64,000 nucleotides of DNA from assembly GCA_019038695.1 (NCBI GenBank), contig JAHOYZ010000010.1, positions 124,001 to 188,000 of the forward strand, written 5' to 3'. The notes beneath the pieces are model-generated. The model made no database searches and was not told the origin of the DNA. It was given only the letters and a program-made list of their open reading frames with translations. Position numbers and translations under genes: made by a program. The DNA is from Candidatus Zixiibacteriota bacterium. GTDB lineage: Bacteria > Zixibacteria > MSB-5A5 > GN15 > FEB-12. Positions 1 to 64,000 of the stretch are shown in pieces (within the stretch, counting starts at the first letter, position 1; each line of letters starts with the position of its first letter).

Positions 1-9
1 AAAAAGTTC

Positions 10-27
10 AAACTAATTAATTAGTTT
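10..27. repeat. AT-rich 18-bp perfect palindrome
   Basis: AAACTAATTAATTAGTTT reads identically on both strands and is followed by further T residues. It could form a weak hairpin or be a protein-binding site. It lies about 240 bases beyond the end of the adenine methylase gene, so a link to that gene is only possible. Confidence 0.4.
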
Positions 28-77
28 TTCGTGATTTTTTGGGGTGAAGGTTATGTAATCGTCATGTCCAAGAGTCT

Positions 78-235
78 GTCACCCCTGTGAAAACAGGGGT
101 CCAGTATTGTAGCTTCGTATATGTGCGCAGGGTGCCATGCTCAAACTTGTTTGGGCATGATTATTCTTGTAAGGCAAGAACCCTGTGCTCCTACCACAGT
201 TGCGTAGATCGAAATCTGTCTTCAGTTTCGACAAT
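78..235 (-). repeat. Composite block of dispersed hairpin repeats
   Basis: Three short elements that recur elsewhere in the window lie here together. A CCTGTGAAAACAGG-type hairpin near 82-100 resembles the one near 7470. A copy of CCCAAACAAGTTTGAGC in reverse orientation lies near 137-156. A GTCGAAACTG...CAGTTTC-type hairpin lies in reverse orientation at 204-235. No transposase is present. The block behaves like a REP-type intergenic repeat; a short open frame reading through it is not credible as a gene. Confidence 0.65.
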
Positions 236-263
236 CTTGCTTCCTGTTTCCAGTGGAATCGAA

Positions 264-1226
264 CTAACTAGTAGAAGCGCCTCGTTGCCCTATACGGTTG
301 CGAGATGCTTGGGTGATCACCGGATGTGGCACATCAGGGATTCGGAGATCATCACTGAAGAACATGATTTCCTTGCCTGAATAGCGAGCCTGTGCACTGT
401 AGCTCAGATTGTAGCACAGCTTGCGTCTGTTCTCATACAAGGATGCAATTTCCGGCACTGAATCATAGGACACTACCCAAGGCTGGCAAATACTACCTTG
501 GATTGCCGAAGCCAGACTTTCATGATCGCTGGGCACAAAGTGGTTCTGATACAATTCACTGCCTTTGGCGTAATAGGGTGGGTCCAAGTAGACCAGCGTC
601 TGCTTGGGTAGCTTTGGCAACTCTTGTCCAATGAAGTCTCTTGCGTCAAGACGATATACTGAAATCCTACTTCTGTATCTTGCTATTCGCTGAATTCGAC
701 TGATCAAGTCTCCCTTGTTGAACCGTGCGTCAAGCTTCCACTTCCCCGTCTGGTTTTTTCCGCCTATCACACCTCCGCCTATGATCCCCGATCTGTTCGT
801 GCGGTTTAGGTAGAACGTGGCAAAACCGAGTTCAAGTGGGCGGTATTGATCAGGATCAGAGTGAATAGCTTTTTGTCGGTGCCATTGAGACATCGAAATT
901 CTAGTATCGTTGATCAAGCGACATAGGTCATCCGTGTTATTAAGCACAGATATCCAAAAGGAGTGAATGGCCCTATCAAGATCATTAATATGCACATGTC
1001 TGACGTACTCGCCAAGTAGCATTGACCAGGCTACGCCTGCTCCTCCTGCAAAGACCTCAACATAGTGACCATCCTGCAAGTTGTTCTCGGTAACGACCAT
1101 TCTCAGGTACTTAGCCAGCATTCCTTTTCCGCCCGGATACCGCAGCGGGCTGATGAAAGCGTGGTTTTGGGGTGCTACTGCAGCCAATTGTTTAAGCCCA
1201 GATATTCTCGAAGAACGGCTGAACAT
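264..1226 (-). CDS. D12-class DNA adenine N6-methyltransferase
   Basis: Likely transfers a methyl group from S-adenosylmethionine to adenine in DNA, in the cytoplasm. Visible motifs fit the Dam/D12 family: an N-terminal LRYPGGKG block (residues 28-35), the SAM-binding VEVFAGGAG motif (56-64), an NRTNRSG segment (141-147) and the catalytic DPPY at 215-218. At 320 residues it is a complete family member. The first ATG lies inside the preceding ParB-like gene, a 35-base overlap on the same strand; an in-frame TTG a few codons later would remove the overlap. The overlap implies co-transcription and coupled translation. No restriction endonuclease gene is visible beside it, though the neighbour on the other side is outside the window. 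Family assignment is firm; recognition sequence and role are unknown. Confidence 0.9.
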   Translation of the reverse strand: MFSRSSRISGLKQLAAVAPQNHAFISPLRYPGGKGMLAKYLRMVVTENNLQDGHYVEVFAGGAGVAWSMLLGEYVRHVHINDLDRAIHSFWISVLNNTDDLCRLINDTRISMSQWHRQKAIHSDPDQYRPLELGFATFYLNRTNRSGIIGGGVIGGKNQTGKWKLDARFNKGDLISRIQRIARYRSRISVYRLDARDFIGQELPKLPKQTLVYLDPPYYAKGSELYQNHFVPSDHESLASAIQGSICQPWVVSYDSVPEIASLYENRRKLCYNLSYSAQARYSGKEIMFFSDDLRIPDVPHPVITQASRNRIGQRGASTS

Positions 1227-2544
1227 TGTCCCAGTCTCTCATGAGATTATCCGAAGAAGGATTATAGTCTGGGTTGTGAACATATGCGTGCCAAGTGTCT
1301 ATTGAAAATACCTCACCTTTGGTATTGGCCAGCGTGCGAATGCCATGCAACTCGTTCCTGCCACATGTTCCCTTCTTTTCCAAGAAATCCGCCACTCGTT
1401 TGACCTTCTGCCTCAGCGTCAACTCTCGTGGAGGCGATTTCTTTGTGTCCTTCCAAGGGATACTGTTAGCTCTTCTGAACTCCTCCAGACTCATTTCGAG
1501 GAAAACCCGCAATAGCACAGAGCCTGAGTTCTCAAAATCCTTCGTCAAGGGTAGGCGCTTCATCTCGTCGAAAATCCTCGCAATTCGCTTGTGTCCGATA
1601 CTCAGTTTCAGAGATTTCGGAACCAGCGTCTTTCGATTTCTTGCCGCATTCACCTTTGACTTCCTCTTGACCTTGGTTGGGGGAAACTGTTTGGTGATGT
1701 CGGTAGGGGTGATCTTCTTGCCCGCCTGCGGCAGTTTCCTGGCTGCAACAGCGTTTGCATAGTCAATCCGCTGATCTTTCGAGTCAAGCTGAGTGACCTT
1801 GATATGCCTATGTGCAATGTCGCTTACGACAATTGCCAAACGCCCCATTGTAGCGGAGGAGTCACCTGACAGGAAAATCAGTTGTCCCTTCACTACGTCG
1901 ATACCAAGAGTGCGTCTCGCCTCAGGCGTTTTGAGCAACCTTTGAAGGTTAGTGACCGCCATCTTCTCCAACCTGTCCAGTGTCTCATCGTGAAGCAAGT
2001 GGCTATCCTTCACGCCCTCTATCATCTGTATCTCAGGCTCCTCACCTCGGAACCGCGACGTAGCCATCCCGGTCCAAGGGATGATACCAACGCCTTTATT
2101 CCGACCGGTGTGCCTAAGCTCAATCCAGGGGTTGGCCGTCGCGCGACTTTCAGCCACGTAGCACTTAACGACTTGAGGTAGTTTGCTGCCGCGTTTACCA
2201 TTAATCGCCTTATAGCGCTTGGCAGTACTGCTGGGGAGTTCCAAGGAGTCGACAAGCTTCGGCTCGGTGCCAAGCTTGATGGCTGCGATCCGTCGATTAC
2301 CCTCAAGGACGATGAATTCGTCCCCGCTACCTTTACGAATCACGATTGGTACTTCCGTGGGATTCAACCCATTACTGCCGATATGCTCCGCCAACTTAGC
2401 TAATCTGGGTCCTTGCTCATCCACCATTTTCTGAAGTGCGACCCGTTGCCCCTGTTGCTTCGGGAATCTGGGATTCTCCGCATCGAGCAGCAGATCTACA
2501 ATTTCAATGTCCTTAAGGCCTTCAGCTTTGGCAACCATTCGCAT
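1192..2544 (-). CDS. ParB-like (ParB/Srx fold) N-terminal domain protein
   Basis: A 450-residue cytoplasmic protein. Residues about 10-100 look like a ParB N-terminal domain: an opening segment naming a target (DLLLDAENPRFP), a central block of small variable helices, then the hallmark EGNRRIAAIKLG near residues 81-92, which in ParB-fold proteins forms the nucleotide-binding loop. The rest is rich in lysine and arginine (for example PPTKVKRKSKVNAARNRK) and suggests DNA contact, but I recognise no further domain. There is no ParA partner, so a plasmid or chromosome partition role is unlikely. The gene overlaps a downstream DNA adenine methylase by 35 bases, a pairing that suggests a DNA modification or defence function. 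ATG start, with GGGGAAA just upstream as a weak ribosome site. Confidence 0.75.
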   Translation of the reverse strand: MRMVAKAEGLKDIEIVDLLLDAENPRFPKQQGQRVALQKMVDEQGPRLAKLAEHIGSNGLNPTEVPIVIRKGSGDEFIVLEGNRRIAAIKLGTEPKLVDSLELPSSTAKRYKAINGKRGSKLPQVVKCYVAESRATANPWIELRHTGRNKGVGIIPWTGMATSRFRGEEPEIQMIEGVKDSHLLHDETLDRLEKMAVTNLQRLLKTPEARRTLGIDVVKGQLIFLSGDSSATMGRLAIVVSDIAHRHIKVTQLDSKDQRIDYANAVAARKLPQAGKKITPTDITKQFPPTKVKRKSKVNAARNRKTLVPKSLKLSIGHKRIARIFDEMKRLPLTKDFENSGSVLLRVFLEMSLEEFRRANSIPWKDTKKSPPRELTLRQKVKRVADFLEKKGTCGRNELHGIRTLANTKGEVFSIDTWHAYVHNPDYNPSSDNLMRDWDNVQPFFENIWA

Positions 2545-2927
2545 TTCCCCTTTTTAGTTTTCAGAATTGTCCACTAAGAAACATTATAATGCGAGCTTCC
2601 TGTGCATACAGTCCTATATTTTAGACATGATACGATGCGTAATTGGACTACGCAAGGGCTGAAATGTCCCTCTCCTCGAAACTGCACCCCCCACATTCCC
2701 CACAACACTTCCCCTGAATCTTGTCTCCAACCCTTGTGTATGAAACGTTCGCCGGCAACAACCACAGATTCAATACCGGAAGACTACAATAAGTGCCCCA
2801 GATTCACTACAATTTCACCGCTTGAAACTATAAGAGAATTCGCCTTATCCACTCGATACCACGGAGTTACACCAAAAACGCAATATGTAGATTACCAAAC
2901 AAAGCCATTTTGGATAGGACTGGATTC
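2545..2927. other. Intergenic gap without recognisable gene
   Basis: About 380 bases between the ParB-like gene and the SulP gene. The frames that cross it have no family resemblance and read through low-complexity proline- and threonine-rich sequence. The promoter of the ParB-like/methylase pair should lie in its first part, but no convincing -35/-10 pair was identified. No hairpin terminator for the SulP gene was seen. Confidence 0.4.
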
Positions 2928-5114
2928 CTACGATGGCTTCTGTTGGGAGTCCTCGACGACTACGGGCAAATTGGCGGCGCGCCAGGCGAGAATTCCGCCC
3001 TCCAACCCTACCACCATACTGACTCCCATATCCTCAAGCACAAACAGGGCGCGGGATGTCCGTCGACCCGACCGGCAGGAAATGAGCAACAGCCGGTCGG
3101 AAGGGAGCTGCTTGGTGTTTTGCAACAGCTCCCGCAGCGGCATGAGGTGGGCGCCCTCAATGTGAGCCCGTTGGTATTCTGCCGGTTCCCGTACATCCAG
3201 CAGAAAAGCTTCCGGATCGACCATTAACCTCGAGAACTCTTCTGGTGGAACCTGAAGGTGGTGCCCTTTCGAACCATGCGGTGCTGATGGAACATGGTCT
3301 CCATAGGCATGCTTCGCGATAGTTTTGCACTCGGAAAAGATTTCATGCTCACATTCGTAAGTACAAATATGGGGATCAATGTCGTGTTCAAACAGATATT
3401 CAATAGCACCCTCCTGTCGCAATATGTGGTCGCGACCAAGAGTGTTTTCAATAAATCCGGACTGTTCCAGCACCTGTAGTACGGGCTGGCGCAGACGGAC
3501 CAGAAAAACATCGCCGCCTATCTTTCGGTAGGTCTGGACGGTCGATTCGAGCATCTCAATACCGCTCATGTCACACTGATCCACGGCGTTCATTCTCAGG
3601 ACGAGCGTGCGTTGACCCGGATAGCGTTTGTAATTGAGCCGCAACTCTTCTTCGATGTGGTATACAGCTCCAAAGAACAGCGGACCACGAATATTCATGA
3701 GTCCCATTTGCGGACAGACCGGTTGGTCCGGGTCGTGAATCAGATGGCGAAAGGTCTTATCAGGAACCACCGGGTATACTCGTGGCAGACTTGATTTCAC
3801 GATGAAGAGAGCCAGAGAAAACAGTATGCCACCGATAATCGCGAAATCCAGAGGCAATAGTAGTGTAGCCACAAACGTCACTGACATTATGATCGTCTCC
3901 ATTCGCGATGTCTGGATGACGCGTCGGATAGCCTTTCGGTCGACCATTCCCCAGGCAATCACGAGCAAGACTCCGGCGATCGCTGCCCGAGGAATTACTT
4001 TTGCATACGGAGCCACCACCAACATTGCCAGCAAGATCGTTAGGCCGGTGAATACTCCGGTCAAGTGTGTCTTGGCACCGGACTGCTCAGCGAGTGCAGA
4101 ACGCGTAAACGAACCCGAACAGGCATATCCGGAAAACAAGCCCGAAGCTATATTGGCCAACCCTTGTCCGAAGAATTCTTGGTTAGGGTTCAGGCGATCA
4201 CCGGTTTTCCGAGCCAGTGTTTGAGAAGCTGCTACAGCTTCGATCAAACCAAGCGCGGCTACAGCCGCCGATCCCGTTACAAGTGCCCTGACCATGTGAA
4301 GGTCCGGGACCATTCCGGTAGAAATCCAGGTTGGCGGAGGAAAAGAACGCGGGATGTCACCAATGACCCGGACGCCGTATTCCTCCAGCCCCAGGAAATA
4401 CACGACCAGAGCAGAGCCAGTGATGACCAGCAATCCGGCTGGAACGCGGCTGCTTGCCCGGCGCAGGATAGCCATCAGCATCAGCGCTCCCACACCCAGC
4501 ATGGCGCTAATCCCATGTATGTCGGATAAACGATTAACTATAGCTCGAATTATCTCGTACAATTCTGGTGATGCCGGTAATTCCAATCCCAGGATGTGTC
4601 GGGTCTGACCTACCGCAATGTGCAGTGCTGCGCCAGCCACAAAACCAAGCAGGACAGATCGAGAAGCCAGGGTGACCATCGCTCCAATATGCAGAAACGC
4701 CATAGTCATACTGATTATCCCGGCGATAACGGCAATCAGACTGGCCGCAAGCAGATACTGGGCGGTGCCGGGAACAGCGACCGATAACAGTAGTGGCAGA
4801 ACCAATAATGACAGAGCGTTGACAGGTCCGGTAGCCAGAAACCGGGATGATCCCCACAAAGCCCCGACAATGGCGGCCACCGCTGCCGTATACAGTCCCA
4901 TGTGGGGAGGTAGTTCCGCAATTGAGGCATAGGCTATTGCCTGCGGAATAGCCACCGCTGCGACCGTCAGCCCGGCCAGAAGATCGGAGGGTAAGTCCTG
5001 ACGATTAACGCCACGGAGAATCCCCAAGGGTCTCAGTATGTAATCCCTCATATTCCGCAACATCTGCCCTGAATGTTGGTCCAAAGAAAGTTGTGTGTGT
5101 TTAAGCCACGACAA
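2928..5114 (-). CDS. SulP anion permease with STAS and rhodanese domains
   Basis: An inner-membrane transporter of the SLC26/SulP family, probably for sulfate, bicarbonate or a related anion. Residues about 35-440 are the hydrophobic transport domain, beginning DLLAGLTVAAVAIPQAIAYA. Residues about 460-575 form a cytoplasmic STAS domain with the DMSG motif. A short linker carries three cysteines (584, 588, 596) with several histidines, a possible metal site. Residues about 630-720 form a rhodanese domain with LLDVREPAEY and an active-site loop CRSGRRT at Cys680. At 728 residues it is longer than a plain SulP protein because of the rhodanese tail. The fusion suggests coupling of sulfur-anion uptake to sulfur transfer or sensing, but substrate cannot be read from sequence. 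ATG start. Confidence 0.9.
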   Translation of the reverse strand: MSWLKHTQLSLDQHSGQMLRNMRDYILRPLGILRGVNRQDLPSDLLAGLTVAAVAIPQAIAYASIAELPPHMGLYTAAVAAIVGALWGSSRFLATGPVNALSLLVLPLLLSVAVPGTAQYLLAASLIAVIAGIISMTMAFLHIGAMVTLASRSVLLGFVAGAALHIAVGQTRHILGLELPASPELYEIIRAIVNRLSDIHGISAMLGVGALMLMAILRRASSRVPAGLLVITGSALVVYFLGLEEYGVRVIGDIPRSFPPPTWISTGMVPDLHMVRALVTGSAAVAALGLIEAVAASQTLARKTGDRLNPNQEFFGQGLANIASGLFSGYACSGSFTRSALAEQSGAKTHLTGVFTGLTILLAMLVVAPYAKVIPRAAIAGVLLVIAWGMVDRKAIRRVIQTSRMETIIMSVTFVATLLLPLDFAIIGGILFSLALFIVKSSLPRVYPVVPDKTFRHLIHDPDQPVCPQMGLMNIRGPLFFGAVYHIEEELRLNYKRYPGQRTLVLRMNAVDQCDMSGIEMLESTVQTYRKIGGDVFLVRLRQPVLQVLEQSGFIENTLGRDHILRQEGAIEYLFEHDIDPHICTYECEHEIFSECKTIAKHAYGDHVPSAPHGSKGHHLQVPPEEFSRLMVDPEAFLLDVREPAEYQRAHIEGAHLMPLRELLQNTKQLPSDRLLLISCRSGRRTSRALFVLEDMGVSMVVGLEGGILAWRAANLPVVVEDSQQKPS

Positions 5115-5261
5115 GATCGATTATACTCCCTGCCCGTTTCACAGACTCCCAGTTACATACTGGAGTGGACTGGGGCGCAGTCAAAGTTACGTTGCCCTCT
5201 TGATCATATCAATCCCTTTTCGAGATCGCGGGCGTGCATTCGCGTCGGTCGCCGGTTAGCA

Positions 5262-5291
5262 TAAAAAACCGGCCCGTTGGCTACGGGCCGG
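5262..5291 (-). terminator. Rho-independent terminator of rex
   Basis: CCGGCCCGT and ACGGGCCGG form a perfect 9-bp stem around a TGGCT loop. On the minus strand the stem is followed by a run of six T. It lies about 60 bases beyond the rex stop codon. Confidence 0.85.
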
Positions 5292-5349
5292 CGCGTCCTT
5301 AGGAAGACGCTCAGAAGAGGTATCCTCCGATCATTCCATGACTGGAGGT

Positions 5350-6033
5350 TTATGTTTTTTCTTCGTCGGAATCCTTATCACTGTTTTTGAGATTGAAGGA
5401 CAAGTATTCCAACTCCATTGCCATATTCTCATTGCAAAGGTACACATCGTCCGGCACCCGCAGGTTAATCGGTGCGAAATTCAAAATTGCCTTCACGCCG
5501 GCTTCGACCACATCATCGACAATGTACTGAGCAACTGTGGCCGGTACTGCAAGAATAACCATCTGGATGTTGGCCACTTTAAGCTCATCCCGGAGGTTCC
5601 CTATGTCCGAAACAATGATTCCCTTGTGGTTGGAACCAATCTTCCGTTGATCATTGTCAAACAGCCTGACAATTTGGAATCCCTGTTTCAAAAACTCTTT
5701 GTAGCCGACCATCGCGGAACCGATATTTCCGATTCCGACCAAAGCCACTCGCCAGACACGGTCAATACCAAGGATCGACGCTATCTTTTTTCTTAGCTCA
5801 CTGACGGGGTAGCCAAGTCCTCGGGTACCAAACGAACCAAAGAACGAAAGGTCCTTGCGAACCTGAGCCGGAGTGAGTTTCTCACGTCGAGCTAACTCCT
5901 TGGACGAGATCGTCTCGCAGTTCTCTTTTTCCAACAACGAGAGCGCTCTATAATAAAGCGACAAACGATGTATGGTCGATTCTGAAATCTTCCTCTTCAC
6001 AGCCGTCTCAGATGCCTTTATCGTACATGCCAA
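5350..6033 (-). CDS. rex: Redox-sensing transcriptional repressor Rex
   Basis: Rex binds DNA when cellular NADH/NAD+ is low and releases it when NADH rises, controlling fermentation and respiration genes. The N-terminal winged helix (about residues 15-85) contains SSKELARREKLTPAQVRKDL and FGSFGTRGLGYPV, typical of the family. The Rossmann domain starts at VALVGIGNIGSAM, the NAD-binding glycine loop. Length of 227 residues is near the usual size. The longest frame begins with TTG at 6033; an in-frame GTG at 6000 gives a protein starting KRKISESTIHRL and is equally possible, since neither has a strong ribosome site. The gene has its own promoter with a near-perfect Rex operator, so it very likely represses itself, and its own terminator. 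The alanine racemase gene lies just upstream on the same strand. Confidence 0.95.
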   Translation of the reverse strand: MACTIKASETAVKRKISESTIHRLSLYYRALSLLEKENCETISSKELARREKLTPAQVRKDLSFFGSFGTRGLGYPVSELRKKIASILGIDRVWRVALVGIGNIGSAMVGYKEFLKQGFQIVRLFDNDQRKIGSNHKGIIVSDIGNLRDELKVANIQMVILAVPATVAQYIVDDVVEAGVKAILNFAPINLRVPDDVYLCNENMAMELEYLSFNLKNSDKDSDEEKT

Positions 6034-6061
6034 TCAGCGACAATTGATACCAAACTCAGTC

Positions 6062-6079
6062 ATGTGAAAATCTTCACAA
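6062..6079. promoter_or_regulatory. Rex operator
   Basis: ATGTGAAAATCTTCACAA matches the known Rex box TTGTGAAWWWWTTCACAA at 16 of 18 positions, with both TGTGAA/TTCACA half-sites intact. It lies just downstream of the rex -10 region, covering the expected transcription start, which is the usual place for repression. Confidence 0.88.
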
Positions 6080-6080
6080 G

Positions 6081-6109
6081 AAATTACATACTATGGTATT
6101 GGCTGTCAA
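6081..6109 (-). promoter_or_regulatory. rex promoter
   Basis: On the minus strand TTGACA (6109-6104) is separated by 17 bases from TAATTT (6086-6081). The -35 box is perfect and the -10 is weak. The Rex operator follows directly. Confidence 0.6.
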
Positions 6110-6221
6110 CCAAAATAACACCCCGACACGCGGGTTATTCTGCCTATCTATTGTTTTAACAATGGTTTAAGGGAAGTCTGGCTATGTCTGAAAAATGTCG
6201 TCCGGGTACGACTTTGTACCC

Positions 6222-7373
6222 CTATTTCACAATCCGGAGGAGATTTCGGCCGATGCGAGCAAGAATCTCATAGTTGATCGTTCCTGCCCAGGCAGCCAAT
6301 TGCTCGGCTGTAACAGTCTCGGCCGAGGAAGATCCGATCAGTGTTACTTCATCATGGAGTCGTACGCCTTTGATGTGAGTAACGTCGACCATCACTATAT
6401 TCATACAAACTCGCCCACGGACAGGAGCGCGGCGACCATGTATCAACACGTGAGCAACATTAGACAGAGAGCGATCATAACCGTCGGCGTAACCAATCGG
6501 CAACACCGCCAATCGGGAAGGTGTCGTCGTGCGATAGGTACAGCCATACCCGATAAAACTATCGGACGGGACTTTCTTAAGCTGGGTGATACGTGTCTTC
6601 CAACTCAACACCGGCGTAAATAGATCGTTGCCGCCACCGTCCAGACGATACGATAGATATGTTTCCTTCGATGACCAGTGACCGTAGGCTGAGATGCCCG
6701 GACGCACCAAATCAAACCGCGTTTTGTCGAAAAGAATCAGTGCCGCCGAACAAGCCGTATGGCGCACGCGCGGTTTGATTCCCAGTTTGGTCATCCGACG
6801 CACCAGCTGGTTAAAAAGCTTCAGTTGATACTCGGCGTATTCGTGATTGGTAGTGTCTTCGATATTGGCGAAATGCGATGATGCTCCGTAGGGCAGTTGC
6901 AGCGACGCGTGCTTCTTATAAACAGCGGCAATGCCGCCCAATTCATCTGAAGAAATACCCTGACGATTCGTTCCCGTCTCCAACTTCAAATGTGTCCGAA
7001 GCCGTATTGCGGCTTTATCTCCGAGTTTTCCGAGACGTGACAAAGTGGAACGGTCACAAATCACCGGTTCAAGGTTCAATTTCAAAACGGACTCAAGACG
7101 ATCATGCGGGATCGGACCGAGAACCATGATCGGTCGCAACCATCCGGAATCGCGGCATACCTCCGCTTCCTCAAGCGAGTGAACCGTCAGACAGTCAACT
7201 TGATTTGTGTCTGTGAGAAGCTTGACGATCTCTGGCAGACCGTGACCATAGGCATTGGCCTTGACACATATTGCCAGTTTGCGACCACCGGCCAATTTGA
7301 CAAGGGAGGTGATGTTTTTTTTCAACGCCTTCCGCGACAGTTCAATCCAGCTCAGTTCTTGTGGCTTGTTCAT
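6222..7373 (-). CDS. alr: Alanine racemase
   Basis: A pyridoxal-phosphate enzyme that converts L-alanine to D-alanine for peptidoglycan. The PLP lysine is in VKANAYGHG (Lys38 from the ATG at 7373), and the second catalytic region is seen at IGYGCTYRT followed by VLPIGYADGYDR. The TIM-barrel N-terminal domain and beta C-terminal domain are both present at about 383 residues, the normal family length. The frame extends upstream to a TTG at 7412, but those 13 extra residues do not resemble the family, so the internal ATG was chosen although no strong ribosome site precedes either. It is transcribed in the same direction as rex, but rex has its own promoter in the 190-base gap. Confidence 0.95.
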   Translation of the reverse strand: MNKPQELSWIELSRKALKKNITSLVKLAGGRKLAICVKANAYGHGLPEIVKLLTDTNQVDCLTVHSLEEAEVCRDSGWLRPIMVLGPIPHDRLESVLKLNLEPVICDRSTLSRLGKLGDKAAIRLRTHLKLETGTNRQGISSDELGGIAAVYKKHASLQLPYGASSHFANIEDTTNHEYAEYQLKLFNQLVRRMTKLGIKPRVRHTACSAALILFDKTRFDLVRPGISAYGHWSSKETYLSYRLDGGGNDLFTPVLSWKTRITQLKKVPSDSFIGYGCTYRTTTPSRLAVLPIGYADGYDRSLSNVAHVLIHGRRAPVRGRVCMNIVMVDVTHIKGVRLHDEVTLIGSSSAETVTAEQLAAWAGTINYEILARIGRNLLRIVK

Positions 7374-7468
7374 AGTGTCAGTTATACTCTGATGCGTCGG
7401 CGAAGACAACAAAAGAAATCACAGGCATCGCCTGTTATTGGGCATAGCTTGTTAATAAGTGCATGGTG

Positions 7469-7500
7469 TTTCTGTCATTCCTGCGAAAGCAGGAAACCAA
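7469..7500. repeat. Short hairpin repeat (CCTGCGAAAGCAGG type)
   Basis: TGTCATTCCTGCGAAAGCAGG followed by AAACCA forms a short hairpin CCTGC-GAAA-GCAGG. A related element with CCTGTGAAAACAGG is at 82-100. It sits in the gene-free stretch upstream of alr. Elements of this style are common dispersed repeats in many bacteria. Confidence 0.6.
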
Positions 7501-7753
7501 GTTTCGCGAAAATGGATTTGTTTGGTAATACACGTATTGCGTTTTCGCGTAACTCAATGGCATTGTGTGCGTATGGCGGATTTGCTTATTGTTTCAAGCG
7601 GTGAAAACGTTGTGAATTTGGTGCACCTATTGTAGTTCTCTGGTATTGAATCTGTGGTTGTCATTTGTAAACGTTTCATGCACAAGGATTGAAGACAAGA
7701 TTCAGGGGAGGTGTTGTAGGGTAAGTGGGGGGCATGCCTGTTATTCGTTAGAT

Positions 7754-7811
7754 GTCACCGTGAGCGGAGTCGAAGGGCGTGAATGTCATACTTCGACTTT
7801 GCTCGTATGAC
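7754..7811. repeat. Two adjacent GAGCGGAGTCGA hairpin repeats
   Basis: An element with core GAGCGGAGTCGA at 7754-7782 is followed by one in the opposite orientation at 7785-7811, whose arms GTCATAC and GTATGAC pair. The same family occurs at 8652-8679, 28639-28670, 33111-33138 and 33157-33184. Arm sequences change between copies while still pairing, which points to selection for the hairpin or to copying with compensating changes. Confidence 0.7.
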
Positions 7812-7986
7812 GGGTTAGGGAGAGACAAGCAGTCCGGCCCAAACAAGTTTGAGCCGGGCACCCAATGGCTGACGAGGGCGTCTGCCGCCCACGGAGTATG
7901 ACGGGTTAGGGGGAGACAAGCAGTCCGGCCCAAACAAGTTTGAGCCGGGCACCCAATGGCAGACGAGGGCGTCTGCCGCCCACGGA
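7805..7986 (+). repeat. Tandem duplication of a 91-bp unit
   Basis: Units 7805-7895 and 7896-7986 are almost identical head-to-tail copies, differing at only about two visible positions (GAGAG/GGGAG and GGCTGAC/GGCAGAC). Each holds the CCCAAACAAGTTTGAGC element and a GGGCGTCTGCCGCCCACGG element. The open frame across it on the minus strand is repetitive and is not a credible gene. With 7413-7753 this makes a stretch of nearly 600 bases without a gene. Confidence 0.85.
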
Positions 7987-7997
7987 AACGTTTCAAG

Positions 7998-8603
7998 TCA
8001 GCGGCGTCTATGGCGTCCGGGGGACTTGGATGTTAGCAAATCTTTGTACCACATTAAGCATATCTCGCTTCGCAAGTCGGGATAGGCAAATGTATTGATG
8101 GCCCCCAGAACGCATCCTTGCTTTTGATAGAACCGGCAGGCAGGCACATTGACGTTTTGAGTTTCAATCTTCAGGCATTGACACCCTTTCCCAATGGACC
8201 AGGCTTCAGCAGCCTTAAAAAGGTGGCTTCCCACACCCTTTCCCTGGTGCTCGGGGTGAATGCGAATGTCCCAAAGAACCGCTAAATCCTGGCGGCCCTC
8301 CAGCATAAACACACCAGGTGTATTCCATGCCACAGCAGCCCCACCCAACCGTTTATCACTTGAAAAAGCAGAAAGGAAAACCCAGTTGGAAAGGTCCCAT
8401 CGGTCGGCCCACGTTAATGGCCCTTCTCCAGGGCAGGCATCATAATCTTTTGTATAAGGCGGATCGACTTTATGCTCTTTCAGGATTATGCCGCCCAACC
8501 CCGTTTCCTTTATTGTTAGCATGCTATTAACGGTGAAGGCCATGGGCGTTTCTGCATACTCGGTCAAATTAGAACTGTCTTCTTCTCTAATATGAATGTT
8601 CAT
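7998..8603 (-). CDS. GNAT acetyltransferase, streptothricin acetyltransferase-like
   Basis: Cytoplasmic acetyl-CoA-dependent N-acetyltransferase. The acetyl-CoA loop is IHPEHQGKGVGSHLFKAAEAW. The C-terminal part (LKIETQNVNVPACRFYQKQG, then LGAINTFAYPD and ending MWYKDL) closely follows the pattern of streptothricin acetyltransferases, which inactivate that antibiotic by acetylating its lysine chain. Start chosen at the ATG at 8603 because AGGA lies six bases upstream; the frame extends 12 codons further to a GTG. It is flanked on both sides by dispersed repeats, a setting that suggests a mobile or recently gained gene. Resistance function is inferred from resemblance only. Confidence 0.8.
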   Translation of the reverse strand: MNIHIREEDSSNLTEYAETPMAFTVNSMLTIKETGLGGIILKEHKVDPPYTKDYDACPGEGPLTWADRWDLSNWVFLSAFSSDKRLGGAAVAWNTPGVFMLEGRQDLAVLWDIRIHPEHQGKGVGSHLFKAAEAWSIGKGCQCLKIETQNVNVPACRFYQKQGCVLGAINTFAYPDLRSEICLMWYKDLLTSKSPGRHRRR

Positions 8604-8651
8604 GTGTTTTCCTATGGCTAACATAATATTACACAGCACCTATTAATGGTA

Positions 8652-8839
8652 GTCATACTTCGACTCCGCTAAGTATGACGGGTTAGGGGGAGACAATCAC
8701 CCCGGCCCAAACAAGTTTGAGCCGGGCACCCAATTCGAATATGTACTGAGGAATCCCACAGCAAGCTGTGGACCACCAATAAGGCTGCATACATAATCAC
8801 TAAATAGGATTGTCGAAACTGAGGACAGTTTCAACCTAC
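8652..8839 (+). repeat. Composite block of dispersed hairpin repeats
   Basis: In order: a GTCATACTT...AAGTATGAC hairpin (8652-8679), the CCCAAACAAGTTTGAGC element near 8705-8721 with CCGGC/GCCGG flanks, a CCACAGCAAGCTGTGG hairpin near 8757-8772, and a GTCGAAACTGAGGACAGTTTC hairpin (8808-8839). The order partly mirrors the block at 78-235 read on the other strand, so these parts seem to travel as one composite element. No gene is present in this gap of about 250 bases. Confidence 0.7.
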
Positions 8840-8856
8840 ATCAATAATATGAATTA

Positions 8857-9612
8857 CTATCGTACGAGGGGGAGGATGTTGTTGGGGTCGAATTTCTGTT
8901 TGATCTTGCGTGAGTAAATCGCATCGGCGGAATCGTCGGCATCCCCCAACGCCGCCAATACGCCAGCCCGCGAGATTTCCTTTTGGATCATCGTCGCGAA
9001 ATCATCCGCGCCGGTCGATGGCATCACCCTGAAGGTTGCCGAGACAATCAACCCCAACAATCCCCACGACCCGGCATAAAGCTTCACGATATCATATCCC
9101 GAAACCGATTTGAAACAGGCGGAGCCGGGTTTGATAATCTCTCCCTGTGGGGTGACTATTTCAGCTTGAATGAAATACTTGGCAAGGGGTACGTCGTGGT
9201 CATGCATGAACCCGGTCAGACCGGTGCCAACGGCACCTCCTATAGAACCGACGTAAGGTAGTGCAGAGTGAGGCAGGCACAGGTTATGACTACGTAGATT
9301 GAGATTGATCTCCCGCAGAGGATAACCCGACCCGACCACGACATAAAGATCATCCGGGACAATTTCCAGTAGGTTGTTAAGACGATCCGTGCGGACGATA
9401 ATAAGGTCTTTGAAGGTCTCGCCAATAGGATCGATATGATTTCCGAAACCGGAGATATAGAGCCGTTGGCTCTTTTTGTTGGCAAGCTTGAAAAGAGTGG
9501 CTGCTTCTTGGGAGTTTTCGGGGTGAAATGTTGGGATCGATTTCTGATAGGTTAGACGATCATCCGGGAACTCGGACTCAATGATCTTGATAAACGAACT
9601 CGGCCTGGTCAT
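8857..9612 (-). CDS. Short FAD-binding oxidoreductase (GlcE-like)
   Basis: Resembles the FAD-binding subunit of glycolate oxidase (GlcE) and related PCMH-type flavoproteins that oxidise 2-hydroxy acids. The FAD domain covers residues about 25-200: VVVGSGYPLREINL, PYVGSIGGAVGTGLTG and SGYDIVKLYAGSWGLLGLI are the usual flavin-contact segments. The C-terminal tail IKQKFDPNNILP matches the family end. At 251 residues it is about 100 shorter than a typical GlcE because most of the substrate-capping domain between these parts is missing. No partner GlcD or GlcF gene is nearby, so the substrate is unknown. ATG start. The gene stands alone between the repeat block and groEL. Confidence 0.8.
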   Translation of the reverse strand: MTRPSSFIKIIESEFPDDRLTYQKSIPTFHPENSQEAATLFKLANKKSQRLYISGFGNHIDPIGETFKDLIIVRTDRLNNLLEIVPDDLYVVVGSGYPLREINLNLRSHNLCLPHSALPYVGSIGGAVGTGLTGFMHDHDVPLAKYFIQAEIVTPQGEIIKPGSACFKSVSGYDIVKLYAGSWGLLGLIVSATFRVMPSTGADDFATMIQKEISRAGVLAALGDADDSADAIYSRKIKQKFDPNNILPLVR

Positions 9613-9702
9613 GGGCGGAAGATAGGCATTGCGGCCGGGGTGTCAATGATAAGGTGTTGATGATACCTTGCATTCCATAAAAGATACTTGTGTCCCCTCC
9701 AC

Positions 9703-9732
9703 AAAAAAGCCCGGCCGAGAACGGCCGGGCTT
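9703..9732 (-). terminator. Terminator of groESL
   Basis: AAGCCCGGCCG and CGGCCGGGCTT form an 11-bp perfect stem around AGAA. On the minus strand it ends in a T run. It lies about 30 bases beyond the groEL stop. Confidence 0.9.
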
Positions 9733-9760
9733 ATGTATTCAAAGTAAGAGCGTAGTTGGC

Positions 9761-11726
<1,966 letters not shown>

Positions 11727-11858
11727 GTTCTTACCTCCTGTTAGTGAGGGGACATCCCCTCCCTAAGTTAACTATGAAAGAGTCTTTTGTTTGCTTTCGA
11801 ATGCGATCTTTATTGGTTCGCATTGCTAAGTAATCTTCTTACAATCCTTTCGGTCTTG

Positions 11859-11885
11859 TTAGCACTCATCTTCGTTGAGTGCTAA
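11859..11885. promoter_or_regulatory. CIRCE element (HrcA operator)
   Basis: TTAGCACTC-N9-GAGTGCTAA is a perfect match to the CIRCE consensus bound by the heat-shock repressor HrcA. It lies just downstream of the -10 box of the groESL promoter and about 130 bases before groES. Confidence 0.97.
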
Positions 11886-11895
11886 CAGCGTGTCG

Positions 11896-11923
11896 AATAT
11901 AGATTGAACGCGTAAACTGTCAA
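11896..11923 (-). promoter_or_regulatory. groESL promoter
   Basis: On the minus strand TTGACA (11923-11918), a 16-base spacer and TATATT (11901-11896) form a good vegetative sigma promoter. CIRCE begins ten bases beyond the -10 box, as expected for HrcA control. Confidence 0.8.
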
Positions 11924-11938
11924 GAAGTTTCTGAGAAA

Positions 11939-12088
11939 ATGAGCAAAAAAGTGAGTATTGTGGTCGATAACGGCAAAAAAACTGCCATTGTGGCAGGCCA
12001 AACTTCCGTCCCTCGTTTTTATATATCAATCATAAGCAGAATTAGTGGTATAGGAAGTATTGTAGACAGAATTGAAATATCAGGATAG
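11939..12088 (+). CDS. Possible 49-residue leader peptide
   Basis: A short frame begins ATG AGC AAA AAA and ends at a TAG seven bases before the ATG of the metallophosphoesterase gene. Its stop overlaps the AGGATAGG ribosome site of that gene, so translational coupling is conceivable. The peptide resembles nothing I know, has no strong ribosome site of its own, and starts inside the groESL promoter region. It may be chance. Confidence 0.2.
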   Translation: MSKKVSIVVDNGKKTAIVAGQTSVPRFYISIISRISGIGSIVDRIEISG

Positions 12089-12095
12089 GATTTGC

Positions 12096-13496
12096 ATGGC
12101 TAACATAATTTACCCGGAATACGCACATAACCGGGGACCGGGTTATTGGTTGCGCCCTGGAAATTTGTGGGCTTCGCGGCGTAAACTTTTTCGCCCCGAT
12201 CACTCTATCGAGTGGCGTCAGAACCACACCGCTGCATTTGCCGCCGATCAATTAGACTACTACAATGATGACGCCCGCTGTTCGGTCCCTTTTTCAGCTC
12301 TACTCGATAGAGACCCTGCCGCCAACAATGGCTTCCGCTTCATTATCATGGGTGATACCGGGGAGGGAGATCGTTCACAATACGGTCTGGTTCCATTGCT
12401 ACGCGCTCTTCGTCCGGAGTTCATTCTCATCGCCGGTGATATTGTTTACCCGTCCGGGAAAACTGGTCGTGATCGGAATTCCGATGACTACCTGGCTGGT
12501 TTTTTCGAGCCGTACGCAAACCTCGGTATACCTATCTGGAGTATACCAGGGAACCATGAGTACTATAGCAAGGACAATGGTGGTGGGTATTTTGAAACAT
12601 TCTGCGGAACCGGCTATGCTAAACGATGGCAAAATTTTGGTCTCAGGTTAGTGCGCCAACCGGGCTCTTTTTGGGAACTGAGAGAACCCTCAGGAAAGAC
12701 CGGGGATTTGGTTGTAATCGGAATTGATACCGGTCTGCATGGAAACATTGATGGCCACCGTCGCAAGTGGAACAATCACCGGACCAGGAAATTCGATACG
12801 CCGGACAGCGAGCAGCTTAGTTGGCTACACCAACGCCTGAAACATGCCCAGCGGATGGACAATAAAGTGATAATAATGTTCCACATTCCATCGCTGGCCG
12901 ATCAGGAACATCGGAGTGATTGCCATCTGAATGAACTCTATCGCACAATTGCAGCTTTCCCTTGTGTCAGACTGGTAGTTGCTGGCCACGTTCACAACTG
13001 GCAGTGGTATTCGCCGGACACATTTGCCCGCTATTTGCAGGAGGAGTATTCTATCGAAACTGAGGTAAAGCCCTATTACGCCATCTGTGGCGGCGGCGGT
13101 GCCTATCTTACGACTACCGATTTTGACAAGAGAGACTACCCGTGCGAAACCGCCTTTCCCAGCCGGGACGACTGGCGCAACAATGTGGGAAGATGGACCA
13201 GTATAGTGGAACGACTTGGTTGGTCCAGAACCATCATCGGTCGGATCGCGGGAGCGTTGGACAAAGGTCCTCTGAGCGACGCCGATTTGCCGGCCTTTCT
13301 AAGTGTGCTATTGGTGGAAGTAAGGTGTGATGGAGGTAGAAATGATATTGTCGTCACACCTGTATTCCTAAGACATGTCAACGACCTCTTTGCCCACTTA
13401 CCTAAGGACCAGATCGTGAGGCTGCAGGATGACACCAACGAGTTGGTCTCTATGAAGGCAGTTAACAACTGTCTTCAAGAGCCTGTGTTTTTATAA
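12096..13496 (+). CDS. Metallophosphoesterase, purple-acid-phosphatase-like
   Basis: A calcineurin-like two-metal phosphoesterase, 466 residues. Metal ligands are seen in MGDTGEGD (Asp87), AGDIVYPSG (Asp115), IPGNHEYY, MFHIPS and VVAGHVHNW, a layout closer to purple acid phosphatase-like enzymes than to typical exonuclease-type ones. The substrate is unknown. No signal peptide is present, so it is probably cytoplasmic. The ATG at 12096 is chosen because AGGATAGG precedes it; an upstream TTG at 12072 would add eight residues. The last 107 residues are duplicated just downstream (see 13172-13941). The duplicated part lies outside the phosphoesterase motifs. Confidence 0.85.
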   Translation: MANIIYPEYAHNRGPGYWLRPGNLWASRRKLFRPDHSIEWRQNHTAAFAADQLDYYNDDARCSVPFSALLDRDPAANNGFRFIIMGDTGEGDRSQYGLVPLLRALRPEFILIAGDIVYPSGKTGRDRNSDDYLAGFFEPYANLGIPIWSIPGNHEYYSKDNGGGYFETFCGTGYAKRWQNFGLRLVRQPGSFWELREPSGKTGDLVVIGIDTGLHGNIDGHRRKWNNHRTRKFDTPDSEQLSWLHQRLKHAQRMDNKVIIMFHIPSLADQEHRSDCHLNELYRTIAAFPCVRLVVAGHVHNWQWYSPDTFARYLQEEYSIETEVKPYYAICGGGGAYLTTTDFDKRDYPCETAFPSRDDWRNNVGRWTSIVERLGWSRTIIGRIAGALDKGPLSDADLPAFLSVLLVEVRCDGGRNDIVVTPVFLRHVNDLFAHLPKDQIVRLQDDTNELVSMKAVNNCLQEPVFL

Positions 13497-13512
13497 AGAG
13501 CCTGGGTGCCGG
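13172..13512 (+). repeat. 341-bp direct repeat, copy 1
   Basis: This segment, covering the 3' end of the metallophosphoesterase gene and 16 bases beyond its stop, recurs at 13601-13941. I count four base differences, all within the first 70 bases; the remaining about 270 are identical. The start-to-start distance is 429 bases. Confidence 0.95.
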
Positions 13513-13538
13513 TCCTTGGGGATATGTGAACTTGCATA

Positions 13539-13925
13539 GTGAATTCGATGGGAGGTGCAGGAGCAGATGTCGAAACAGAGGACAGTTTCGACCTACTCAG
13601 CTGGCGTAACAGTGTGGGAAGATGGACCAGTATAGTGGAACAACTTGGTTGGTCCAGAACCTTCATCGGTCGGATCGCGGGAGCGTTGGACAAAGGTCCT
13701 CTGAGCGACGCCGATTTGCCGGCCTTTCTAAGTGTGCTATTGGTGGAAGTAAGGTGTGATGGAGGTAGAAATGATATTGTCGTCACACCTGTATTCCTAA
13801 GACATGTCAACGACCTCTTTGCCCACTTACCTAAGGACCAGATCGTGAGGCTGCAGGATGACACCAACGAGTTGGTCTCTATGAAGGCAGTTAACAACTG
13901 TCTTCAAGAGCCTGTGTTTTTATAA
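13539..13925 (+). pseudogene. Duplicated C-terminal fragment of the metallophosphoesterase
   Basis: An open frame of 128 codons starting with GTG. Its last 107 residues repeat the end of the upstream metallophosphoesterase with four substitutions or fewer (for example DWRNNVG to SWRNSVG). Its first about 20 residues read through a dispersed GTCGAAAC hairpin repeat. It lacks every catalytic motif of the parent protein. It is most likely a non-functional by-product of a recent tandem duplication, though expression of a stand-alone domain cannot be excluded. Confidence 0.8.
13566..13596 (+). repeat. GTCGAAAC...GTTTCGAC hairpin repeat
   Basis: GTCGAAAC-AGAGGACA-GTTTCGAC followed by CTAC, a member of the family at 204-235, 8808-8839 and 33008-33039. 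It sits exactly at the junction between the two copies of the 341-bp duplication. Confidence 0.75.
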
Positions 13926-13941
13926 AGAGCCTGGGTGCCGG
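13601..13941 (+). repeat. 341-bp direct repeat, copy 2
   Basis: Near-identical to 13172-13512. It begins five bases after the GTCGAAAC hairpin repeat, and both copies end at GGGTGCCGG. The last about 270 bases match without a difference. Confidence 0.95.
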
Positions 13942-13954
13942 CATCGGTACCGCG

Positions 13955-14632
13955 TTAGGCCAGATTTCTCACAACGAAACCCCAAAATGAATACGAGAAC
14001 GGATTGACCCTTGGCGTGTTCTGCGATCTCTCTTTGTAGGAAACCACCTGTTCGGCAAGGACAAGGATTTCCCACTTTTCAAGCAGGTTCCGCAGACGAT
14101 TCTCGTCGAAGAAGTGGTGTGGTATGCCGGCTTCATGCCCGTCGTCATTGACAAAGGTGTGTGGTTCGATTTCGCGCCCGGTGTCGTGATGACCCATCGA
14201 CCTTACTGATATCACATTCGCCATGAACATGCCGTTCGGAACCGTATGAAGGCGGATTTCCTCGACAGTTTTCCTGATGTTGTCAATCGTGTTATGGTGC
14301 AATGAATCCCAGCATATAACACCATGGAACGAAATCTCCTTCCACGGGCAAACCGTCATTTCTGCGACAGCAGTCTCTGCTGAGTGTCCTGCCTTCTGTA
14401 GCCACAGGCGTGTGAGATCGATTCCCTTGACGGAACCATCGCTTGCATAGACTTCATGACCGATACGAGCCAACGCGATTGTATGGCGACCGGCTCCACA
14501 ACATAGATCCCAGATACGCAACGGACGCGTGTCGATACACTTCTCCAGGTCAGCGGCAAACTCGCAGACTTCCACCTGAGGGATTCGGGATATATCATCC
14601 TCATCCGCGAAGTAATTATCCCATTGAGCCAT
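13955..14632 (-). CDS. SAM-dependent methyltransferase, class I
   Basis: A 225-residue class I methyltransferase. Motif I is IWDLCCGAGRHTIAL, followed by an acidic motif II region (EVYASDGS) and a TVCPWKEISFHGVICWDSLHH segment of the motif IV type. The fold fits the broad Methyltransf/TehB-like group; the substrate is unknown. The ATG at 14632 has AGGAGG eight bases upstream, so the two-codon longer GTG start was rejected. It lies convergent to the duplicated metallophosphoesterase fragment, its stop only 30 bases beyond that frame. Confidence 0.82.
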   Translation of the reverse strand: MAQWDNYFADEDDISRIPQVEVCEFAADLEKCIDTRPLRIWDLCCGAGRHTIALARIGHEVYASDGSVKGIDLTRLWLQKAGHSAETAVAEMTVCPWKEISFHGVICWDSLHHNTIDNIRKTVEEIRLHTVPNGMFMANVISVRSMGHHDTGREIEPHTFVNDDGHEAGIPHHFFDENRLRNLLEKWEILVLAEQVVSYKERSQNTPRVNPFSYSFWGFVVRNLA

Positions 14633-14698
14633 TACGATCACCTCCTTAGTGACTGAAGCTGACAGATAGTCTACGATTTCATGGCAGGTGTGCTAACA

Positions 14699-14752
14699 GG
14701 TACCCGCAGGGTGACTCGAACACCCGACCAGTGGTTTAGGGAATCGCTGCTC
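14699..14752 (-). pseudogene. Decayed 3' fragment of tRNA-Arg(CCU)
   Basis: On the minus strand the sequence shows, in order, GAGC of a D stem, an anticodon arm with CCU at the right place, a TGGTC variable region, a perfect T arm GGGTG-TTCGAGT-CACCC, an acceptor strand TGCGGGT and ACC. The anticodon stem has two mismatches and position 33 is C instead of the invariant U. The whole 5' part, including the matching acceptor strand, is missing. It is therefore not a working tRNA. Such 3' tRNA pieces are often left by integrated elements that target tRNA genes. Confidence 0.6.
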
Positions 14753-14989
14753 TGTCTCTTTCTGTATTTTGAATATGCAAATAGTCTCCTCCAATTGGCA
14801 AGAATCTTCTCGTTCCTCTGAGCGATCGCTTCTATTAGCACAAAATCACCGGAGGACTGAAGAGGAAACTAAATACTTTGACAAAACCAGGACAGAATCA
14901 CTAATTTGCAACTGGACCCAATAATGGGGGTTAATCAATCGGGATCCTATGTGACATGGAATGCTAAACACTGATGGGAGGTTGAAGGG

Positions 14990-16420
14990 ATGAGAGGGAA
15001 AGGATTCATTGCAACATTGCTGGTGCTGCTAATTACCATGAGCGGCACAGTAATGCCAGCAGAACAAAGTCCAACCGATATCAAGGGTGACTGGCTAGGC
15101 GCGCTGAAGGTGGCTGGCATGGAATTACGGCTGGTAATCAAAATCAAAACCACTGACCAGGACAGCTTGACTGCCACGATGGACAGTCCGGACCAGGGAG
15201 CTACCGATATTCCCATTGACAAGGTGACCTTCTCGGGCGACACGCTGCAATTCGAGGCTGCAGCCCTGATGATATCTTACATCGGGACAATAGACTCAAC
15301 CCGATCCACCATCACCGGTATGTTTACACAGTATGAACAGAAACTGCCGCTGACCCTCGAGCGTACTGAACAAGCGCCGGAGGTCAAACGACCACAGGAA
15401 CCAAAACCTCCCTTTCCGTATGACGAAGAGGAGGTCCGCTACGAAGGCACCGAATCAGGGGTATCACTAGCCGGAACCCTGACCCTGCCGCCATCGGAGG
15501 AGCCGGTGCCGGCGGTGTTGCTTATCACCGGTTCTGGACTACAGGATCGAAACGAAACCATCATGGGCCACAAACCATTCCTGGTGCTGGCCGACTATCT
15601 GACCCGGCAGGGTATTGCCGTCCTGCGTGTGGATGATCGCGGCGTATTCGAGTCAAAGGGTGACATCTCTGCAGCTACCACCGAGGACTTCGCCAACGAT
15701 GCATTGTCCGGGGTACGGTTTCTCAAGACCCGACCAGAGATAGATACTGCGAAGATCGGCTTGATTGGCCATAGCGAGGGTGGACTTATCGCTCCCATGC
15801 TGGCGACGCAGAATGTCGGAGTGGCGTTCATCGTGATGATGGCCGGACCGGGGCTGCCCGGCGAACAGATTCTCTACGAACAGGGCCGACTAGTACTGGA
15901 AGCAGAAGGCGCCGATGAGAACGTGCTCATCCAACAACGTCTACTGCAAGAGAAGATATTCCACTTGATTAAGGAAAATCCTGGCGGCGCAGAACTGGAA
16001 GAGAAGCTGCGAGAACTCCTGAACGAGGAGGTTCAGAACCTTTCCGAGGAAGAAAGGGGGGTACTCAACCTCTCCGAGGAGGCTATGGATGTACAGGTAA
16101 AATCGGTATCGTCGCCGTGGTTTCAGTTCTTTCTGACTTATGACCCAGGTCCGACCCTGAAAGAAGTTCGCTGTCCGGTGTTGGCCGTAATCGGCGAGAA
16201 GGACTTACAGGTGCCGCCAAAGGAAAACCTGCGGGCAATCAAGGAAGCTCTGGCCGCCGGTGGGAATCAACAGTTCATCGTCAGGGAAATGCCGAGATTG
16301 AACCATCTGTTCCAGACTGCCGAGACAGGTGCAGTCTCGGAATATTCTAAGATCGAGGAGACCTTATCACCAGACTTCCTCAAGCTGGTCGGTGACTGGA
16401 TTATCGAGCAGACGAAATGA
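14990..16420 (+). CDS. Secreted alpha/beta hydrolase
   Basis: A 476-residue exported hydrolase. Residues 1-23 form a signal peptide (MRGKGFIATLLVLLITMSGT). Residues about 30-125 make a beta-rich N-terminal domain. The alpha/beta hydrolase domain follows, with LLITGSGLQDRNE as oxyanion region, the nucleophile elbow GHSEGG at Ser262, and a likely catalytic histidine in LNHLFQ near the C terminus. This layout is common in exported serine esterases or peptidases of the dienelactone hydrolase/prolyl oligopeptidase superfamily. A long glutamate-rich insertion (residues about 305-365) lies between them. Substrate unknown. ATG start with GGGAGG upstream. Monocistronic, with an upstream gap of about 350 bases containing only the tRNA remnant. 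Confidence 0.85.
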   Translation: MRGKGFIATLLVLLITMSGTVMPAEQSPTDIKGDWLGALKVAGMELRLVIKIKTTDQDSLTATMDSPDQGATDIPIDKVTFSGDTLQFEAAALMISYIGTIDSTRSTITGMFTQYEQKLPLTLERTEQAPEVKRPQEPKPPFPYDEEEVRYEGTESGVSLAGTLTLPPSEEPVPAVLLITGSGLQDRNETIMGHKPFLVLADYLTRQGIAVLRVDDRGVFESKGDISAATTEDFANDALSGVRFLKTRPEIDTAKIGLIGHSEGGLIAPMLATQNVGVAFIVMMAGPGLPGEQILYEQGRLVLEAEGADENVLIQQRLLQEKIFHLIKENPGGAELEEKLRELLNEEVQNLSEEERGVLNLSEEAMDVQVKSVSSPWFQFFLTYDPGPTLKEVRCPVLAVIGEKDLQVPPKENLRAIKEALAAGGNQQFIVREMPRLNHLFQTAETGAVSEYSKIEETLSPDFLKLVGDWIIEQTK

Positions 16421-16464
16421 AACGTGAGTAGAGGCGGTCTAACAAGATGGTTTCCTTTGTCGTT

Positions 16465-16492
16465 CCGGTGCCCCATAGCTACGGGGTACCGG
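16465..16492. repeat. Palindromic repeat CCGGTGCCCC...GGGGTACCGG
   Basis: Imperfect palindrome around ATAGCTAC. Related pieces are at 17018-17033, 17076-17091 and 18050-18071, so this small family is confined to the edges of the kinase and protease genes. Confidence 0.7.
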
Positions 16493-16517
16493 ACAGATTC
16501 TCTACTGTAGTGTGATC

Positions 16518-17009
16518 ATGTCTACAAAACTTGTGTTCATAGGTGGTCCCCCTGGCGTGGGCAAGTCAGAGGTAGCTGGAAAGCTGTTTACACGGCTTCA
16601 CAACTGTGTGTGGCTTGAGGGCGACGACATTTGGAGAATGAATCCTTTCTTGGCTAATGACTGCACCAAAAACATGGTCGAACGCAATATACGCTTCCTG
16701 CTGGGTTCCTATATAGAATCTGGGTTCTCGTATGTCCTCTTCACATGGGTTTTGCACTGTGATGAAGTTGTCAATTCTCTGCTGATGGAGCTTGGTGAAC
16801 ACAAATATGAATTCCGCCATTTCACTCTACTATGCGATGAAGACACGTTGAGAGAACGCATTGCTGCTGATGCTGAACGCACTACTGATGTGAATCTGGC
16901 TCTTCAACGACTTGTACAAGCACGACAAGTAACTTCCAACAAGATCAATACAACTAACAAATCTCCCGACCAGATAGCTAAGACATTGATAGCAGAGCTA
17001 GTTGTATAG
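16518..17009 (+). CDS. Small P-loop kinase-like ATPase
   Basis: A 163-residue nucleotide-binding protein. The Walker A motif GGPPGVGKS is at residues 9-17, followed by WLEGDDIWRMNP, which resembles the substrate-binding region of small-molecule kinases, and LCDEDTLRERI, a lid-like segment with arginines. The fold is that of adenylate/shikimate-kinase-like or chloramphenicol-phosphotransferase-like proteins, but the substrate cannot be told. ATG at 16518 chosen over a GTG two codons earlier; neither has a strong ribosome site. It is bracketed by copies of a palindromic repeat, and its codon choice looks less GC-biased than the neighbouring hydrolase, so it may be acquired. Confidence 0.7.
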   Translation: MSTKLVFIGGPPGVGKSEVAGKLFTRLHNCVWLEGDDIWRMNPFLANDCTKNMVERNIRFLLGSYIESGFSYVLFTWVLHCDEVVNSLLMELGEHKYEFRHFTLLCDEDTLRERIAADAERTTDVNLALQRLVQARQVTSNKINTTNKSPDQIAKTLIAELVV

Positions 17010-17017
17010 ACGGGTGG

Positions 17018-17091
17018 CCATAGCTTGCTATGGGATCTATGGATTAGTATCCTGAATTTGATGGTGGGTGTCTTAAGCTATGGGGCACCGG
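17018..17091. repeat. Two palindromic repeat pieces of the CCATAGC family
   Basis: A perfect hairpin CCATAGC-TT-GCTATGG at 17018-17033 and a half element AGCTATGGGGCACCGG at 17076-17091. Both match the family at 16465-16492 and 18050-18071. They separate the kinase and the protease gene. Confidence 0.65.
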
Positions 17092-17185
17092 AGCGGAAAA
17101 TTGGATTGCTGATTTCGATCGTACTGCCTAACATGATGCATGGGAATGTACTGGCACATGAACTTACAAAGGGAGAGGTCGAGTC

Positions 17186-18064
17186 ATGATTCAGGACTTT
17201 CGGAAGGCAGTCGCTGGGATCGAGAAATCGGTCTTCGGTATTGGAGATCACACGGGACCTCAGTTCAGAATCTTCGGGACGGGTTTTGTTATCCGCGAAG
17301 ATGGCTGGCTAATGACCAATCGTCATGTTCTCGAACCTCTCCTCTTGAAGGATGGGGATGGCAACATTAGCATTTCACCAGCCTCCCGTGCGCTTCAGTT
17401 CGTAGTCACCATAAGAGATCAATCTGGTGCTCGACAAATAGGCTGGGCGAATTCGAGGATTGTCGAGTTGGTCTGGATGAGCCAACCAAACATTGCTACG
17501 CCGATGGACGTTCGAGATGACATTGAGATTGATGGCCAGAAGGCAGACTTGGTTCTTGCCCCAGAGCCTCCAGACATCGGTATATGTAAAATCGATCTGA
17601 GCCTTCTGCCCCCTGAATGCCTACCTCTAAAACCTGTTCGATTCAAGAGATCCCTAGATCTGCTCATTGGGACTCCGGTTGGTTGTCTCGGATACCCCCA
17701 AGGAATCCAAGGTCCAGTATCTACTAAGTCAATCATGGATTTACAATGCTGCCCGATACTTCAGACCGGCTGCATATCAGCGATACTACCACATCCGGAC
17801 TTTCCCAATCCAACCCAGTTTCTTCTTGATATTTTCGTCAACGGCGGCAGCAGCGGATCGCCATTGATGAACAGTGACGGTGAGATCTTGGGAGTAGTGT
17901 TCGCAGCTCGTCAGCAGTTCACACAACTCCAAGAAATGCTTCCGGACGGAAAACTGAAACCCGACAAGACCAAAGGTGTGTGGTCTGGAACCGCGATAGG
18001 TTGCGCAATACCAAGTTCCGCGTTCATCGACTCTCTGAGTCGGGTATTGCCGGGTGCCCCATAG
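17186..18064 (+). CDS. Trypsin-like serine protease, cytoplasmic
   Basis: A 292-residue serine protease of the S1/Trypsin_2 fold. The catalytic triad is visible: His47 in TNRHVLE, Asp130 in PPDIGICKID and Ser223 in GGSSGSPL. Family glycines occur in FRIFGTGFVIREDGWLMTN and VGCLGYPQG. There is no signal peptide and no PDZ domain, so it is probably intracellular and not a DegP homologue. Proteases of this shape are frequent effectors in antiviral systems, but the only neighbour here is a P-loop kinase. The stop codon and last residues LPGAP are encoded inside a copy of the palindromic repeat, so the original C terminus may have been altered by the repeat. ATG start with GGGAGAGG upstream. Confidence 0.85.
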   Translation: MIQDFRKAVAGIEKSVFGIGDHTGPQFRIFGTGFVIREDGWLMTNRHVLEPLLLKDGDGNISISPASRALQFVVTIRDQSGARQIGWANSRIVELVWMSQPNIATPMDVRDDIEIDGQKADLVLAPEPPDIGICKIDLSLLPPECLPLKPVRFKRSLDLLIGTPVGCLGYPQGIQGPVSTKSIMDLQCCPILQTGCISAILPHPDFPNPTQFLLDIFVNGGSSGSPLMNSDGEILGVVFAARQQFTQLQEMLPDGKLKPDKTKGVWSGTAIGCAIPSSAFIDSLSRVLPGAP

Positions 18065-18152
18065 CTTGGGGCTTGTTGAAAAAGTGGTAGACTGTGGACG
18101 GCGTACGTCCTCGTGCGCCGTCTGGTGCTGTGATATCGGCAAACGAGGACGT
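18050..18152. repeat. Palindromic repeat plus ACGTCCTCGT inverted repeat
   Basis: CCGGGTGCCCCATAGC with TTGGGG at 18050-18071 overlaps the end of the protease gene. It is followed by 10-bp arms ACGTCCTCGT (18105-18114) and ACGAGGACGT (18143-18152). The second part resembles the GGGCGTCTGCCGCCCACGG element of the 7.8-8.0 kb tandem repeat. Confidence 0.6.
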
Positions 18153-18186
18153 CTGCTGCGCACGAACTGGTCGAGGCAATGCTCCC

Positions 18187-18242
18187 CCCAAAAAGAGTGA
18201 AGGGCTCCGGCCCATCCTGGACTCGGAACCCTTCTTCTCTTT
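18187..18242 (-). terminator. Probable terminator of the ribonucleotide reductase gene
   Basis: AAAGAGTGAAGGGCTCCG (18192-18209) and CGGAACCCTTCTTCTCTTT (18224-18242) form a long, slightly imperfect stem. On the minus strand it ends in CTTTTTGGGG. It lies about 40 bases beyond the nrdJ stop. Confidence 0.7.
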
Positions 18243-18282
18243 CATCCTTGAAAGGATTTAATTATTGATGCCGATACTTTCC

Positions 18283-21200
18283 TTAGCTACAGCCGCTGGT
18301 CCCTCCGCAAGTATCGCATTTGAGGCACGTACCATTACGAACCATCGTAAACTGCCCGCATTCCGAACACATATCTCCTTCGTATCCTTTGAGGCGTGCG
18401 GTTCGAATCTCCTGCTGGAGCCGATGGCTCCGCCCCCCTTCCGAAGATTGAGTTGCCGGTGCTGCGACATACTCAAGCACCGCCTCCGCCGTTGCATGAC
18501 CCGCTGACGCAACTTCGTACTCCACCTGATCACCATGGCCATCGCCTCCTTGCTGGCTCATACTGTCCGTGATACTTCCGTGTCCATTCCCATTCCCGTT
18601 TCCCTTGCCGTCCGGTTCGGTTCCAACCGTCAGATGATCGGTCCGAATATCCTCGGCACCCCGACTGGCGGCAACACCATGTTTGACTGTCTCCTCGGCC
18701 ACGTATTCGATTGACTCATCGGACGGCGCACCCAGCGCATCGTGACGCAGGTCGTCGTCGGAAACCTGGGCCAGGTCGGTGCGGTCGAGATAAGTGATGG
18801 CCAGTTCGCGGAAAATATAGTCAATGATCGACGTCGCCCGTTTGATCGAACGATTGCCGCTGACAAAACCGTTGGGTTCGAAACGACTGAACAGGAACGC
18901 TTCGGCGAACTCCTCCAACGGCACCCCGTGCTGAAGACCGAGTGAGATGGCGATGGCAAACGAGTTCATCAGGGAACGAAACGCTGCTCCCTCGCGGTGC
19001 ATGTCGAGGAAAATCTCGCCGAGCGTACCGTCAGTATATTCCCCTGTGCGCAGGTATATCTTGTGTCCCCCGACCTGTGCCTTCTGAGTGTAGCCGCCGC
19101 GACGGGAGGGCAGCTTGCGACGCTTGGCAAGGTATCGATAGACGAGCTTCTCCGACATACTCTCCGCGACGTTTTCAATCGTGAGACCATCGGCATCGGA
19201 TTCATCCTTAATCAACTCTGTCATCAACGGCTGGCTGAGCTTGGAGCCATCACGGTAGATTGCGATCGACTTGTTCATGGTCTCCCAGGCCGTTCGGTAG
19301 GCGCGCTTCACGTCATCGACAGAAGCTTCACTCGGCATATTGATCGTCTTGGATATGGCTCCCGATATGAACGGTTGGGCCGCTCCCATCATCCTGATGT
19401 GTGATTCAAAACTGATGAAGCGTTTACCCTTCTTGCCGCAACGGTTGGCACAATCAAACACGGACAGGTGTTTCGGGTCCAGGTGTGGCGCTCCCTCAAT
19501 GGTCATCGTGCCACAGCAGAATTCATTGGCTGCTTCGATCTGGTCGGCCGTAAATCCGAGTTCATTCAACAGATTGAAATCAAGCGCGTTGATGGTGTCA
19601 TCGGACAACCCGAGTGTTTCTTTTAAGAATTCGTCATCAAGATTGGTCTTGCCGAAAGCAAGCGAAACATCAAAAGCATCCGGCAGCGAGTCCTCGACGG
19701 CATCCAGCTCCGTCTGGGTGAAACCTTTGGCTTGCAGGGATTCGTGATTGATGAACGGCGCCTGTTTGAGTGTCCGGTGGCCGGTGGCATAACGGACAAT
19801 TTCGTCAATTTGGCTGGATTCATAGCCGAGTTTCTCCAGCGCGATTGACACCGAATTATTCATGATCTTGAAATAGCCGCCGCCGGCCAGTTTCTTAAAT
19901 TTAACCAGGGCGAAGTCGGGTTCGATACCGGTGGTATCACAATCCATGATCAAACCGATCGTGCCGGTGGGGGCAATGACCGAAACCTGGGCGTTGCGGT
20001 AACCATGCACCTCGCCCATCTCCAGGGCTAGATCCCACACCTGACGAGCCGCCGAGACAAGTTCCTCCGGGGCATAGTTGGGATTGATACCAGTCGGCTT
20101 GACGGTCAGGGCTTCATACTCCGTACGTTCAGTATTGAAGGCCGCACGGCGGTGGTTGCGAATGACCCGCAGCATGGCATCGCGGTTGCGGAAGAAAGTC
20201 GGGAATGGTCCCAACTCTTTGGCCATCTCGGCCGAGGTCACGTAGGACTGCCCGGTCAGTATGGCGGAAAGAGCTCCTGCCCAGGCATACCCTTCGGGCG
20301 AATCGTACGGAAGCCCCATTCGCATCAGGAGTGTCCCGACGTTGGCAAAGCCCAGACCGAGCGTCCGGAATTCGTAGCTACGTTGGGCGATCCGTCGGGA
20401 TGGATAGGAGGCCATCAGCACGGAGATTTCCAGTACTATCGTCCACAACCGAACCGCATGAAGAAAGCCCTCAATGTCGTAGGAGCCATCTTCGCGAAGG
20501 AACTTGGCGACGTTGATCGAGGCCAGATTGCAGGCGGTGTCATCAAGAAACATATACTCGGAGCAGGGATTGGAACCGTTGATGCGGCCATCTTCGGGGC
20601 AGGTGTGCCACTCGTTAATAGTGGTATCAAACTGCACTCCGGGATCGGCACAGGCCCAGGCGGCATAGGTGATTTTTTCCCATAGCTCGGCGGCTGGCAG
20701 TGTTTTCGAGACCTCACCATCGGTACGACGAATGAGGTTCCAGTCGCCCCCCTCTTTGAGTCTTTCAAAGAAACTGTTGGGAATTCTGACCGAGTTGTTA
20801 GAGTTCTGACCGGATACGGTAGCGTACGCGTCACCCTCCCAGTTGGTATCGAGGGTGATAAATTCAATGTCGCTGAAACCCTGATCGGCCAGGTCGAGAA
20901 TCTTCTTCACATAAGCACTGGGGACAGCATATCTTCGCGACCGCTTGATAGCCTGCTTAAGAGCCGGGTTCTTTTCAGGGTCAGTCTCGAAAACTTCGTC
21001 GCCATTGTTGTCAGCAACCCTGGCGGCGGAAACAATCGCTTTCAGATGATCGCGGATAATACGCGACCCAGCAACCATAGCGGCGACTTTTTGTTCTTCG
21101 ACGACCTTCCAGGCCACGAAATCCTCGATATCGGGATGGTCCAGATCGAGCGTCACCATCTTTGCAGCCCGACGGGTTGTACCACCAGACTTGATCGCCC

Positions 21201-21948
21201 CGGCAGCCCGGTCGCCTATCCGCAGGAAGGACATCAACCCAGATGAGTTTCCACCGCCGGATAGAGTCTCACCGCAACCACGGATGCTGGAGAAGTTAGT
21301 GCCTGTACCAGAACCGAACTTAAACAGGCGAGCCTCCCGTACCCAGAGGTCCATGATGCCGCCTTCATTGACCAGATCGTCGTTGATCGACTGAATGAAA
21401 CAGGCGTGCGGCTGGGGACGTTCATATGCATTGCTCGACTGGGTCAGAGTGTGCGTGTCCGGATCAACATAATAATGTCCCTGGGGAACACCCTCGATAC
21501 CATAAGCGTAATGAAGACCGGTGTTGAACCACTGCGGGGAATTGGGTGCCGCGATCTGCGACGCCAGCATGTAGCACATTTCATCATAGAAATTCCGAGA
21601 ATCGTGCTCAGAATCGAAATAACCGTACTTTTGTCCCCAATGTTGCCAGCACCCTGCCATGCGGTGGAATACCTGGCGCGCGTCAGTTTCGCCGCCGGTT
21701 ACAACCTGGCCGGCATCATCTTTGATAACGTCGCCGTGCTCATCCTTCTGAGGAACACTGGCTTTCCTGAAATACTTCTGAGCCAGAATATCCACTGCCA
21801 CCTGAGACCAGGTTTCGGGAACTTCGACATCATTGTGTTCAAAGACAACTGATCCATCCGGATAAGTAATCTTCGAGGAACGCTTGGTGAAATTGATGCG
21901 GCTATAAGGGGACTCCCCCTCATGCGTGAAAAACCGCTGAACTTTCAA
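18283..21948 (-). CDS. nrdJ: Adenosylcobalamin-dependent ribonucleotide reductase (class II)
   Basis: Reduces ribonucleotides to deoxyribonucleotides using vitamin B12, with no need for oxygen. The 1221-residue protein has the family segments [35 protein letters not shown] (active-site cysteine loop) and [20 protein letters not shown]. The far C terminus is a cysteine cluster (Cys1194, 1197, 1208, 1211, 1214, 1220), the redox/zinc tail typical of the long NrdJ subgroup. The frame starts with TTG; AGGAGG lies exactly six bases upstream, so this start is well supported. The 650-base upstream region has two NrdR-like boxes and no B12 riboswitch. No nrdAB or nrdDG genes are in the window. Confidence 0.97.
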
Positions 21949-22122
21949 GTAATACCTCCTGCAACCTTACTTAGAGAAGACCGCTCGTAAACCGGCTATC
22001 CGTGCCGCGAAAACTAACCCAATCTCAGTCCCAGTCCTCTTCCTATTCATTAGTCAGAAACGACCATAGCTAATACAACCGAATCCTTTGCCGGTCACCA
22101 CAACAGTAGCTGAGCGTCGCAG

Positions 22123-22138
22123 GCACAAGATATAGTGG
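22123..22138 (-). promoter_or_regulatory. NrdR box (proximal)
   Basis: On the minus strand CCACTATATCTTGTGC matches the NrdR consensus ACACWATATATWGTGT at most positions, including CACTATAT and GTG. It lies about 175 bases upstream of the nrdJ start. TATATC within it could serve as -10 box. Confidence 0.7.
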
Positions 22139-22153
22139 TTCGCATTGTTCCAC

Positions 22154-22169
22154 CCACAAAAAATTGTGG
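22154..22169 (-). promoter_or_regulatory. NrdR box (distal)
   Basis: CCACAATTTTTTGTGG is an almost perfect palindrome of the NrdR type. Its start is exactly 31 bases from the proximal box, about three helical turns, the spacing usual for paired NrdR sites in nrd promoters. Confidence 0.68.
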
Positions 22170-22421
22170 TTTTTCTTGAATTTTCGCTATTTGGTTGCCT
22201 TGCAAAACGCTACACCAAACATCCAAATTGGTCACAGTTGCGAATCCCCGCCGTTTGTGGTCGAAGGAAAAACTCTCCATCGCTAAGCTGCTGATATATA
22301 ATACCATACAGACCCCACAATTCTTGACTATACCAAAGAGGTTAGTGTTAACAGGATAATAATACGCAATATCTTGGTACTCAAGAAGATACGCAGATAC
22401 TAACAGGATGCCCACAGCTTC

Positions 22422-22438
22422 TCCACAGAAATTGTGGA
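22422..22438. other. Palindrome TCCACAGAAATTGTGGA with DnaA-like ends
   Basis: Inverted repeat TCCACA / TGTGGA, with TGTGGATAT resembling a DnaA box at eight of nine positions. It lies in the long gap between nrdJ and the DUF2975 gene. It may be a third, variant NrdR site or a DnaA site, as DnaA controls nrd genes in some bacteria. Low certainty. Confidence 0.3.
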
Positions 22439-22537
22439 TATCTTGCGCTGTGTGTATTCTCCGGATTCTACAGGCTGGGCTACATAAGAGTACAATTCAT
22501 CTGTCTTTGGAGATTCTTAATTTCATATAGTTATCGA

Positions 22538-22589
22538 ATATCGATATATATTACTTGACAAATGATAAGATATTGTCGATCATCAATAT
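22538..22589 (+). promoter_or_regulatory. Promoter/operator region of the DUF2975-XRE pair
   Basis: A perfect 10-bp palindrome ATATCGATAT (22538-22547), a TTGACA box near 22556-22561, and an inverted repeat ATATTG-N8-CAATAT (22570-22589) lie within 85 bases upstream of the DUF2975 gene. This would fit autoregulation by the small XRE protein, but no binding site is known for it. Confidence 0.4.
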
Positions 22590-22619
22590 GATATTACATT
22601 TATGACGATGGAGAAGCAT

Positions 22620-23255
22620 ATGTCAAACCATGATCAGACTGAGCAATCTCGTTCTTTGAAGGTTGCCTGGTTCTTTGTAAATGTTGTCTACTGGCTGGGT
22701 TGGGTGGCTGCAGCGCTTCTTGCGGTGATGGTGATCGCGATGTGGGCAATGGATTTCAACGTCAGATACGCCACATTACCAGTGGATGTGAGTCTGGTGG
22801 AGGGTAGTACAGGCGAGATTCTGGAACCCATACATGACAGGGGTTCTCTACCTGTGGCAGGGTTCAGCAATGTTAGAGTGCGGACTGAGAAGATGCCGGG
22901 ATTGCAGTATATGATGTTGATGCCAATTATCCTGCTGGCTGGGTTTCAGTGGATCGTACTGATGCTCCGCAAATTCCTGCAAAACGTTCGGGACAAATCT
23001 CCTTTTGTTCCAGAGAATTCGTTGTTACTCAACAGGATAGGTTGGTTGGTAGTCGTCGGAGGGCCAGTCTATGGTATGTTCAATCACATTTATGCCAAAG
23101 TTTATATCAACCTTTTGGACATACCCGGATCAAGTATCGAGCCGATGCAGAACGCCGGTGGAATCACTATTCTAGCTGGTTTGATAATCGTTGTCATTGC
23201 TCAGGTTTATGATGCTGCCGTCAAAATGAAGGCGGATGCGGACCTGACTATCTGA
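22620..23255 (+). CDS. DUF2975 family membrane protein
   Basis: A 211-residue integral membrane protein with about four hydrophobic segments: residues about 17-43, 100-120, 137-160 and 180-200. The overall layout, with a soluble stretch after the first helix, fits the DUF2975 family, whose function is unknown. Family members are nearly always followed by a tiny YozG-type HTH protein, as here. The ATG at 22620 was chosen because GGAGAAG precedes it; the longer frame starts at 22602. The two genes are 11 bases apart and surely co-transcribed. Confidence 0.75.
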   Translation: MSNHDQTEQSRSLKVAWFFVNVVYWLGWVAAALLAVMVIAMWAMDFNVRYATLPVDVSLVEGSTGEILEPIHDRGSLPVAGFSNVRVRTEKMPGLQYMMLMPIILLAGFQWIVLMLRKFLQNVRDKSPFVPENSLLLNRIGWLVVVGGPVYGMFNHIYAKVYINLLDIPGSSIEPMQNAGGITILAGLIIVVIAQVYDAAVKMKADADLTI

Positions 23256-23266
23256 GGATTTGATTT

Positions 23267-23503
23267 ATGCCTATAGTCGTAAATCTCGATTTTCTGCTGC
23301 TGAAGCGGAAAATGTCGCTTACCGAGTTGTCCCGGAAAGTCGGATTGACTCTGGCTAATCTCTCAATCCTGAAGCAGAACAAAGCACGAGCGATCCGATT
23401 TTCGACTCTGGAGGCAATTTGTAAAGCTCTTGATTGTCAGCCAGAGAACCTTTTGGAGTATGTTCCTGAGGATCAGGCTTCACTCAGAACGGGGCGAAAA
23501 TAA
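23267..23503 (+). CDS. Small XRE/Cro-type HTH regulator (YozG-like)
   Basis: A 78-residue DNA-binding protein. Helix-turn-helix residues run from MSLTELSRKVGLTLANLSILKQ to STLEAICKALDCQPENLLEYVPE, the typical Cro/C1-type pattern of the YozG subgroup. GAGG lies upstream of the ATG. It probably represses its own two-gene operon and may respond to the membrane partner. A second, closely similar regulator is encoded at 52722-52934 next to another membrane protein. Confidence 0.88.
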   Translation: MPIVVNLDFLLLKRKMSLTELSRKVGLTLANLSILKQNKARAIRFSTLEAICKALDCQPENLLEYVPEDQASLRTGRK

Positions 23504-23555
23504 GCTCCTACTGCGGTCAACAACAATCAAGCAAGAAAAAACTGTCAGTTTTCTC

Positions 23556-23583
23556 TTGACATAATATACATATTTGCTATCTT
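23556..23583 (+). promoter_or_regulatory. Promoter upstream of the pgsA operon
   Basis: TTGACA (23556-23561), a 16-base AT-rich spacer and TATCTT (23578-23583). It is about 240 bases before the pgsA ATG, with a terminator-like hairpin between. Confidence 0.65.
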
Positions 23584-23589
23584 AGTTGT

Positions 23590-23673
23590 GCAATCGGAAA
23601 GTGTTACTCTTTCTGTGGATTACCTAATATCGTCCGCCCAGGCAGGCGCACCCGCCCTGCTTGGGTTTTTTTT
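23590..23673 (+). ncRNA. Possible attenuator or small RNA ending in a strong terminator
   Basis: From the expected transcription start there is a small hairpin GAAAG-N7-CTTTC (23597-23613), then a GC-rich hairpin from CCCAGGCAGG (23637-23646) to CCTGCTTGGG (23656-23665) followed by eight T. The whole unit is about 85 bases. It could be a leader attenuator for pgsA, a small RNA, or simply the terminator of the upstream XRE gene, whose stop lies 130 bases earlier. I recognise no known riboswitch or RNA family. Confidence 0.4.
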
Positions 23674-23822
23674 GTTCTCGTCCACAGTGACGATCTCCTT
23701 ACTACTCCGAAGTTAGCAGTGCAGCGAGCGAATGTTTCGCCGAATCTTGAAACGGTGACGTTGGCATCGCTCTCTCCAAATCTCAATTGACACCTTCAAT
23801 TCTGATCCCTACCTTGCCATCC

Positions 23823-24410
23823 ATGAACACCCCGAATAAATTGACACTGTTGCGGATTGTTATCGCTCCGATTTTTATGTACTTCTTTATTCTGGACAAC
23901 TTCTATGCCAAGCTGCTGGCGCTTGGGCTTTTCATCATTGCTGCTTTGACAGATCTGGCCGACGGGTATTATGCTCGCAAGTATGGCATTGTGACGGGGT
24001 TCGGGAAGTTCATGGATCCCCTGGCCGACAAGATACTGGTCTCTTGTGCACTGATATCATTCATTGCGCTGGGGATTGCTTCGCCGCTGCCGGTTATGTT
24101 GATCGTTGGACGTGAGTTTGCTGTCACAGGATTGCGGCTGTTGGCCGCCTATCGATCTGTTTTAATTCCATCGAGTGGGTTTGCCAAAGTCAAGACGTTC
24201 CTTCAACTCACGGTAGTCGGGGCAGTTCTGGCCTATTTAAATCTTATTATGGTGCTTGAGCATTACAACAGCCCAGCGGTTGAGATGCTCACCTTTGACT
24301 ACCCGTTCTACTTCGATCTGGCCTTGTGGATCACGGCGGGAGTTACACTGTGGACGGGTATCAGCTATGTTGTTAAGTACTTCTATATGGTCAAAACGGT
24401 CCTGAAGTAG
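23823..24410 (+). CDS. pgsA: CDP-diacylglycerol-glycerol-3-phosphate 3-phosphatidyltransferase
   Basis: Membrane enzyme that makes phosphatidylglycerol phosphate from CDP-diacylglycerol and glycerol 3-phosphate, the committed step to phosphatidylglycerol. The CDP-alcohol phosphatidyltransferase signature is complete: D-L-A-D-G-x2-A-R-x8-G-x3-D-x3-D in DLADGYYARKYG and FGKFMDPLAD. At 195 residues with four to five hydrophobic segments it has the family size. The ATG at 23823 (MNTPNKLTLLR) fits the family start; the longer frame adds 12 unlikely residues. It is followed after nine bases by the enzyme for the next step, pgpA. Confidence 0.95.
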   Translation: MNTPNKLTLLRIVIAPIFMYFFILDNFYAKLLALGLFIIAALTDLADGYYARKYGIVTGFGKFMDPLADKILVSCALISFIALGIASPLPVMLIVGREFAVTGLRLLAAYRSVLIPSSGFAKVKTFLQLTVVGAVLAYLNLIMVLEHYNSPAVEMLTFDYPFYFDLALWITAGVTLWTGISYVVKYFYMVKTVLK

Positions 24411-24419
24411 AAGGGTAGC

Positions 24420-24881
24420 ATGAAACGAATCGCCATCAAGATGATAGCTTCCGGTTTCTATTCCGGCTACTCGCCTCTCATTCCGGGGACGACAGGTACG
24501 ATTCCGGCCTGGCTGATTGCTTACTATCTGATCGCCGGAAACCTGTCCGTATTAATCGCTGCTACCGTTGTTACAACTGCTCTGTCGATCTGGGTGGCAG
24601 GCGAGGCGGAATCCTATTATGGTCACGACTCCAAGAAGATCGTGATGGACGAGTGGGCGGGAATGTTCATTGCAATAATCCTGGTGCCCTTTTCGTTGAC
24701 TAACTATGCCATTGCCTTTGTCGCCTTTCGGATATTTGACGTAATAAAGCTTCCTCCGGCGGCTCAGGCCGAACGGCTTCCGCGCGGATGGGGCGTAACT
24801 ATGGATGATGTGGTGGCTGGTATCCAGGCCAATATTGCGACTCGGGTTGTGATTTTCGCCATGGGCTACTTCGGTGTCTGA
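24420..24881 (+). CDS. pgpA: Phosphatidylglycerophosphatase A
   Basis: Removes the phosphate from phosphatidylglycerol phosphate in the inner membrane. The 153-residue protein has the PgpA start FYSGYSPLIPGTTGTIPAW, the metal-binding KKIVMDEWAGM segment and RGWGVTMDDVVAGIQAN at the end. Directly behind pgsA, so the two successive steps of phosphatidylglycerol synthesis are co-expressed. ATG start. Confidence 0.95.
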   Translation: MKRIAIKMIASGFYSGYSPLIPGTTGTIPAWLIAYYLIAGNLSVLIAATVVTTALSIWVAGEAESYYGHDSKKIVMDEWAGMFIAIILVPFSLTNYAIAFVAFRIFDVIKLPPAAQAERLPRGWGVTMDDVVAGIQANIATRVVIFAMGYFGV

Positions 24882-24908
24882 GGCGTCGGCCATCGGTATT
24901 GTGAGAGA

Positions 24909-26168
24909 ATGAAAATGAATTGTGAGATAATCACTATTGGCGACGAGATAATGACCGGCCATCGGGTCGATACCAATGCCGCATTTATCGCCCAGCAGTT
25001 GACTCGAATTGGTCTCGACGTAAGATACCGTAGTTCGGTGGGTGATTCGCTGGACGGGATGGAAGAGTGCTTTCGGCTGGCGCTGAAACGGGCGCGGGTG
25101 GTTATCACTACCGGCGGACTGGGACCGACCGACGATGACATTACCAAGCGCGCTATCGTGAAAGTCTTCAAGCGCAACCTGATCTTCCACGAGGAGATCC
25201 TCAACGACATCAGTCAACGTTTTGCCGAACGCGGACTTGAAATGCCGGCAATCAATCAGAACCAGGCACTTCTGCCTCAGGGAGCGACGCTCTTCCCCAA
25301 TAAGCATGGCTCGGCATTGGGAATCTGCATTGCGGAAGAGGGCCGGATATTCATTGCTCTACCCGGGGTTCCATTTGAGATGGAACAGATATTGCGCGAT
25401 GAAATCGTTCCGTACTTACAGCGTATGAACATCGGTGCGCCGATGAACGTGGTTAGTCTGAGAACAATCGGCCTGGTGGAATCAAAACTGGCTGAATTGA
25501 TTACCCCTGAGTTGAGTCTGACGGCTGGAGTTCAAATGGCTTACTTGCCTGCTCCGAGTGGAATTGAATTACGCGTTTTAGCTACTGCCAACACCGAGGA
25601 CGAAGCCAGGGATAAAGTTCAGGGAGTTATCAGGTCCATCGAGAAAGTGGCGGGGCGGTATATTTTCGGACGTGACGATGACACTCTCGAAGGAGTAGTG
25701 GCGCAACTTCTCGTGGACAATGATCGCACTCTGGCCGTAGCCGAATCATGCACCGGCGGACAATTGGGTCAACTCGTGACCTCTGTTTCTGGATCGTCAA
25801 AGTATTTTCTTGGCGGAGTGATTTCGTACGCCGATGAGGTCAAGATCGATCAACTAGAGGTCAAAGCAGATACCATTGAGAAACATGGGGCGGTCTCCGA
25901 AGCATGTGCCATTGAAATGGCAGAAGGATGTCGCAAGAAATTCGACTCCGACTATGCTCTTTCGATTACCGGTATCGCCGGCCCCGAGGGGGGGAGTGAG
26001 GACAAACCGGTGGGAACTACCTTCATTGGGTTGTCCTCGCTTCACGATTCCTATGCTCGACGCTTCAGCCTTGGAACTCTGCGCGGCATTAACCGCACCC
26101 GCGCCGTCTATGCTGCGATCGAGATGTTGCGACGAGAGATACTGGACATTAAGCCAGACCACCATTAA
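24909..26168 (+). CDS. cinA: CinA-like protein (nucleotide repair; NMN deamidase)
   Basis: A two-domain cytoplasmic protein of 419 residues. The N-terminal COG1058 domain (MoCF fold) has TIGDEIMTGHRVDTNA and TTGGLGPTDDDITK, linked to ADP-ribose pyrophosphatase-like activity. The C-terminal domain (about 260-415) has ESCTGGQLGQLVTSVSGSS and ITGIAGPEGG, the nicotinamide-mononucleotide deamidase (PncC) signature. It lies 27 bases behind pgpA; pgsA-cinA neighbourhood is widely conserved in bacteria, often with thpR and recA following. Here thpR follows after one inserted gene and recA is absent. ATG start. Confidence 0.95.
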   Translation: MKMNCEIITIGDEIMTGHRVDTNAAFIAQQLTRIGLDVRYRSSVGDSLDGMEECFRLALKRARVVITTGGLGPTDDDITKRAIVKVFKRNLIFHEEILNDISQRFAERGLEMPAINQNQALLPQGATLFPNKHGSALGICIAEEGRIFIALPGVPFEMEQILRDEIVPYLQRMNIGAPMNVVSLRTIGLVESKLAELITPELSLTAGVQMAYLPAPSGIELRVLATANTEDEARDKVQGVIRSIEKVAGRYIFGRDDDTLEGVVAQLLVDNDRTLAVAESCTGGQLGQLVTSVSGSSKYFLGGVISYADEVKIDQLEVKADTIEKHGAVSEACAIEMAEGCRKKFDSDYALSITGIAGPEGGSEDKPVGTTFIGLSSLHDSYARRFSLGTLRGINRTRAVYAAIEMLRREILDIKPDHH

Positions 26169-26186
26169 TGTGGGACCGGCCGACCT

Positions 26187-27497
26187 ATGAAATTGGTCAT
26201 ATTCGACCTCGACGGCACTCTTTTCAAGACTGAAATCACGCTTCTTGAGGCGATTCGTCGTGGAGCCGATGAGTTTAGTTTATCTCCTCCCAATCAAGAG
26301 ACTCTCCTATCCTTTATTGGCTCACCTACTGAGGATCTCTGCGATCAAGTAGCGGGGGCATTGGCGCCGGATGACCGGAAGCGCTTTCGCGATCGCCTTC
26401 GCTTCCATGAAAGACAGCTGATCCCGCAGATTGGAGAGTTGTTTGAGGGCGTAGATGAGTTACTTGGCAGACTTACCGCGGAAGGATTTGAGATGGCGAT
26501 CTGTTCCCATGCGAGTCGTGAGTATATCGAGATCGTGTTGTCGGCGTGCGGAATAGACGGGATATTTACCGACATCGTAGGACGAGCGAACGGCCAGAAC
26601 AAGCAAGAAATGGTCAACGACATTCTAGGGCGACTCACGCCGCAAACGGCCGTCATGGTTGGCGACAAAGACTTCGATATCACTGCCGCTCGTGTCAATG
26701 GACTGCCGGCTATCGGTGTTTCCTACGGCTATGGACCGGGGGAGTTGCAGCAGGCTGATTTTGTCGCGCACCTGCCGCTGGACTTGTTCGGCCTCATTCT
26801 GCAGGGACATGTACTCAACCTGATTGAGCGACAGATCGCAGCGCGACGCTCGGACCGAGCATTTGTAGTTGGTATAAATGGGATAGACACATCCGGAAAA
26901 ACTTTTTTCGCCAAATCATTAGCAAACTATCTCCGTGCAAAAGGGTACACAACCCAGTTGATCCACCTCGATGATTTTCACAATCGCCGGGAAGTACGAA
27001 ACCGAGGCACTGATGAAATTGAAGCCTATATCCGCAACGCCTTCGATCTCAATCGGCTAACCGATGAATTGCTCAAACCGATAGTACGTGGTGAGGCGAT
27101 TGAGAAAGAGTTGGTGTTGCTGGATTTGGATAGTGACTCCTTTGAACGGCGAGAGCATTTCAGCTGTGACCAGGAAACGATTGTGATCGTAGAGGGTGTG
27201 CTGTTGTATCGGGAGCCACTGGACGTCTTCTTTGACTACCGCATCTTTCTCCAGATCGATTTCGACGAACTGCTCCGTAGGGCCGAAATTCGTGACGTGC
27301 CAAAGTACGGACAGGAATTTTTGAGACGGTATCATGAGAAGTACATCCCAGTTCAGGAATGGTATATCAATAAGTGCTCCCCGATGGAGCGGAGCGACCT
27401 GATCATAGACAATAATGACTACAAATTACCGAGGATCAGGCAATTGAAAACGAACAGGAACAAGATGGGGAATGGATACAGGTCAGGAGGAAATTGA
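26187..27497 (+). CDS. HAD phosphatase fused to a uridine-kinase-like domain
   Basis: A 436-residue bifunctional cytoplasmic protein. Residues 1-205 form a HAD hydrolase of the phosphoglycolate phosphatase group: motif I FDLDGT (Asp7, Asp9), Lys139 in GQNKQEM and motif IV GDKDFD (Asp160, Asp164). Residues about 222-425 form a P-loop kinase of the uridine kinase/phosphoribulokinase type: Walker A GIDTSGKT at 232-239, substrate loop LIHLDDFHNRR, VIVEGVLLYRE and a lid-like segment with RAEIRD. The kinase part resembles proteins annotated as uridine kinase, substrate not certain. Fusion of a phosphatase and a kinase is uncommon and suggests a salvage or metabolite-repair step. The gene sits between cinA and thpR and its stop precedes the thpR ATG by two bases. 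ATG start. Confidence 0.85.
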   Translation: MKLVIFDLDGTLFKTEITLLEAIRRGADEFSLSPPNQETLLSFIGSPTEDLCDQVAGALAPDDRKRFRDRLRFHERQLIPQIGELFEGVDELLGRLTAEGFEMAICSHASREYIEIVLSACGIDGIFTDIVGRANGQNKQEMVNDILGRLTPQTAVMVGDKDFDITAARVNGLPAIGVSYGYGPGELQQADFVAHLPLDLFGLILQGHVLNLIERQIAARRSDRAFVVGINGIDTSGKTFFAKSLANYLRAKGYTTQLIHLDDFHNRREVRNRGTDEIEAYIRNAFDLNRLTDELLKPIVRGEAIEKELVLLDLDSDSFERREHFSCDQETIVIVEGVLLYREPLDVFFDYRIFLQIDFDELLRRAEIRDVPKYGQEFLRRYHEKYIPVQEWYINKCSPMERSDLIIDNNDYKLPRIRQLKTNRNKMGNGYRSGGN

Positions 27498-27499
27498 CT

Positions 27500-28084
27500 A
27501 TGCTCAGACTGTTTATCGCCCTACCTCTTACCTCGACAGTCAAACAGAAGCTTGAACAGGTATCATCCGAGTTGAGGAAGCATGGCGGCAAAGTCAAATG
27601 GGTGGATCCGAAAAACATACATGTCACTCTCCGGTTTCTGGGCGATACGGAAGAACGAATAGTCGACGCCATTGGCACCTCTTTGAACACCATCGCACGT
27701 AATCATAATACTATCGAGTCGACTATTGACCGTTTGGGCGGTTTTCCAAATCTACAAAAACCACGTGTGGTCTGGGCTGGTCTGTCGGGAGAGCGAGAGA
27801 TTGAAGCGTTGACGAAACTTGCCACCGAAGTCGAGCAGGCTATGTGTGACCTTGGCTTTGAGCCGGATAACAAACGCTTCCGGCCACACCTAACTTTGGC
27901 TCGTGTAAAAGCCCCGCAGGAGCTTGAGCCACTAGTGGCCGAATTGAAAAGCTATCAATTTGATCCGACACCATTGCGATTGGATCGTCTTGTTTTGTTC
28001 AAATCAACGCTGACACCCCAGGGGCCGATTTACGAACGCCTGCATGAAGTACCGCTTGGCAAACAGGAGCAGTTTGGGGGGTGA
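27500..28084 (+). CDS. thpR: RNA 2',3'-cyclic phosphodiesterase
   Basis: A 2H-family phosphoesterase that opens 2',3'-cyclic phosphates. The two catalytic motifs are HVTLRFLGD and HLTLARVK, about 85 residues apart. Length of 194 residues is typical of ThpR/LigT. The ATG at 27500 fits the family start (LRLFIALPL) and the AGGAGG within the end of the previous gene gives it a strong ribosome site, implying translational coupling. It ends the pgsA-thpR operon and converges on a GNAT gene five bases away. Confidence 0.93.
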   Translation: MLRLFIALPLTSTVKQKLEQVSSELRKHGGKVKWVDPKNIHVTLRFLGDTEERIVDAIGTSLNTIARNHNTIESTIDRLGGFPNLQKPRVVWAGLSGEREIEALTKLATEVEQAMCDLGFEPDNKRFRPHLTLARVKAPQELEPLVAELKSYQFDPTPLRLDRLVLFKSTLTPQGPIYERLHEVPLGKQEQFGG

Positions 28085-28089
28085 AGGGC

Positions 28090-28569
28090 TTATAGCCTCT
28101 TCTCAAACTCGATTTCGTCGCGAAGGGGGATGTTGTGATTTCCGATCTCCGCGATACTCGGTTTGATCTTGCGTGATTCGTTGATTGCGCCCACATGCAC
28201 CGCCGCCCACACAAACCCGCGTCGCTGATAGAACCGAATAGCATCAAGATTGTCATTGGTCGTAATCAACCATAACCGCTTGCATTCGCGTTCTCGGGCA
28301 ATCTCAATCACTTTCTCAGTCAAGGCGGAACCAATGCCACTGAATTTCTCGAAAGCATCGAGTGTGACCAATTCACACTGGCCTCCTATAATCTCATATG
28401 TCGTAAGTCCAACACGTTGGCCGTTGTTGTCGATGGCATAGAAACCGTCGATCTGGGCGGCGTACACTTTGCGACCGCGACTAACAATGAAATCCGCTCC
28501 CCAACCACGGACGATTTCCAATACCCAAGCCCTGTCGCTGTCGGTTATAGCATGTATTGTGAAACTCAT
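28090..28569 (-). CDS. GNAT N-acetyltransferase
   Basis: A 159-residue acetyl-CoA-dependent acetyltransferase. The core motif is LDAFEKFSGIGSALTEKVIEIARE, with the end LWLITTNDNLDAIRFYQRRGF typical of motif B. The substrate is unknown. ATG start. It faces thpR tail to tail with a five-base gap and no visible terminator, so transcripts probably overlap. Confidence 0.85.
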   Translation of the reverse strand: MSFTIHAITDSDRAWVLEIVRGWGADFIVSRGRKVYAAQIDGFYAIDNNGQRVGLTTYEIIGGQCELVTLDAFEKFSGIGSALTEKVIEIARERECKRLWLITTNDNLDAIRFYQRRGFVWAAVHVGAINESRKIKPSIAEIGNHNIPLRDEIEFEKRL

Positions 28570-28638
28570 TAACGAACCTCTCTATCTGACATCTTGTGTT
28601 TCTGAAGATTATGACACCTGAGGCGATTGCGCAAGAAA

Positions 28639-28670
28639 GTGTCGTCCTTCGACTCCGCTCAGGACGACAC
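28639..28670. repeat. GAGCGGAGTCGA-family hairpin repeat
   Basis: Perfect 10-bp arms GTGTCGTCCT and AGGACGACAC surround TCGACTCCGCTC. It belongs to the family at 7754-7811, 8652-8679 and 33111-33184. It lies between a GNAT gene and the LysE transporter. Confidence 0.75.
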
Positions 28671-28688
28671 GAATTGGTGTGGTACCGT

Positions 28689-29327
28689 TTAGAGCGTGCC
28701 TCGAACCCCGTCAATGATGAAAGTTACGCCCAGCCAGAGCAGGAAAGCAGCGCATATCAGGATGAGAACTTTGAGTCCGGTGCCGACCATCAGGCTCTTG
28801 CCTTTCCACACAAGAATTGAAACCACCGTGTACCATACGAAGTCAGACATGATGTGTCCGAAGTAAAACACGACCGGTCCAGCGATGCCGAACTTCAACG
28901 ATTTGGTAACGAACGCCAAACCTGTCGTTGCCCACCAGACAAACCAGAACGGATTTGAAAGAGTAGCTGTGATTCCTTTGGCGGCCAGACGGTGATGCGC
29001 GGTTGGGTTGGTTGTATCGGCGTCGTAGGATATGTTGCCCCTGAGAATATCCCAGGCCATTTTGGCTCCCATCCACAGCAATGCTGTGCCGCCGACCACA
29101 CCGATTATCTTAGGCACAATAGAATTGTCGGTAACTGCGACCAGACCGATGGCCAACACCAGCACGACACCGATTTCAGCTATAGAATGTCCGATTGAGA
29201 TTATCACTCCGGTCATCCAGCCGCTACGGGGTGTTTCGGCGATGCCGACGGCCAATAGCGGACCGGGCATCATGGCACCAGAGAATCCTACGCCGAATGA
29301 GAGTAAGAATAGCGAGATCAGTTCCAT
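28689..29327 (-). CDS. LysE-family exporter
   Basis: A 212-residue inner-membrane protein with about six hydrophobic segments. The N-terminal segment FLLSFGVGFSGAMMPGPLLAVG is characteristic of LysE/RhtB amino-acid exporters, followed by GWMTGVIISIGHSIAE and TLSNPFWFVWWATTG. The exported compound cannot be predicted. ATG start. It is oriented with the downstream GNAT gene but separated from it by a hairpin repeat. Confidence 0.88.
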   Translation of the reverse strand: MELISLFLLSFGVGFSGAMMPGPLLAVGIAETPRSGWMTGVIISIGHSIAEIGVVLVLAIGLVAVTDNSIVPKIIGVVGGTALLWMGAKMAWDILRGNISYDADTTNPTAHHRLAAKGITATLSNPFWFVWWATTGLAFVTKSLKFGIAGPVVFYFGHIMSDFVWYTVVSILVWKGKSLMVGTGLKVLILICAAFLLWLGVTFIIDGVRGTL

Positions 29328-29393
29328 AAAATATGTAACACCATAATACGGTGTCGGGTTTCTCGTTTGTTAGTCCGTGACGGTGGACCAGAC

Positions 29394-30167
29394 TCAATCA
29401 GAATACTGAACCACAGATCTACTTTTCATACCCACTAGCAGCCATGACTGGCGGTCATCATCGTGGACCGGGTAGTCTCTTGTTTCAATAGTAAACCCGG
29501 CCTCTTCGATCAACCGCAACCAGGTCTCCAGAGGAAACAATCCAGTGGTATGGCGATCAAGTTCTATCCGGGTTTCGTCTCCCTGGCGAATGATATAGGA
29601 CATGATCGTTTCCGTAGTGGTGTCGGTCGGATCGGGATCAAACATGTACTCCACATGGGTAAGCTGGGAGAGACCGTCGCTAAATGTCGAATGATAAATG
29701 GCACCATCGACGTAGTTCTCTCGCACATGATCCGGCGATGTCACAAAAACACCCCCCGGCCGCAGGTGCGCCGCGGCGGTGACAAAGGTGGCTTTGAGGT
29801 CTTCTTCTGTCTGGAGATAAGAGATAGCATCATGAATAATGACCGCATCGAATTTCACACCCAGCCTGACACTACGCATATCGCCGACGTGATGCTGTAC
29901 GGTCGGGTTGAGTCGTCGCGAATGCTCAAGCATGCCCTCCGAAAGATCGACTGCTACGGCATCGAAATACGGTGTCAGGTGCGACATGTTGTTGCCGCCG
30001 CCAACGCCGAGTTCCAGCAGGCATTGTCGCTCGCCCCCGAGTTTTTCCTGAAGAACCTCGCGCCAGCGTCGCGCTTCTTTGGCATAGTCCTCCGGCTGGC
30101 TGACCAGCGGCCACAGGTGGGCGAGATCACCATAGAGACGGTTACTGGGGATGTCATTGAAGTTCAT
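29394..30167 (-). CDS. SAM-dependent methyltransferase, class I
   Basis: A 257-residue cytoplasmic methyltransferase. Motif I is CLLELGVGGGNNMSHL, motif II AVAVDLSEGMLEHS, motif III HHVGDMRSV and motif IV FDAVIIHDAISYLQTEED, all in family order. The substrate is unknown. The ATG at 30167 was chosen because AGGA precedes it; the frame continues nine codons upstream. Its product resembles small-molecule methyltransferases more than the methyltransferase at 13955-14632. Confidence 0.85.
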   Translation of the reverse strand: MNFNDIPSNRLYGDLAHLWPLVSQPEDYAKEARRWREVLQEKLGGERQCLLELGVGGGNNMSHLTPYFDAVAVDLSEGMLEHSRRLNPTVQHHVGDMRSVRLGVKFDAVIIHDAISYLQTEEDLKATFVTAAAHLRPGGVFVTSPDHVRENYVDGAIYHSTFSDGLSQLTHVEYMFDPDPTDTTTETIMSYIIRQGDETRIELDRHTTGLFPLETWLRLIEEAGFTIETRDYPVHDDDRQSWLLVGMKSRSVVQYSD

Positions 30168-30294
30168 AGAGCATCCTAGAACGTTGTTTGACAATTACAA
30201 AACGTATTTCGGCAGGAGTGCGGGGCTTTTGCCCTACAAGATGTCAGGACCGCAAGGGGTCCTTACCTACTCCCTGGGGTGACAGGCGCCAAAC

Positions 30295-31077
30295 TTACTC
30301 GCCGGTGAACTCGGCTTTGCGTTTTTCGAGGAACGCACCGCAGCCTTCGTTCTTGTCCCTGGTGCTACAACTCTTGCCAAAAGTATCGCGCTCAAGATCG
30401 CAACCAGCCGCCAACGTCAGGTCCAGCCCCTTGCCAATACACTCCTTGGAAAACTGAACTGCCAATGTGCCTTTCGAACAAATCAAGTTGGCCATCTCCA
30501 GCGCCTTATCCATTAACTCTTCCATTGGATAGACTTCATCGACATATCCAATCCGGTATGCTTCCTGGGCGTTGATCATCGCCCCGGTGAGAATCAGCTG
30601 CATTGCTTTGCCGCGTCCCACCAGTCTTGACAGACGCTGTGTTCCGCCAAAGCCGGGGATAATTCCCAGATTGACTTCCGGTTGTCCGAGCTTCGCCTTT
30701 TCTGATGCCAAACGAATATCACACGCCAGCGCCAGTTCGCTTCCACCACCGAGAGCGAAACCGTTGATTGCGGCAATCACCGGTTTGGGAAAATCGGAAA
30801 TAGCCTGCATCATCTTGAGGCCATCGGCAGAGTATGCAATTCCGGCATCGGTGTCGAGTTTGGCAATCTCCGTGATGTCGGCCCCGGCAACAAACGCTTT
30901 ACCAGCGCCGGTGATAATCACACAGCCGAAACTGTTATCGTCATGGCGTTCCTGAAACAGACTCAGCAGTTCGGAAACAGTTTCACAATTGAGAGCATTC
31001 ATGGCTTTTTCGCGGTTGATGGTTACCACCAGCACTTTGCCCTTCTGCTCAACTTCCAGATTCTTGTAATCACTCAT
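30295..31077 (-). CDS. Enoyl-CoA hydratase (crotonase family)
   Basis: Adds water to trans-2-enoyl-CoA in fatty-acid or related acyl-CoA breakdown. The 260-residue protein has the oxyanion-hole segments GAGKAFVAGADI and NGFALGGGSELALACDIRLA and the two catalytic glutamates in GGGSELA and QPEVNLGIIPGFGGTQRL. ATG at 31077 chosen; the longer frame adds MI. No hydroxyacyl-CoA dehydrogenase gene is adjacent, but an acyl-CoA dehydrogenase, the preceding step, lies 700 bases away on the other strand. Confidence 0.93.
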   Translation of the reverse strand: MSDYKNLEVEQKGKVLVVTINREKAMNALNCETVSELLSLFQERHDDNSFGCVIITGAGKAFVAGADITEIAKLDTDAGIAYSADGLKMMQAISDFPKPVIAAINGFALGGGSELALACDIRLASEKAKLGQPEVNLGIIPGFGGTQRLSRLVGRGKAMQLILTGAMINAQEAYRIGYVDEVYPMEELMDKALEMANLICSKGTLAVQFSKECIGKGLDLTLAAGCDLERDTFGKSCSTRDKNEGCGAFLEKRKAEFTGE

Positions 31078-31145
31078 GATCAATTCCCCAGTCTATGTAC
31101 TCGAATTTATTTTGCATATTATAAAAACGGCGGTGGCCCTGCCAC

Positions 31146-31622
31146 TCATTTGGCCATCCTTACCATTCTCAATCCCGGCAGGCCGGGCATAGTGCCGACC
31201 AGCTCAAATCCTGCCGAAAGGTAACACCCCAGCGCCTCGGCATTGTCAGTCAACAGGTGCAATACAACTTTTGCTACTCCAGGGCGTTGCGCTGCACGAT
31301 CAAATAGAAGATTCAGCATCTTGGTGCCGAACCCCCGTTCTCGTCGAAATGGATCCACCAGCAGGTGTGTGATTTCGATCTCCCGCTCCAGTCGGCGTTC
31401 CCACAGCTCGGCATAGGCTACCGGTTGGCTCTCCGAAAACAGCAGGTACGGTGTGACATCCTTACGTTGCCAGCTTTCGACGACATCCGGTGGTGGTGGG
31501 AAATCCTTGCCCCGGCACAGATTGTAGAGTGTTTCTTCGCATTCGATCCACGACCGCACATCGCGCGCGTACTCTGTTGTATAGGGAACGATGTCGGCCT
31601 TCACTTGTGACAAATCACTCAA
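31146..31622 (-). CDS. GNAT N-acetyltransferase
   Basis: A 158-residue acetyltransferase-like protein. The acetyl-CoA loop is ITHLLVDPFRRERGFGTKMLN, with LTDNAEALGCYLSAGFELVG after it. It lies 69 bases upstream of the enoyl-CoA hydratase gene on the same strand. Substrate unknown. The frame starts with TTG or ATG-like options near 31622 and the N terminus is uncertain by a few residues. Confidence 0.82.
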   Translation of the reverse strand: MSDLSQVKADIVPYTTEYARDVRSWIECEETLYNLCRGKDFPPPPDVVESWQRKDVTPYLLFSESQPVAYAELWERRLEREIEITHLLVDPFRRERGFGTKMLNLLFDRAAQRPGVAKVVLHLLTDNAEALGCYLSAGFELVGTMPGLPGLRMVRMAK

Positions 31623-31770
31623 ATCGTCAACCTCTCTCTATGCAGGTTGTGAAGTATACAAAATCCGCTCAGTCTGCACAAGTAGACTGCGACCGACCGA
31701 TTGACTCACTAGCTCAGATACCCTATATACTGGCACATATGATAGAGCACGAAATGGAGATTGGCTGCAA

Positions 31771-32972
31771 ATGATAGATTACACACTCACTGAGAATCAT
31801 CGGATGGTTCGCGACATGGCTCGCGAAGTGGCCACGAAGGTCATTGCCCCGACCATTACAGAGTTTGATCGGGCGCAAAAGATGAATCCCGAATTGCACT
31901 GGCTTTGGCCAAGGCTAACCTGCTTGGATTCTGTATTCCCGAGCAATATGGCGGGTTAGGAACCGATTATATATCGTTGGGTCTGGCCTCCGAGGAACTG
32001 GAATATGGCGACACTGCCGCCCGGGTGATACTCTCGGTACACATCGGTTTGTATTCGCTACCGATCCTGACCTGGGCCAACGAAGATCAGAAACAGAAGT
32101 ATCTGATCCCGGCGGCTAAGGGAGAGAAGGTAGGCACCTTTGGACTAACCGAACCTGCGGCGGGGTCCGATGTGGTCGGGCTTCAGAGCACAGCCATCAA
32201 AGACGGAGACGACTATATTCTCAACGGCGAGAAGATGTGGATTTCGCTGGCTGATGTGGCCGACTACTTCCTCGTCTTTGCCTGGACTGATCTGGAGAAA
32301 AAGAAAACCCGTGACCATAGCGGTATTACCGCTTTTATCGTCGAAAGGGGCTTTGAAGTCCTTACGACGGGCAGTATTCACGGCAAGCTCGGCGTTCGAG
32401 CCGGTAATACGGGTTACATTTCGTTTCAGGATGTTCGCGTTCCGAAGGAGAATCTTGTTTACAAAGAAGATCAGGGTTTCAAGATCGCTATGTTCTGTCT
32501 TGATCAGGGACGCTACACTGTCGCGGCCGGTTCGTGCGGTCTGATCAGAGCCTGCCGGGATGCATGCATCGAGTACTCGAAAGAACGTCAGACTTTCGGA
32601 CAGCCGATCGCGGATCATCAACTCGTCAAACAGATGATTGCCAATATGGAAGCTGGCTACGAATACTGCACTCATCTTTGGATGAAATCGGGGTGGATGA
32701 AAAACCAGGGGCTACGTTCTACCCGTGAGACATCGTTGGCCAAATGGATAGCATGTCGTGAAGCAGAAGCATCGGCTGCGGATGCAGTGCAGGTTTTTGG
32801 AGCGTACGGTTTCAGTGATGAATACCCGGTGGAACGATTCTATCGCAACGCTAAGGGGGCGTCGATTTACGAGGGTACGCGGGAGGTTCACACGCTGATG
32901 CAGGCTGATTATGCGCTGGGGAATCGGATTGACAAACAGCTTGAGCGTGACCTACCGATGGTGGAGCAGTGA
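31771..32972 (+). pseudogene. Acyl-CoA dehydrogenase with a -1 frameshift
   Basis: An FAD-dependent acyl-CoA dehydrogenase split across two frames. The first 41 codons from the ATG at 31771 (YTLTENHRMVRDMAREVA...) match the family N terminus. The reading then moves to another frame, which continues from ALAKANLLGFCIPEQYGGLG to the end at 32972 with all later signatures: FGLTEPAAGSD, MWISLADVADYF, GVRAGNTGYI, FGQPIADHQLVK, QVFGAYGFSDEYPVERFYRNAK and IYEGTREV. The junction is near 31890-31896, and one missing base explains it. Joined, the protein would be about 400 residues, a normal length. Either the gene is inactive, or the base was lost in sequencing. The long intact remainder favours a recent or artefactual change. 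Confidence 0.85.
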
Positions 32973-33007
32973 CGTTGTCACGTGTTTGAAGTCTTGTGGT
33001 GTGAAGG

Positions 33008-33039
33008 GATTGTCGAAACTGAAGACAGTTTCAACCTAC
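33008..33039 (+). repeat. GTCGAAACTG...CAGTTTC hairpin repeat
   Basis: GTCGAAACTG-AAGA-CAGTTTCAAC followed by CTAC. Same family as 204-235, 8808-8839 and 13566-13596. It lies just behind the acyl-CoA dehydrogenase. Confidence 0.75.
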
Positions 33040-33110
33040 TCAGCTACCAGTGGTGGAGCAGTAGAGCATCGCATCGGTAAAGCAGGGACCTGGTGTTCCG
33101 GTCTACATTA

Positions 33111-33184
33111 GTCACCCTGAGCGGAGTCGAAGGGTGACGAGACACTTCGGATTACTGTCATGCTTCGACTCCGCTCAGCATGAC
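33111..33184. repeat. Two head-to-head GAGCGGAGTCGA hairpin repeats
   Basis: GTCACCCT-GAGCGGAGTCGA-AGGGTGAC at 33111-33138 and GTCATGCT-TCGACTCCGCTC-AGCATGAC at 33157-33184 are inverted relative to each other. Each has perfect 8-bp arms but the arm sequences differ, while the 12-base core is the same. Confidence 0.8.
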
Positions 33185-33238
33185 TGACTACATTGTTCTT
33201 AAGCTTGTGCGTCCGACTATCCCAGATACTGAAGAAGA

Positions 33239-33266
33239 AAAAGCCCGCCAATCCCGGCGGGCTTTT
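33239..33266. terminator. Bidirectional terminator
   Basis: AAAAGCCCGCC and GGCGGGCTTTT form a perfect stem with a short loop and have A/T runs on both sides. It lies between the convergent acyl-CoA dehydrogenase and caspase-like genes and can serve both. Confidence 0.85.
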
Positions 33267-33290
33267 CTATTCAGCAAGTTGGGGCAGGAG

Positions 33291-34181
33291 CTACATGTCC
33301 ATGCCACCATCATAATCATCGGAATGTTTAGGATCGACTCTCAGACGATACTGAGCCGCCCAGGCTTTCATTCCATCTTCGGCATAAGGGGCAGCCTCTT
33401 CGGCAAAAATCAAGCTCTGGTCTTCGACACCATTGAGCCAGTACCAAGTCCAGGCACCCTGCTGAAGATCGGGGGCATCGTATGAGTTTTTGCGGTTTGA
33501 AGCCGTGGCCATGAACGTACCGGCCTCGACGTCATCGTGGAAACCACCGATAACGCAAGCATCAATCGTGACCAACTTCTTTGTGCAGTTAGCGGCATTG
33601 AAATATGACATTACATAGCCGTGCGTTACGTAGTACAGATCGCTCGAAATAAGAGCGGAACCGGCTGACGACTTCCCACCGTGACCGCTGTAGCAGAATG
33701 CGATTTCATCGCCCGGATCAGCGTTGTCAATCAGCCACTGCAAACCGGCGGTAATGTTATCACCCGTGCACTGCAGATCAAGATCCATCCGAACAGAGAA
33801 ACCTTCACCTTGTAGCCAGGATTTCATTGCCCGGGCATCATCATCACAGTAGTTCAGATCGTAGGCTGTTCCCTCGTAGTTGGAAATGCCGACGACATAG
33901 GCATACTTGTGAGCAGGGCTCGGATTCGGATCTATATATTCCTCGGGTTCCGGTGGTGGTTTCGGCGGCTTCTTCTGAGCCATGGCTGAGTAGTCCAAAG
34001 GTGCTTTTAGCGTGGCTGCTTCGATCTCCGCAGCCGGTCTGGTATCTACAAACTGCGGACGTTCAACCAGAACGTAGGCCGCATGGTCGATACCAGCTGA
34101 TTGGGTGGGCGGGGTCTGGTCACAGCCATAGACAAGCAGCAATGCTGCGATGGCCATTACCAAGGTTAGCAGTCGCTTCAT
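33291..34181 (-). CDS. Caspase-like (peptidase C14) lipoprotein
   Basis: A 296-residue exported cysteine protease homologue of the caspase/metacaspase fold. Residues 1-20 form a lipoprotein signal (MKRLLTLVMAIAALLLVYGC) with lipobox Cys20, so it is anchored to a membrane outside the cytoplasm. A proline-rich linker (about 65-88) follows. The catalytic domain starts at YAYVVGISNYEG; the dyad is His167 in CYSGHGG and Cys209 in TIDACVIGGF. ATG at 34181 chosen because AGGAGG lies just upstream. A terminator separates it from the anti-sigma gene upstream, so it likely has its own promoter, although the ECF sigma factor two genes upstream might drive it. Target and role are unknown. Domain call is firm. 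Confidence 0.85.
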   Translation of the reverse strand: MKRLLTLVMAIAALLLVYGCDQTPPTQSAGIDHAAYVLVERPQFVDTRPAAEIEAATLKAPLDYSAMAQKKPPKPPPEPEEYIDPNPSPAHKYAYVVGISNYEGTAYDLNYCDDDARAMKSWLQGEGFSVRMDLDLQCTGDNITAGLQWLIDNADPGDEIAFCYSGHGGKSSAGSALISSDLYYVTHGYVMSYFNAANCTKKLVTIDACVIGGFHDDVEAGTFMATASNRKNSYDAPDLQQGAWTWYWLNGVEDQSLIFAEEAAPYAEDGMKAWAAQYRLRVDPKHSDDYDGGMDM

Positions 34182-34302
34182 GAGATCCTCCTCAATCACC
34201 GTAGGGTTGACGGTTAGTGATTCTGCAAGGTACCTTTTAAGATAGCAATATGGAGCTATTTGGCAATAAAAAACTTAGCTACACAACGACCAGTGCGAAA
34301 GA

Positions 34303-34333
34303 AAAAACCCGAATGGCCTGGGCCATCCGGGTT
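34303..34333 (-). terminator. Terminator of the sigma/anti-sigma operon
   Basis: AACCCGAATGGCC and GGCCATCCGGGTT form a 13-bp near-perfect stem with a two-base loop. On the minus strand it is followed by a T run. It lies 30 bases beyond the anti-sigma stop codon. Confidence 0.85.
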
Positions 34334-34362
34334 ATCTTATCCGTGTTATACTTCTCTACGGA

Positions 34363-35775
34363 TTACTTCAACAGGGTCATTTTCTTCGACTGGGTGACAT
34401 CACCAACAGTCAGGCGATAGAAATACATCCCCGAGGCAACGCGAGAGCCGGAAGTGGAAGTCGCATTCCATTCAACAGAATGAGTTCCAGCACTGACGAC
34501 ATCATCAACGAGCGTTTTGACCAACTGACCATTAACGTTGTAAATGTCCAGCGTCACATGGTCGGAAGTTGGGACAGTGTAGTCAATCGTTGTGGTGGGA
34601 TTAAATGGATTCGGGTAATTCTGCGAGAGTTCAAATCCATCCGGGAGGGTTTCATCAGCTTCCTGCTTGGCGGCACCGTCATCGCCGTCCTGATTGCAGA
34701 TGATCATCTTCTTGACAATGAGATCCGCTTCGCCTTCACCCAGATCACCGATGCCACCGACAATCATGTTTAGGCCGAGTTCTTCCAGCCTAGCTGCCGT
34801 GGCGGGATCGCTGAGGTCCAAGACTTCAACCGTTCCATCCGGAAGAGTGATATGGGCAATCATGTTGCCGTCTTCATCAGCGGTAATCTCAAGCTGTGTC
34901 TCCATCACAACACCGCTGTCGCCGCATCCGCCAACACCCTCTCCGACGAACATGAACGCGCCGTCAAAATCATCTACATTCCCGATCTGGACATCATAAT
35001 CGATATTGCCGTCTTCATCGCTGACCCAGACGGTGTATTCACCCGTTTCGCTGGAATCGAGTTCGCTCAAACAATGTAAAACGATCTGGCTGATCATTTC
35101 GCTCTCGCAGGATTCGGCATCATCGCCATCAACGACAATAGTCCGGGCCTGCATAAACAGGGTGGTATGCTTGTCACCGAGGATTTCCGAAACATCCTCG
35201 ACAACACAATTACCTATCTCGTCAAAGGCAGCCAGCACAAGCTGGACCTCTTTATCTGTCTTCAGTTCCGAAATTTTGACTTTGCAGGTCGCTTCACAGT
35301 CACCGACATCAAAAGAGGCATCCTCGACACCAAGAGCATTAAGAAGCTTTGACAGCCGATCCGAATCGAGGGCCAGGTTCCTATCGACACCGGCAAAGGC
35401 GACCTCGTAGCCGACGGTCTGTTCGAACTGAAACGGGACCAATGTACATAGCAGCAACACTACGACGGCAACACCGAGGGAGACGCTATAGCGTGGGATT
35501 CTGAGCTTGTTTACTATCTGAGTCATGATTGAAGTTTCCTTGGTTACGGTGCGCTTGTTTAGTGCTACCCGGGACTCAACGCGGGCCATTTGCTCGGACC
35601 ACGGAATGGTCTCGGCATTGTCTGAGGCGGCGGCCGCCTGAAGCGTCTGATGCAGTTGCAACGCGGCTTTCGCCTGTCGGGCACATGCCGGGCATACCCG
35701 GAGGTGGTCCTGCAGGTTCTGATCTTCGGCGAACACCGATTCGGTTAGTCTGCGTCTGGCTTCATGACAACGCAT
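34363..35775 (-). CDS. Anti-sigma factor with C-terminal T9SS-like sorting domain
   Basis: A 470-residue membrane-spanning protein. Residues 1-40 look like a zinc-binding anti-sigma domain (His24-x3-Cys28-x2-Cys31 in HLRVCPAC). One membrane segment is at about 97-115 (VSLGVAVVVLLLCTLVPF). Residues about 120-385 are an acidic extracytoplasmic region without known domain, with three or more cysteines (CEATCKVKI, ESCESEM). Residues about 388-470 are a FlgD/Por-like sorting domain: LSQNYPNPFNPTTTIDYTVP, then GQLVKTLVDD and SGMYFYRLTVGD...KKMTLLK. Overlap of 31 bases with the sigma gene supports the anti-sigma role. A protein held in the inner membrane should not need an outer-membrane sorting tag, so the combination is odd. 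ATG start. Confidence 0.8.
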   Translation of the reverse strand: MRCHEARRRLTESVFAEDQNLQDHLRVCPACARQAKAALQLHQTLQAAAASDNAETIPWSEQMARVESRVALNKRTVTKETSIMTQIVNKLRIPRYSVSLGVAVVVLLLCTLVPFQFEQTVGYEVAFAGVDRNLALDSDRLSKLLNALGVEDASFDVGDCEATCKVKISELKTDKEVQLVLAAFDEIGNCVVEDVSEILGDKHTTLFMQARTIVVDGDDAESCESEMISQIVLHCLSELDSSETGEYTVWVSDEDGNIDYDVQIGNVDDFDGAFMFVGEGVGGCGDSGVVMETQLEITADEDGNMIAHITLPDGTVEVLDLSDPATAARLEELGLNMIVGGIGDLGEGEADLIVKKMIICNQDGDDGAAKQEADETLPDGFELSQNYPNPFNPTTTIDYTVPTSDHVTLDIYNVNGQLVKTLVDDVVSAGTHSVEWNATSTSGSRVASGMYFYRLTVGDVTQSKKMTLLK

Positions 35776-36323
35776 ATCTTGTCCTCCGTCAAGGCAGGTT
35801 TCACAGTTACGATTCGGGCGGCTCGTGATTGAAACCTGGCCAGCGTTTCTCTCATCTTCCGCCGGGCTCTCAGCAGCCTGACTTTGATCGCTCCTTCCGT
35901 CTTGCCGGTCAAAGCGGCCAACTCGTTGGCTGTCCAGCCCTCAAGTTCGAACAAGGTCACCAACGCCTGATCTTCAGTTGAGACAGCCTCGAAGGCTCGC
36001 TGAAGATTCCGTCGCGCGGCATACCCGTCCGTCGGATCAAATCCGTCGAGGGAGTCCTCGATCTCAGCTGTCATGTGGATTACGCGTTTCCACCATGGTC
36101 GCCGAATACGGTTCTTGAAAGTGTTGACTACAATCCGATAGAACCAGGGTCGGATGGCGGTCGTGTCGCGCAGAGAGTCGAAATTGGTCACGGCAGTTAC
36201 CAGGGCGTCCTGAAACAGGTCGTCGCCGTCTTCCCGATTTCCCATCAGCTTGCGACAATACGCGCGCGCTTGTTGATGCTGGGGCTCAATGAGCTTCCAG
36301 AAAAGGTTCCTTGTTCTGTCCAT
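35745..36323 (-). CDS. ECF-type RNA polymerase sigma factor
   Basis: A 192-residue sigma-70 family factor of the extracytoplasmic-function group. Region 2 includes YCRKLMGNREDGDDLFQDALV and RPWFYRIVVNTFKNRIRR; region 4 includes ALVTLFELEGWTANELAALTGKTEGAIKVRLLRARRKM. Its end overlaps the anti-sigma gene by 31 bases, so the two are translated together. It should be held inactive by that partner until an envelope signal comes. No consensus ECF promoter was identified upstream. ATG start. Confidence 0.93.
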   Translation of the reverse strand: MDRTRNLFWKLIEPQHQQARAYCRKLMGNREDGDDLFQDALVTAVTNFDSLRDTTAIRPWFYRIVVNTFKNRIRRPWWKRVIHMTAEIEDSLDGFDPTDGYAARRNLQRAFEAVSTEDQALVTLFELEGWTANELAALTGKTEGAIKVRLLRARRKMRETLARFQSRAARIVTVKPALTEDKICVVMKPDAD

Positions 36324-36483
36324 CTACTACTTAGACACACTAATAGGGGCAAAAGTTACGGGCTAACCCACAAAACCTCAAGTTCCACTTGTCCACCAGT
36401 GACCTTTGTGTTTCCTTAAAGCTGCTCCAAGAGAACCTACAGCATCGAAGTACATAGCCACGCTATCGACACGAGGATATTGT

Positions 36484-37344
36484 ATGTTCGGTATTGACGA
36501 AACAAAACGTCCGAGGTGGTGGCCTTCCGTGGCAGTGGGGGCTGGAGCCCTTGTATTGGCAGGGATTGTATCCAATGTAATGCTATACCTGATAGTCAGT
36601 CCAACACTGGGACCAGGACAGGAGTTTGGCCCTGAAGCGATCGACGCCTGGATGCAGCAGAACATGGCGACCCCATCAGGCTTTTTCTCGATGCTCATCC
36701 CTATTCATCTCTCAATTCTGCTGCTAGCCCTATTGGCTGCAAGTCGCTCAAGAACGCCTCTGGCGCAGAGACTGGGATTGGTTCGCGGTACAGCAACACT
36801 GTGGCAATATCCGGTTCTGATGCTCAGTAGCCTGGGTGCAGCTGCAATCAGCGGCTGGCTGTTTCTGGCCCACATCTCTCCGGGTCAAAGTGACATGACA
36901 CTGGCCCTGGCGTTTGCTCAGTTGCGTGGGCTGGATGGCGCTCTGATTATTCTCTACACCGCAACTCTGGCTTCGTTCTCTGAGGAAATGCTGTTCAGCG
37001 GATTCGTACTTAGAGGGCTCCTGCGACGGTGGAGACCATTCCTCGCTATTGGTTTGGTCGCTCTTCTCTTTGCCCTGATTCATCCCAGTCCGTTCTTCAT
37101 GCTCCATGCGTTGCCCATCGGCATTTGGGGCGGCATTATTGTGTGGCGTACAGGTTCTATCTGGCCCGCCATTGCCTGTCATAGTTTCTTAAACATTGCC
37201 TTGGCGCTGCTCAATCGATGGTACCCAGAACCGACCGTGGCCTTTTTTGGAGAACTCACTTTCTGGCCAATAACCGTGGGCATCTTTGGGGTGTTGATGA
37301 TGGTGATTTCGATCCGGCTGCTCTTTCGGAGTGGAGAGGCATAG
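36484..37344 (+). CDS. CPBP-family intramembrane protease homologue
   Basis: A 286-residue multi-pass membrane protein of the CPBP (Abi/CAAX protease) family. The hydrophobic segments cover most of the chain. Motif 1 is SEEMLFSG, motif 2 FALIHP and motif 3 CHSFLN. In the usual EExxxR motif the arginine is replaced by serine here, so full activity is doubtful or the active site differs. ATG at 36484 was chosen because GAGG lies upstream and the sequence MFGIDETKRP begins a plausible N terminus. The gene faces away from the ECF sigma gene and shares a 160-base intergenic region with it. Confidence 0.82.
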   Translation: MFGIDETKRPRWWPSVAVGAGALVLAGIVSNVMLYLIVSPTLGPGQEFGPEAIDAWMQQNMATPSGFFSMLIPIHLSILLLALLAASRSRTPLAQRLGLVRGTATLWQYPVLMLSSLGAAAISGWLFLAHISPGQSDMTLALAFAQLRGLDGALIILYTATLASFSEEMLFSGFVLRGLLRRWRPFLAIGLVALLFALIHPSPFFMLHALPIGIWGGIIVWRTGSIWPAIACHSFLNIALALLNRWYPEPTVAFFGELTFWPITVGIFGVLMMVISIRLLFRSGEA

Positions 37345-37482
37345 CAGATCAATGAGGCTGAAAAAGACGGCCTCAATATGGGTGCCCCTCAGAGTTACTC
37401 CTTTTGCTGCTATGCGAATAAGCAGCTTTCCCCCCACAGCTAATACGTCGTTGCCGGCCGAGCCGTTGAGGGCGAGAGAGAT

Positions 37483-38373
37483 TCATGTCGGGATGTCGCG
37501 CCTAAGTCCAAGACTGTTCACCAAGCCGCCAGCAACAATGCACACTAAACCGAGGCTGTACGCCAATAGGAACGGTTCATCGAAAAACACCACCAGATAG
37601 ATGGCTGATAGAACCGGAGTGATCAGAGTGAATGGTGCTAAGTACGAAGCTTCTGTCGATTTGAGCGCGATCAGCCATATCAGATATGAAAGTCCATTCA
37701 CAAACAGTCCGTTTATCAGAATTGGTATGATTTCATCAATTGTTGGATAGGCAAATTCAGAGAAGAACAACATTGATACGAACGATGCGATGCAGGCACA
37801 GAAAAAGTATATCGCGACAACCAATAGAGGGTCTTTTTTTACATTCTTGCTCAATACGGAGAACAGTGCAAAACAGGCCGCACCGAGGCCAACGAGGGCG
37901 ATCACACCGGGGTTACTCAGCTTGACGCTCTGGAACTCTCCTTTGGTCAATACGGTGACAACACCAGCGAATCCTAAGGTAAGAGCAATCAGTTTTCTGA
38001 TGCTGACCCGTTCTTTCAAGATGACAATGGAGAACAAGACCATTAGTATTGGCCAGGTGTATTGGAGAACCAGCACTTCCATGCCGATTGCGCGGGAATA
38101 ACCCAGGTAGAGCAATAGATAATAAACATAAGTTCCGAGAAGACCCAATGCCAAGAGGTGCAGCCAATCTTTCGGGCAAAGGCATCTCACCTTCCGGATA
38201 CGTCCGGTGAAGATCGCACTGGTCGCCAGGACAGTGAATGAAACCAGACTTGACCAAAACAGAAACTGGTGATGGTCAAGCGTTTTCTGTCCGAGACTGG
38301 CAACAACAGGTATTAGCGCCCAGAAGGAGACACAGACCATAGCCAGTATCGTTCCGCGTGTCCTTGGAGTCAT
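37483..38373 (-). CDS. EamA/DMT-family transporter
   Basis: A 296-residue inner-membrane protein with ten predicted hydrophobic segments in two similar halves, as in drug/metabolite exporters of the EamA family. Typical segments are VCVSFWALIPVVASLG, YSRAIGMEVLVLQYTWPILMVLFS and the second-half ALKSTEASYLAPFTLITPVLSAIYLV. The transported molecule is unknown. ATG start. It lies 72 bases behind glmS on the same strand, but a link in function is not evident. Confidence 0.88.
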   Translation of the reverse strand: MTPRTRGTILAMVCVSFWALIPVVASLGQKTLDHHQFLFWSSLVSFTVLATSAIFTGRIRKVRCLCPKDWLHLLALGLLGTYVYYLLLYLGYSRAIGMEVLVLQYTWPILMVLFSIVILKERVSIRKLIALTLGFAGVVTVLTKGEFQSVKLSNPGVIALVGLGAACFALFSVLSKNVKKDPLLVVAIYFFCACIASFVSMLFFSEFAYPTIDEIIPILINGLFVNGLSYLIWLIALKSTEASYLAPFTLITPVLSAIYLVVFFDEPFLLAYSLGLVCIVAGGLVNSLGLRRDIPT

Positions 38374-38445
38374 AACGTCGATCCCTTCAGTCAGCAGGCT
38401 GAGGGTTTGTGCCTTGCCCCAACGCGAGTGGGGATTCTATGCCCC

Positions 38446-40272
38446 CTACTCCACCGTCACGCTCTTGGCTAAGTTGCGGGGTTGGTCAACTGAGCAACCA
38501 CGCATCACCGCTATATGATACGCCAGCAACTGCAACGGAATCACCGACAGAAGAGGTGTCAGTAAACGGTAGGTTTGAGGGATATAGATGACGTGGTTTA
38601 CGCGTTCGGCAATCTCGGTGTCGCCTTCGGTGGCGATAGCGATAACGCGGCCATTGCGCGCACGAACTTCGGCGATATTGGACATGACTTTGTCGTAGAC
38701 CGAGTCCTTCAGAGCAATCACCACCACCGGCATTTTTTCATCGATTAGAGCGATGGGTCCGTGTTTCATCTCGGCGGCAGGGTAGCCCTCAGCGTGGATG
38801 TAGGAGATTTCTTTGAGTTTCAGCGCCCCTTCAAGCGCGACGGGGAAATTGATCCCGCGGCCGAGATAGAGGAAATTGTTGGCCTTGTAATACTGAGCAG
38901 CAATTTCCTTAATCTGATCACTGAATCCGAGAATCTGTTCGACCTGACTGGGAATCTTGATGATACTGTCGATGATTTCCTGTCCCTGCTGCACTGACAG
39001 GTGCCGCATTCGGGCCAGCAGAGTTCCGATCAATGACACAGCCATGACCTGGGATGTAAACGCCTTGGTCGAAGCGACCCCAATTTCCGGACCGGCATGG
39101 ATATACACTCCACCATCGGTATCGCGGGCAATCGTAGAGCCGACCACATTGACAAGCCCGAGCACAGTCACCCCGCGATTCCTGGCCTCTTTCATTGCTG
39201 CCAGAGTATCGGCGGTCTCACCAGACTGGCTGATGACCAACATGATAGTATGGTCGTCAAAGATGGGGGCGCGATAACGAAACTCCGAGGCATACTCGAC
39301 CTCGACAGGCAAACGAGCCAACTCTTCGATGAAGTACTCAGATATCAACGCCGCGTGCCATGATGTTCCACAGGCGGTAACGATGATTCTCTTTATGTCC
39401 CGTAGTTCGTTATGCTGAAGGTTAAGTCCGCCCAGATTGGGGATACCTTCTTCCCATTTCAGTCGTCCTCGAATCCCATTGCGGAGAGTCGTGGGCTGCT
39501 CATAGATCTCCTTGAGCATGAAATGGTCGTAGCCTTCTTTCTCAATTTTGTCGAGTGTCCAGGAAATTTCCTGGATAATGGGTGTGATCTCAACGTTCTG
39601 AATAGTTGTAATATGGAAATCATCAGCCGTGATGGTGGCTATTTCGCCGTCTTCGAGATAGACTACTTTATTGGTGTACTCAAGCATGGCAGCGACATCG
39701 GAGGCAACTAGATTTTCTCCCTGTCCGTTACCGACAACCAACGGTGAACCCATGCGGGCAGCAATGATCTGTCCGGGATGTTGCAACGAAATTACAGCCA
39801 CGCCATAAGTGCCTTCAACTTGATTGAGAGCAGCACGAACGGCTTCGGTGAGGTTGTCTTTGTAATGGTAACGAATAAGATGGACCAGGATTTCCGTATC
39901 GGTGTCAGTCTTAATATCAAAACCATTACGCTTGAGGAATTCCTTGAGCGTACGATAGTTTTCGATGATGCCGTTGTGAACCAGGGCTATCTCACCTTCA
40001 GCGTCAGTGTGTGGATGAGCGTTCAGCTTAGAAGGTTCGCCGTGAGTAGCCCATCGTGTGTGGGCGATGCCGTGATTACAGTCGGAACTAGTATCTCCGA
40101 GGGTTGCTTCAAGGTTGACAATTTTCCCGGCGGACTTGGCTACCATAAGACCATTGTCGGTCAACATGGCAATCCCGGATGAATCATAACCGCGATACTC
40201 CAGCCGTTTGAGACCCTGAATCAAAATAGGCTGCGCCTGTTTGGGTCCGACATATCCGACTATTCCACACAT
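38446..40272 (-). CDS. glmS: Glutamine-fructose-6-phosphate aminotransferase (isomerizing)
   Basis: Makes glucosamine 6-phosphate from fructose 6-phosphate and glutamine, the first step to UDP-GlcNAc for wall and lipopolysaccharide. The 608-residue protein starts MCGIVGYVG, with Cys2 the glutamine-hydrolysing nucleophile after methionine removal. The SIS domains include TACGTSWHAA and SQSGETADT, and the C terminus DQPRNLAKSVTVE is canonical. GAGG precedes the ATG. It follows glmM by 15 bases, so the two consecutive steps form an operon. No glmS ribozyme or leader was seen in this short gap. Confidence 0.98.
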   Translation of the reverse strand: MCGIVGYVGPKQAQPILIQGLKRLEYRGYDSSGIAMLTDNGLMVAKSAGKIVNLEATLGDTSSDCNHGIAHTRWATHGEPSKLNAHPHTDAEGEIALVHNGIIENYRTLKEFLKRNGFDIKTDTDTEILVHLIRYHYKDNLTEAVRAALNQVEGTYGVAVISLQHPGQIIAARMGSPLVVGNGQGENLVASDVAAMLEYTNKVVYLEDGEIATITADDFHITTIQNVEITPIIQEISWTLDKIEKEGYDHFMLKEIYEQPTTLRNGIRGRLKWEEGIPNLGGLNLQHNELRDIKRIIVTACGTSWHAALISEYFIEELARLPVEVEYASEFRYRAPIFDDHTIMLVISQSGETADTLAAMKEARNRGVTVLGLVNVVGSTIARDTDGGVYIHAGPEIGVASTKAFTSQVMAVSLIGTLLARMRHLSVQQGQEIIDSIIKIPSQVEQILGFSDQIKEIAAQYYKANNFLYLGRGINFPVALEGALKLKEISYIHAEGYPAAEMKHGPIALIDEKMPVVVIALKDSVYDKVMSNIAEVRARNGRVIAIATEGDTEIAERVNHVIYIPQTYRLLTPLLSVIPLQLLAYHIAVMRGCSVDQPRNLAKSVTVE

Positions 40273-40287
40273 TGGTCGCTCCTCGTC

Positions 40288-41646
40288 TTATTTGAAGTAC
40301 CGCAGTATCTGACGAGTCAGTCGTGCAGTGAGCTTCGTATCATCCGTCTCCACAATCAGTCGAAAAATCGGTTCCGTGTTGGACGACCGTACCTGCGCCC
40401 AGCCTTCGGTAAAATCAAACCTAAGACCATCGCGTCGGTCCACCCGGCAGGAACCAAGAAGTTCGGCTGCTCCTTTCTCGAACTTGGCCAGCCTCGTTTT
40501 GAAATCAGCAGGGAACGAGGCTTTGGACTTTATAGTAAAGTAAGTCGGCAGAGTTTCAACCAGTCCTGAGAGACTCATCTTTTCTTCTGCCAAACAGCTC
40601 AGGACCAGGGCTGCCCCGATCAGAGCATCCCGTCCGGCATGGAAGGATGGATAGATGACACCACCGTTACCTTCCCCACCAATAATGGCCTTGGCGCGAT
40701 GCATTGCCTGCACAACATTGGCTTCGCCAACTTTCGAATATATCACTTTTGATCCGGCCGCCCGTGCGACATCGGCTGTGGCTCGCGAAGTTGACATATT
40801 GATAACCGTAGTCCCTCGACGTTTCTTAAGGACTTCCATAACCGCAATTGTCAGTGTTAGCTCTTCGCCAATAGGGCGACCTTTCTCATCGACAAGGGCC
40901 AGACGGTCAGCATCGGGATCACAGGCCATTCCCAAATCAGCCTTGTGGCGTCGTACAGCCCGTGCGAGCTGAGATAGATTGGCCGGAGTCGGTTCTGGCT
41001 CGTGGACAAACTTACCGTCATTGTTGCAGTTCACTTCAAACACGGTAGCACCCATCCTGCGCAGAAGTTTGGGCAAGGCTACACTACCGGCTCCGTTGAT
41101 GGCGTCCACGACAACTTTGAAGCGATGACGACGCACAGCGGGAACATTCACAACCTTGACTGCCAGAGTCTTGCCAATATGTTTCTCGACCCAATCGCTC
41201 TGACACACGAGCTTGCCCAATTTGGAGTACGGTTGATATTGGAACTTGCCGGATGAGAACAACTTATCGAGTCGTTTGTATTCGGCAGGAATGATGAACT
41301 CACCTTTACGATTGAAGAATTTCAGGGCATTCCATTGAGACGGATTATGAGAAGCGGTGATACACATTCCACCAGCCGCCTTGAGTGTCTTGACAGCGAT
41401 CTCAACTGTCGGGGTTGGTACAATGCCGATCTCAACCACATCTCTTCCGGAGGCCAGCAAGCCGGAGATGACCGCTTTCATAATCATGTCACCGGAAGGC
41501 CGACTGTCGCGCCCTACAACAACCTTGCCTTTTTTCAACATCGTTCCAAAGGCGGCTCCGTATTTGGCGACCAGAACCGGATCGAGTCCCCGACCAATAA
41601 CCCCTCGTATTCCTGATGTAGATTTTACCAGTATTTTCCCGGGCAT
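40288..41646 (-). CDS. glmM: Phosphoglucosamine mutase
   Basis: Converts glucosamine 6-phosphate to glucosamine 1-phosphate. The 452-residue alpha-D-phosphohexomutase has the phosphoserine loop TASHNP (Ser99), the metal-binding DPDADRLA and the substrate loop GEGNGGVIYP. The family also includes phosphomannomutases; the choice of GlmM rests on the adjacent glmS. ATG start. Upstream, about 180 bases separate it from the dockerin-repeat gene. Confidence 0.92.
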   Translation of the reverse strand: MPGKILVKSTSGIRGVIGRGLDPVLVAKYGAAFGTMLKKGKVVVGRDSRPSGDMIMKAVISGLLASGRDVVEIGIVPTPTVEIAVKTLKAAGGMCITASHNPSQWNALKFFNRKGEFIIPAEYKRLDKLFSSGKFQYQPYSKLGKLVCQSDWVEKHIGKTLAVKVVNVPAVRRHRFKVVVDAINGAGSVALPKLLRRMGATVFEVNCNNDGKFVHEPEPTPANLSQLARAVRRHKADLGMACDPDADRLALVDEKGRPIGEELTLTIAVMEVLKKRRGTTVINMSTSRATADVARAAGSKVIYSKVGEANVVQAMHRAKAIIGGEGNGGVIYPSFHAGRDALIGAALVLSCLAEEKMSLSGLVETLPTYFTIKSKASFPADFKTRLAKFEKGAAELLGSCRVDRRDGLRFDFTEGWAQVRSSNTEPIFRLIVETDDTKLTARLTRQILRYFK

Positions 41647-41830
41647 ACTATTCTGTTCCTTGCAGAAAAAGGCACATTGCTATTCTGCTGGGAGTATAGC
41701 TGTTTTGATATAGCCAAGATACAAAAAGGTGTAATGTGTTTGCTCTTGCTCCGTACCCGACAGTCGTCAATATCAAGCCGACAGGCGGCTTGACCTACAT
41801 GACTAAGGCTGCTCCAACGTCTCCAACCAC

Positions 41831-42841
41831 CTACCAGCCAGGGTCGCCGATTACGACTGTCTCCACCCCAACCGTATCGCACGGTCCACCCACAACGACA
41901 GGACAGATGCCAATCAGAGTGACCGTCCATTCGCCGCTGGGAACGTCATATATGGTAGACCGGAGGTTGTAGTAGCATAAACAAAAACATCCGTCGGTAG
42001 AGTCGATTTCGGTCACCGTGATATTGTTGCCGTCGAACTGGTAGTCAATATAGAACTCTGGACAGCAGTATGTCATCGCACTCATGTGGTGGATATGCAT
42101 GTCGTTCCCAATGACATCAATATACATATATGAACTGTCCGAGATGACCAGAGTATCGACACCTACCGTATCGCCGTTGATTCCGACCAGGGTTACGACA
42201 TATTCGCATGGTGTGCTGATTAACAGATCGGGGAGCACGGCTTCGAGGTTGAAGTAGCAGTAGCAGTCGCATAGTTCGCCAGTGTCCGATTCGAAAGCAG
42301 TAATGGCGTAGCCATCAATCTCAAATGTCACGGCGTATTCCAGGCAGCACTGGTAGTAGGCGTTCATGTGGTGTACATGAAGGTCATCCCCAATCAATTC
42401 TACCCACATGTATTCGGTCGAATCGTTCGCGGCCCGACCCATTTCGAGGCAATCTGATGACAAAGAAAATGGAGATGCCGGCTCGGTTGGTGGTTCCATG
42501 TCACCGCCGTAGCATTCTCCGAATAGCTCCGAGTGACTCCACTGTGTGCAACTTGGAGGTGGACCGCCGGTGAACAGGAACGAAACCAGGTAGGTGAGAT
42601 CGGCCACATTGAAACCCGGCTGACCATCCAGATCGGCCGCGGCCGAGTCGGGTGGGGGCAAAAATCCCTGAAACAAGTACCCCACGCAATAGGTTAAATC
42701 GGCGATATTAGGACCCTCGGCGTCCCCGTTGACATCGCCGCAAATGAACTCCTGCGTATCGGCAACAACAGTAACTATCGCAACCGTGCCCAGACAAACG
42801 AGCACCAGCGCAATAATCATAATATTACGAATTGAAGACAT
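41831..42841 (-). CDS. Secreted dockerin-repeat protein
   Basis: A 336-residue exported protein. Residues 1-27 form a signal peptide (MSSIRNIMIIALVLVCLGTVA). Unlike the other dockerin-type proteins of the window, the two repeats come at the N terminus: CGDVNGDAEGPNIADLTYC and DLDGQPGFNVADLTYLVSFL, calcium-binding loops in which only some of the usual acidic residues remain. The rest (about 110-336) holds at least two beta-rich units of similar sequence (HVHHMNAYYQCCLEY and HIHHMSAMTYCCPEF), each with paired cysteines CC and CDCYCYF/CFCLCYYN. No enzyme motif is visible. AGGAGG precedes the ATG. Function unknown; probably surface-attached. Confidence 0.75.
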   Translation of the reverse strand: MSSIRNIMIIALVLVCLGTVAIVTVVADTQEFICGDVNGDAEGPNIADLTYCVGYLFQGFLPPPDSAAADLDGQPGFNVADLTYLVSFLFTGGPPPSCTQWSHSELFGECYGGDMEPPTEPASPFSLSSDCLEMGRAANDSTEYMWVELIGDDLHVHHMNAYYQCCLEYAVTFEIDGYAITAFESDTGELCDCYCYFNLEAVLPDLLISTPCEYVVTLVGINGDTVGVDTLVISDSSYMYIDVIGNDMHIHHMSAMTYCCPEFYIDYQFDGNNITVTEIDSTDGCFCLCYYNLRSTIYDVPSGEWTVTLIGICPVVVGGPCDTVGVETVVIGDPGW

Positions 42842-43019
42842 GACTCCCTCCTTGGGATACGTTCAAGTTTTTTCAGGTCATGTTGCTCGACTTGGTGTAT
42901 ATAGATAGTATAGCGATGGGTCCATTATGTGTCAAGAGATGATTGGGGGGGCATCGCGTACGGCGAGCAAAGAGGCATAATCAATACTATGTAGCTGTAT
43001 ATCCGGGACGTTGTTGGTG

Positions 43020-43367
43020 TTATTCCGGTGAAATCGGATCGTCTTCCGATTTGACCGAGGCAACCTTCGCTTCGTCGGGCTTACTCTCAATAAACCTTCT
43101 GAGAGGAGTAAACATAAACATGGCCAGGATGAGCCCCGGAACATAAATCGGCAGGTAGCGAAGCAGTAGTGGTACGTTCATGCTGGGGCTATCCGGTGCG
43201 ATAGAATCAGGGATTCCGTGCGCCATCCAACCCCCATCGCCATCGGGAATCCAGCAGTCCTCGCCGGCCAGAAAGCCAAACGATGGTCCGTAGACTACGT
43301 GCAGAATCAGCGAGAGAGCCAAATATAACCCGATAAGGGCGACTAGAAGTGTCAGAGAGTTCTTCAT
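43020..43367 (-). CDS. Small membrane protein of unknown function
   Basis: A 115-residue protein with two predicted membrane segments: residues about 4-24 (LTLLVALIGLYLALSLILHVV) and about 72-92 (LRYLPIYVPGLILAMFMFTP). The loop between them has an acidic, glycine-rich segment (AGEDCWIPDGDGGW) and the C terminus is charged. The ATG at 43367 was chosen because residues before it do not look natural. I do not recognise a family. It stands alone between the dockerin-repeat gene and suhB. Confidence 0.6.
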   Translation of the reverse strand: MKNSLTLLVALIGLYLALSLILHVVYGPSFGFLAGEDCWIPDGDGGWMAHGIPDSIAPDSPSMNVPLLLRYLPIYVPGLILAMFMFTPLRRFIESKPDEAKVASVKSEDDPISPE

Positions 43368-43440
43368 GACTAAATAAGGTATACGACAACCACTGCGATT
43401 GTCAATCAACTATGATGTCTATATAGCCGCAAGATGGCGA

Positions 43441-44235
43441 CTATCGTCTCGTCAACACTTTCTGCATTGTACGACGGAGTTTAGGATTGGCGGCAAGGAT
43501 GTCCGGTGCGAAGATCGAGTAAGGTTCACCATCCAATTGAGTGACTTTCCCGCCCGCTTCCTCTACGATGACCAACGCTGCGGCGGTGTCCCACGGATGC
43601 AATTTCAACTCCCAGAAACCATCAATACGCCCTGCCGCCAGCCAACACAAATCAATCGCGGCCGATCCAAGACGTCGGACCGCCTGGGCGTTTTTCACCA
43701 TACGAGCAAACAACCCGAGGTTGTTCTTTCTGGCTGTGGCAACATCGTAGGCGAAGCCAGTGGCAAGCAAAGCTCGATCCAGTCGTTTCTCACTTGATAC
43801 GCGTATTCGTTTCTTGTTCAAAAAAGCACCTCGGTGCTGGGCAGCACGGAAAAGCTCGTTCCGTTCGGGATCATACACAACCCCGGCTATCATTTTCCCT
43901 TCGTGTTCCAATCCTATCGAGACACAGTAGATGGGAAAACCATGAGCGTAGTCAACGGTGCCATCTAACGGATCAATGATCCAGCGAAATTCAGCCTGCT
44001 CACCTTTGCCGCTGCCTTCCTCGGCCAATATCGCGTGATCCGGGTATTTCTTGGTAATAAGAGACACAATGTGTCTCTCCGACTTGAGGTCATATTCGGT
44101 CACAGGATCAATACGTCCCTTGTACTTAACACTGATGGCGCGATTGAAACCGGCTTTGAGAATTCCTCCAGCCCCAATGGCCATCTCGGCTGCAAAAACA
44201 ACCAACTCGTTGGTCTGTTTTTTCGAGAGGTTCAA
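43441..44235 (-). CDS. suhB: Inositol monophosphatase family protein (SuhB-like)
   Basis: A 264-residue magnesium-dependent phosphatase. The metal-binding motifs are AEEGSG (residues about 71-76) and WIIDPLDGTVDYAHG, with LHPWDTAAALVIVEEAGG near the end. These are the three family signatures. Substrate may be inositol phosphate or another small phosphate; SuhB also helps ribosome biogenesis in some bacteria. The start is TTG at 44235, supported by GGAG seven bases upstream. It follows the ABC exporter gene by three bases, so it is the last gene of that operon. Confidence 0.93.
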   Translation of the reverse strand: MNLSKKQTNELVVFAAEMAIGAGGILKAGFNRAISVKYKGRIDPVTEYDLKSERHIVSLITKKYPDHAILAEEGSGKGEQAEFRWIIDPLDGTVDYAHGFPIYCVSIGLEHEGKMIAGVVYDPERNELFRAAQHRGAFLNKKRIRVSSEKRLDRALLATGFAYDVATARKNNLGLFARMVKNAQAVRRLGSAAIDLCWLAAGRIDGFWELKLHPWDTAAALVIVEEAGGKVTQLDGEPYSIFAPDILAANPKLRRTMQKVLTRR

Positions 44236-44238
44236 TTG

Positions 44239-46053
44239 TTATCTCCGTGCCGTTTTACCAGCCACGCCGGGGTCCTGGTGTCTTCGATATTGCATCTGGT
44301 ACAAGGTATGGTAAATGCCCTTCTTCTTCAACAACACCCGGTGGGTGCCTATTTCACGTAACTCACCACGGTGTAGTACTATGATCTTATCTGCTTTCTC
44401 GATGGTTGACAGTCGATGGGCGATGACAATTGAAGTACGTCCCGCCAGTAGTGTCTCCAGTGCTTCCTGGATCAATTTTTCCGTAGCGGTGTCAACCGAA
44501 CTGGTAGCTTCATCAAGAATCAGGATATCGGGATCATAAGCCAGCGCCCGGGCAAATGACAACAATTGTTTCTGCCCCGTTGATAACGTTGCGCCGCGTT
44601 CCTTGACTTCGGTATGAATACCATCGGGCAAATCCTTCAGGAAGCGGTCAAAGCCGACCCGCTCCAAAGCTATACGCACTGCCTCATCGGAAATATCTTC
44701 GTTGCGTAGACGAACATTGCCGGCATAATCACCACTGAATAGAAAGACATCCTGAAGCACCAGAGCCAGGTGAGAACGCAGGTCGGATAGTGACATTTCC
44801 GGGATGGGCACGCCGTCGATCTTGATTGCACCCTGCCGACAATCATAGAAGCGATAGAGAAGCGATACGAGTGATGTCTTACCGGCTCCCGTAGCACCAA
44901 CGATGGCTACCCGTTGGCCCGGTTCAACTGAAAACGAGACATCCTTTAGGACCCAGTCTTTGTCTTTGTAGGCAAACCAGACATTCTCCAGATCGATCCG
45001 ACCACGATACTTGCTAATCGGACGAGGGGTCGGCGGGTCGACAATGTCTGGTTCGGTATCGAGCAGGTTGAAGATACGCTCCGAGGAAGCCATTGATGAT
45101 TGCAGGACGTTGTATTTTTCTGACAGGTCGCGGATAGGGAAGAAGAATCGCTCCACAAGGAATATGAAGGCGGTCAGTTCGCCGTAGGTCATCTCGCCCC
45201 CGGTGATGCGCACACCGCCGTAGTACATCAGCAGTCCGATAGAGATGGCTCCAATAATCTCAACCGTCGGATAGAACATAGCATAATATATTACTGCGTG
45301 GTGATGTCCGGCCCGGAGGTCGTCGTTGATCTCCTCAAAATTATCGGCAACACGTTTTTCCTGTGTGAACAACTGCACCAGAGTCACGCCTGTGAGATGT
45401 TCCTGCGTGAAGGCGTTTAGTCGCGCCAGTTTCAGCCGCACCAGGCGATACGCCTCGCGCGCTTTGGCTCGGAATACAAAAGTCACTACGACCAGAGCCG
45501 GTAGCACGCCAAATGTTATCAGGGCTAACTGCCAGTTAACATAAAGCATTGCCCCCACGATGAGGAGCAGCATGAAGATGTCGCCAATTATGGCCACCAC
45601 ACCGCTGGAGAACAATTCGTTGAGCGTGTTGACATCGTTGGTAACCCTGGTCACCAGCCGACCAACCGGGTTACGGTCAAAGAAAGTCAGGTTCAGTCGC
45701 TGGAGATGACGGAATATCTGTATCCGCAAATCGTGCTGAACCTTTTGTCCCAGCCAGACGGTCACCATGATCTGTCCGTAACTGAAACCAAGGATGAGGA
45801 CAATCACTCCCAGGTAGAGCAGGGCGACTTTCTCAAAGCCGGTTGATATTCCCTTCTCAATGAATGAATCAATGCCGTACTGGGTTACAAAAGCCAACGA
45901 GATCTGGGCGGAAGCACTCATAAAGAGAAGCAGCACGGCGGTTACCATCGCCAGCCGATAGGGACGCATGTAGGTCAGCAAACGTTTCATCAGGCGGGCA
46001 TCGTAGGCTTTACCCAGAGCTTCTTCTTCGTGATAATTCTCGGCCGCACTCAT
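44239..46053 (-). CDS. ABC exporter half-transporter, catalytic-Glu subunit
   Basis: A 604-residue exporter with six membrane helices (residues about 25-330) and a C-terminal ATPase domain. Walker A is VGATGAGKTSLV, Walker B LILDEATSSVD with the catalytic glutamate. The ABC signature is LSTGQKQ instead of LSGGQ, so it is degenerate. Its partner, encoded just upstream with a four-base overlap, has the opposite pattern. Together they fit asymmetric heterodimeric exporters such as TM287/288 or BmrCD, which move drugs or lipids. Substrate unknown. ATG start. Confidence 0.92.
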   Translation of the reverse strand: MSAAENYHEEEALGKAYDARLMKRLLTYMRPYRLAMVTAVLLLFMSASAQISLAFVTQYGIDSFIEKGISTGFEKVALLYLGVIVLILGFSYGQIMVTVWLGQKVQHDLRIQIFRHLQRLNLTFFDRNPVGRLVTRVTNDVNTLNELFSSGVVAIIGDIFMLLLIVGAMLYVNWQLALITFGVLPALVVVTFVFRAKAREAYRLVRLKLARLNAFTQEHLTGVTLVQLFTQEKRVADNFEEINDDLRAGHHHAVIYYAMFYPTVEIIGAISIGLLMYYGGVRITGGEMTYGELTAFIFLVERFFFPIRDLSEKYNVLQSSMASSERIFNLLDTEPDIVDPPTPRPISKYRGRIDLENVWFAYKDKDWVLKDVSFSVEPGQRVAIVGATGAGKTSLVSLLYRFYDCRQGAIKIDGVPIPEMSLSDLRSHLALVLQDVFLFSGDYAGNVRLRNEDISDEAVRIALERVGFDRFLKDLPDGIHTEVKERGATLSTGQKQLLSFARALAYDPDILILDEATSSVDTATEKLIQEALETLLAGRTSIVIAHRLSTIEKADKIIVLHRGELREIGTHRVLLKKKGIYHTLYQMQYRRHQDPGVAGKTARR

Positions 46054-47819
46054 AACTGGTCCAGTTCCATTTGAAGCAGTTGGGCCTGGTGGAGCCTGGC
46101 GTAGTGTCCATTCAGACGCACCAGTTCATCGTGTGATCCGCGTTCGACAATCCGCCCCTCGTCAAGATAGACAATGAAATCGGCATCCTTCACCGACGAC
46201 ACCCGGTGCGATATAATAATCGAGGTTCTGTCTCTAAGAACATCCCCGATCCGCTCCTGTATTTCGTGTTCGGTCTCCGTATCGACAGACGAAGTAGCAT
46301 CGTCAAGGATGAGCACAGCCGGGTCGGACAGAATAGCTCTCGCGATGGCCGCTCGTTGTTTCTGACCACCGGAGAGAGTGATCCCGCGTTCGCCAACCAT
46401 CGTGCGGTAACCTTTGGGGAACTCCTCCAGATCTTTGTCCAGCGCGGCAATACGAGCGGCCTCGCGTATATCGGCTCGTTCGTGGTCTGTACCGCCAAAG
46501 CCGATATTCTCCTCAATTGTACAGGAAAACAAGAAAGGCTCCTGCGGTGCAAAGCCGACCTGACGGCGTAGACTACTCAGTGACCAATCGTTGATATCCC
46601 GACCATCGATGAACAACTGTCCCCGGTCTACGGGATAGAGTCGTGCCAGCAAACTCACCAGAGCCGTTTTCCCTGATCCTGTAGCACCTACCAGACCAAC
46701 CGTCTGGCCGGCATCAATAGTAAGGTCGATACCGTCGAGAACGTTCCTGCTATTAAATCCAAACCGGAGATTCCGAAACTCAATTTTCCCTTGCATTTGT
46801 CCCGCATGTAAGTCCGGTACAGTGTCAGCGATATCCGGCTCGGTGTGAAGGATACGGTTGATTCGTTCCAACGAGGCTGTTCCCCGCTGATACAGGGACA
46901 CGACCCAGCCAACCGCTATCACCGGCCAATGCATAAGCCCGAGGTAACCAAAGAAGGCAATGATCATTCCGAGCGAGAGACTACCATCCATCACGGCCAA
47001 ACCGCCCAGGTAGAAAACGCTGAGATACGAAACCGCCGCCACCAGTCGCATCATCGGGATAAACACGCCCTGGATCTTGGCCAGATCGAGATTTAGTCCA
47101 ATGTATTTGGCCGACATAATCTCGAAATGGCGCACTTCCGGTTCCTCTTGCTGGAATGCTTTAACGACCCTGATTCCCGCCAGGTTCTCTTGCGCTGCCG
47201 CCGTTATGGTTGCGAAATGTTCCTGAATCCGAGTCAGGCGTTTGTGGAGCAAATTACCGATGCGATTGACGGCAATGGGCATCACTATAAGCGGTACCAG
47301 AGCATAGGCGGTCAGTATTGGTGACAGGTAGAGCATTAGCGAAACACCAATTACCAGACTCACAACGGCGTTGGAGGTGTACATGATGGCTGGTCCGGCC
47401 AGTTGTCTGACTGCTTCGAGGTCGTTAGTCATGCGGGCCATGATATCGCCAGTACGGTTGTTGTGAAAAAACGAAGGCGACAGCTTCAACAGATGATCAA
47501 ACAGCTCGGCACGGAGGTCATACTCAATATAACGTGACATCCAGATGATCGTGCGACGCATAGCAAAACGAAACAAGCCGGACAGGATAGACAGTCCCAC
47601 TGCCAGGAGAACATAGTCGCGTATTTCGTCCATAGGTGCCCCCGCCCGAAGACGGTCAACGATGCGACCGGTAATGGCGGGAATGAGCAGGATCAGACTA
47701 TTGGCTCCGATTACCGCCACGCCACCGAGGATCAAGTACCATCGGTATTTGCGGAAATATTTCGTCAGAGTATGAAAACGACCCTGGGAAGAGGATTTGA
47801 TCGAGGAATTATCTATCAC
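46050..47819 (-). CDS. ABC exporter half-transporter, degenerate-Walker B subunit
   Basis: A 589-residue half-transporter with six membrane helices and an ATPase domain. Walker A is VGATGSGKTALV, the signature LSGGQKQRAAIARAI is canonical, and Walker B reads LILDDATSSVD with aspartate where the catalytic glutamate should be. Combined with the downstream subunit it makes one working and one degenerate ATP site. The start is GTG (IDNSSIK follows) at 47819, without a strong ribosome site. First gene of the operon with the other ABC subunit and suhB. Confidence 0.92.
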   Translation of the reverse strand: MIDNSSIKSSSQGRFHTLTKYFRKYRWYLILGGVAVIGANSLILLIPAITGRIVDRLRAGAPMDEIRDYVLLAVGLSILSGLFRFAMRRTIIWMSRYIEYDLRAELFDHLLKLSPSFFHNNRTGDIMARMTNDLEAVRQLAGPAIMYTSNAVVSLVIGVSLMLYLSPILTAYALVPLIVMPIAVNRIGNLLHKRLTRIQEHFATITAAAQENLAGIRVVKAFQQEEPEVRHFEIMSAKYIGLNLDLAKIQGVFIPMMRLVAAVSYLSVFYLGGLAVMDGSLSLGMIIAFFGYLGLMHWPVIAVGWVVSLYQRGTASLERINRILHTEPDIADTVPDLHAGQMQGKIEFRNLRFGFNSRNVLDGIDLTIDAGQTVGLVGATGSGKTALVSLLARLYPVDRGQLFIDGRDINDWSLSSLRRQVGFAPQEPFLFSCTIEENIGFGGTDHERADIREAARIAALDKDLEEFPKGYRTMVGERGITLSGGQKQRAAIARAILSDPAVLILDDATSSVDTETEHEIQERIGDVLRDRTSIIISHRVSSVKDADFIVYLDEGRIVERGSHDELVRLNGHYARLHQAQLLQMELDQL

Positions 47820-47865
47820 AATGTTGCCGTCGTCTGTTCCGCCTACAGTTAAACAACGATGGGAG

Positions 47866-50121
47866 CTAGTAGTTCACGATATTAGCCAGCAGGTGAATCG
47901 CGTCTATATTTAGCCTGCCGACCAGATCCAGTAAGGGCAACCCGCAGTAAATAAGCTGTCCCTCTCCGATACGAGAAACCGATAGCAGCGTGGCTCCCGA
48001 AGGTGTAACGAGAACTCTCTCAGCCGGAGCAACTGCTGCCGCAATGACTTCCCCCTTTTTGAAAAACGACGAAAATAGACTCTTCTCCGATATCTTGTAC
48101 GGCTGCGATAGAATCTTCGCCTTTTCAATGCGGTTTGTGATGTCGTTCCGGTCTACCAATTCCAGTACTGGTGCCAGCGAGACCGGGAAAACGCCCCCCG
48201 GCCAATCTTCAGGCTGGCCAAACACAACCAATGAACCTCCCTGTCGCATATATGTTTCGAAGCGATCCTTCATCTTTGCCAGGGACGGGAAAGATCGGTG
48301 CGCGCCGGAGCCAACTACCAGTACGTTGTAGGCATTAAGGTCAGCGGTGATCAGACCCCTATCGGTCAAAGGACGGAACGTTGCGCCGGTCATTTGCAGG
48401 ATATCCTCAAAGGCGCCGGAAGTGTCGGCCAGAAAACCAATCTTAATTTTGTCAGAAATGCGACAGGATGCAATGCGGACAATAGCCGAGTCGGCAGCCA
48501 CCAGACGACCATCTTGTGACAACTCGATAACCAGTGGCTGTGTGCCCAACTCGAACAGCTTTGATATCGAGAATCCCAGGCGGACTATCTCCTGGGTAGC
48601 ACCGGGTCTCAGATCGAGGGTCTTGTTATAAGCCCCGGCGAATAATCCTCTCGGAGTGATGAACTCGAAGTTTACCTTACCGACGAAATCACTTGGTTTG
48701 GTGATCACGGCTCGAACCGTCGCCGAAGATACTACCCGGTCAATATCCAACTCCGCCGGCGACGGAACAAAGTAGAAGTCCGGTTCAAAAGTAATTCCTA
48801 ATTCCGGTCGCTCCCAGATGGGCAGCGTGCTACGGACGGTCATTGGTATGGGGCCATATTCCATCTCGGTAATAAAGACCAGCGAGTCCGGCTGCTCGGC
48901 TTCAAGATGGCGACGGTCGATGTCGATCAGATATTCGCGCGCGAATGTCTGGTGGGGTGTGACCTTCACCGACACTGTGTCCACAGCTACTCGCGCGTTG
49001 TCCCAGTAGGGAACAAACCAGACCGACTTCAACAGCACTTCCTTGGGTCCATTAGCCGACAATGAAGCGCGAAACTTCAGTTTCGGACCACGCGGTGAAT
49101 CACGGAGGATCACTTTGCCGTCCCACCGAATACCGACTGCTTCCAATGCCGCTTCCTGAACCGCGACTACCAATCCGTCGAAGTACGGTTTCAGGTCGTG
49201 TTTTGACTGTAACAGTAGCGAATCGCGTCCGACCGCGTTGTATAGGTCCAGCATTGTACGGTATCCATCAAGGATAGCTTCGGCCCGCGCCCGGCCGTCA
49301 ACACGAAGCGACGACTGTAAAGATGAGTTAAGCTGGCGAGCTTGGCGCACGAGAGTTACCCTTCTCGGACCCTGTGGCAGCAATCTTTCGAAAATGTCAA
49401 CCAGGCGATTACGTGGCAGGCCAGAGAGGAAATCGGCCCCCTCCTCGGACCCAGCCGTTGTCAGGAGCTGATATCGGATCAGGCTCTGAGAAGGGTTTTT
49501 GTCTATCGCTGTATTGATTCCCAATAGAGGCAGTTCCGAACGCATCCGCTCACGATACCGACGGAGCAGTTCGGTCGCATTAAGGACAACCTGGCGACTT
49601 GAATCCATAGCGGAATTCGGATAATCGGTCTGTTCAAACATCCGTCGAATATTGAATTGATAGGAGCTTGATGGTTCCAGAGCCAGCAGGTGTTGACGGA
49701 TAGTCGCAAACAGTGAGTTGTCGGTTGATGGTCCAATCAAGATGATATCCGGCCGTCGTTGCGGGAATATCTCATGCACAATCGAATCAATCATCTCTGG
49801 TTTATCGTCCGGCAGAAAAACGCGGCGCATGACTATACCCCGGCCGGGTACAGTAGTTATCGAAATACGTGGGATTGCTCTTCGTCCGGGAAGAACAATA
49901 TCGATGGCACATCCATAATGGTCATTGAGATAGTAAAGAGAGGCCCAGTCGATGGTCTCTTCGTCACCGGCTAAGTACAGAATACGAACGTCACACAGAG
50001 CTTGACGGACAAGGTCGTCAACATCCGCTCGGGCCAGGGGATGAAGAATAATCAGGCAGACAATGATGGCCAACAGGAATTTCGTCACCGTCTGGCCTTT
50101 GAATCGAGAGTACGCTTTCAT
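47866..50121 (-). CDS. Large secreted protein with C-terminal amidotransferase-like fold
   Basis: A 751-residue exported protein. Residues 1-32 form a signal peptide (FLLAIIVCLIILHPLARA). The N-terminal third includes VRILYLAGDEETIDWASLYYLNDHYGC, which looks like a Rossmann-like start. The middle is beta-rich (two or more immunoglobulin-like units, residues about 335-560). Residues about 570-740 resemble the class I glutamine amidotransferase-like fold that ends many secreted PIG-L deacetylases of the Bacteroidota: YNVLVVGSGAHRSFPSL and FETYMRQGGSLVVFGQPEDW. No catalytic residues can be assigned. Upstream lies a zincin lipoprotein gene 69 bases away on the same strand. Function unknown. Confidence 0.65.
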   Translation of the reverse strand: MKAYSRFKGQTVTKFLLAIIVCLIILHPLARADVDDLVRQALCDVRILYLAGDEETIDWASLYYLNDHYGCAIDIVLPGRRAIPRISITTVPGRGIVMRRVFLPDDKPEMIDSIVHEIFPQRRPDIILIGPSTDNSLFATIRQHLLALEPSSSYQFNIRRMFEQTDYPNSAMDSSRQVVLNATELLRRYRERMRSELPLLGINTAIDKNPSQSLIRYQLLTTAGSEEGADFLSGLPRNRLVDIFERLLPQGPRRVTLVRQARQLNSSLQSSLRVDGRARAEAILDGYRTMLDLYNAVGRDSLLLQSKHDLKPYFDGLVVAVQEAALEAVGIRWDGKVILRDSPRGPKLKFRASLSANGPKEVLLKSVWFVPYWDNARVAVDTVSVKVTPHQTFAREYLIDIDRRHLEAEQPDSLVFITEMEYGPIPMTVRSTLPIWERPELGITFEPDFYFVPSPAELDIDRVVSSATVRAVITKPSDFVGKVNFEFITPRGLFAGAYNKTLDLRPGATQEIVRLGFSISKLFELGTQPLVIELSQDGRLVAADSAIVRIASCRISDKIKIGFLADTSGAFEDILQMTGATFRPLTDRGLITADLNAYNVLVVGSGAHRSFPSLAKMKDRFETYMRQGGSLVVFGQPEDWPGGVFPVSLAPVLELVDRNDITNRIEKAKILSQPYKISEKSLFSSFFKKGEVIAAAVAPAERVLVTPSGATLLSVSRIGEGQLIYCGLPLLDLVGRLNIDAIHLLANIVNY

Positions 50122-50189
50122 TGCGATGAATATATTTGTCGTTGAACGATATTGTCAAACTTCAAATGGCATATCCCTCCGCAAGATAG

Positions 50190-51446
50190 TCAGTCCCGCA
50201 CCAGTAGACTGTCGGGAGCGTCGCCCATGACCTCATTGTATCGCGCAAACAGGGCATACGGGTCAGCGAGCAATGCTGTGAGCTCCTCCGGTTTGGTACC
50301 GTGTTCGCCGATCCGTGAAACCATCCACCATCCCAGAGTGTAGACGAGGCTCGGACGATCTGCGCCAAGCTTAGTCAGCATCCGTCGCAGTCCATAATCG
50401 CGGTATTCACGATGCAAGTACTCTCGGAGCAATTGCTGCGCTTCATTATGGTAGGTATCGGACAACCAGTTTTGCAATTGTTCCTCTGTGACCGTGTTGG
50501 TTCGCAGCTTGCCGAGCTTTTCATTCAGACTTCTGATCCAGTACGCCACTATGGCCGTGTCTTCCTTGATCGCTCGCGAAACCTCCCTGGGGGGGTTGCA
50601 GTGCATGGCGATTCCCTCGCTCACCATCCGTCGTATGAGACGGGACCGCCACTGATCCCGCCAATCATCAAACACTGCACTTATCGGTTGACCGAGGAAA
50701 GGTCGGGCATAGACATGATGGAATTCATGGGCCAGCACTTCTTCTATTTCCTGTGTCCCGATAGCCGTCAGATTTGAGAACCTCGTGTCGTAGGGCCGTT
50801 GGCTGAGAAGAACACCGAAGAGATCGAAGACAACCTGACCTTCGCGGGCAAAGGCGTCTCCATTACCGTCGAAGATCAAATGAACACTGGGGATATTGTA
50901 CTCGCCCTCGGGCAGCCATTTCAGGGCGATCGAGTGGCTTTGCTGAAGATCAATTCGTGATACAATGGATTCAACCCAGTGTCGAACTGAGTCGAGATTA
51001 CTCGACAGGTCAAAGAGATTGCGCGAGATGTCGGCCGGGCTTTGTATCGAACTATACGGCAGGGCGCACAGCATGCGACGATGTTTTTCAGAATCCATGT
51101 TCCTGAACTGCCGATAGTAGAGTTGATATGCTTCGGTGCTCACAAGCATCTCGATACCGGCAACGATTTCAGGATTGGCCATATTGATCTGGATCAAACT
51201 ATCGAGCGTTCGTTCCCATTGGTCCCGACTCACCGAATCCTTCATGGCGACATACTGCTCGTAGTCGGGATTATGATCTATCAGTATTTGGATTACGTCC
51301 AAAAGTTGTACTGTTGGCTCTGTATTCAGGATACCTGGTGAGCACTCGTCATCGCCCTGTCCGCAGGACAGCAACAAGTTGCTGCACACAAATAGGGCAA
51401 TGATGGAGCCAAAGATGTAGGGGCGACAATTCTTAGATAAGTTCAT
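50190..51446 (-). CDS. Zincin-like lipoprotein (HEFHH)
   Basis: A 418-residue exported protein. The signal ends with the lipobox LLLSC (Cys28). The zinc-binding motif HEFHH is at His240-Glu241-His244, followed by MVSEGIAMHCNPP, whose glutamate could be the third ligand, as in gluzincins. Helical segments dominate. It may belong to the DUF5700 group of putative zinc-dependent peptidases, but I am not certain. ATG at 51446 chosen, since the protein there begins MNLSKNCRPYIFGSIIALF with a good lipoprotein signal; the frame runs 21 codons further. It is followed by the secreted 751-residue protein, likely in one operon. Confidence 0.7.
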   Translation of the reverse strand: MNLSKNCRPYIFGSIIALFVCSNLLLSCGQGDDECSPGILNTEPTVQLLDVIQILIDHNPDYEQYVAMKDSVSRDQWERTLDSLIQINMANPEIVAGIEMLVSTEAYQLYYRQFRNMDSEKHRRMLCALPYSSIQSPADISRNLFDLSSNLDSVRHWVESIVSRIDLQQSHSIALKWLPEGEYNIPSVHLIFDGNGDAFAREGQVVFDLFGVLLSQRPYDTRFSNLTAIGTQEIEEVLAHEFHHVYARPFLGQPISAVFDDWRDQWRSRLIRRMVSEGIAMHCNPPREVSRAIKEDTAIVAYWIRSLNEKLGKLRTNTVTEEQLQNWLSDTYHNEAQQLLREYLHREYRDYGLRRMLTKLGADRPSLVYTLGWWMVSRIGEHGTKPEELTALLADPYALFARYNEVMGDAPDSLLVRD

Positions 51447-51585
51447 TACCGTGAACCTCCTTCTTGGTATTACGATAAGATTGGTGTTCCCACCCCAAAT
51501 TGCAACCAAGAACCCATCCCTTGCTGTCCCCGCCTGATGGCGAAAGGGAGTAGTATAGTGAGATTATGCTCTGAAGGATACGGTG

Positions 51586-52512
51586 TCAGCCCACGTTGAT
51601 AAACTCCCGAGTACATACATCAAAACGCTTGGTGGTCTTGATGGCGTCTACGGGGCAGACGTAGACGCAGGTATCGCAAAGAACGCATTCAGTCGAAAGT
51701 ACCCGCTGTTCCCGTCGTGCATATTCAAGTAGCTGAATGTCCATTGGGCAGTTTTCTTCGCACTCCCCGCAATCGGTACATTCATCCATATCAATCTGCT
51801 GTTTCATCAGTGAAAAGCGAGAAGTAATTTTCATGGTGACAGGAATTGGACAGACATACTTGCAGAAAGCTCGATTGTCTTTCAGGAAAGCCGCCAGTAA
51901 AATAGCTATCACGTAATAAGCTGCATTGCCGTACAGCAGCCATGTAAACTCCGCAGCGCTATGTTCTGCGGGGCCATAGTCATAGAGAAAGATCAATCCG
52001 AGTACCAGGCCAGCCGAAACAACAAAATGGACATACCGCAAGCCGCTCCAATATTTAAGGCGAGGGCGAGCGGGCACTTTCCATGGCATGAAATCCAGGA
52101 TCATCGCTGTCCAACAGCCCCAGCCACACCAGCCGCGCCCGAAATGCAATGGACCTACAACCTTAGCTATGACGTAGTGTAGTGTGGCTCCCCCAAAAAT
52201 ACCTGCGGCAGCATAGAAGAAAAATCCCTCCATCTGCATGTTCTCATTGGCAAGGAATCCAAGAAAACCGAGCATGAACAAACCGACCAATAGCTGAGTG
52301 ATCCGTCGTCCCCAGGGTTTCTTTGCATCGGAGAGAGTCTCTGACAGATATGCACCGAGAGCTATGGAGAAACCGATATAACCAAAGATCAGAAGATAAA
52401 AGACTCCTCCCGTGGCTATATATCTCCAAATACCAATGGCGGCAAACACGGCGAAAAAGGCAAAGGGTCGTTTAAAATTATGGATGATAGGGCGGGAAGT
52501 TTTGCTCTCCAT
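51586..52512 (-). CDS. Membrane-bound ferredoxin, NapH/CcoG-like
   Basis: A 308-residue membrane electron-transfer protein. About six hydrophobic segments cover residues 15-225. Between them lie the NapH-type motifs GWCGWGCW and FCKYVCPIP. The C terminus has two 4Fe-4S binding sites: CTDCGECEENCP and CVLCDTCVYVCP. Such proteins pass electrons from quinol toward periplasmic reductases or help metal-cofactor assembly. No partner reductase gene is present, so its acceptor is unknown. AAGGAG precedes the ATG. Confidence 0.85.
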   Translation of the reverse strand: MESKTSRPIIHNFKRPFAFFAVFAAIGIWRYIATGGVFYLLIFGYIGFSIALGAYLSETLSDAKKPWGRRITQLLVGLFMLGFLGFLANENMQMEGFFFYAAAGIFGGATLHYVIAKVVGPLHFGRGWCGWGCWTAMILDFMPWKVPARPRLKYWSGLRYVHFVVSAGLVLGLIFLYDYGPAEHSAAEFTWLLYGNAAYYVIAILLAAFLKDNRAFCKYVCPIPVTMKITSRFSLMKQQIDMDECTDCGECEENCPMDIQLLEYARREQRVLSTECVLCDTCVYVCPVDAIKTTKRFDVCTREFINVG

Positions 52513-52664
52513 GCAACTCTCCTTGGCGTGATGCGAAACTCACTGGTGGTTCATTAATTGCCATTTACGCAGGAATGGAGCGAGAGTTGCCAGAGCAGCC
52601 TGCTGACAGTCAAATCGGTTCAGGAGTTCTCTTAGACAGACTTAATTGTTATTTAATGTATTTT

Positions 52665-52706
52665 AAGTAATATTTAAAACATTATTGTAACCATTTAAAA
52701 TTACTT
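52665..52706 (+). promoter_or_regulatory. AT-rich operator-like region before the second XRE gene
   Basis: Inverted repeat AAGTAAT (52665-52671) and ATTACTT (52700-52706), both within an AT-rich stretch directly upstream of the HTH gene. It could be the autoregulatory site and promoter, but no clear -35/-10 pair is visible. Confidence 0.35.
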
Positions 52707-52721
52707 CCGTAGAACCAGTAT

Positions 52722-52934
52722 ATGGCTATACGGATAAATCTGGACGTAATGCTGGCGAAGAGAAAGATGTCGCTTACCAAGCTGTCGGGCCGAGTCGGTC
52801 TTTCACTGACGGCATTATCGTTGTTTAAGACAGGTAAGCTGAAGGGCCTGCGTTTTAAATCATTGAATTCAATTTGTCGTGAGCTTGAGTGCGAAGCAGG
52901 TGATATTTTAGAGTACGTACCGGACGAGGAGTGA
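52722..52934 (+). CDS. Small XRE/Cro-type HTH regulator (YozG-like)
   Basis: A 70-residue DNA-binding protein of the same subgroup as the one at 23267-23503. The shared frame is LDVMLAKRKMSLTKLSGRVGLSLTALSLFKTGK, then LNSICRELECEAGDILEYVPDEE. It precedes its membrane partner here, while in the other module it follows. ATG start without a clear ribosome site. Confidence 0.88.
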   Translation: MAIRINLDVMLAKRKMSLTKLSGRVGLSLTALSLFKTGKLKGLRFKSLNSICRELECEAGDILEYVPDEE

Positions 52935-52985
52935 TATTGTTATGGGATATCTCATCCCAGATACTAAATCGAGGAGGCATAGCAT

Positions 52986-53588
52986 ATGAATAAGAACCGA
53001 TACACACTGGCTGGATGGCTATCGATGTCAATGGCAGCCATTCTCCCATTGTCTATTGTGCTTGGCATTATCGAGTCGATTATTGGGAAGAAGGTCCTGG
53101 GTTGGGATGGCCCCATATTTGGCTTCAGTGATGTATTGTCATTGATCTTTGTGGCCCTGGCAGTCTATACGATCTACATGTTCCGCAAGCTACTCAAGGA
53201 GCGCTACGAATTCCACGCGGCTAACACGATTTTAATCGTCGCTATCATATGGCAAGCACTTTTTGCTATCGTGGGGTTCACATTGGAATTGTCCCTCTTT
53301 CTCCTGTGGCCAGTCGCGGAGATTCCAGCCCTGATTGTCATGCTTCTCTTCTTCATCACCGCCATGACCACCGGCGGCGTGATTGATATATTGCTGGCGT
53401 CGAAACTACTGCAATTGAAGGACAAGATGAGCGACCTGATGAAAGCTTTCGCCTGGGTTACAATGATATCGGGGGTGTTGCAAGTAACAGTGATCCTGTC
53501 GCCCTTTGCCTTAATACTCGTACCTGTCTGGTGTGTTATGTTAGGTATGATCTTCCTGCGCGAAAAAGAAGAGGTTGAATATCTGTGA
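52986..53588 (+). CDS. Membrane protein paired with the XRE regulator (DUF2975-like)
   Basis: A 200-residue integral membrane protein with about five hydrophobic segments (residues about 8-28, 45-65, 80-105, 110-130, 155-190). Its layout and its YozG-type neighbour suggest DUF2975 or a relative, but sequence resemblance to the one at 22620-23255 is weak by eye. Function unknown. GGAGG precedes the ATG by about ten bases. Confidence 0.65.
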   Translation: MNKNRYTLAGWLSMSMAAILPLSIVLGIIESIIGKKVLGWDGPIFGFSDVLSLIFVALAVYTIYMFRKLLKERYEFHAANTILIVAIIWQALFAIVGFTLELSLFLLWPVAEIPALIVMLLFFITAMTTGGVIDILLASKLLQLKDKMSDLMKAFAWVTMISGVLQVTVILSPFALILVPVWCVMLGMIFLREKEEVEYL

Positions 53589-53654
53589 TGTCGAGCGATG
53601 AAGGACCATCAGGTGTGTAACCCGAACCTGAGTGAGTTCTCGATACGACGCAAG

Positions 53655-53688
53655 AAAACGGCCACTCCGTTGCAAGGGTGGCCGTTTT
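53655..53688. terminator. Bidirectional terminator
   Basis: AAAACGGCCAC and a matching GTGGCCGTTTT make a perfect 11-bp stem. It lies between the convergent membrane-protein gene and the C10 peptidase gene. Confidence 0.75.
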
Positions 53689-53715
53689 CGCGGTATCAAT
53701 ATTTTTCTATATGCG

Positions 53716-56061
53716 CTATGGACACGTTGGTGGTGTGGGTCCACCAGTAAACAGATACGCGACAAGGTAGGTCAGGTCGGCTATATTGATTAGACTACCC
53801 GAATTGTCAAGACCATCAACATTGCCTTCATCCATACATGGTGGTTCGTGGCCACCAGTGAACAGGTATGACACCAGGTAAGTAAGATCAGCTACGTTAA
53901 TATATTCCCCTTCTCCGATAATGGCGTCAACATTTCCGCGTTTTCCATCGTTGTCGCAGCAGCCACCGTATGTGATCTCCACGTCATCGACGTACCAGCC
54001 CTCCTGGTGAACAGCACCATCGGAGTAGAACAGAAACATGATTTGTGCCACTCCACTGTAGCTTGACAGAGTCACCTCTTCTTGTCGCCAGTCGAATGTT
54101 CCTGAGAAACATCCGGCCCCCGGTGGCAGGCTGCTTGAGACAAATGTGTGAGTGTAGCCGCCATCCGGGATAAGCTGAGTCCATTGGCCATCGCTAGTGC
54201 CTATCCACACTGTGGCTCCATCGTAGGCAGTTGATGCTGATTCAATTTCTGCGTCAATCCAGTGCCAAAACGTTAGTCTTGCATTCAAGGGAAGTAGCAG
54301 TGGAGGAGTCACCAGGGCGGCATTAAGGTTGTCGGTATGAACATCAGCGCCCAGCCCGCCTACTTTCCAAGAAGTACTCTCACTGTTGTATTTGAACGTT
54401 TCCATGTGCCATTCGTCGTAATACGCCTCAGACGTGGGGTAGTGACGCCAATCTCCCTGACCGGCTTCCATCTGATCGGTGAAACCTTCAGTATCACCCA
54501 CGAACAATTGAATAGTGTCCCTATCCATGCTGCCGCCATCACATGTAACCAGGTGCTCCAGAAGGGCTACATGGGGATCGGGACAGGAGGGGTCTACGTG
54601 CACTACGAACGGAGTCAGACCAGTCGTCTGTTGTGTCCAGGCTACATTGTCGTCATAATCAGTTGTCCCAGATACGACGGATACATACGGATCGAGAGAT
54701 GTCAAATTGCCGGTGATCCCAGATGTCGGAGCTCCGTCGTTGCCGATCGTTATCGTCAATGAGATATCTTCATCGGCGTCGGCATGACCGTCACCATCCC
54801 CTCCTATTTCTGCGATAGCACACATATAGTATCTAAGGTACGGTTCGGTTTCCGGTTCGATATTAGTGACTATGAACTCCTCGTTGGCCGGGCATACGGA
54901 ATCCGGCAGAACCCAATAGCAATACAAGCTGTCGAGCGTGTACCAGGCATTGAAGCCATTGCCCCAGCCGTAGTTCATGTGGTATTGGTATTGGCCGCCA
55001 ATCTCGCGATAACCATCCATGACAATCGAGTGCGACCTGATACGGTACTGTCCGACCCGACCGGCATCGATCTCGGCTCGCATGATGTCAAACCATCCAG
55101 CCAGATCAATAGTGTCACGGTCAGCCTTCTCGATATTGTGGCTATACTTGAAGAACTGTGGAAACACTTCGAGGGCACGGGCTGTGGATGCTCCGGAACC
55201 GCAGGAACCATAACTCATGTTGAAAGCTACACCAACTTCGTAGTTAAGCTCGGCCAGAGCAGCCTCACTCGCGGAGGAGCAACCTTCGTCACAACTGTCG
55301 ATCATATTATCCCAGTCGTACGGGTCCGAGAAATCGGCGCTGAGGGTCTGAGCATTATATCCAGGGTCGCACCGGTCTCCGCTCCAGTCGTATGAATGAC
55401 TGCCGATGCCGCTGTCGGGCCATTGCCAGTAATTGATTATCTGAGCTGTGGCGGTAGCAACGCATCCCACTACACAGCGACTACCCTGGCCCATTGGGCA
55501 AAGGTCATTGTACGGTCCACGTTGATGCCAGCTGCTCGTCAGCAGAGGACCCGCCTGTTGAGTCTCGGAACGATCCTTTTGCGCCAGAACGACGGCAAAT
55601 TCTTCCGGGGGCAGAGTCAGTCTCTGCCATTCCGATTCAACAGATTTGGCGGTACCAGAGTGGGCATCGAGAGAGCCGTGAAGAAGTTCAAACAGACGGA
55701 CTTTTTCTTCCAGCGACTCTGTAAGAAATGCTAAAAACCCGTCGCGCTGACTATCATCCAGTCGCGACTCTCCTGAGTACGCTTTGATCGGGGGAAGAGC
55801 TTTCAATTCCGGCACTACGACGAATCCGTTTGGACTGATATCATAACAGCGGGCCAGGAGTTGATTTCCTGCCTTGAGTTCCCAAGTGTTCTCGATTTGG
55901 GGCTGGTCGGATCCTGCCCACGAGTCGAGGTCATGAACTACTTGAGTCAGCCAATTTGCACACACACGGTCTGATTCTGTTTTGGAAGCCAATTCGGCGT
56001 GAGGGGCTTGGGCGGTTATCAAGCAGATCAACACAAGAACTAAGACAGGAAGTAGCCTCAT
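53716..56061 (-). CDS. Secreted C10 (streptopain-type) cysteine peptidase with dockerin-like repeats
   Basis: A 781-residue exported protease. Residues 1-22 form a signal peptide. A pro-region of about 150 residues precedes the peptidase domain. The catalytic cysteine is Cys200 in VVGCVATATAQIINYWQWP and the histidine is His344 in SHSIVMDGYREIGG, the streptopain (C10) signature. Residues about 420-690 are beta-sandwich domains, including a C-terminal lectin-like or MAM-like unit (ITYGGC at its end). Two dockerin-like repeats close the chain (NVADLTYLVSYLFTGG and NIADLTYLVAYLFTGG). The repeats may tether the enzyme to a cell-surface partner. ATG start. Monocistronic. Confidence 0.88.
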   Translation of the reverse strand: MRLLPVLVLVLICLITAQAPHAELASKTESDRVCANWLTQVVHDLDSWAGSDQPQIENTWELKAGNQLLARCYDISPNGFVVVPELKALPPIKAYSGESRLDDSQRDGFLAFLTESLEEKVRLFELLHGSLDAHSGTAKSVESEWQRLTLPPEEFAVVLAQKDRSETQQAGPLLTSSWHQRGPYNDLCPMGQGSRCVVGCVATATAQIINYWQWPDSGIGSHSYDWSGDRCDPGYNAQTLSADFSDPYDWDNMIDSCDEGCSSASEAALAELNYEVGVAFNMSYGSCGSGASTARALEVFPQFFKYSHNIEKADRDTIDLAGWFDIMRAEIDAGRVGQYRIRSHSIVMDGYREIGGQYQYHMNYGWGNGFNAWYTLDSLYCYWVLPDSVCPANEEFIVTNIEPETEPYLRYYMCAIAEIGGDGDGHADADEDISLTITIGNDGAPTSGITGNLTSLDPYVSVVSGTTDYDDNVAWTQQTTGLTPFVVHVDPSCPDPHVALLEHLVTCDGGSMDRDTIQLFVGDTEGFTDQMEAGQGDWRHYPTSEAYYDEWHMETFKYNSESTSWKVGGLGADVHTDNLNAALVTPPLLLPLNARLTFWHWIDAEIESASTAYDGATVWIGTSDGQWTQLIPDGGYTHTFVSSSLPPGAGCFSGTFDWRQEEVTLSSYSGVAQIMFLFYSDGAVHQEGWYVDDVEITYGGCCDNDGKRGNVDAIIGEGEYINVADLTYLVSYLFTGGHEPPCMDEGNVDGLDNSGSLINIADLTYLVAYLFTGGPTPPTCP

Positions 56062-56231
56062 TTTGAAAACCTCTCTCTATAAGTGACTGTTAACTCCTCA
56101 ACCTGAGATTTCAAGCAGATATGCCAGGAAATCGTGATTGATATGTCCATCTTTGACTAAAAATACTTGAATCCGTTCTTTGTGCCAGAGCTTTCTCAAT
56201 CGTCGGTATCGTCTCCGAGTAATCACTAAAC

Positions 56232-57752
56232 TTATCTCCCGTCACATACCGATTCCGGGCCGCCAAGGAATAGATAGGCCACAAAGTACGTCAGATCGGC
56301 AATGTCTATCGGACCACCAGACCCTATTATGCCATCTACGTTGGCTGCTGCCTGTATCGGCGGTTCTGAACCGGCAATGAAGAGATAATTGACAAGATAT
56401 GTGAGATCAGCAATATCAACAGGTCCGCCTGAGCCGGTCTCGTTGTCGATGTTACCGCATGCATAAGATGCTGGGTTCATGGTAACATTAAGGTTTCGAT
56501 TCTGAATCATCATCAAGACGGTATCAACTGTTTCATATCCAGCCCGGCTAAAGATGATAGTCTGTGTTCCCCCACCAACGTTTGACAAAAGAAAGTTACC
56601 ATCAATGTCTGTGGTATCATAAGCTCCATCCGGTTCGACCGAAATATAAGCAGAAACATCATATGGATTACCGTCGCCAAAGCTCACTACTCCGGAAAGC
56701 TCAAGGTGATTGTCCAATGTCACAATCATCGAATCGACGATCGAATTGCCGCCTTTGTCAGTTGCTCTGGCAAAAACCGTGTAATTGCCATCGTGAAAAT
56801 AGGTTGTCTGCCAGCAGAAGTTTGTATCGCTTTGCTCTACAACGGTGTCGCTATTGGTATTGGTGAGATTGAAGTAGAAGAATTGCTCACTTCCGAAAGA
56901 GGTGTTACATACGGCGTCATCCTGGTAAATGACAGAAACGTAGTCGGACATCTCAGTATACGTGCCAGTGGGCTCAGTGAAATATGTTGATACTGTCCAG
57001 GGAATCGATGAGTCACCCTCTATCTTGTATTCAATCATATAAGGAATATTCTTCCAATGGTAAGAGTGGTAAGCATCATAAGCAGCACAGACTATGTCGA
57101 CTTCGCCGGAAATTGTACCTTCCTCTGAGAAATAGGTACTACCGTTATTGTCACAAAAAGCAAACAACTGGTCACCAAGTGCATTGTCAAAGTAAGGTAG
57201 ATCAGAATCATCAATGATATCAATCATGTCCAGGGGATTACCACTGTAGACCCAGTAATCCCAACCATCTGCCCAATCTTGCCAGGTACCCTGGTAGCGG
57301 ACAATAGACATGTGTAAGTGTATGATAATATCCGGATTGGACCAATTGACAACGAGGCCAATAAGTTCACCCTCCTCAACCCATTGATCCGGGACAAAAT
57401 ACGGAATGGATGACTCTACAAGGTGGGCATACATGATAGCTTCACATGGAATTGTTCCAGCGGAATCACCAATGAAAACTCGCCACATACTATAGCCCAT
57501 TTCACCGGGGGGGCGAGTCATCACAGTTTTAACATATCCGGACTTAATGGCATACACCGGTGTCCCAAATGGTACCTCGATATCGATACCGCTGTGCATA
57601 AAGGGGGGGTTGCCGGGATTTTCGAGATAAGTTCCGAAGAGAGCCGACACTTTGTGAACAGAACTATCCGGTTGCACTGGCCAGCCACTACCCAGAAGAC
57701 CTCCTGTCAGGCATGACACAAGGACAACAGTGTATAGAACAGTTCTGATCAT
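56232..57752 (-). CDS. Secreted M23-type peptidase with regulatory-like domain and dockerin-like repeats
   Basis: A 506-residue exported protein. The signal peptide covers residues 1-22. The M23/LytM domain shows HSGIDIEVPFGTPV (His53, Asp57), MYAHL (His110) and HLHMS (His145, His147), the zinc ligands and catalytic histidine of murein endopeptidases. Residues about 360-430 form a carboxypeptidase-regulatory-like domain (LELSGVVSFGDGNPY...). Two dockerin-like repeats end the chain (DIADLTYLVNYLFIAG and DIADLTYFVAYLFLGG). It may cut peptidoglycan or a glycine-rich substrate. ATG at 57752 chosen for a clean signal peptide; the longer frame begins 18 bases earlier. Confidence 0.85.
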   Translation of the reverse strand: MIRTVLYTVVLVSCLTGGLLGSGWPVQPDSSVHKVSALFGTYLENPGNPPFMHSGIDIEVPFGTPVYAIKSGYVKTVMTRPPGEMGYSMWRVFIGDSAGTIPCEAIMYAHLVESSIPYFVPDQWVEEGELIGLVVNWSNPDIIIHLHMSIVRYQGTWQDWADGWDYWVYSGNPLDMIDIIDDSDLPYFDNALGDQLFAFCDNNGSTYFSEEGTISGEVDIVCAAYDAYHSYHWKNIPYMIEYKIEGDSSIPWTVSTYFTEPTGTYTEMSDYVSVIYQDDAVCNTSFGSEQFFYFNLTNTNSDTVVEQSDTNFCWQTTYFHDGNYTVFARATDKGGNSIVDSMIVTLDNHLELSGVVSFGDGNPYDVSAYISVEPDGAYDTTDIDGNFLLSNVGGGTQTIIFSRAGYETVDTVLMMIQNRNLNVTMNPASYACGNIDNETGSGGPVDIADLTYLVNYLFIAGSEPPIQAAANVDGIIGSGGPIDIADLTYFVAYLFLGGPESVCDGR

Positions 57753-57770
57753 ATCTTGTTCTCTCGCCAA

Positions 57771-58171
57771 GATCGTTGGTGTCTTCTCATTTTGATGAAC
57801 CTATTGAGTTCAGAACTTTCTCCATTGTGTGAAGTTTCTCGTACGGAGACTAGGGGGCGGCGATCAGCCTTTTCTAACATACATAAGATACGGAAAATTG
57901 CCCTGATTGCAAGTGGTTTCCGCTGTGCTCGGAGTGTTGGTAATGTTTTTAGAAGTGTGTAAAAGATAAAAAGGAAGAGCCGACGGAAGCTGAAGCTCAG
58001 GGCAACGTCACCATTTCTAGAGTTAAGTGTGCAGGAAACATACAATTTCCTTTGCGCAACGGCTCTAAATCGCCTAACGTCTTGACAAATTGGGGGTTTC
58101 TGGTACATTGCGGAAACAGAGGGTTATTCTCGCAAGTGCATTTTATTTTGGGGAAATGTATTGCTAAACAG
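57771..58171. other. Intergenic gap between divergent genes
   Basis: About 400 bases between the M23-like gene and the M1 aminopeptidase gene, which point away from each other. Both promoters should be here. No strong hairpin or known motif was seen; the reading frames in it are not credible. Confidence 0.4.
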
Positions 58172-60610
58172 ATGGCAGAATTCGGACAGATGCAAATGAA
58201 CAGAATCTCGAAATCTTTAACTAATCGAGTTACAGTTTGGGGATTTATCCTGACCCTGATGGTTGTTCTTACGCTGGTCTCAGATTCTAACGGAGCTGTG
58301 TTTGGTTTACTGGGTGAGAAGGCATGGGAAACTCCTGATTCGTCTGCCGTGAAAGACCAACTTCTTCAGGCCGCTTATGGCAACAGTGGCTATCCTTTGG
58401 CTTGTGGTGAAAGACCGGATGATGTTGACCAGACAAACTATGATGTTCTCATGTACGACATCTACATCAAGCTCGCCAAGGCAGACCCAGATTATATTCT
58501 GGGTCGGGTTACATGTCTGGCTCTGATTACGTCCAACAATACAGATACTATCGCAATTGATCTGGCAGCTGATATGTTCATTGACTCGGTTTACTCGCCT
58601 GCTGGCCGACTCGGGATAAAACGCGATGGTGAGGTGGTTCTGTTCGCGTTGGGAGCATCCCGAAACATCGGTGACACAATAGAAATAACAACAGTCTATG
58701 AGGGACAACCGAGTGAATGTGGCCTTTTGGGTTTTGATTTCGAGCAGCATAAGGATAGAACCGCTTCTCGCCCATGTATCAGCAGCCTATCACAGCCGTC
58801 AAGTGCCCGAAGCTGGTGGCCGTGCAAGGACCGTATGGATGACAAAGCTGACTCGTTTAAGATAGCTGTGCAGATTCCTACCGACGAAGATCGGGAGTTT
58901 ATCTGCGTTTCCAACGGTCGTCGCGATTCTGTCGTTGCTCATGGCGATACATCAAGTACTTATTTCTATACTGAATCGCACCCCATGGCGACCTATCTGT
59001 TTGCACTGGCGATCTCTGATTACAACAAGAACTGGGAGGATCGCTGGATATACAACAACGGCCTCGATACGATGCCAGTTTTCTTCTATACCTGGGCATC
59101 ACTTGGAGATATCGCTGTTACCTGGTCCGTCATCCCGGAATTGCTTGATTCGATGTCCAGTTGGTTTGGATTGTACCCCTTTGCCGATGAGAAATATGGT
59201 CACGTCAACACTCAAGCAGGATATGCCATAGAACATCAGACGATCAGTTCCTTCCCATGGAAAATGGCTCTTGAATGGGACACGCTTGTGGTCGTGCACG
59301 AACTGGCTCACCAGTGGTGGGGGAACATGATTACGTGTGAGTCATGGCATCACAGTTGGCTCAATGAAGGCTGGGCGAAGTATTCAGAAGCTCTCTGGCG
59401 GGAAGTAACCGGCGGAGCATACGGCTATCATGCCCTTATGGATACGATTAGGTGCACTGACACCACTCGCAGTGTATACGTCGAAGACACTACCGATATT
59501 ATCTGGGATGTGTTCTACGAACCGCTCGTCTATGATAAGGGTGCCTGGGTGTTGCATATGTTGCGTCACAAGCTGGGTGACAGTCTGTTCTGGATCGGTG
59601 TTGATGCCTACTACAACTCCAAGTTCAAATGGGGCTCCGCAAACACCGATGACATGCGAGATGTCTTCGACAACGCCACCGGTGTGGATCTTGAGACCTT
59701 TTTCCAACAATGGATCTACGACAAAGGCTATCCGGTATACGAATGGTCCTATATCTATGTGCCTGACCGACCGAGTGGTTCCTCCAGCGATCTACTGGCA
59801 CAATTATATGTTCATCAGATGGACGAGAAAGGGCGCCAGCGATTTGAGATGCCGGTTGATTTTGTGTTCCACTATGCAAATGGGGACAGCGACGTATTTA
59901 GATTCGATGTAGACAGCATTGACAACTGGTTCACAGTCAGAGTGGCTGATTCCATCGAGTTTGTAGTTCTCGATCCCGATCAATGGGTTCTTCACGAGGA
60001 TCGACAGATCGAATGGATAGAAGACGTGATTGTTACCCGAGGCAATTCCCACGATCCCACTATTACCCTCAGCCATGGAGTCGCTGATTCGTCATATAAT
60101 GATACTATCTACACGACAGTCGGTGTTGGCAATTGTAGTTTCACCTTAACTGCCGATTCCCTGCCGGAAAGATTTGAGTTTGACAACAGCACCGGCATTA
60201 TCACTCTAGATAGCTGCATCCAGCTCGGGAAATGGGAATTCACAGTGACGGCCATATTCAGCACCGATCCGCTGCTGACCGATATTGCAACTATGTCTCT
60301 GACAATTGATTCGGCCATCACATTACCAGATAAGTTCAGACTCCACGCCAATTATCCCAATCCGTTCAATACTGGTACACTCATCGAGTTTGATCTGCCC
60401 CGACCAGCCTTTGTATCACTCTCTATCTACAATGTGCTGGGGCAGAAAGTACGCACTCTGATCAATAGACATTATGAGGCTGGGATCAAACACGTAGTAA
60501 CCTGGTACGGTGACAACGATGGCGGACAGCCGGTGGCGACCGGTGTCTATTTCTATCGTCTGACAACCGACGGGCAAACCCAAACACGCAAGATGCTGTT
60601 GATCAAGTAG
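58172..60610 (+). CDS. Secreted M1 aminopeptidase with T9SS-like sorting domain
   Basis: A metallopeptidase of the M1 (gluzincin) family, about 812 residues. The zinc site is complete: His376-Glu377-L-A-His380 in VVVHELAHQWWG and Glu399 in WLNEGWAKYSEAL, 18 residues later. The substrate-exopeptidase motif is AGYAIEHQT, corresponding to the usual GAMEN loop but different in sequence. A signal segment (VTVWGFILTLMVVLTLVSDS) precedes the mature part. The C terminus is a sorting domain like that in the anti-sigma gene: LHANYPNPFNTGTLIEFDLP, GQKVRTLINRHYEAG and ATGVYFYRLTTDG...RKMLLIK. The start is uncertain among three in-frame ATGs (58172 to 58196). Confidence 0.9.
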   Translation: MAEFGQMQMNRISKSLTNRVTVWGFILTLMVVLTLVSDSNGAVFGLLGEKAWETPDSSAVKDQLLQAAYGNSGYPLACGERPDDVDQTNYDVLMYDIYIKLAKADPDYILGRVTCLALITSNNTDTIAIDLAADMFIDSVYSPAGRLGIKRDGEVVLFALGASRNIGDTIEITTVYEGQPSECGLLGFDFEQHKDRTASRPCISSLSQPSSARSWWPCKDRMDDKADSFKIAVQIPTDEDREFICVSNGRRDSVVAHGDTSSTYFYTESHPMATYLFALAISDYNKNWEDRWIYNNGLDTMPVFFYTWASLGDIAVTWSVIPELLDSMSSWFGLYPFADEKYGHVNTQAGYAIEHQTISSFPWKMALEWDTLVVVHELAHQWWGNMITCESWHHSWLNEGWAKYSEALWREVTGGAYGYHALMDTIRCTDTTRSVYVEDTTDIIWDVFYEPLVYDKGAWVLHMLRHKLGDSLFWIGVDAYYNSKFKWGSANTDDMRDVFDNATGVDLETFFQQWIYDKGYPVYEWSYIYVPDRPSGSSSDLLAQLYVHQMDEKGRQRFEMPVDFVFHYANGDSDVFRFDVDSIDNWFTVRVADSIEFVVLDPDQWVLHEDRQIEWIEDVIVTRGNSHDPTITLSHGVADSSYNDTIYTTVGVGNCSFTLTADSLPERFEFDNSTGIITLDSCIQLGKWEFTVTAIFSTDPLLTDIATMSLTIDSAITLPDKFRLHANYPNPFNTGTLIEFDLPRPAFVSLSIYNVLGQKVRTLINRHYEAGIKHVVTWYGDNDGGQPVATGVYFYRLTTDGQTQTRKMLLIK

Positions 60611-60761
60611 AATCCGACCGGATTGGTCGGCATCTACGGCACTGAAGTTATATTCATTCACGTCCAATATTATGCTGATATTGATATGAACTATTTTAGT
60701 GTTGCCAGCAATTTCGAGGATGATGGAGTCCTGGCGGCATCTGCGAAAGTGATGTTGATGG

Positions 60762-61220
60762 GTGACCTGGAAGAGACCACAACAGGAAGGAAGTAGTACG
60801 ATCAGAGTAATTGTCATCTGTACCGGAAACTCATGTCGTTCACAAATGGCAGAGGGTTTTTTCCGTCACTACGGAGGTCAGAACATAGTTGTTAAGTCGG
60901 CAGGAATTTCGCCGGGAGGAGTGAACCCGTTGGCTGTCAGAGTCATGCAAGAGACAGGAATCGACATTTCCAGACACACGTCAGATTCGTTGACGGAGTA
61001 TCTCAACCAATCATTTGACTACGTCATAACTGTTTGTGACAATGCTCAGAAGAACTGCCCCATGTTTTCCGGTGGTGGGACACGTCTCCATTGGTCCTTA
61101 GAGGATCCCCACAGTGCCGTCGGATCAGAGGATGAAGTTATGGACACCTTCCGGCGTATTCGGGATCAGATCAAAGTCAGAGTTCAATCCTGGCTGGTGG
61201 ACCGGACCAGTCAAGCCTGA
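60762..61220 (+). CDS. arsC: Thioredoxin-dependent arsenate reductase (LMW-phosphatase fold)
   Basis: Reduces arsenate to arsenite for export. Low-molecular-weight phosphatase loop CTGNSCRS (Cys20 to Cys25) is followed by SQMAEGFF. The family-specific redox cysteines are Cys92 and Cys99 in VCDNAQKNCP, which separate it from ordinary tyrosine phosphatases. WSLEDP after it is also typical. The frame begins with GTG at 60762; GGAAGGAAG lies right before IRVIVIC, so translation may truly begin closer to it at a non-standard codon. No arsenite pump gene (arsB or acr3) is nearby. Confidence 0.88.
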   Translation: MTWKRPQQEGSSTIRVIVICTGNSCRSQMAEGFFRHYGGQNIVVKSAGISPGGVNPLAVRVMQETGIDISRHTSDSLTEYLNQSFDYVITVCDNAQKNCPMFSGGGTRLHWSLEDPHSAVGSEDEVMDTFRRIRDQIKVRVQSWLVDRTSQA

Positions 61221-61229
61221 GCAGGATTC

Positions 61230-61940
61230 TCAGCGGCCTTCCCTTTCGAGTCGTGCCAGCTTGTTCATCTTGCCGTCAAAGGCTTTAATCGCGACTCCCA
61301 CCATCTCCTCGACATCAAGGTACGCCGTGTTGAAGACCAGGTCGTACCAGCTGGGGTCATCAATATTGGCTCCAAACAGCTTGCTTATGTACTCCCGACG
61401 TTGAGCGTCCGATCGCTCGACACTTTCCTCGGCTTCAGTGGCAGAGACATTCTTGTAGGACACAAGGTTGTCGATGCGCTCCTGACGAGGACAGACGACA
61501 CGGATGTGAAAACCACGCCTGGGACCGAGGATAAATCCCCCCCCTCGGCCAACCAGTACTATGCCGCCCAGTTCCGCCATTGAAAGTACGACCTGACAAA
61601 GATGACGGTAGTAATCGCCGTGATCGACAGCCTGCCCGGTCAATAGAGCGGTGACCAACGTATCAAGAACGGTGCGATAACGCTCATCCAGCGATTCAAT
61701 AATACGTTTGCGATAGCCGGACGAGGAGCAGATGGCATCTATGATCTCGCGGTGAATACGCTGGCAATCCAACTTGTGAGCCAGCTTCGAGGCAAAATAT
61801 GATCCGCGCGAGCCGGTCTGCCGAGACACGGTGATGATCTGCGGTGGAAGTGTTGTCGGTACCTCTTCCTTGCGAGGCTCCGATTTTAACTGTTCCCAGA
61901 GAAGGAACTGACGATTGATAATGGCTTCGATAGAAGTCAT
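61230..61940 (-). CDS. Cytidylate-kinase-like protein
   Basis: A 236-residue protein of the cytidylate-kinase-like family (PF13189-type). The P-loop region is ITVSRQTGSRGSYFASKLAHKL. IVLVGRGGGFILG and the arginine-rich RVVCPRQERIDNL follow in family order, with a late EESVERSDAQRREYI lid. These proteins are not true CMP kinases and their substrate is unknown. GGAGG precedes the ATG. It faces the arsenate reductase tail to tail with nine bases between. Confidence 0.85.
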   Translation of the reverse strand: MTSIEAIINRQFLLWEQLKSEPRKEEVPTTLPPQIITVSRQTGSRGSYFASKLAHKLDCQRIHREIIDAICSSSGYRKRIIESLDERYRTVLDTLVTALLTGQAVDHGDYYRHLCQVVLSMAELGGIVLVGRGGGFILGPRRGFHIRVVCPRQERIDNLVSYKNVSATEAEESVERSDAQRREYISKLFGANIDDPSWYDLVFNTAYLDVEEMVGVAIKAFDGKMNKLARLEREGR

Positions 61941-62353
61941 AACAAACCCTCCTTACTAATAATATAGATATTGGGAGTCTTTTTGCAATAGGAAAGAGGA
62001 GCGGCTGATCGTATCCGAATCCAGCCGGGAGTCTGCCATTGCACAGCGCGATACTTTTCTTCTATGCTCCGAGTATCTGAGGTCCGCCGCAGATTGGGCA
62101 GAGATTGAACAGGTCCAGAGTCTATGTTTGTCTGCAACCAACTTCATAATTCTGATCCTATCTGTCGCTATCGCAAATCTTTGCGCTATGTCAGATTCCC
62201 TCGTCGAGCATAGTCGCTGACACTTTCCCGCAGGCCAACCATCTGCCTTATTGCAACTTACGATCCTGTGAGAGTTGGTCTGCCAGCGTTCACAGATTCC
62301 GGCACAGCCTCTGCATAACTGCCTTTCAGAAGACAAGCAGTTCAGGAGGCAGC
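61941..62353. other. Intergenic gap between divergent genes
   Basis: About 410 bases with the promoters of the cytidylate-kinase-like gene and of the following unknown gene. No RNA family, riboswitch or repeat was recognised. A frame on the minus strand here is rich in cysteine and arginine and not credible. Confidence 0.35.
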
Positions 62354-62974
62354 ATGTTAGACGGACGATATCATCGCGGTTTTTCTTCGGAACGCCTGAA
62401 GGTGGCTAACGAGCCTAAGGTTCGTAAGGATGACAAGGGATATTTTATAATGTCTCTTTCGGAGAACACAAAAGTGTACTTCGAAGACTACTACGCTTTT
62501 TTGGAAAAAACGTATGCCAATGCTCGGGCCGAGCGCTCCAGTATCAATGAGAAACTCTTTACAATCACGTCGGACAAAGTAGAGACACTCTCATACTACC
62601 GGGCTCGTGGAGTTGTGATCGACCTTCTGATGAGGACAATAATCCGGTTTTACACCGATGGCGCCAACCTGGGCATTATCATGTCCCCCTGGTGTTTTGG
62701 CACCGTCATGCTGGAAAAGATCGAGGTCTATCGGGACCGGATCAGCAAGGGTGAAGTGGAAGATCCCAACGTGCCGGATTACCCATACTATGTTATCAAG
62801 TACATCGATGAGACCTACAAGAATACCCTGCTGGAAAAGTTTGATTTCCCGGAGAAGGCGTTCCAGATGCGGTGGCAGTACTCCGAACTACTCAAACGCT
62901 ATTCTACAATCCTCAGCGACATAACCACGTCGCTGAATTCCGTACTTGTCACAATCAAGAATTATGGTGCCTAA
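62354..62974 (+). CDS. Uncharacterised cytoplasmic protein
   Basis: A 206-residue soluble protein I do not recognise. It is mostly helical, with a well-defined charged start and the segments SSINEKLFTITSDKVETL, FYTDGANLGIIMSPWCFGTV and EKAFQMRWQYSELLKRY. No membrane segment, signal or known motif is seen. AGGAGG is placed properly before the ATG, and codon use looks normal, so the gene is real. It is followed, after a terminator, by an HD-GYP gene in the same orientation. Confidence 0.7.
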   Translation: MLDGRYHRGFSSERLKVANEPKVRKDDKGYFIMSLSENTKVYFEDYYAFLEKTYANARAERSSINEKLFTITSDKVETLSYYRARGVVIDLLMRTIIRFYTDGANLGIIMSPWCFGTVMLEKIEVYRDRISKGEVEDPNVPDYPYYVIKYIDETYKNTLLEKFDFPEKAFQMRWQYSELLKRYSTILSDITTSLNSVLVTIKNYGA

Positions 62975-63008
62975 CGGCGCCCAATATCCTGCTTCACACC
63001 TCCTGCTA

Positions 63009-63047
63009 CACCCTTCGACCAATCGGGTCGGAGGGTGGTTTCTTTTT
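63009..63047 (+). terminator. Terminator behind the uncharacterised gene
   Basis: CACCCTTCGACC and GGTCGGAGGGTG pair with one G-T step, followed by GTTTCTTTTT. It lies 35 bases beyond the stop codon at 62974. Confidence 0.85.
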
Positions 63048-63116
63048 AAGCTTCCCAGATATCTGTCGATAATCAAAGTATAGCTTTGATATACGGTTTG
63101 CTGTCCTGGGGACAAG

Positions 63117-64000
63117 ATGGACCAAACAGGTACGAAATTGGGAAACATGACAACTCTTACGACTGACAGAACAACCAAAGTAGAGTATATTCCCATCTTG
63201 CTAGACTCGTTACGAGTGGACTCGATTCTCGACTTCGACCTTTATATTGAGGTTGATACGCAACAGATTCTCTATCGTTCGGCCGATTTGCCGTTTACGG
63301 ATCGAACCCGACAGAGCCTGATGGATAACAAAGTCGAACGGTTGTTTATCACCAATACGAACCGGGCACGCTACCAACGCTATATTGAGTGCAACCTGCC
63401 AAAGATTCTGACTGATCCGAGCGTAAGAGAAGAGAAAAAAGCCAATATCCTCTACGACGCTTCTACCAACCTGGTACAGGATGTTCTGGAGAATCCGACC
63501 TATGGTGAGAATATCCAGCGCTCCAGTGAACTTGTTACAAGTACCGTCGGATACATTTTGCAGGGGCGTGATGCCTTCCTGAACCTCATGGCTATCTCAT
63601 CATTTGACTATTACACCTACACGCATTCTGTGAATGTCTGCACTTTCTCGGTGGCGCTGGCCCAGCAACTCGGGTGTAAGGACGAGCAATCTCTCAATCA
63701 GCTGGGGGTTGGAGCTCTCCTGCACGACATTGGTAAATCAAAAGTCCCGGACCGAATCCTGCACAAGCGAGCGCCGCTCAACAACACCGAATTTGAGATT
63801 ATGAAAAAGCACCCTCAATGGGGAACAGATCTTCTCGCCGAGTCAGACCACCTTGCCCCCACCAGTCACTACCCCGTCCTGCAGCACCACGAGCGCGGGG
63901 AAGGCCAAGGTTATCCCAATGGTCTTAAGCTTAGCGAAATGCACTTCTACTCCCAAATAGTGGCTATCTGCGACACTTTCGATGCAATGACCACCGTGCG
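63117..64000 (+). CDS. HD-GYP domain protein (partial; runs off the window)
   Basis: A probable cyclic-di-GMP phosphodiesterase, cut by the window edge after about 294 codons. Residues about 30-130 are an N-terminal domain of unknown type. The HD-GYP domain begins around residue 150: HSVNVCTFSVALAQQLG, then LLHDIGKSKVPDRILHK with His203-Asp204, HHERGEGQGYP with the GYP at 265-267, and AICDTFDAMTT. All expected motifs up to the edge are present. ATG start at 63117; an internal ATG ten codons in is possible. There is no signal peptide. Confidence 0.9.
   Translation, partial: MDQTGTKLGNMTTLTTDRTTKVEYIPILLDSLRVDSILDFDLYIEVDTQQILYRSADLPFTDRTRQSLMDNKVERLFITNTNRARYQRYIECNLPKILTDPSVREEKKANILYDASTNLVQDVLENPTYGENIQRSSELVTSTVGYILQGRDAFLNLMAISSFDYYTYTHSVNVCTFSVALAQQLGCKDEQSLNQLGVGALLHDIGKSKVPDRILHKRAPLNNTEFEIMKKHPQWGTDLLAESDHLAPTSHYPVLQHHERGEGQGYPNGLKLSEMHFYSQIVAICDTFDAMTTV

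Follow-up and report, generated by a model that had tools for sequence, protein, structure and literature searches.

A zinc anti-sigma-like gene with a type IX secretion sorting tail and a conserved predicted internal translation start in Candidatus Zixiibacteriota

The sigma/anti-sigma gene pair

We analyzed a stretch of 64,000 nucleotides from a Candidatus Zixiibacteriota bacterium (GCA_019038695.1, contig JAHOYZ010000010.1, positions 124,001 to 188,000; hereafter "the window"). According to the open reading frames, positions 34363-36323 of the window (minus strand) carry a gene for an ECF sigma factor and a gene for a 470-aa anti-sigma protein that share 31 nt (Table 1). The sigma factor scored above the Pfam cut-offs for both Sigma70_r2 and Sigma70_r4_2 and above the cut-off of 42.9 bits for TIGR02937, and it comprises only regions 2 and 4 within approx. 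190 aa, i.e., the composition that defines ECF sigma factors. The 31-nt overlap, the conservation of the pair in differing surroundings and the predicted terminator after the second gene suggest that the two genes are probably co-transcribed. Directly past this operon and its terminator lies a gene (33291-34199, minus strand) whose predicted product is a lipoprotein (LVYGC) that carries a caspase-like C14 domain (PF00656, 69 bits).

Table 1. Coordinates of the features of the sigma/anti-sigma locus, given as positions in the window.
Feature	Position	Strand	Evidence or remark
ECF-type promoter GTAACTTTT-N13-TGTCTAAG	36330..36359	-	GTCT begins 13 nt 5' of sigma ATG
ECF sigma factor, 192 aa	35745..36323	-	PF04542 45.8 bits, PF08281 38.8 bits, TIGR02937 76.9 bits
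Shine-Dalgarno GGAGG of first start (anti-sigma Met1)	35783..35787	-	Read from sequence; anti-SD duplex -9.5 kcal/mol
Sigma/anti-sigma coding overlap, 31 nt	35745..35775	-	Exact in 24/27 tailed members and several untailed ones
Full-length anti-sigma, 470 aa	34363..35775	-	Zinc motif, membrane helix, ferredoxin-like outer domain, acidic linker, T9SS type A tail
Zinc anti-sigma motif region, aa 1-32 (C3, H24, C28, C31)	35680..35775	-	Invariant columns in 11 relatives
Internal Shine-Dalgarno AAGGA of predicted second start	35537..35541	-	AGGA/GGAG-type core in 37/38 long members
Internal ATG (Met84), ~13-14 residues before helix	35524..35526	-	38/38 long-ectodomain members, 1/15 short
Predicted second product, 387 aa from Met84	34363..35526	-	Would have signal-peptide-like N terminus, ectodomain and T9SS tail, and lack the zinc domain
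Membrane helix / h-region, aa 97-115	35431..35487	-	Hydropathy peak and AF2 helix
Conserved ferredoxin-like outer domain, aa 116-204	35164..35430	-	AF2 pLDDT ~85; Foldseek matches PII-like SbtB
AFA|G, aa 126-129, possible signal peptidase I site	35389..35400	-	A-x-A or A-x-G in 27/27 tailed members
T9SS type A sorting domain, aa 377-470, ends KKMTLLK	34366..34647	-	TIGR04183 44 bits; cargo-only model 137.0 bits
Intrinsic terminator just 3' of anti-sigma stop	34306..34333	-	12-bp stem, 4-nt loop, T-rich tail

Domain organization of the anti-sigma protein

A preliminary description of this locus had reported an anti-sigma reading frame that overlaps the ECF sigma gene by 31 bases and encodes a zinc anti-sigma N terminus, one membrane segment, a long acidic outer region and a T9SS-type C-terminal sorting domain, and our analyses agree with this architecture throughout. 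To that description we add the two translation starts (the internal one predicted), the promoter, the terminator and the assignment to the phylum. The HxxxCxxC motif with an upstream Cys that characterizes ZAS proteins is present and conserved, and C3, H24, C28 and C31 are invariant in relatives. The curated zinc anti-sigma models, on the other hand, were not reached, with no zf-HC2 match at E <= 0.1 and 19.1 bits for the NF052375 "antisigma" model as compared to its cut-off of 100. We thus regard the product as anti-sigma-like rather than as formally assigned, since the reading rests on motif, gene order and topology.

Hydropathy and the AF2 model agree on a single hydrophobic helix (approx. 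aa 97-115), which is basic on its N-terminal side. The AF2 model is weak overall (pTM 0.28, mean pLDDT 61.8), with the tail at pLDDT ~84. A PDB profile search with the domain that follows the helix found no sequence relative. This predicted periplasmic, ferredoxin-like domain contains two invariant cysteines in a CxxxC arrangement (CEATC, aa 160-164; C160 and C164), which could possibly form a disulphide or a redox or metal site.

Promoter of the operon and search for sigma targets

A near-identical promoter was found ahead of 43 of the 45 family sigma starts that were extracted (none was found for L055 and L123), with a family consensus of GTWAC-CTTT ... TGTCTWAG, a spacing of 17-18 nt and the GTCT mostly 12-14 nt before the ATG. 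Conservation of this promoter before the sigma genes implies autoregulation, and the operon is thus probably self-activating, as judged from its sequence. As the GTCT of the -10 element is only ~13 nt from the sigma ATG, the 5' leader would be very short or absent, and the sigma mRNA may be leaderless or close to it.

When the window's genome was searched with the consensus promoter at up to 2 mismatches, the sigma factor's own promoter was the only match. Two other exact matches of a looser promoter pattern occurred in this genome, neither of which precedes a correctly oriented gene, and a search with 3 mismatches gave 17 matches as compared to 28 for a reversed control pattern. Two of the 3-mismatch matches lie 19 nt 5' of a PorV-family gene (L198; G000:C26:120106-120135) and just 5' of a TolC-like gene (L205; G000:C26:133354-133383); as both sit in short gaps directly downstream of a same-strand gene, we treat them as leads only. 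Across other genomes, a perfect promoter match was found upstream of a MacB-like ABC operon (L176; G051:C290) and a match with one mismatch precedes a MacA-like/MacB-like operon (L177; G028:C64), while the remaining matches of the cross-genome pattern (in G020 and G078) were without an exporter-operon context. These matches are suggestive of MacAB-like envelope exporters as sigma targets in two other species, and are too few for a claim. Overall, the promoter searches in the window's genome and in the others yielded no convincing T9SS-gene target for the sigma factor.

Distribution and inheritance of the family

Using a profile of the N-terminal 185 residues, we found relatives of the anti-sigma protein in 62 of 132 genomes of the phylum; these relatives come from Ca. 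Zixiibacteriota (FCB group). A candidate for spread beyond Zixiibacteriota, a contig titled as Calditrichaeota CLD4 (QQUK01000325.1; L073, G074), was set aside because it sits in the window's own family and its title is probably outdated. The 53 members examined comprise 27 with a T9SS tail, 11 untailed members with a long ectodomain and 15 short members; two of the tailed members are cut by contig ends, and one of these two (L059) was counted as tailed through a tail fragment on another contig of the same genome.

The search for further anti-sigma genes with the same tail thus returned a conserved architecture, and the arrangement of sigma gene, anti-sigma gene and tail was seen in over 20 species, mostly with an identical overlap of 31 nt, which argues against chance. 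Since the overlap is exact in most tailed members while the gene surroundings differ, the sigma/anti-sigma pair itself appears to be what is conserved. On a tree of the N-terminal part, presence of the tail required 3 changes as compared to 17.9 for shuffled labels, and on a tree built from the tails only (few columns) the family tails cluster, with 4 changes as compared to ~21. The few changes on both trees suggest that the tail was mostly inherited vertically. The long untailed members (L130, L135-L137, L140, L141 and L143-L147; ~265-360 aa) form a sister class that carries the same internal Shine-Dalgarno-ATG pair and whose proteins contain repeated acidic beta-alpha modules.

A conserved internal translation start

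An in-frame ATG located 12-19 residues before the helix was observed in all 27 tailed and all 11 long untailed members, and in only one of the 15 short members, where it is without a Shine-Dalgarno sequence (energy +0.4). In the window, the product predicted to start at this ATG (Met84) begins MTQIVNKLRIPRYSVSLGVAVVVLLLCTLVPF..., i.e., with a basic n-region and a hydrophobic stretch that together resemble a signal peptide. With the canonical anti-SD sequence assumed in place of that of the window genome's 16S, the mean anti-SD duplex energy was -7.3 kcal/mol at the internal start, as compared to -2.1 kcal/mol at other in-frame ATGs and approx. -7.5 kcal/mol at the first start. The spacing is also start-like, with mostly 13 nt from the GG to the ATG.

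We compared the energy of the internal Shine-Dalgarno sequence to that obtained by synonymous-codon resampling, a test that was devised after the conserved Met had been noticed and whose null keeps the protein sequence fixed. Among 38 genes, resampling gave -3.65 +/- 0.40, and none of 1000 resamplings was as low as the observed value (z = -9.2). The result was similar for a thinned set of 30 genes from which near relatives had been taken out and in which the ATG was chosen by position only (0/500; z = -8.1). Moreover, the purine core is not tied to one codon register: all three are represented, and the residue pairs that it encodes vary (KE, QE, EE, RE, KG, IG, RN or LG), which implies that the constraint acts on nucleotides. 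These data indicate that the predicted internal ribosome-binding site is under nucleotide-level selection, and it is very likely that the internal start at Met84 is used and that one gene thus gives two nested proteins.

As long relatives without a tail have the internal start too, it cannot serve T9SS export alone. An isoform free of the anti-sigma domain is therefore likely to be useful in itself, to which the tail would add T9SS routing.

The C-terminal tail and the T9SS machinery

The extreme C terminus (approx. aa 387-466) matched TIGR04183 at 44 bits (cut-off 23) and PF18962 (Por_Secre_tail) at 37 bits (cut-off 27), and the same region also matched FlgD_ig at 38.8 bits (cut-off 27). To compare the tails with cargo, we used a model trained on 53 cargo tails alone, so that the cargo rows are within the training set and the family rows outside it: 22 of the 25 complete tailed members scored 116-141 bits, as compared to 98-143 bits (median 125.5) for cargo tails. 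The other three (L123, L129 and L131) have decayed tails that scored 32-62 bits, in genomes that retain SprA, and represent natural experiments on the loss of sorting function. Intact tails retain NPFNP as well as two lysines, that of motif E and the C-terminal one (both in 22/22). Lysines of motif E are needed for secretion (PMC10202324), and a near-invariant Lys of the CTD is in contact with PorV, most of the remaining conserved positions serving to specify the fold (PMC10994853). Judged by sequence, the anti-sigma protein ends in a genuine sorting domain of T9SS type A.

The preliminary description had made its interpretation depend on T9SS genes being present in the same genome, and they are: we found SprA (506.9 bits, over frame), PorU (649.6 bits) and nine PorV-family ORFs above cut-off. 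The nine PorV-family ORFs in this one genome (G000) may be specialized shuttles. The GldM model gave no match in the window's genome, and the same model was silent in all controls too. Given that SprA was found in 129 of the 132 Ca. Zixiibacteriota genomes, i.e., nearly throughout the phylum, co-occurrence of tail and T9SS is in itself not discriminating.

Proposed mechanism and alternative explanations

The reading that we consider likely is that a self-activating operon encodes, in its second gene, both a membrane anti-sigma factor and a nested copy that resembles a T9SS substrate. Translation from the first start would give the full-length protein, whose cytoplasmic zinc domain would hold the sigma factor and whose helix would cross the inner membrane, so that the ferredoxin-like domain, the acidic linker and the T9SS tail would be placed outside this membrane. 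Translation from Met84 would give a copy without the anti-sigma domain, with a signal-peptide-like N terminus and the T9SS tail as its C terminus, which may be sent to the surface by the T9SS, perhaps after cleavage at AxA|G. We propose that the two forms would communicate through their shared ectodomain and that the amount of sigma factor released would depend on the condition of export or of the envelope. More tentatively, export-competent copies might normally leave the periplasm, and might build up and interact with the membrane form once export or the envelope is compromised. It is equally speculative that the balance of exported and retained copies would tell the anti-sigma factor the state of outer-membrane export, which would make this one gene a secretion-coupled sigma switch.

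The preliminary description had argued that export "cannot apply" to a protein fixed in the inner membrane and that the sorting domain may act as a sensor. We find no support for this argument in that form, as the conserved internal ribosome-binding site and the Met84 ATG would give a Sec/T9SS-like substrate; the apparent contradiction of a protein that is fixed in the inner membrane and yet marked for sorting is largely resolved by the internal start with its own Shine-Dalgarno sequence. Its further suggestion, that the outer part may be cleaved and released, survives in changed form as a separately translated, export-ready copy.

Only the full-length protein may matter, with its tail spanning the periplasm, docking to PorV/SprA and signalling translocon status to the sigma factor. 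Three points would fit such a sensor: the intact, cargo-like tail; stalled type A substrates, which hold their CTD in SprA/PorV with passenger density at the periplasmic rim (PMC10994853); and PorA of P. gingivalis, a CTD protein placed upstream of an ECF sigma factor (PMC7712824). It would, however, leave the nucleotide-level conservation of the internal Shine-Dalgarno sequence and ATG unexplained, and the promoter searches found no T9SS target; we consider this explanation unlikely.

The tail could also be an Ig-like structural module of the periplasmic ectodomain that is unrelated to T9SS export. Its FlgD_ig match, the FlgD chains that were the best PDB matches of the tail profile by sequence and the related anti-sigma proteins that exist without the tail are all consistent with such a module. 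The core fold alone is indecisive, as a Foldseek search with the AF2 model gave the translocon-bound CTDs of RemZ and RemA, PorU, PorZ and the mirolase CTD and also FlgD, while FlgD is best by sequence. However, motifs beyond the FlgD-like core are kept in the intact tails (NPFNP, motif E and the terminal Lys), the tail scores equal those of true cargo, and the other tailed ORFs of the genome resemble ordinary secreted proteins. Among 40 such ORFs retrieved from the window's genome, 37 have a hydrophobic, signal-like N terminus (by a simple hydropathy test rather than SignalP), the remaining three being without a start because they are cut by a contig end or by the fetched stretch, and none has a zinc anti-sigma motif. 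These numbers do not agree with a plain FlgD-like domain common on inner-membrane proteins, the finding that would have spoken against the original proposal, and we regard a purely structural role as quite improbable.

Internal SD-like sequences can also act as ribosome pause sites, and such pausing has been proposed before for the vicinity of membrane segments. The internal Shine-Dalgarno sequence, found a short distance ahead of the helix in all long members, could accordingly be a programmed pause that aids helix insertion, with Met84 incidental. The short members, however, have the same helix without such a sequence (only one has the ATG, with an energy of +0.4), and the ATG is present at start-like spacing in all 38 long members, which makes a pause alone a rather remote explanation.

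Finally, we considered the candidate signal peptidase site. The first start gives no Sec signal peptide; the predicted form starting at Met84 has an N terminus that resembles one, with a candidate cleavage site that is unusually distant. A-x-[AG] at positions 126-128 was observed in 27/27 tailed members, 0/11 long untailed members and approx. 7/15 short members, with L064 and L123 read by eye. This correlation with the tail fits a signal peptidase site that is kept with the tail, but the members are related. AxA|G is located ~13 residues past the hydrophobic stretch, whereas the distance was -1 to 7 residues for 31 of the 33 cargo proteins scored, and the AF2 model places the site in a beta strand of the confidently modeled ferredoxin-like domain. 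This distance and location make cleavage at AxA|G doubtful, and an uncleaved Met84 product would remain anchored in the membrane. Least probable of all is a single start from which the full-length protein would be cleaved at AxA|G, with the ectodomain leaving as T9SS cargo and the anti-sigma stub retained in the membrane: the intact tail and the presence of A-x-[AG] in every tailed and no long untailed member would agree with it, but the site is far from the helix and within a predicted strand, is common in short untailed members too, and the internal start would be left unexplained.

Comparison with known systems

By motif and gene order, the gene pair is of a known kind, an ECF sigma factor with a zinc anti-sigma protein, and the conserved predicted internal start in a T9SS-tailed anti-sigma gene is the chief new finding. 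ZAS anti-sigma proteins are likewise encoded beside ECF sigma genes, with the sigma gene first, an overlap, HxxxCxxC with an upstream Cys, one helix and an autoregulatory promoter. Unlike them, the protein described here has a long acidic ectodomain, a T9SS tail and an internal start, and it remains below the zf-HC2 threshold. T9SS type A cargo (TIGR04183/PF18962) is similar in tail sequence, score range and C-terminal lysines, and the Met84 product would share its Sec-like start. The first product differs from cargo by the cytoplasmic anti-sigma domain before the helix, and the candidate cleavage site is atypically far.

The literature searched contained no report of a T9SS-tailed anti-sigma factor or of an anti-sigma factor that has an internal start, and no earlier report of T9SS in Zixibacteria. 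For the relay of T9SS status to gene expression, the PorA-PorXY-SigP pathway of P. gingivalis, where a T9SS-CTD protein is placed upstream of an ECF sigma factor (PMC7712824), was the sole CTD-linked case found in the literature searched. It is the nearest functional precedent, as a T9SS-CTD protein is tied to an ECF sigma factor in both. PorA, however, is a separate surface protein that acts through a two-component system, whereas here the tail is on the anti-sigma protein itself. With the sorting signal on the anti-sigma gene, a second start would be a simple route to placing one sensor domain in two compartments. As both products share one frame, such a design is invisible to protein-level annotation; if it is true, domains that seem not to belong together, such as a sorting signal and an inner-membrane anchor, can point to a second product that would otherwise be overlooked.

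RsgI of Clostridium thermocellum (PMC12203970) is also a membrane anti-sigma factor with a large outer sensing region and serves as a works-like comparison only. Its host is a monoderm without an outer membrane or T9SS. In the long and short forms of CheA, and in SafA, an internal ribosome-binding site yields an N-terminally shorter protein. The gene described here would differ from these nested starts in that its two products would go to different cell compartments.
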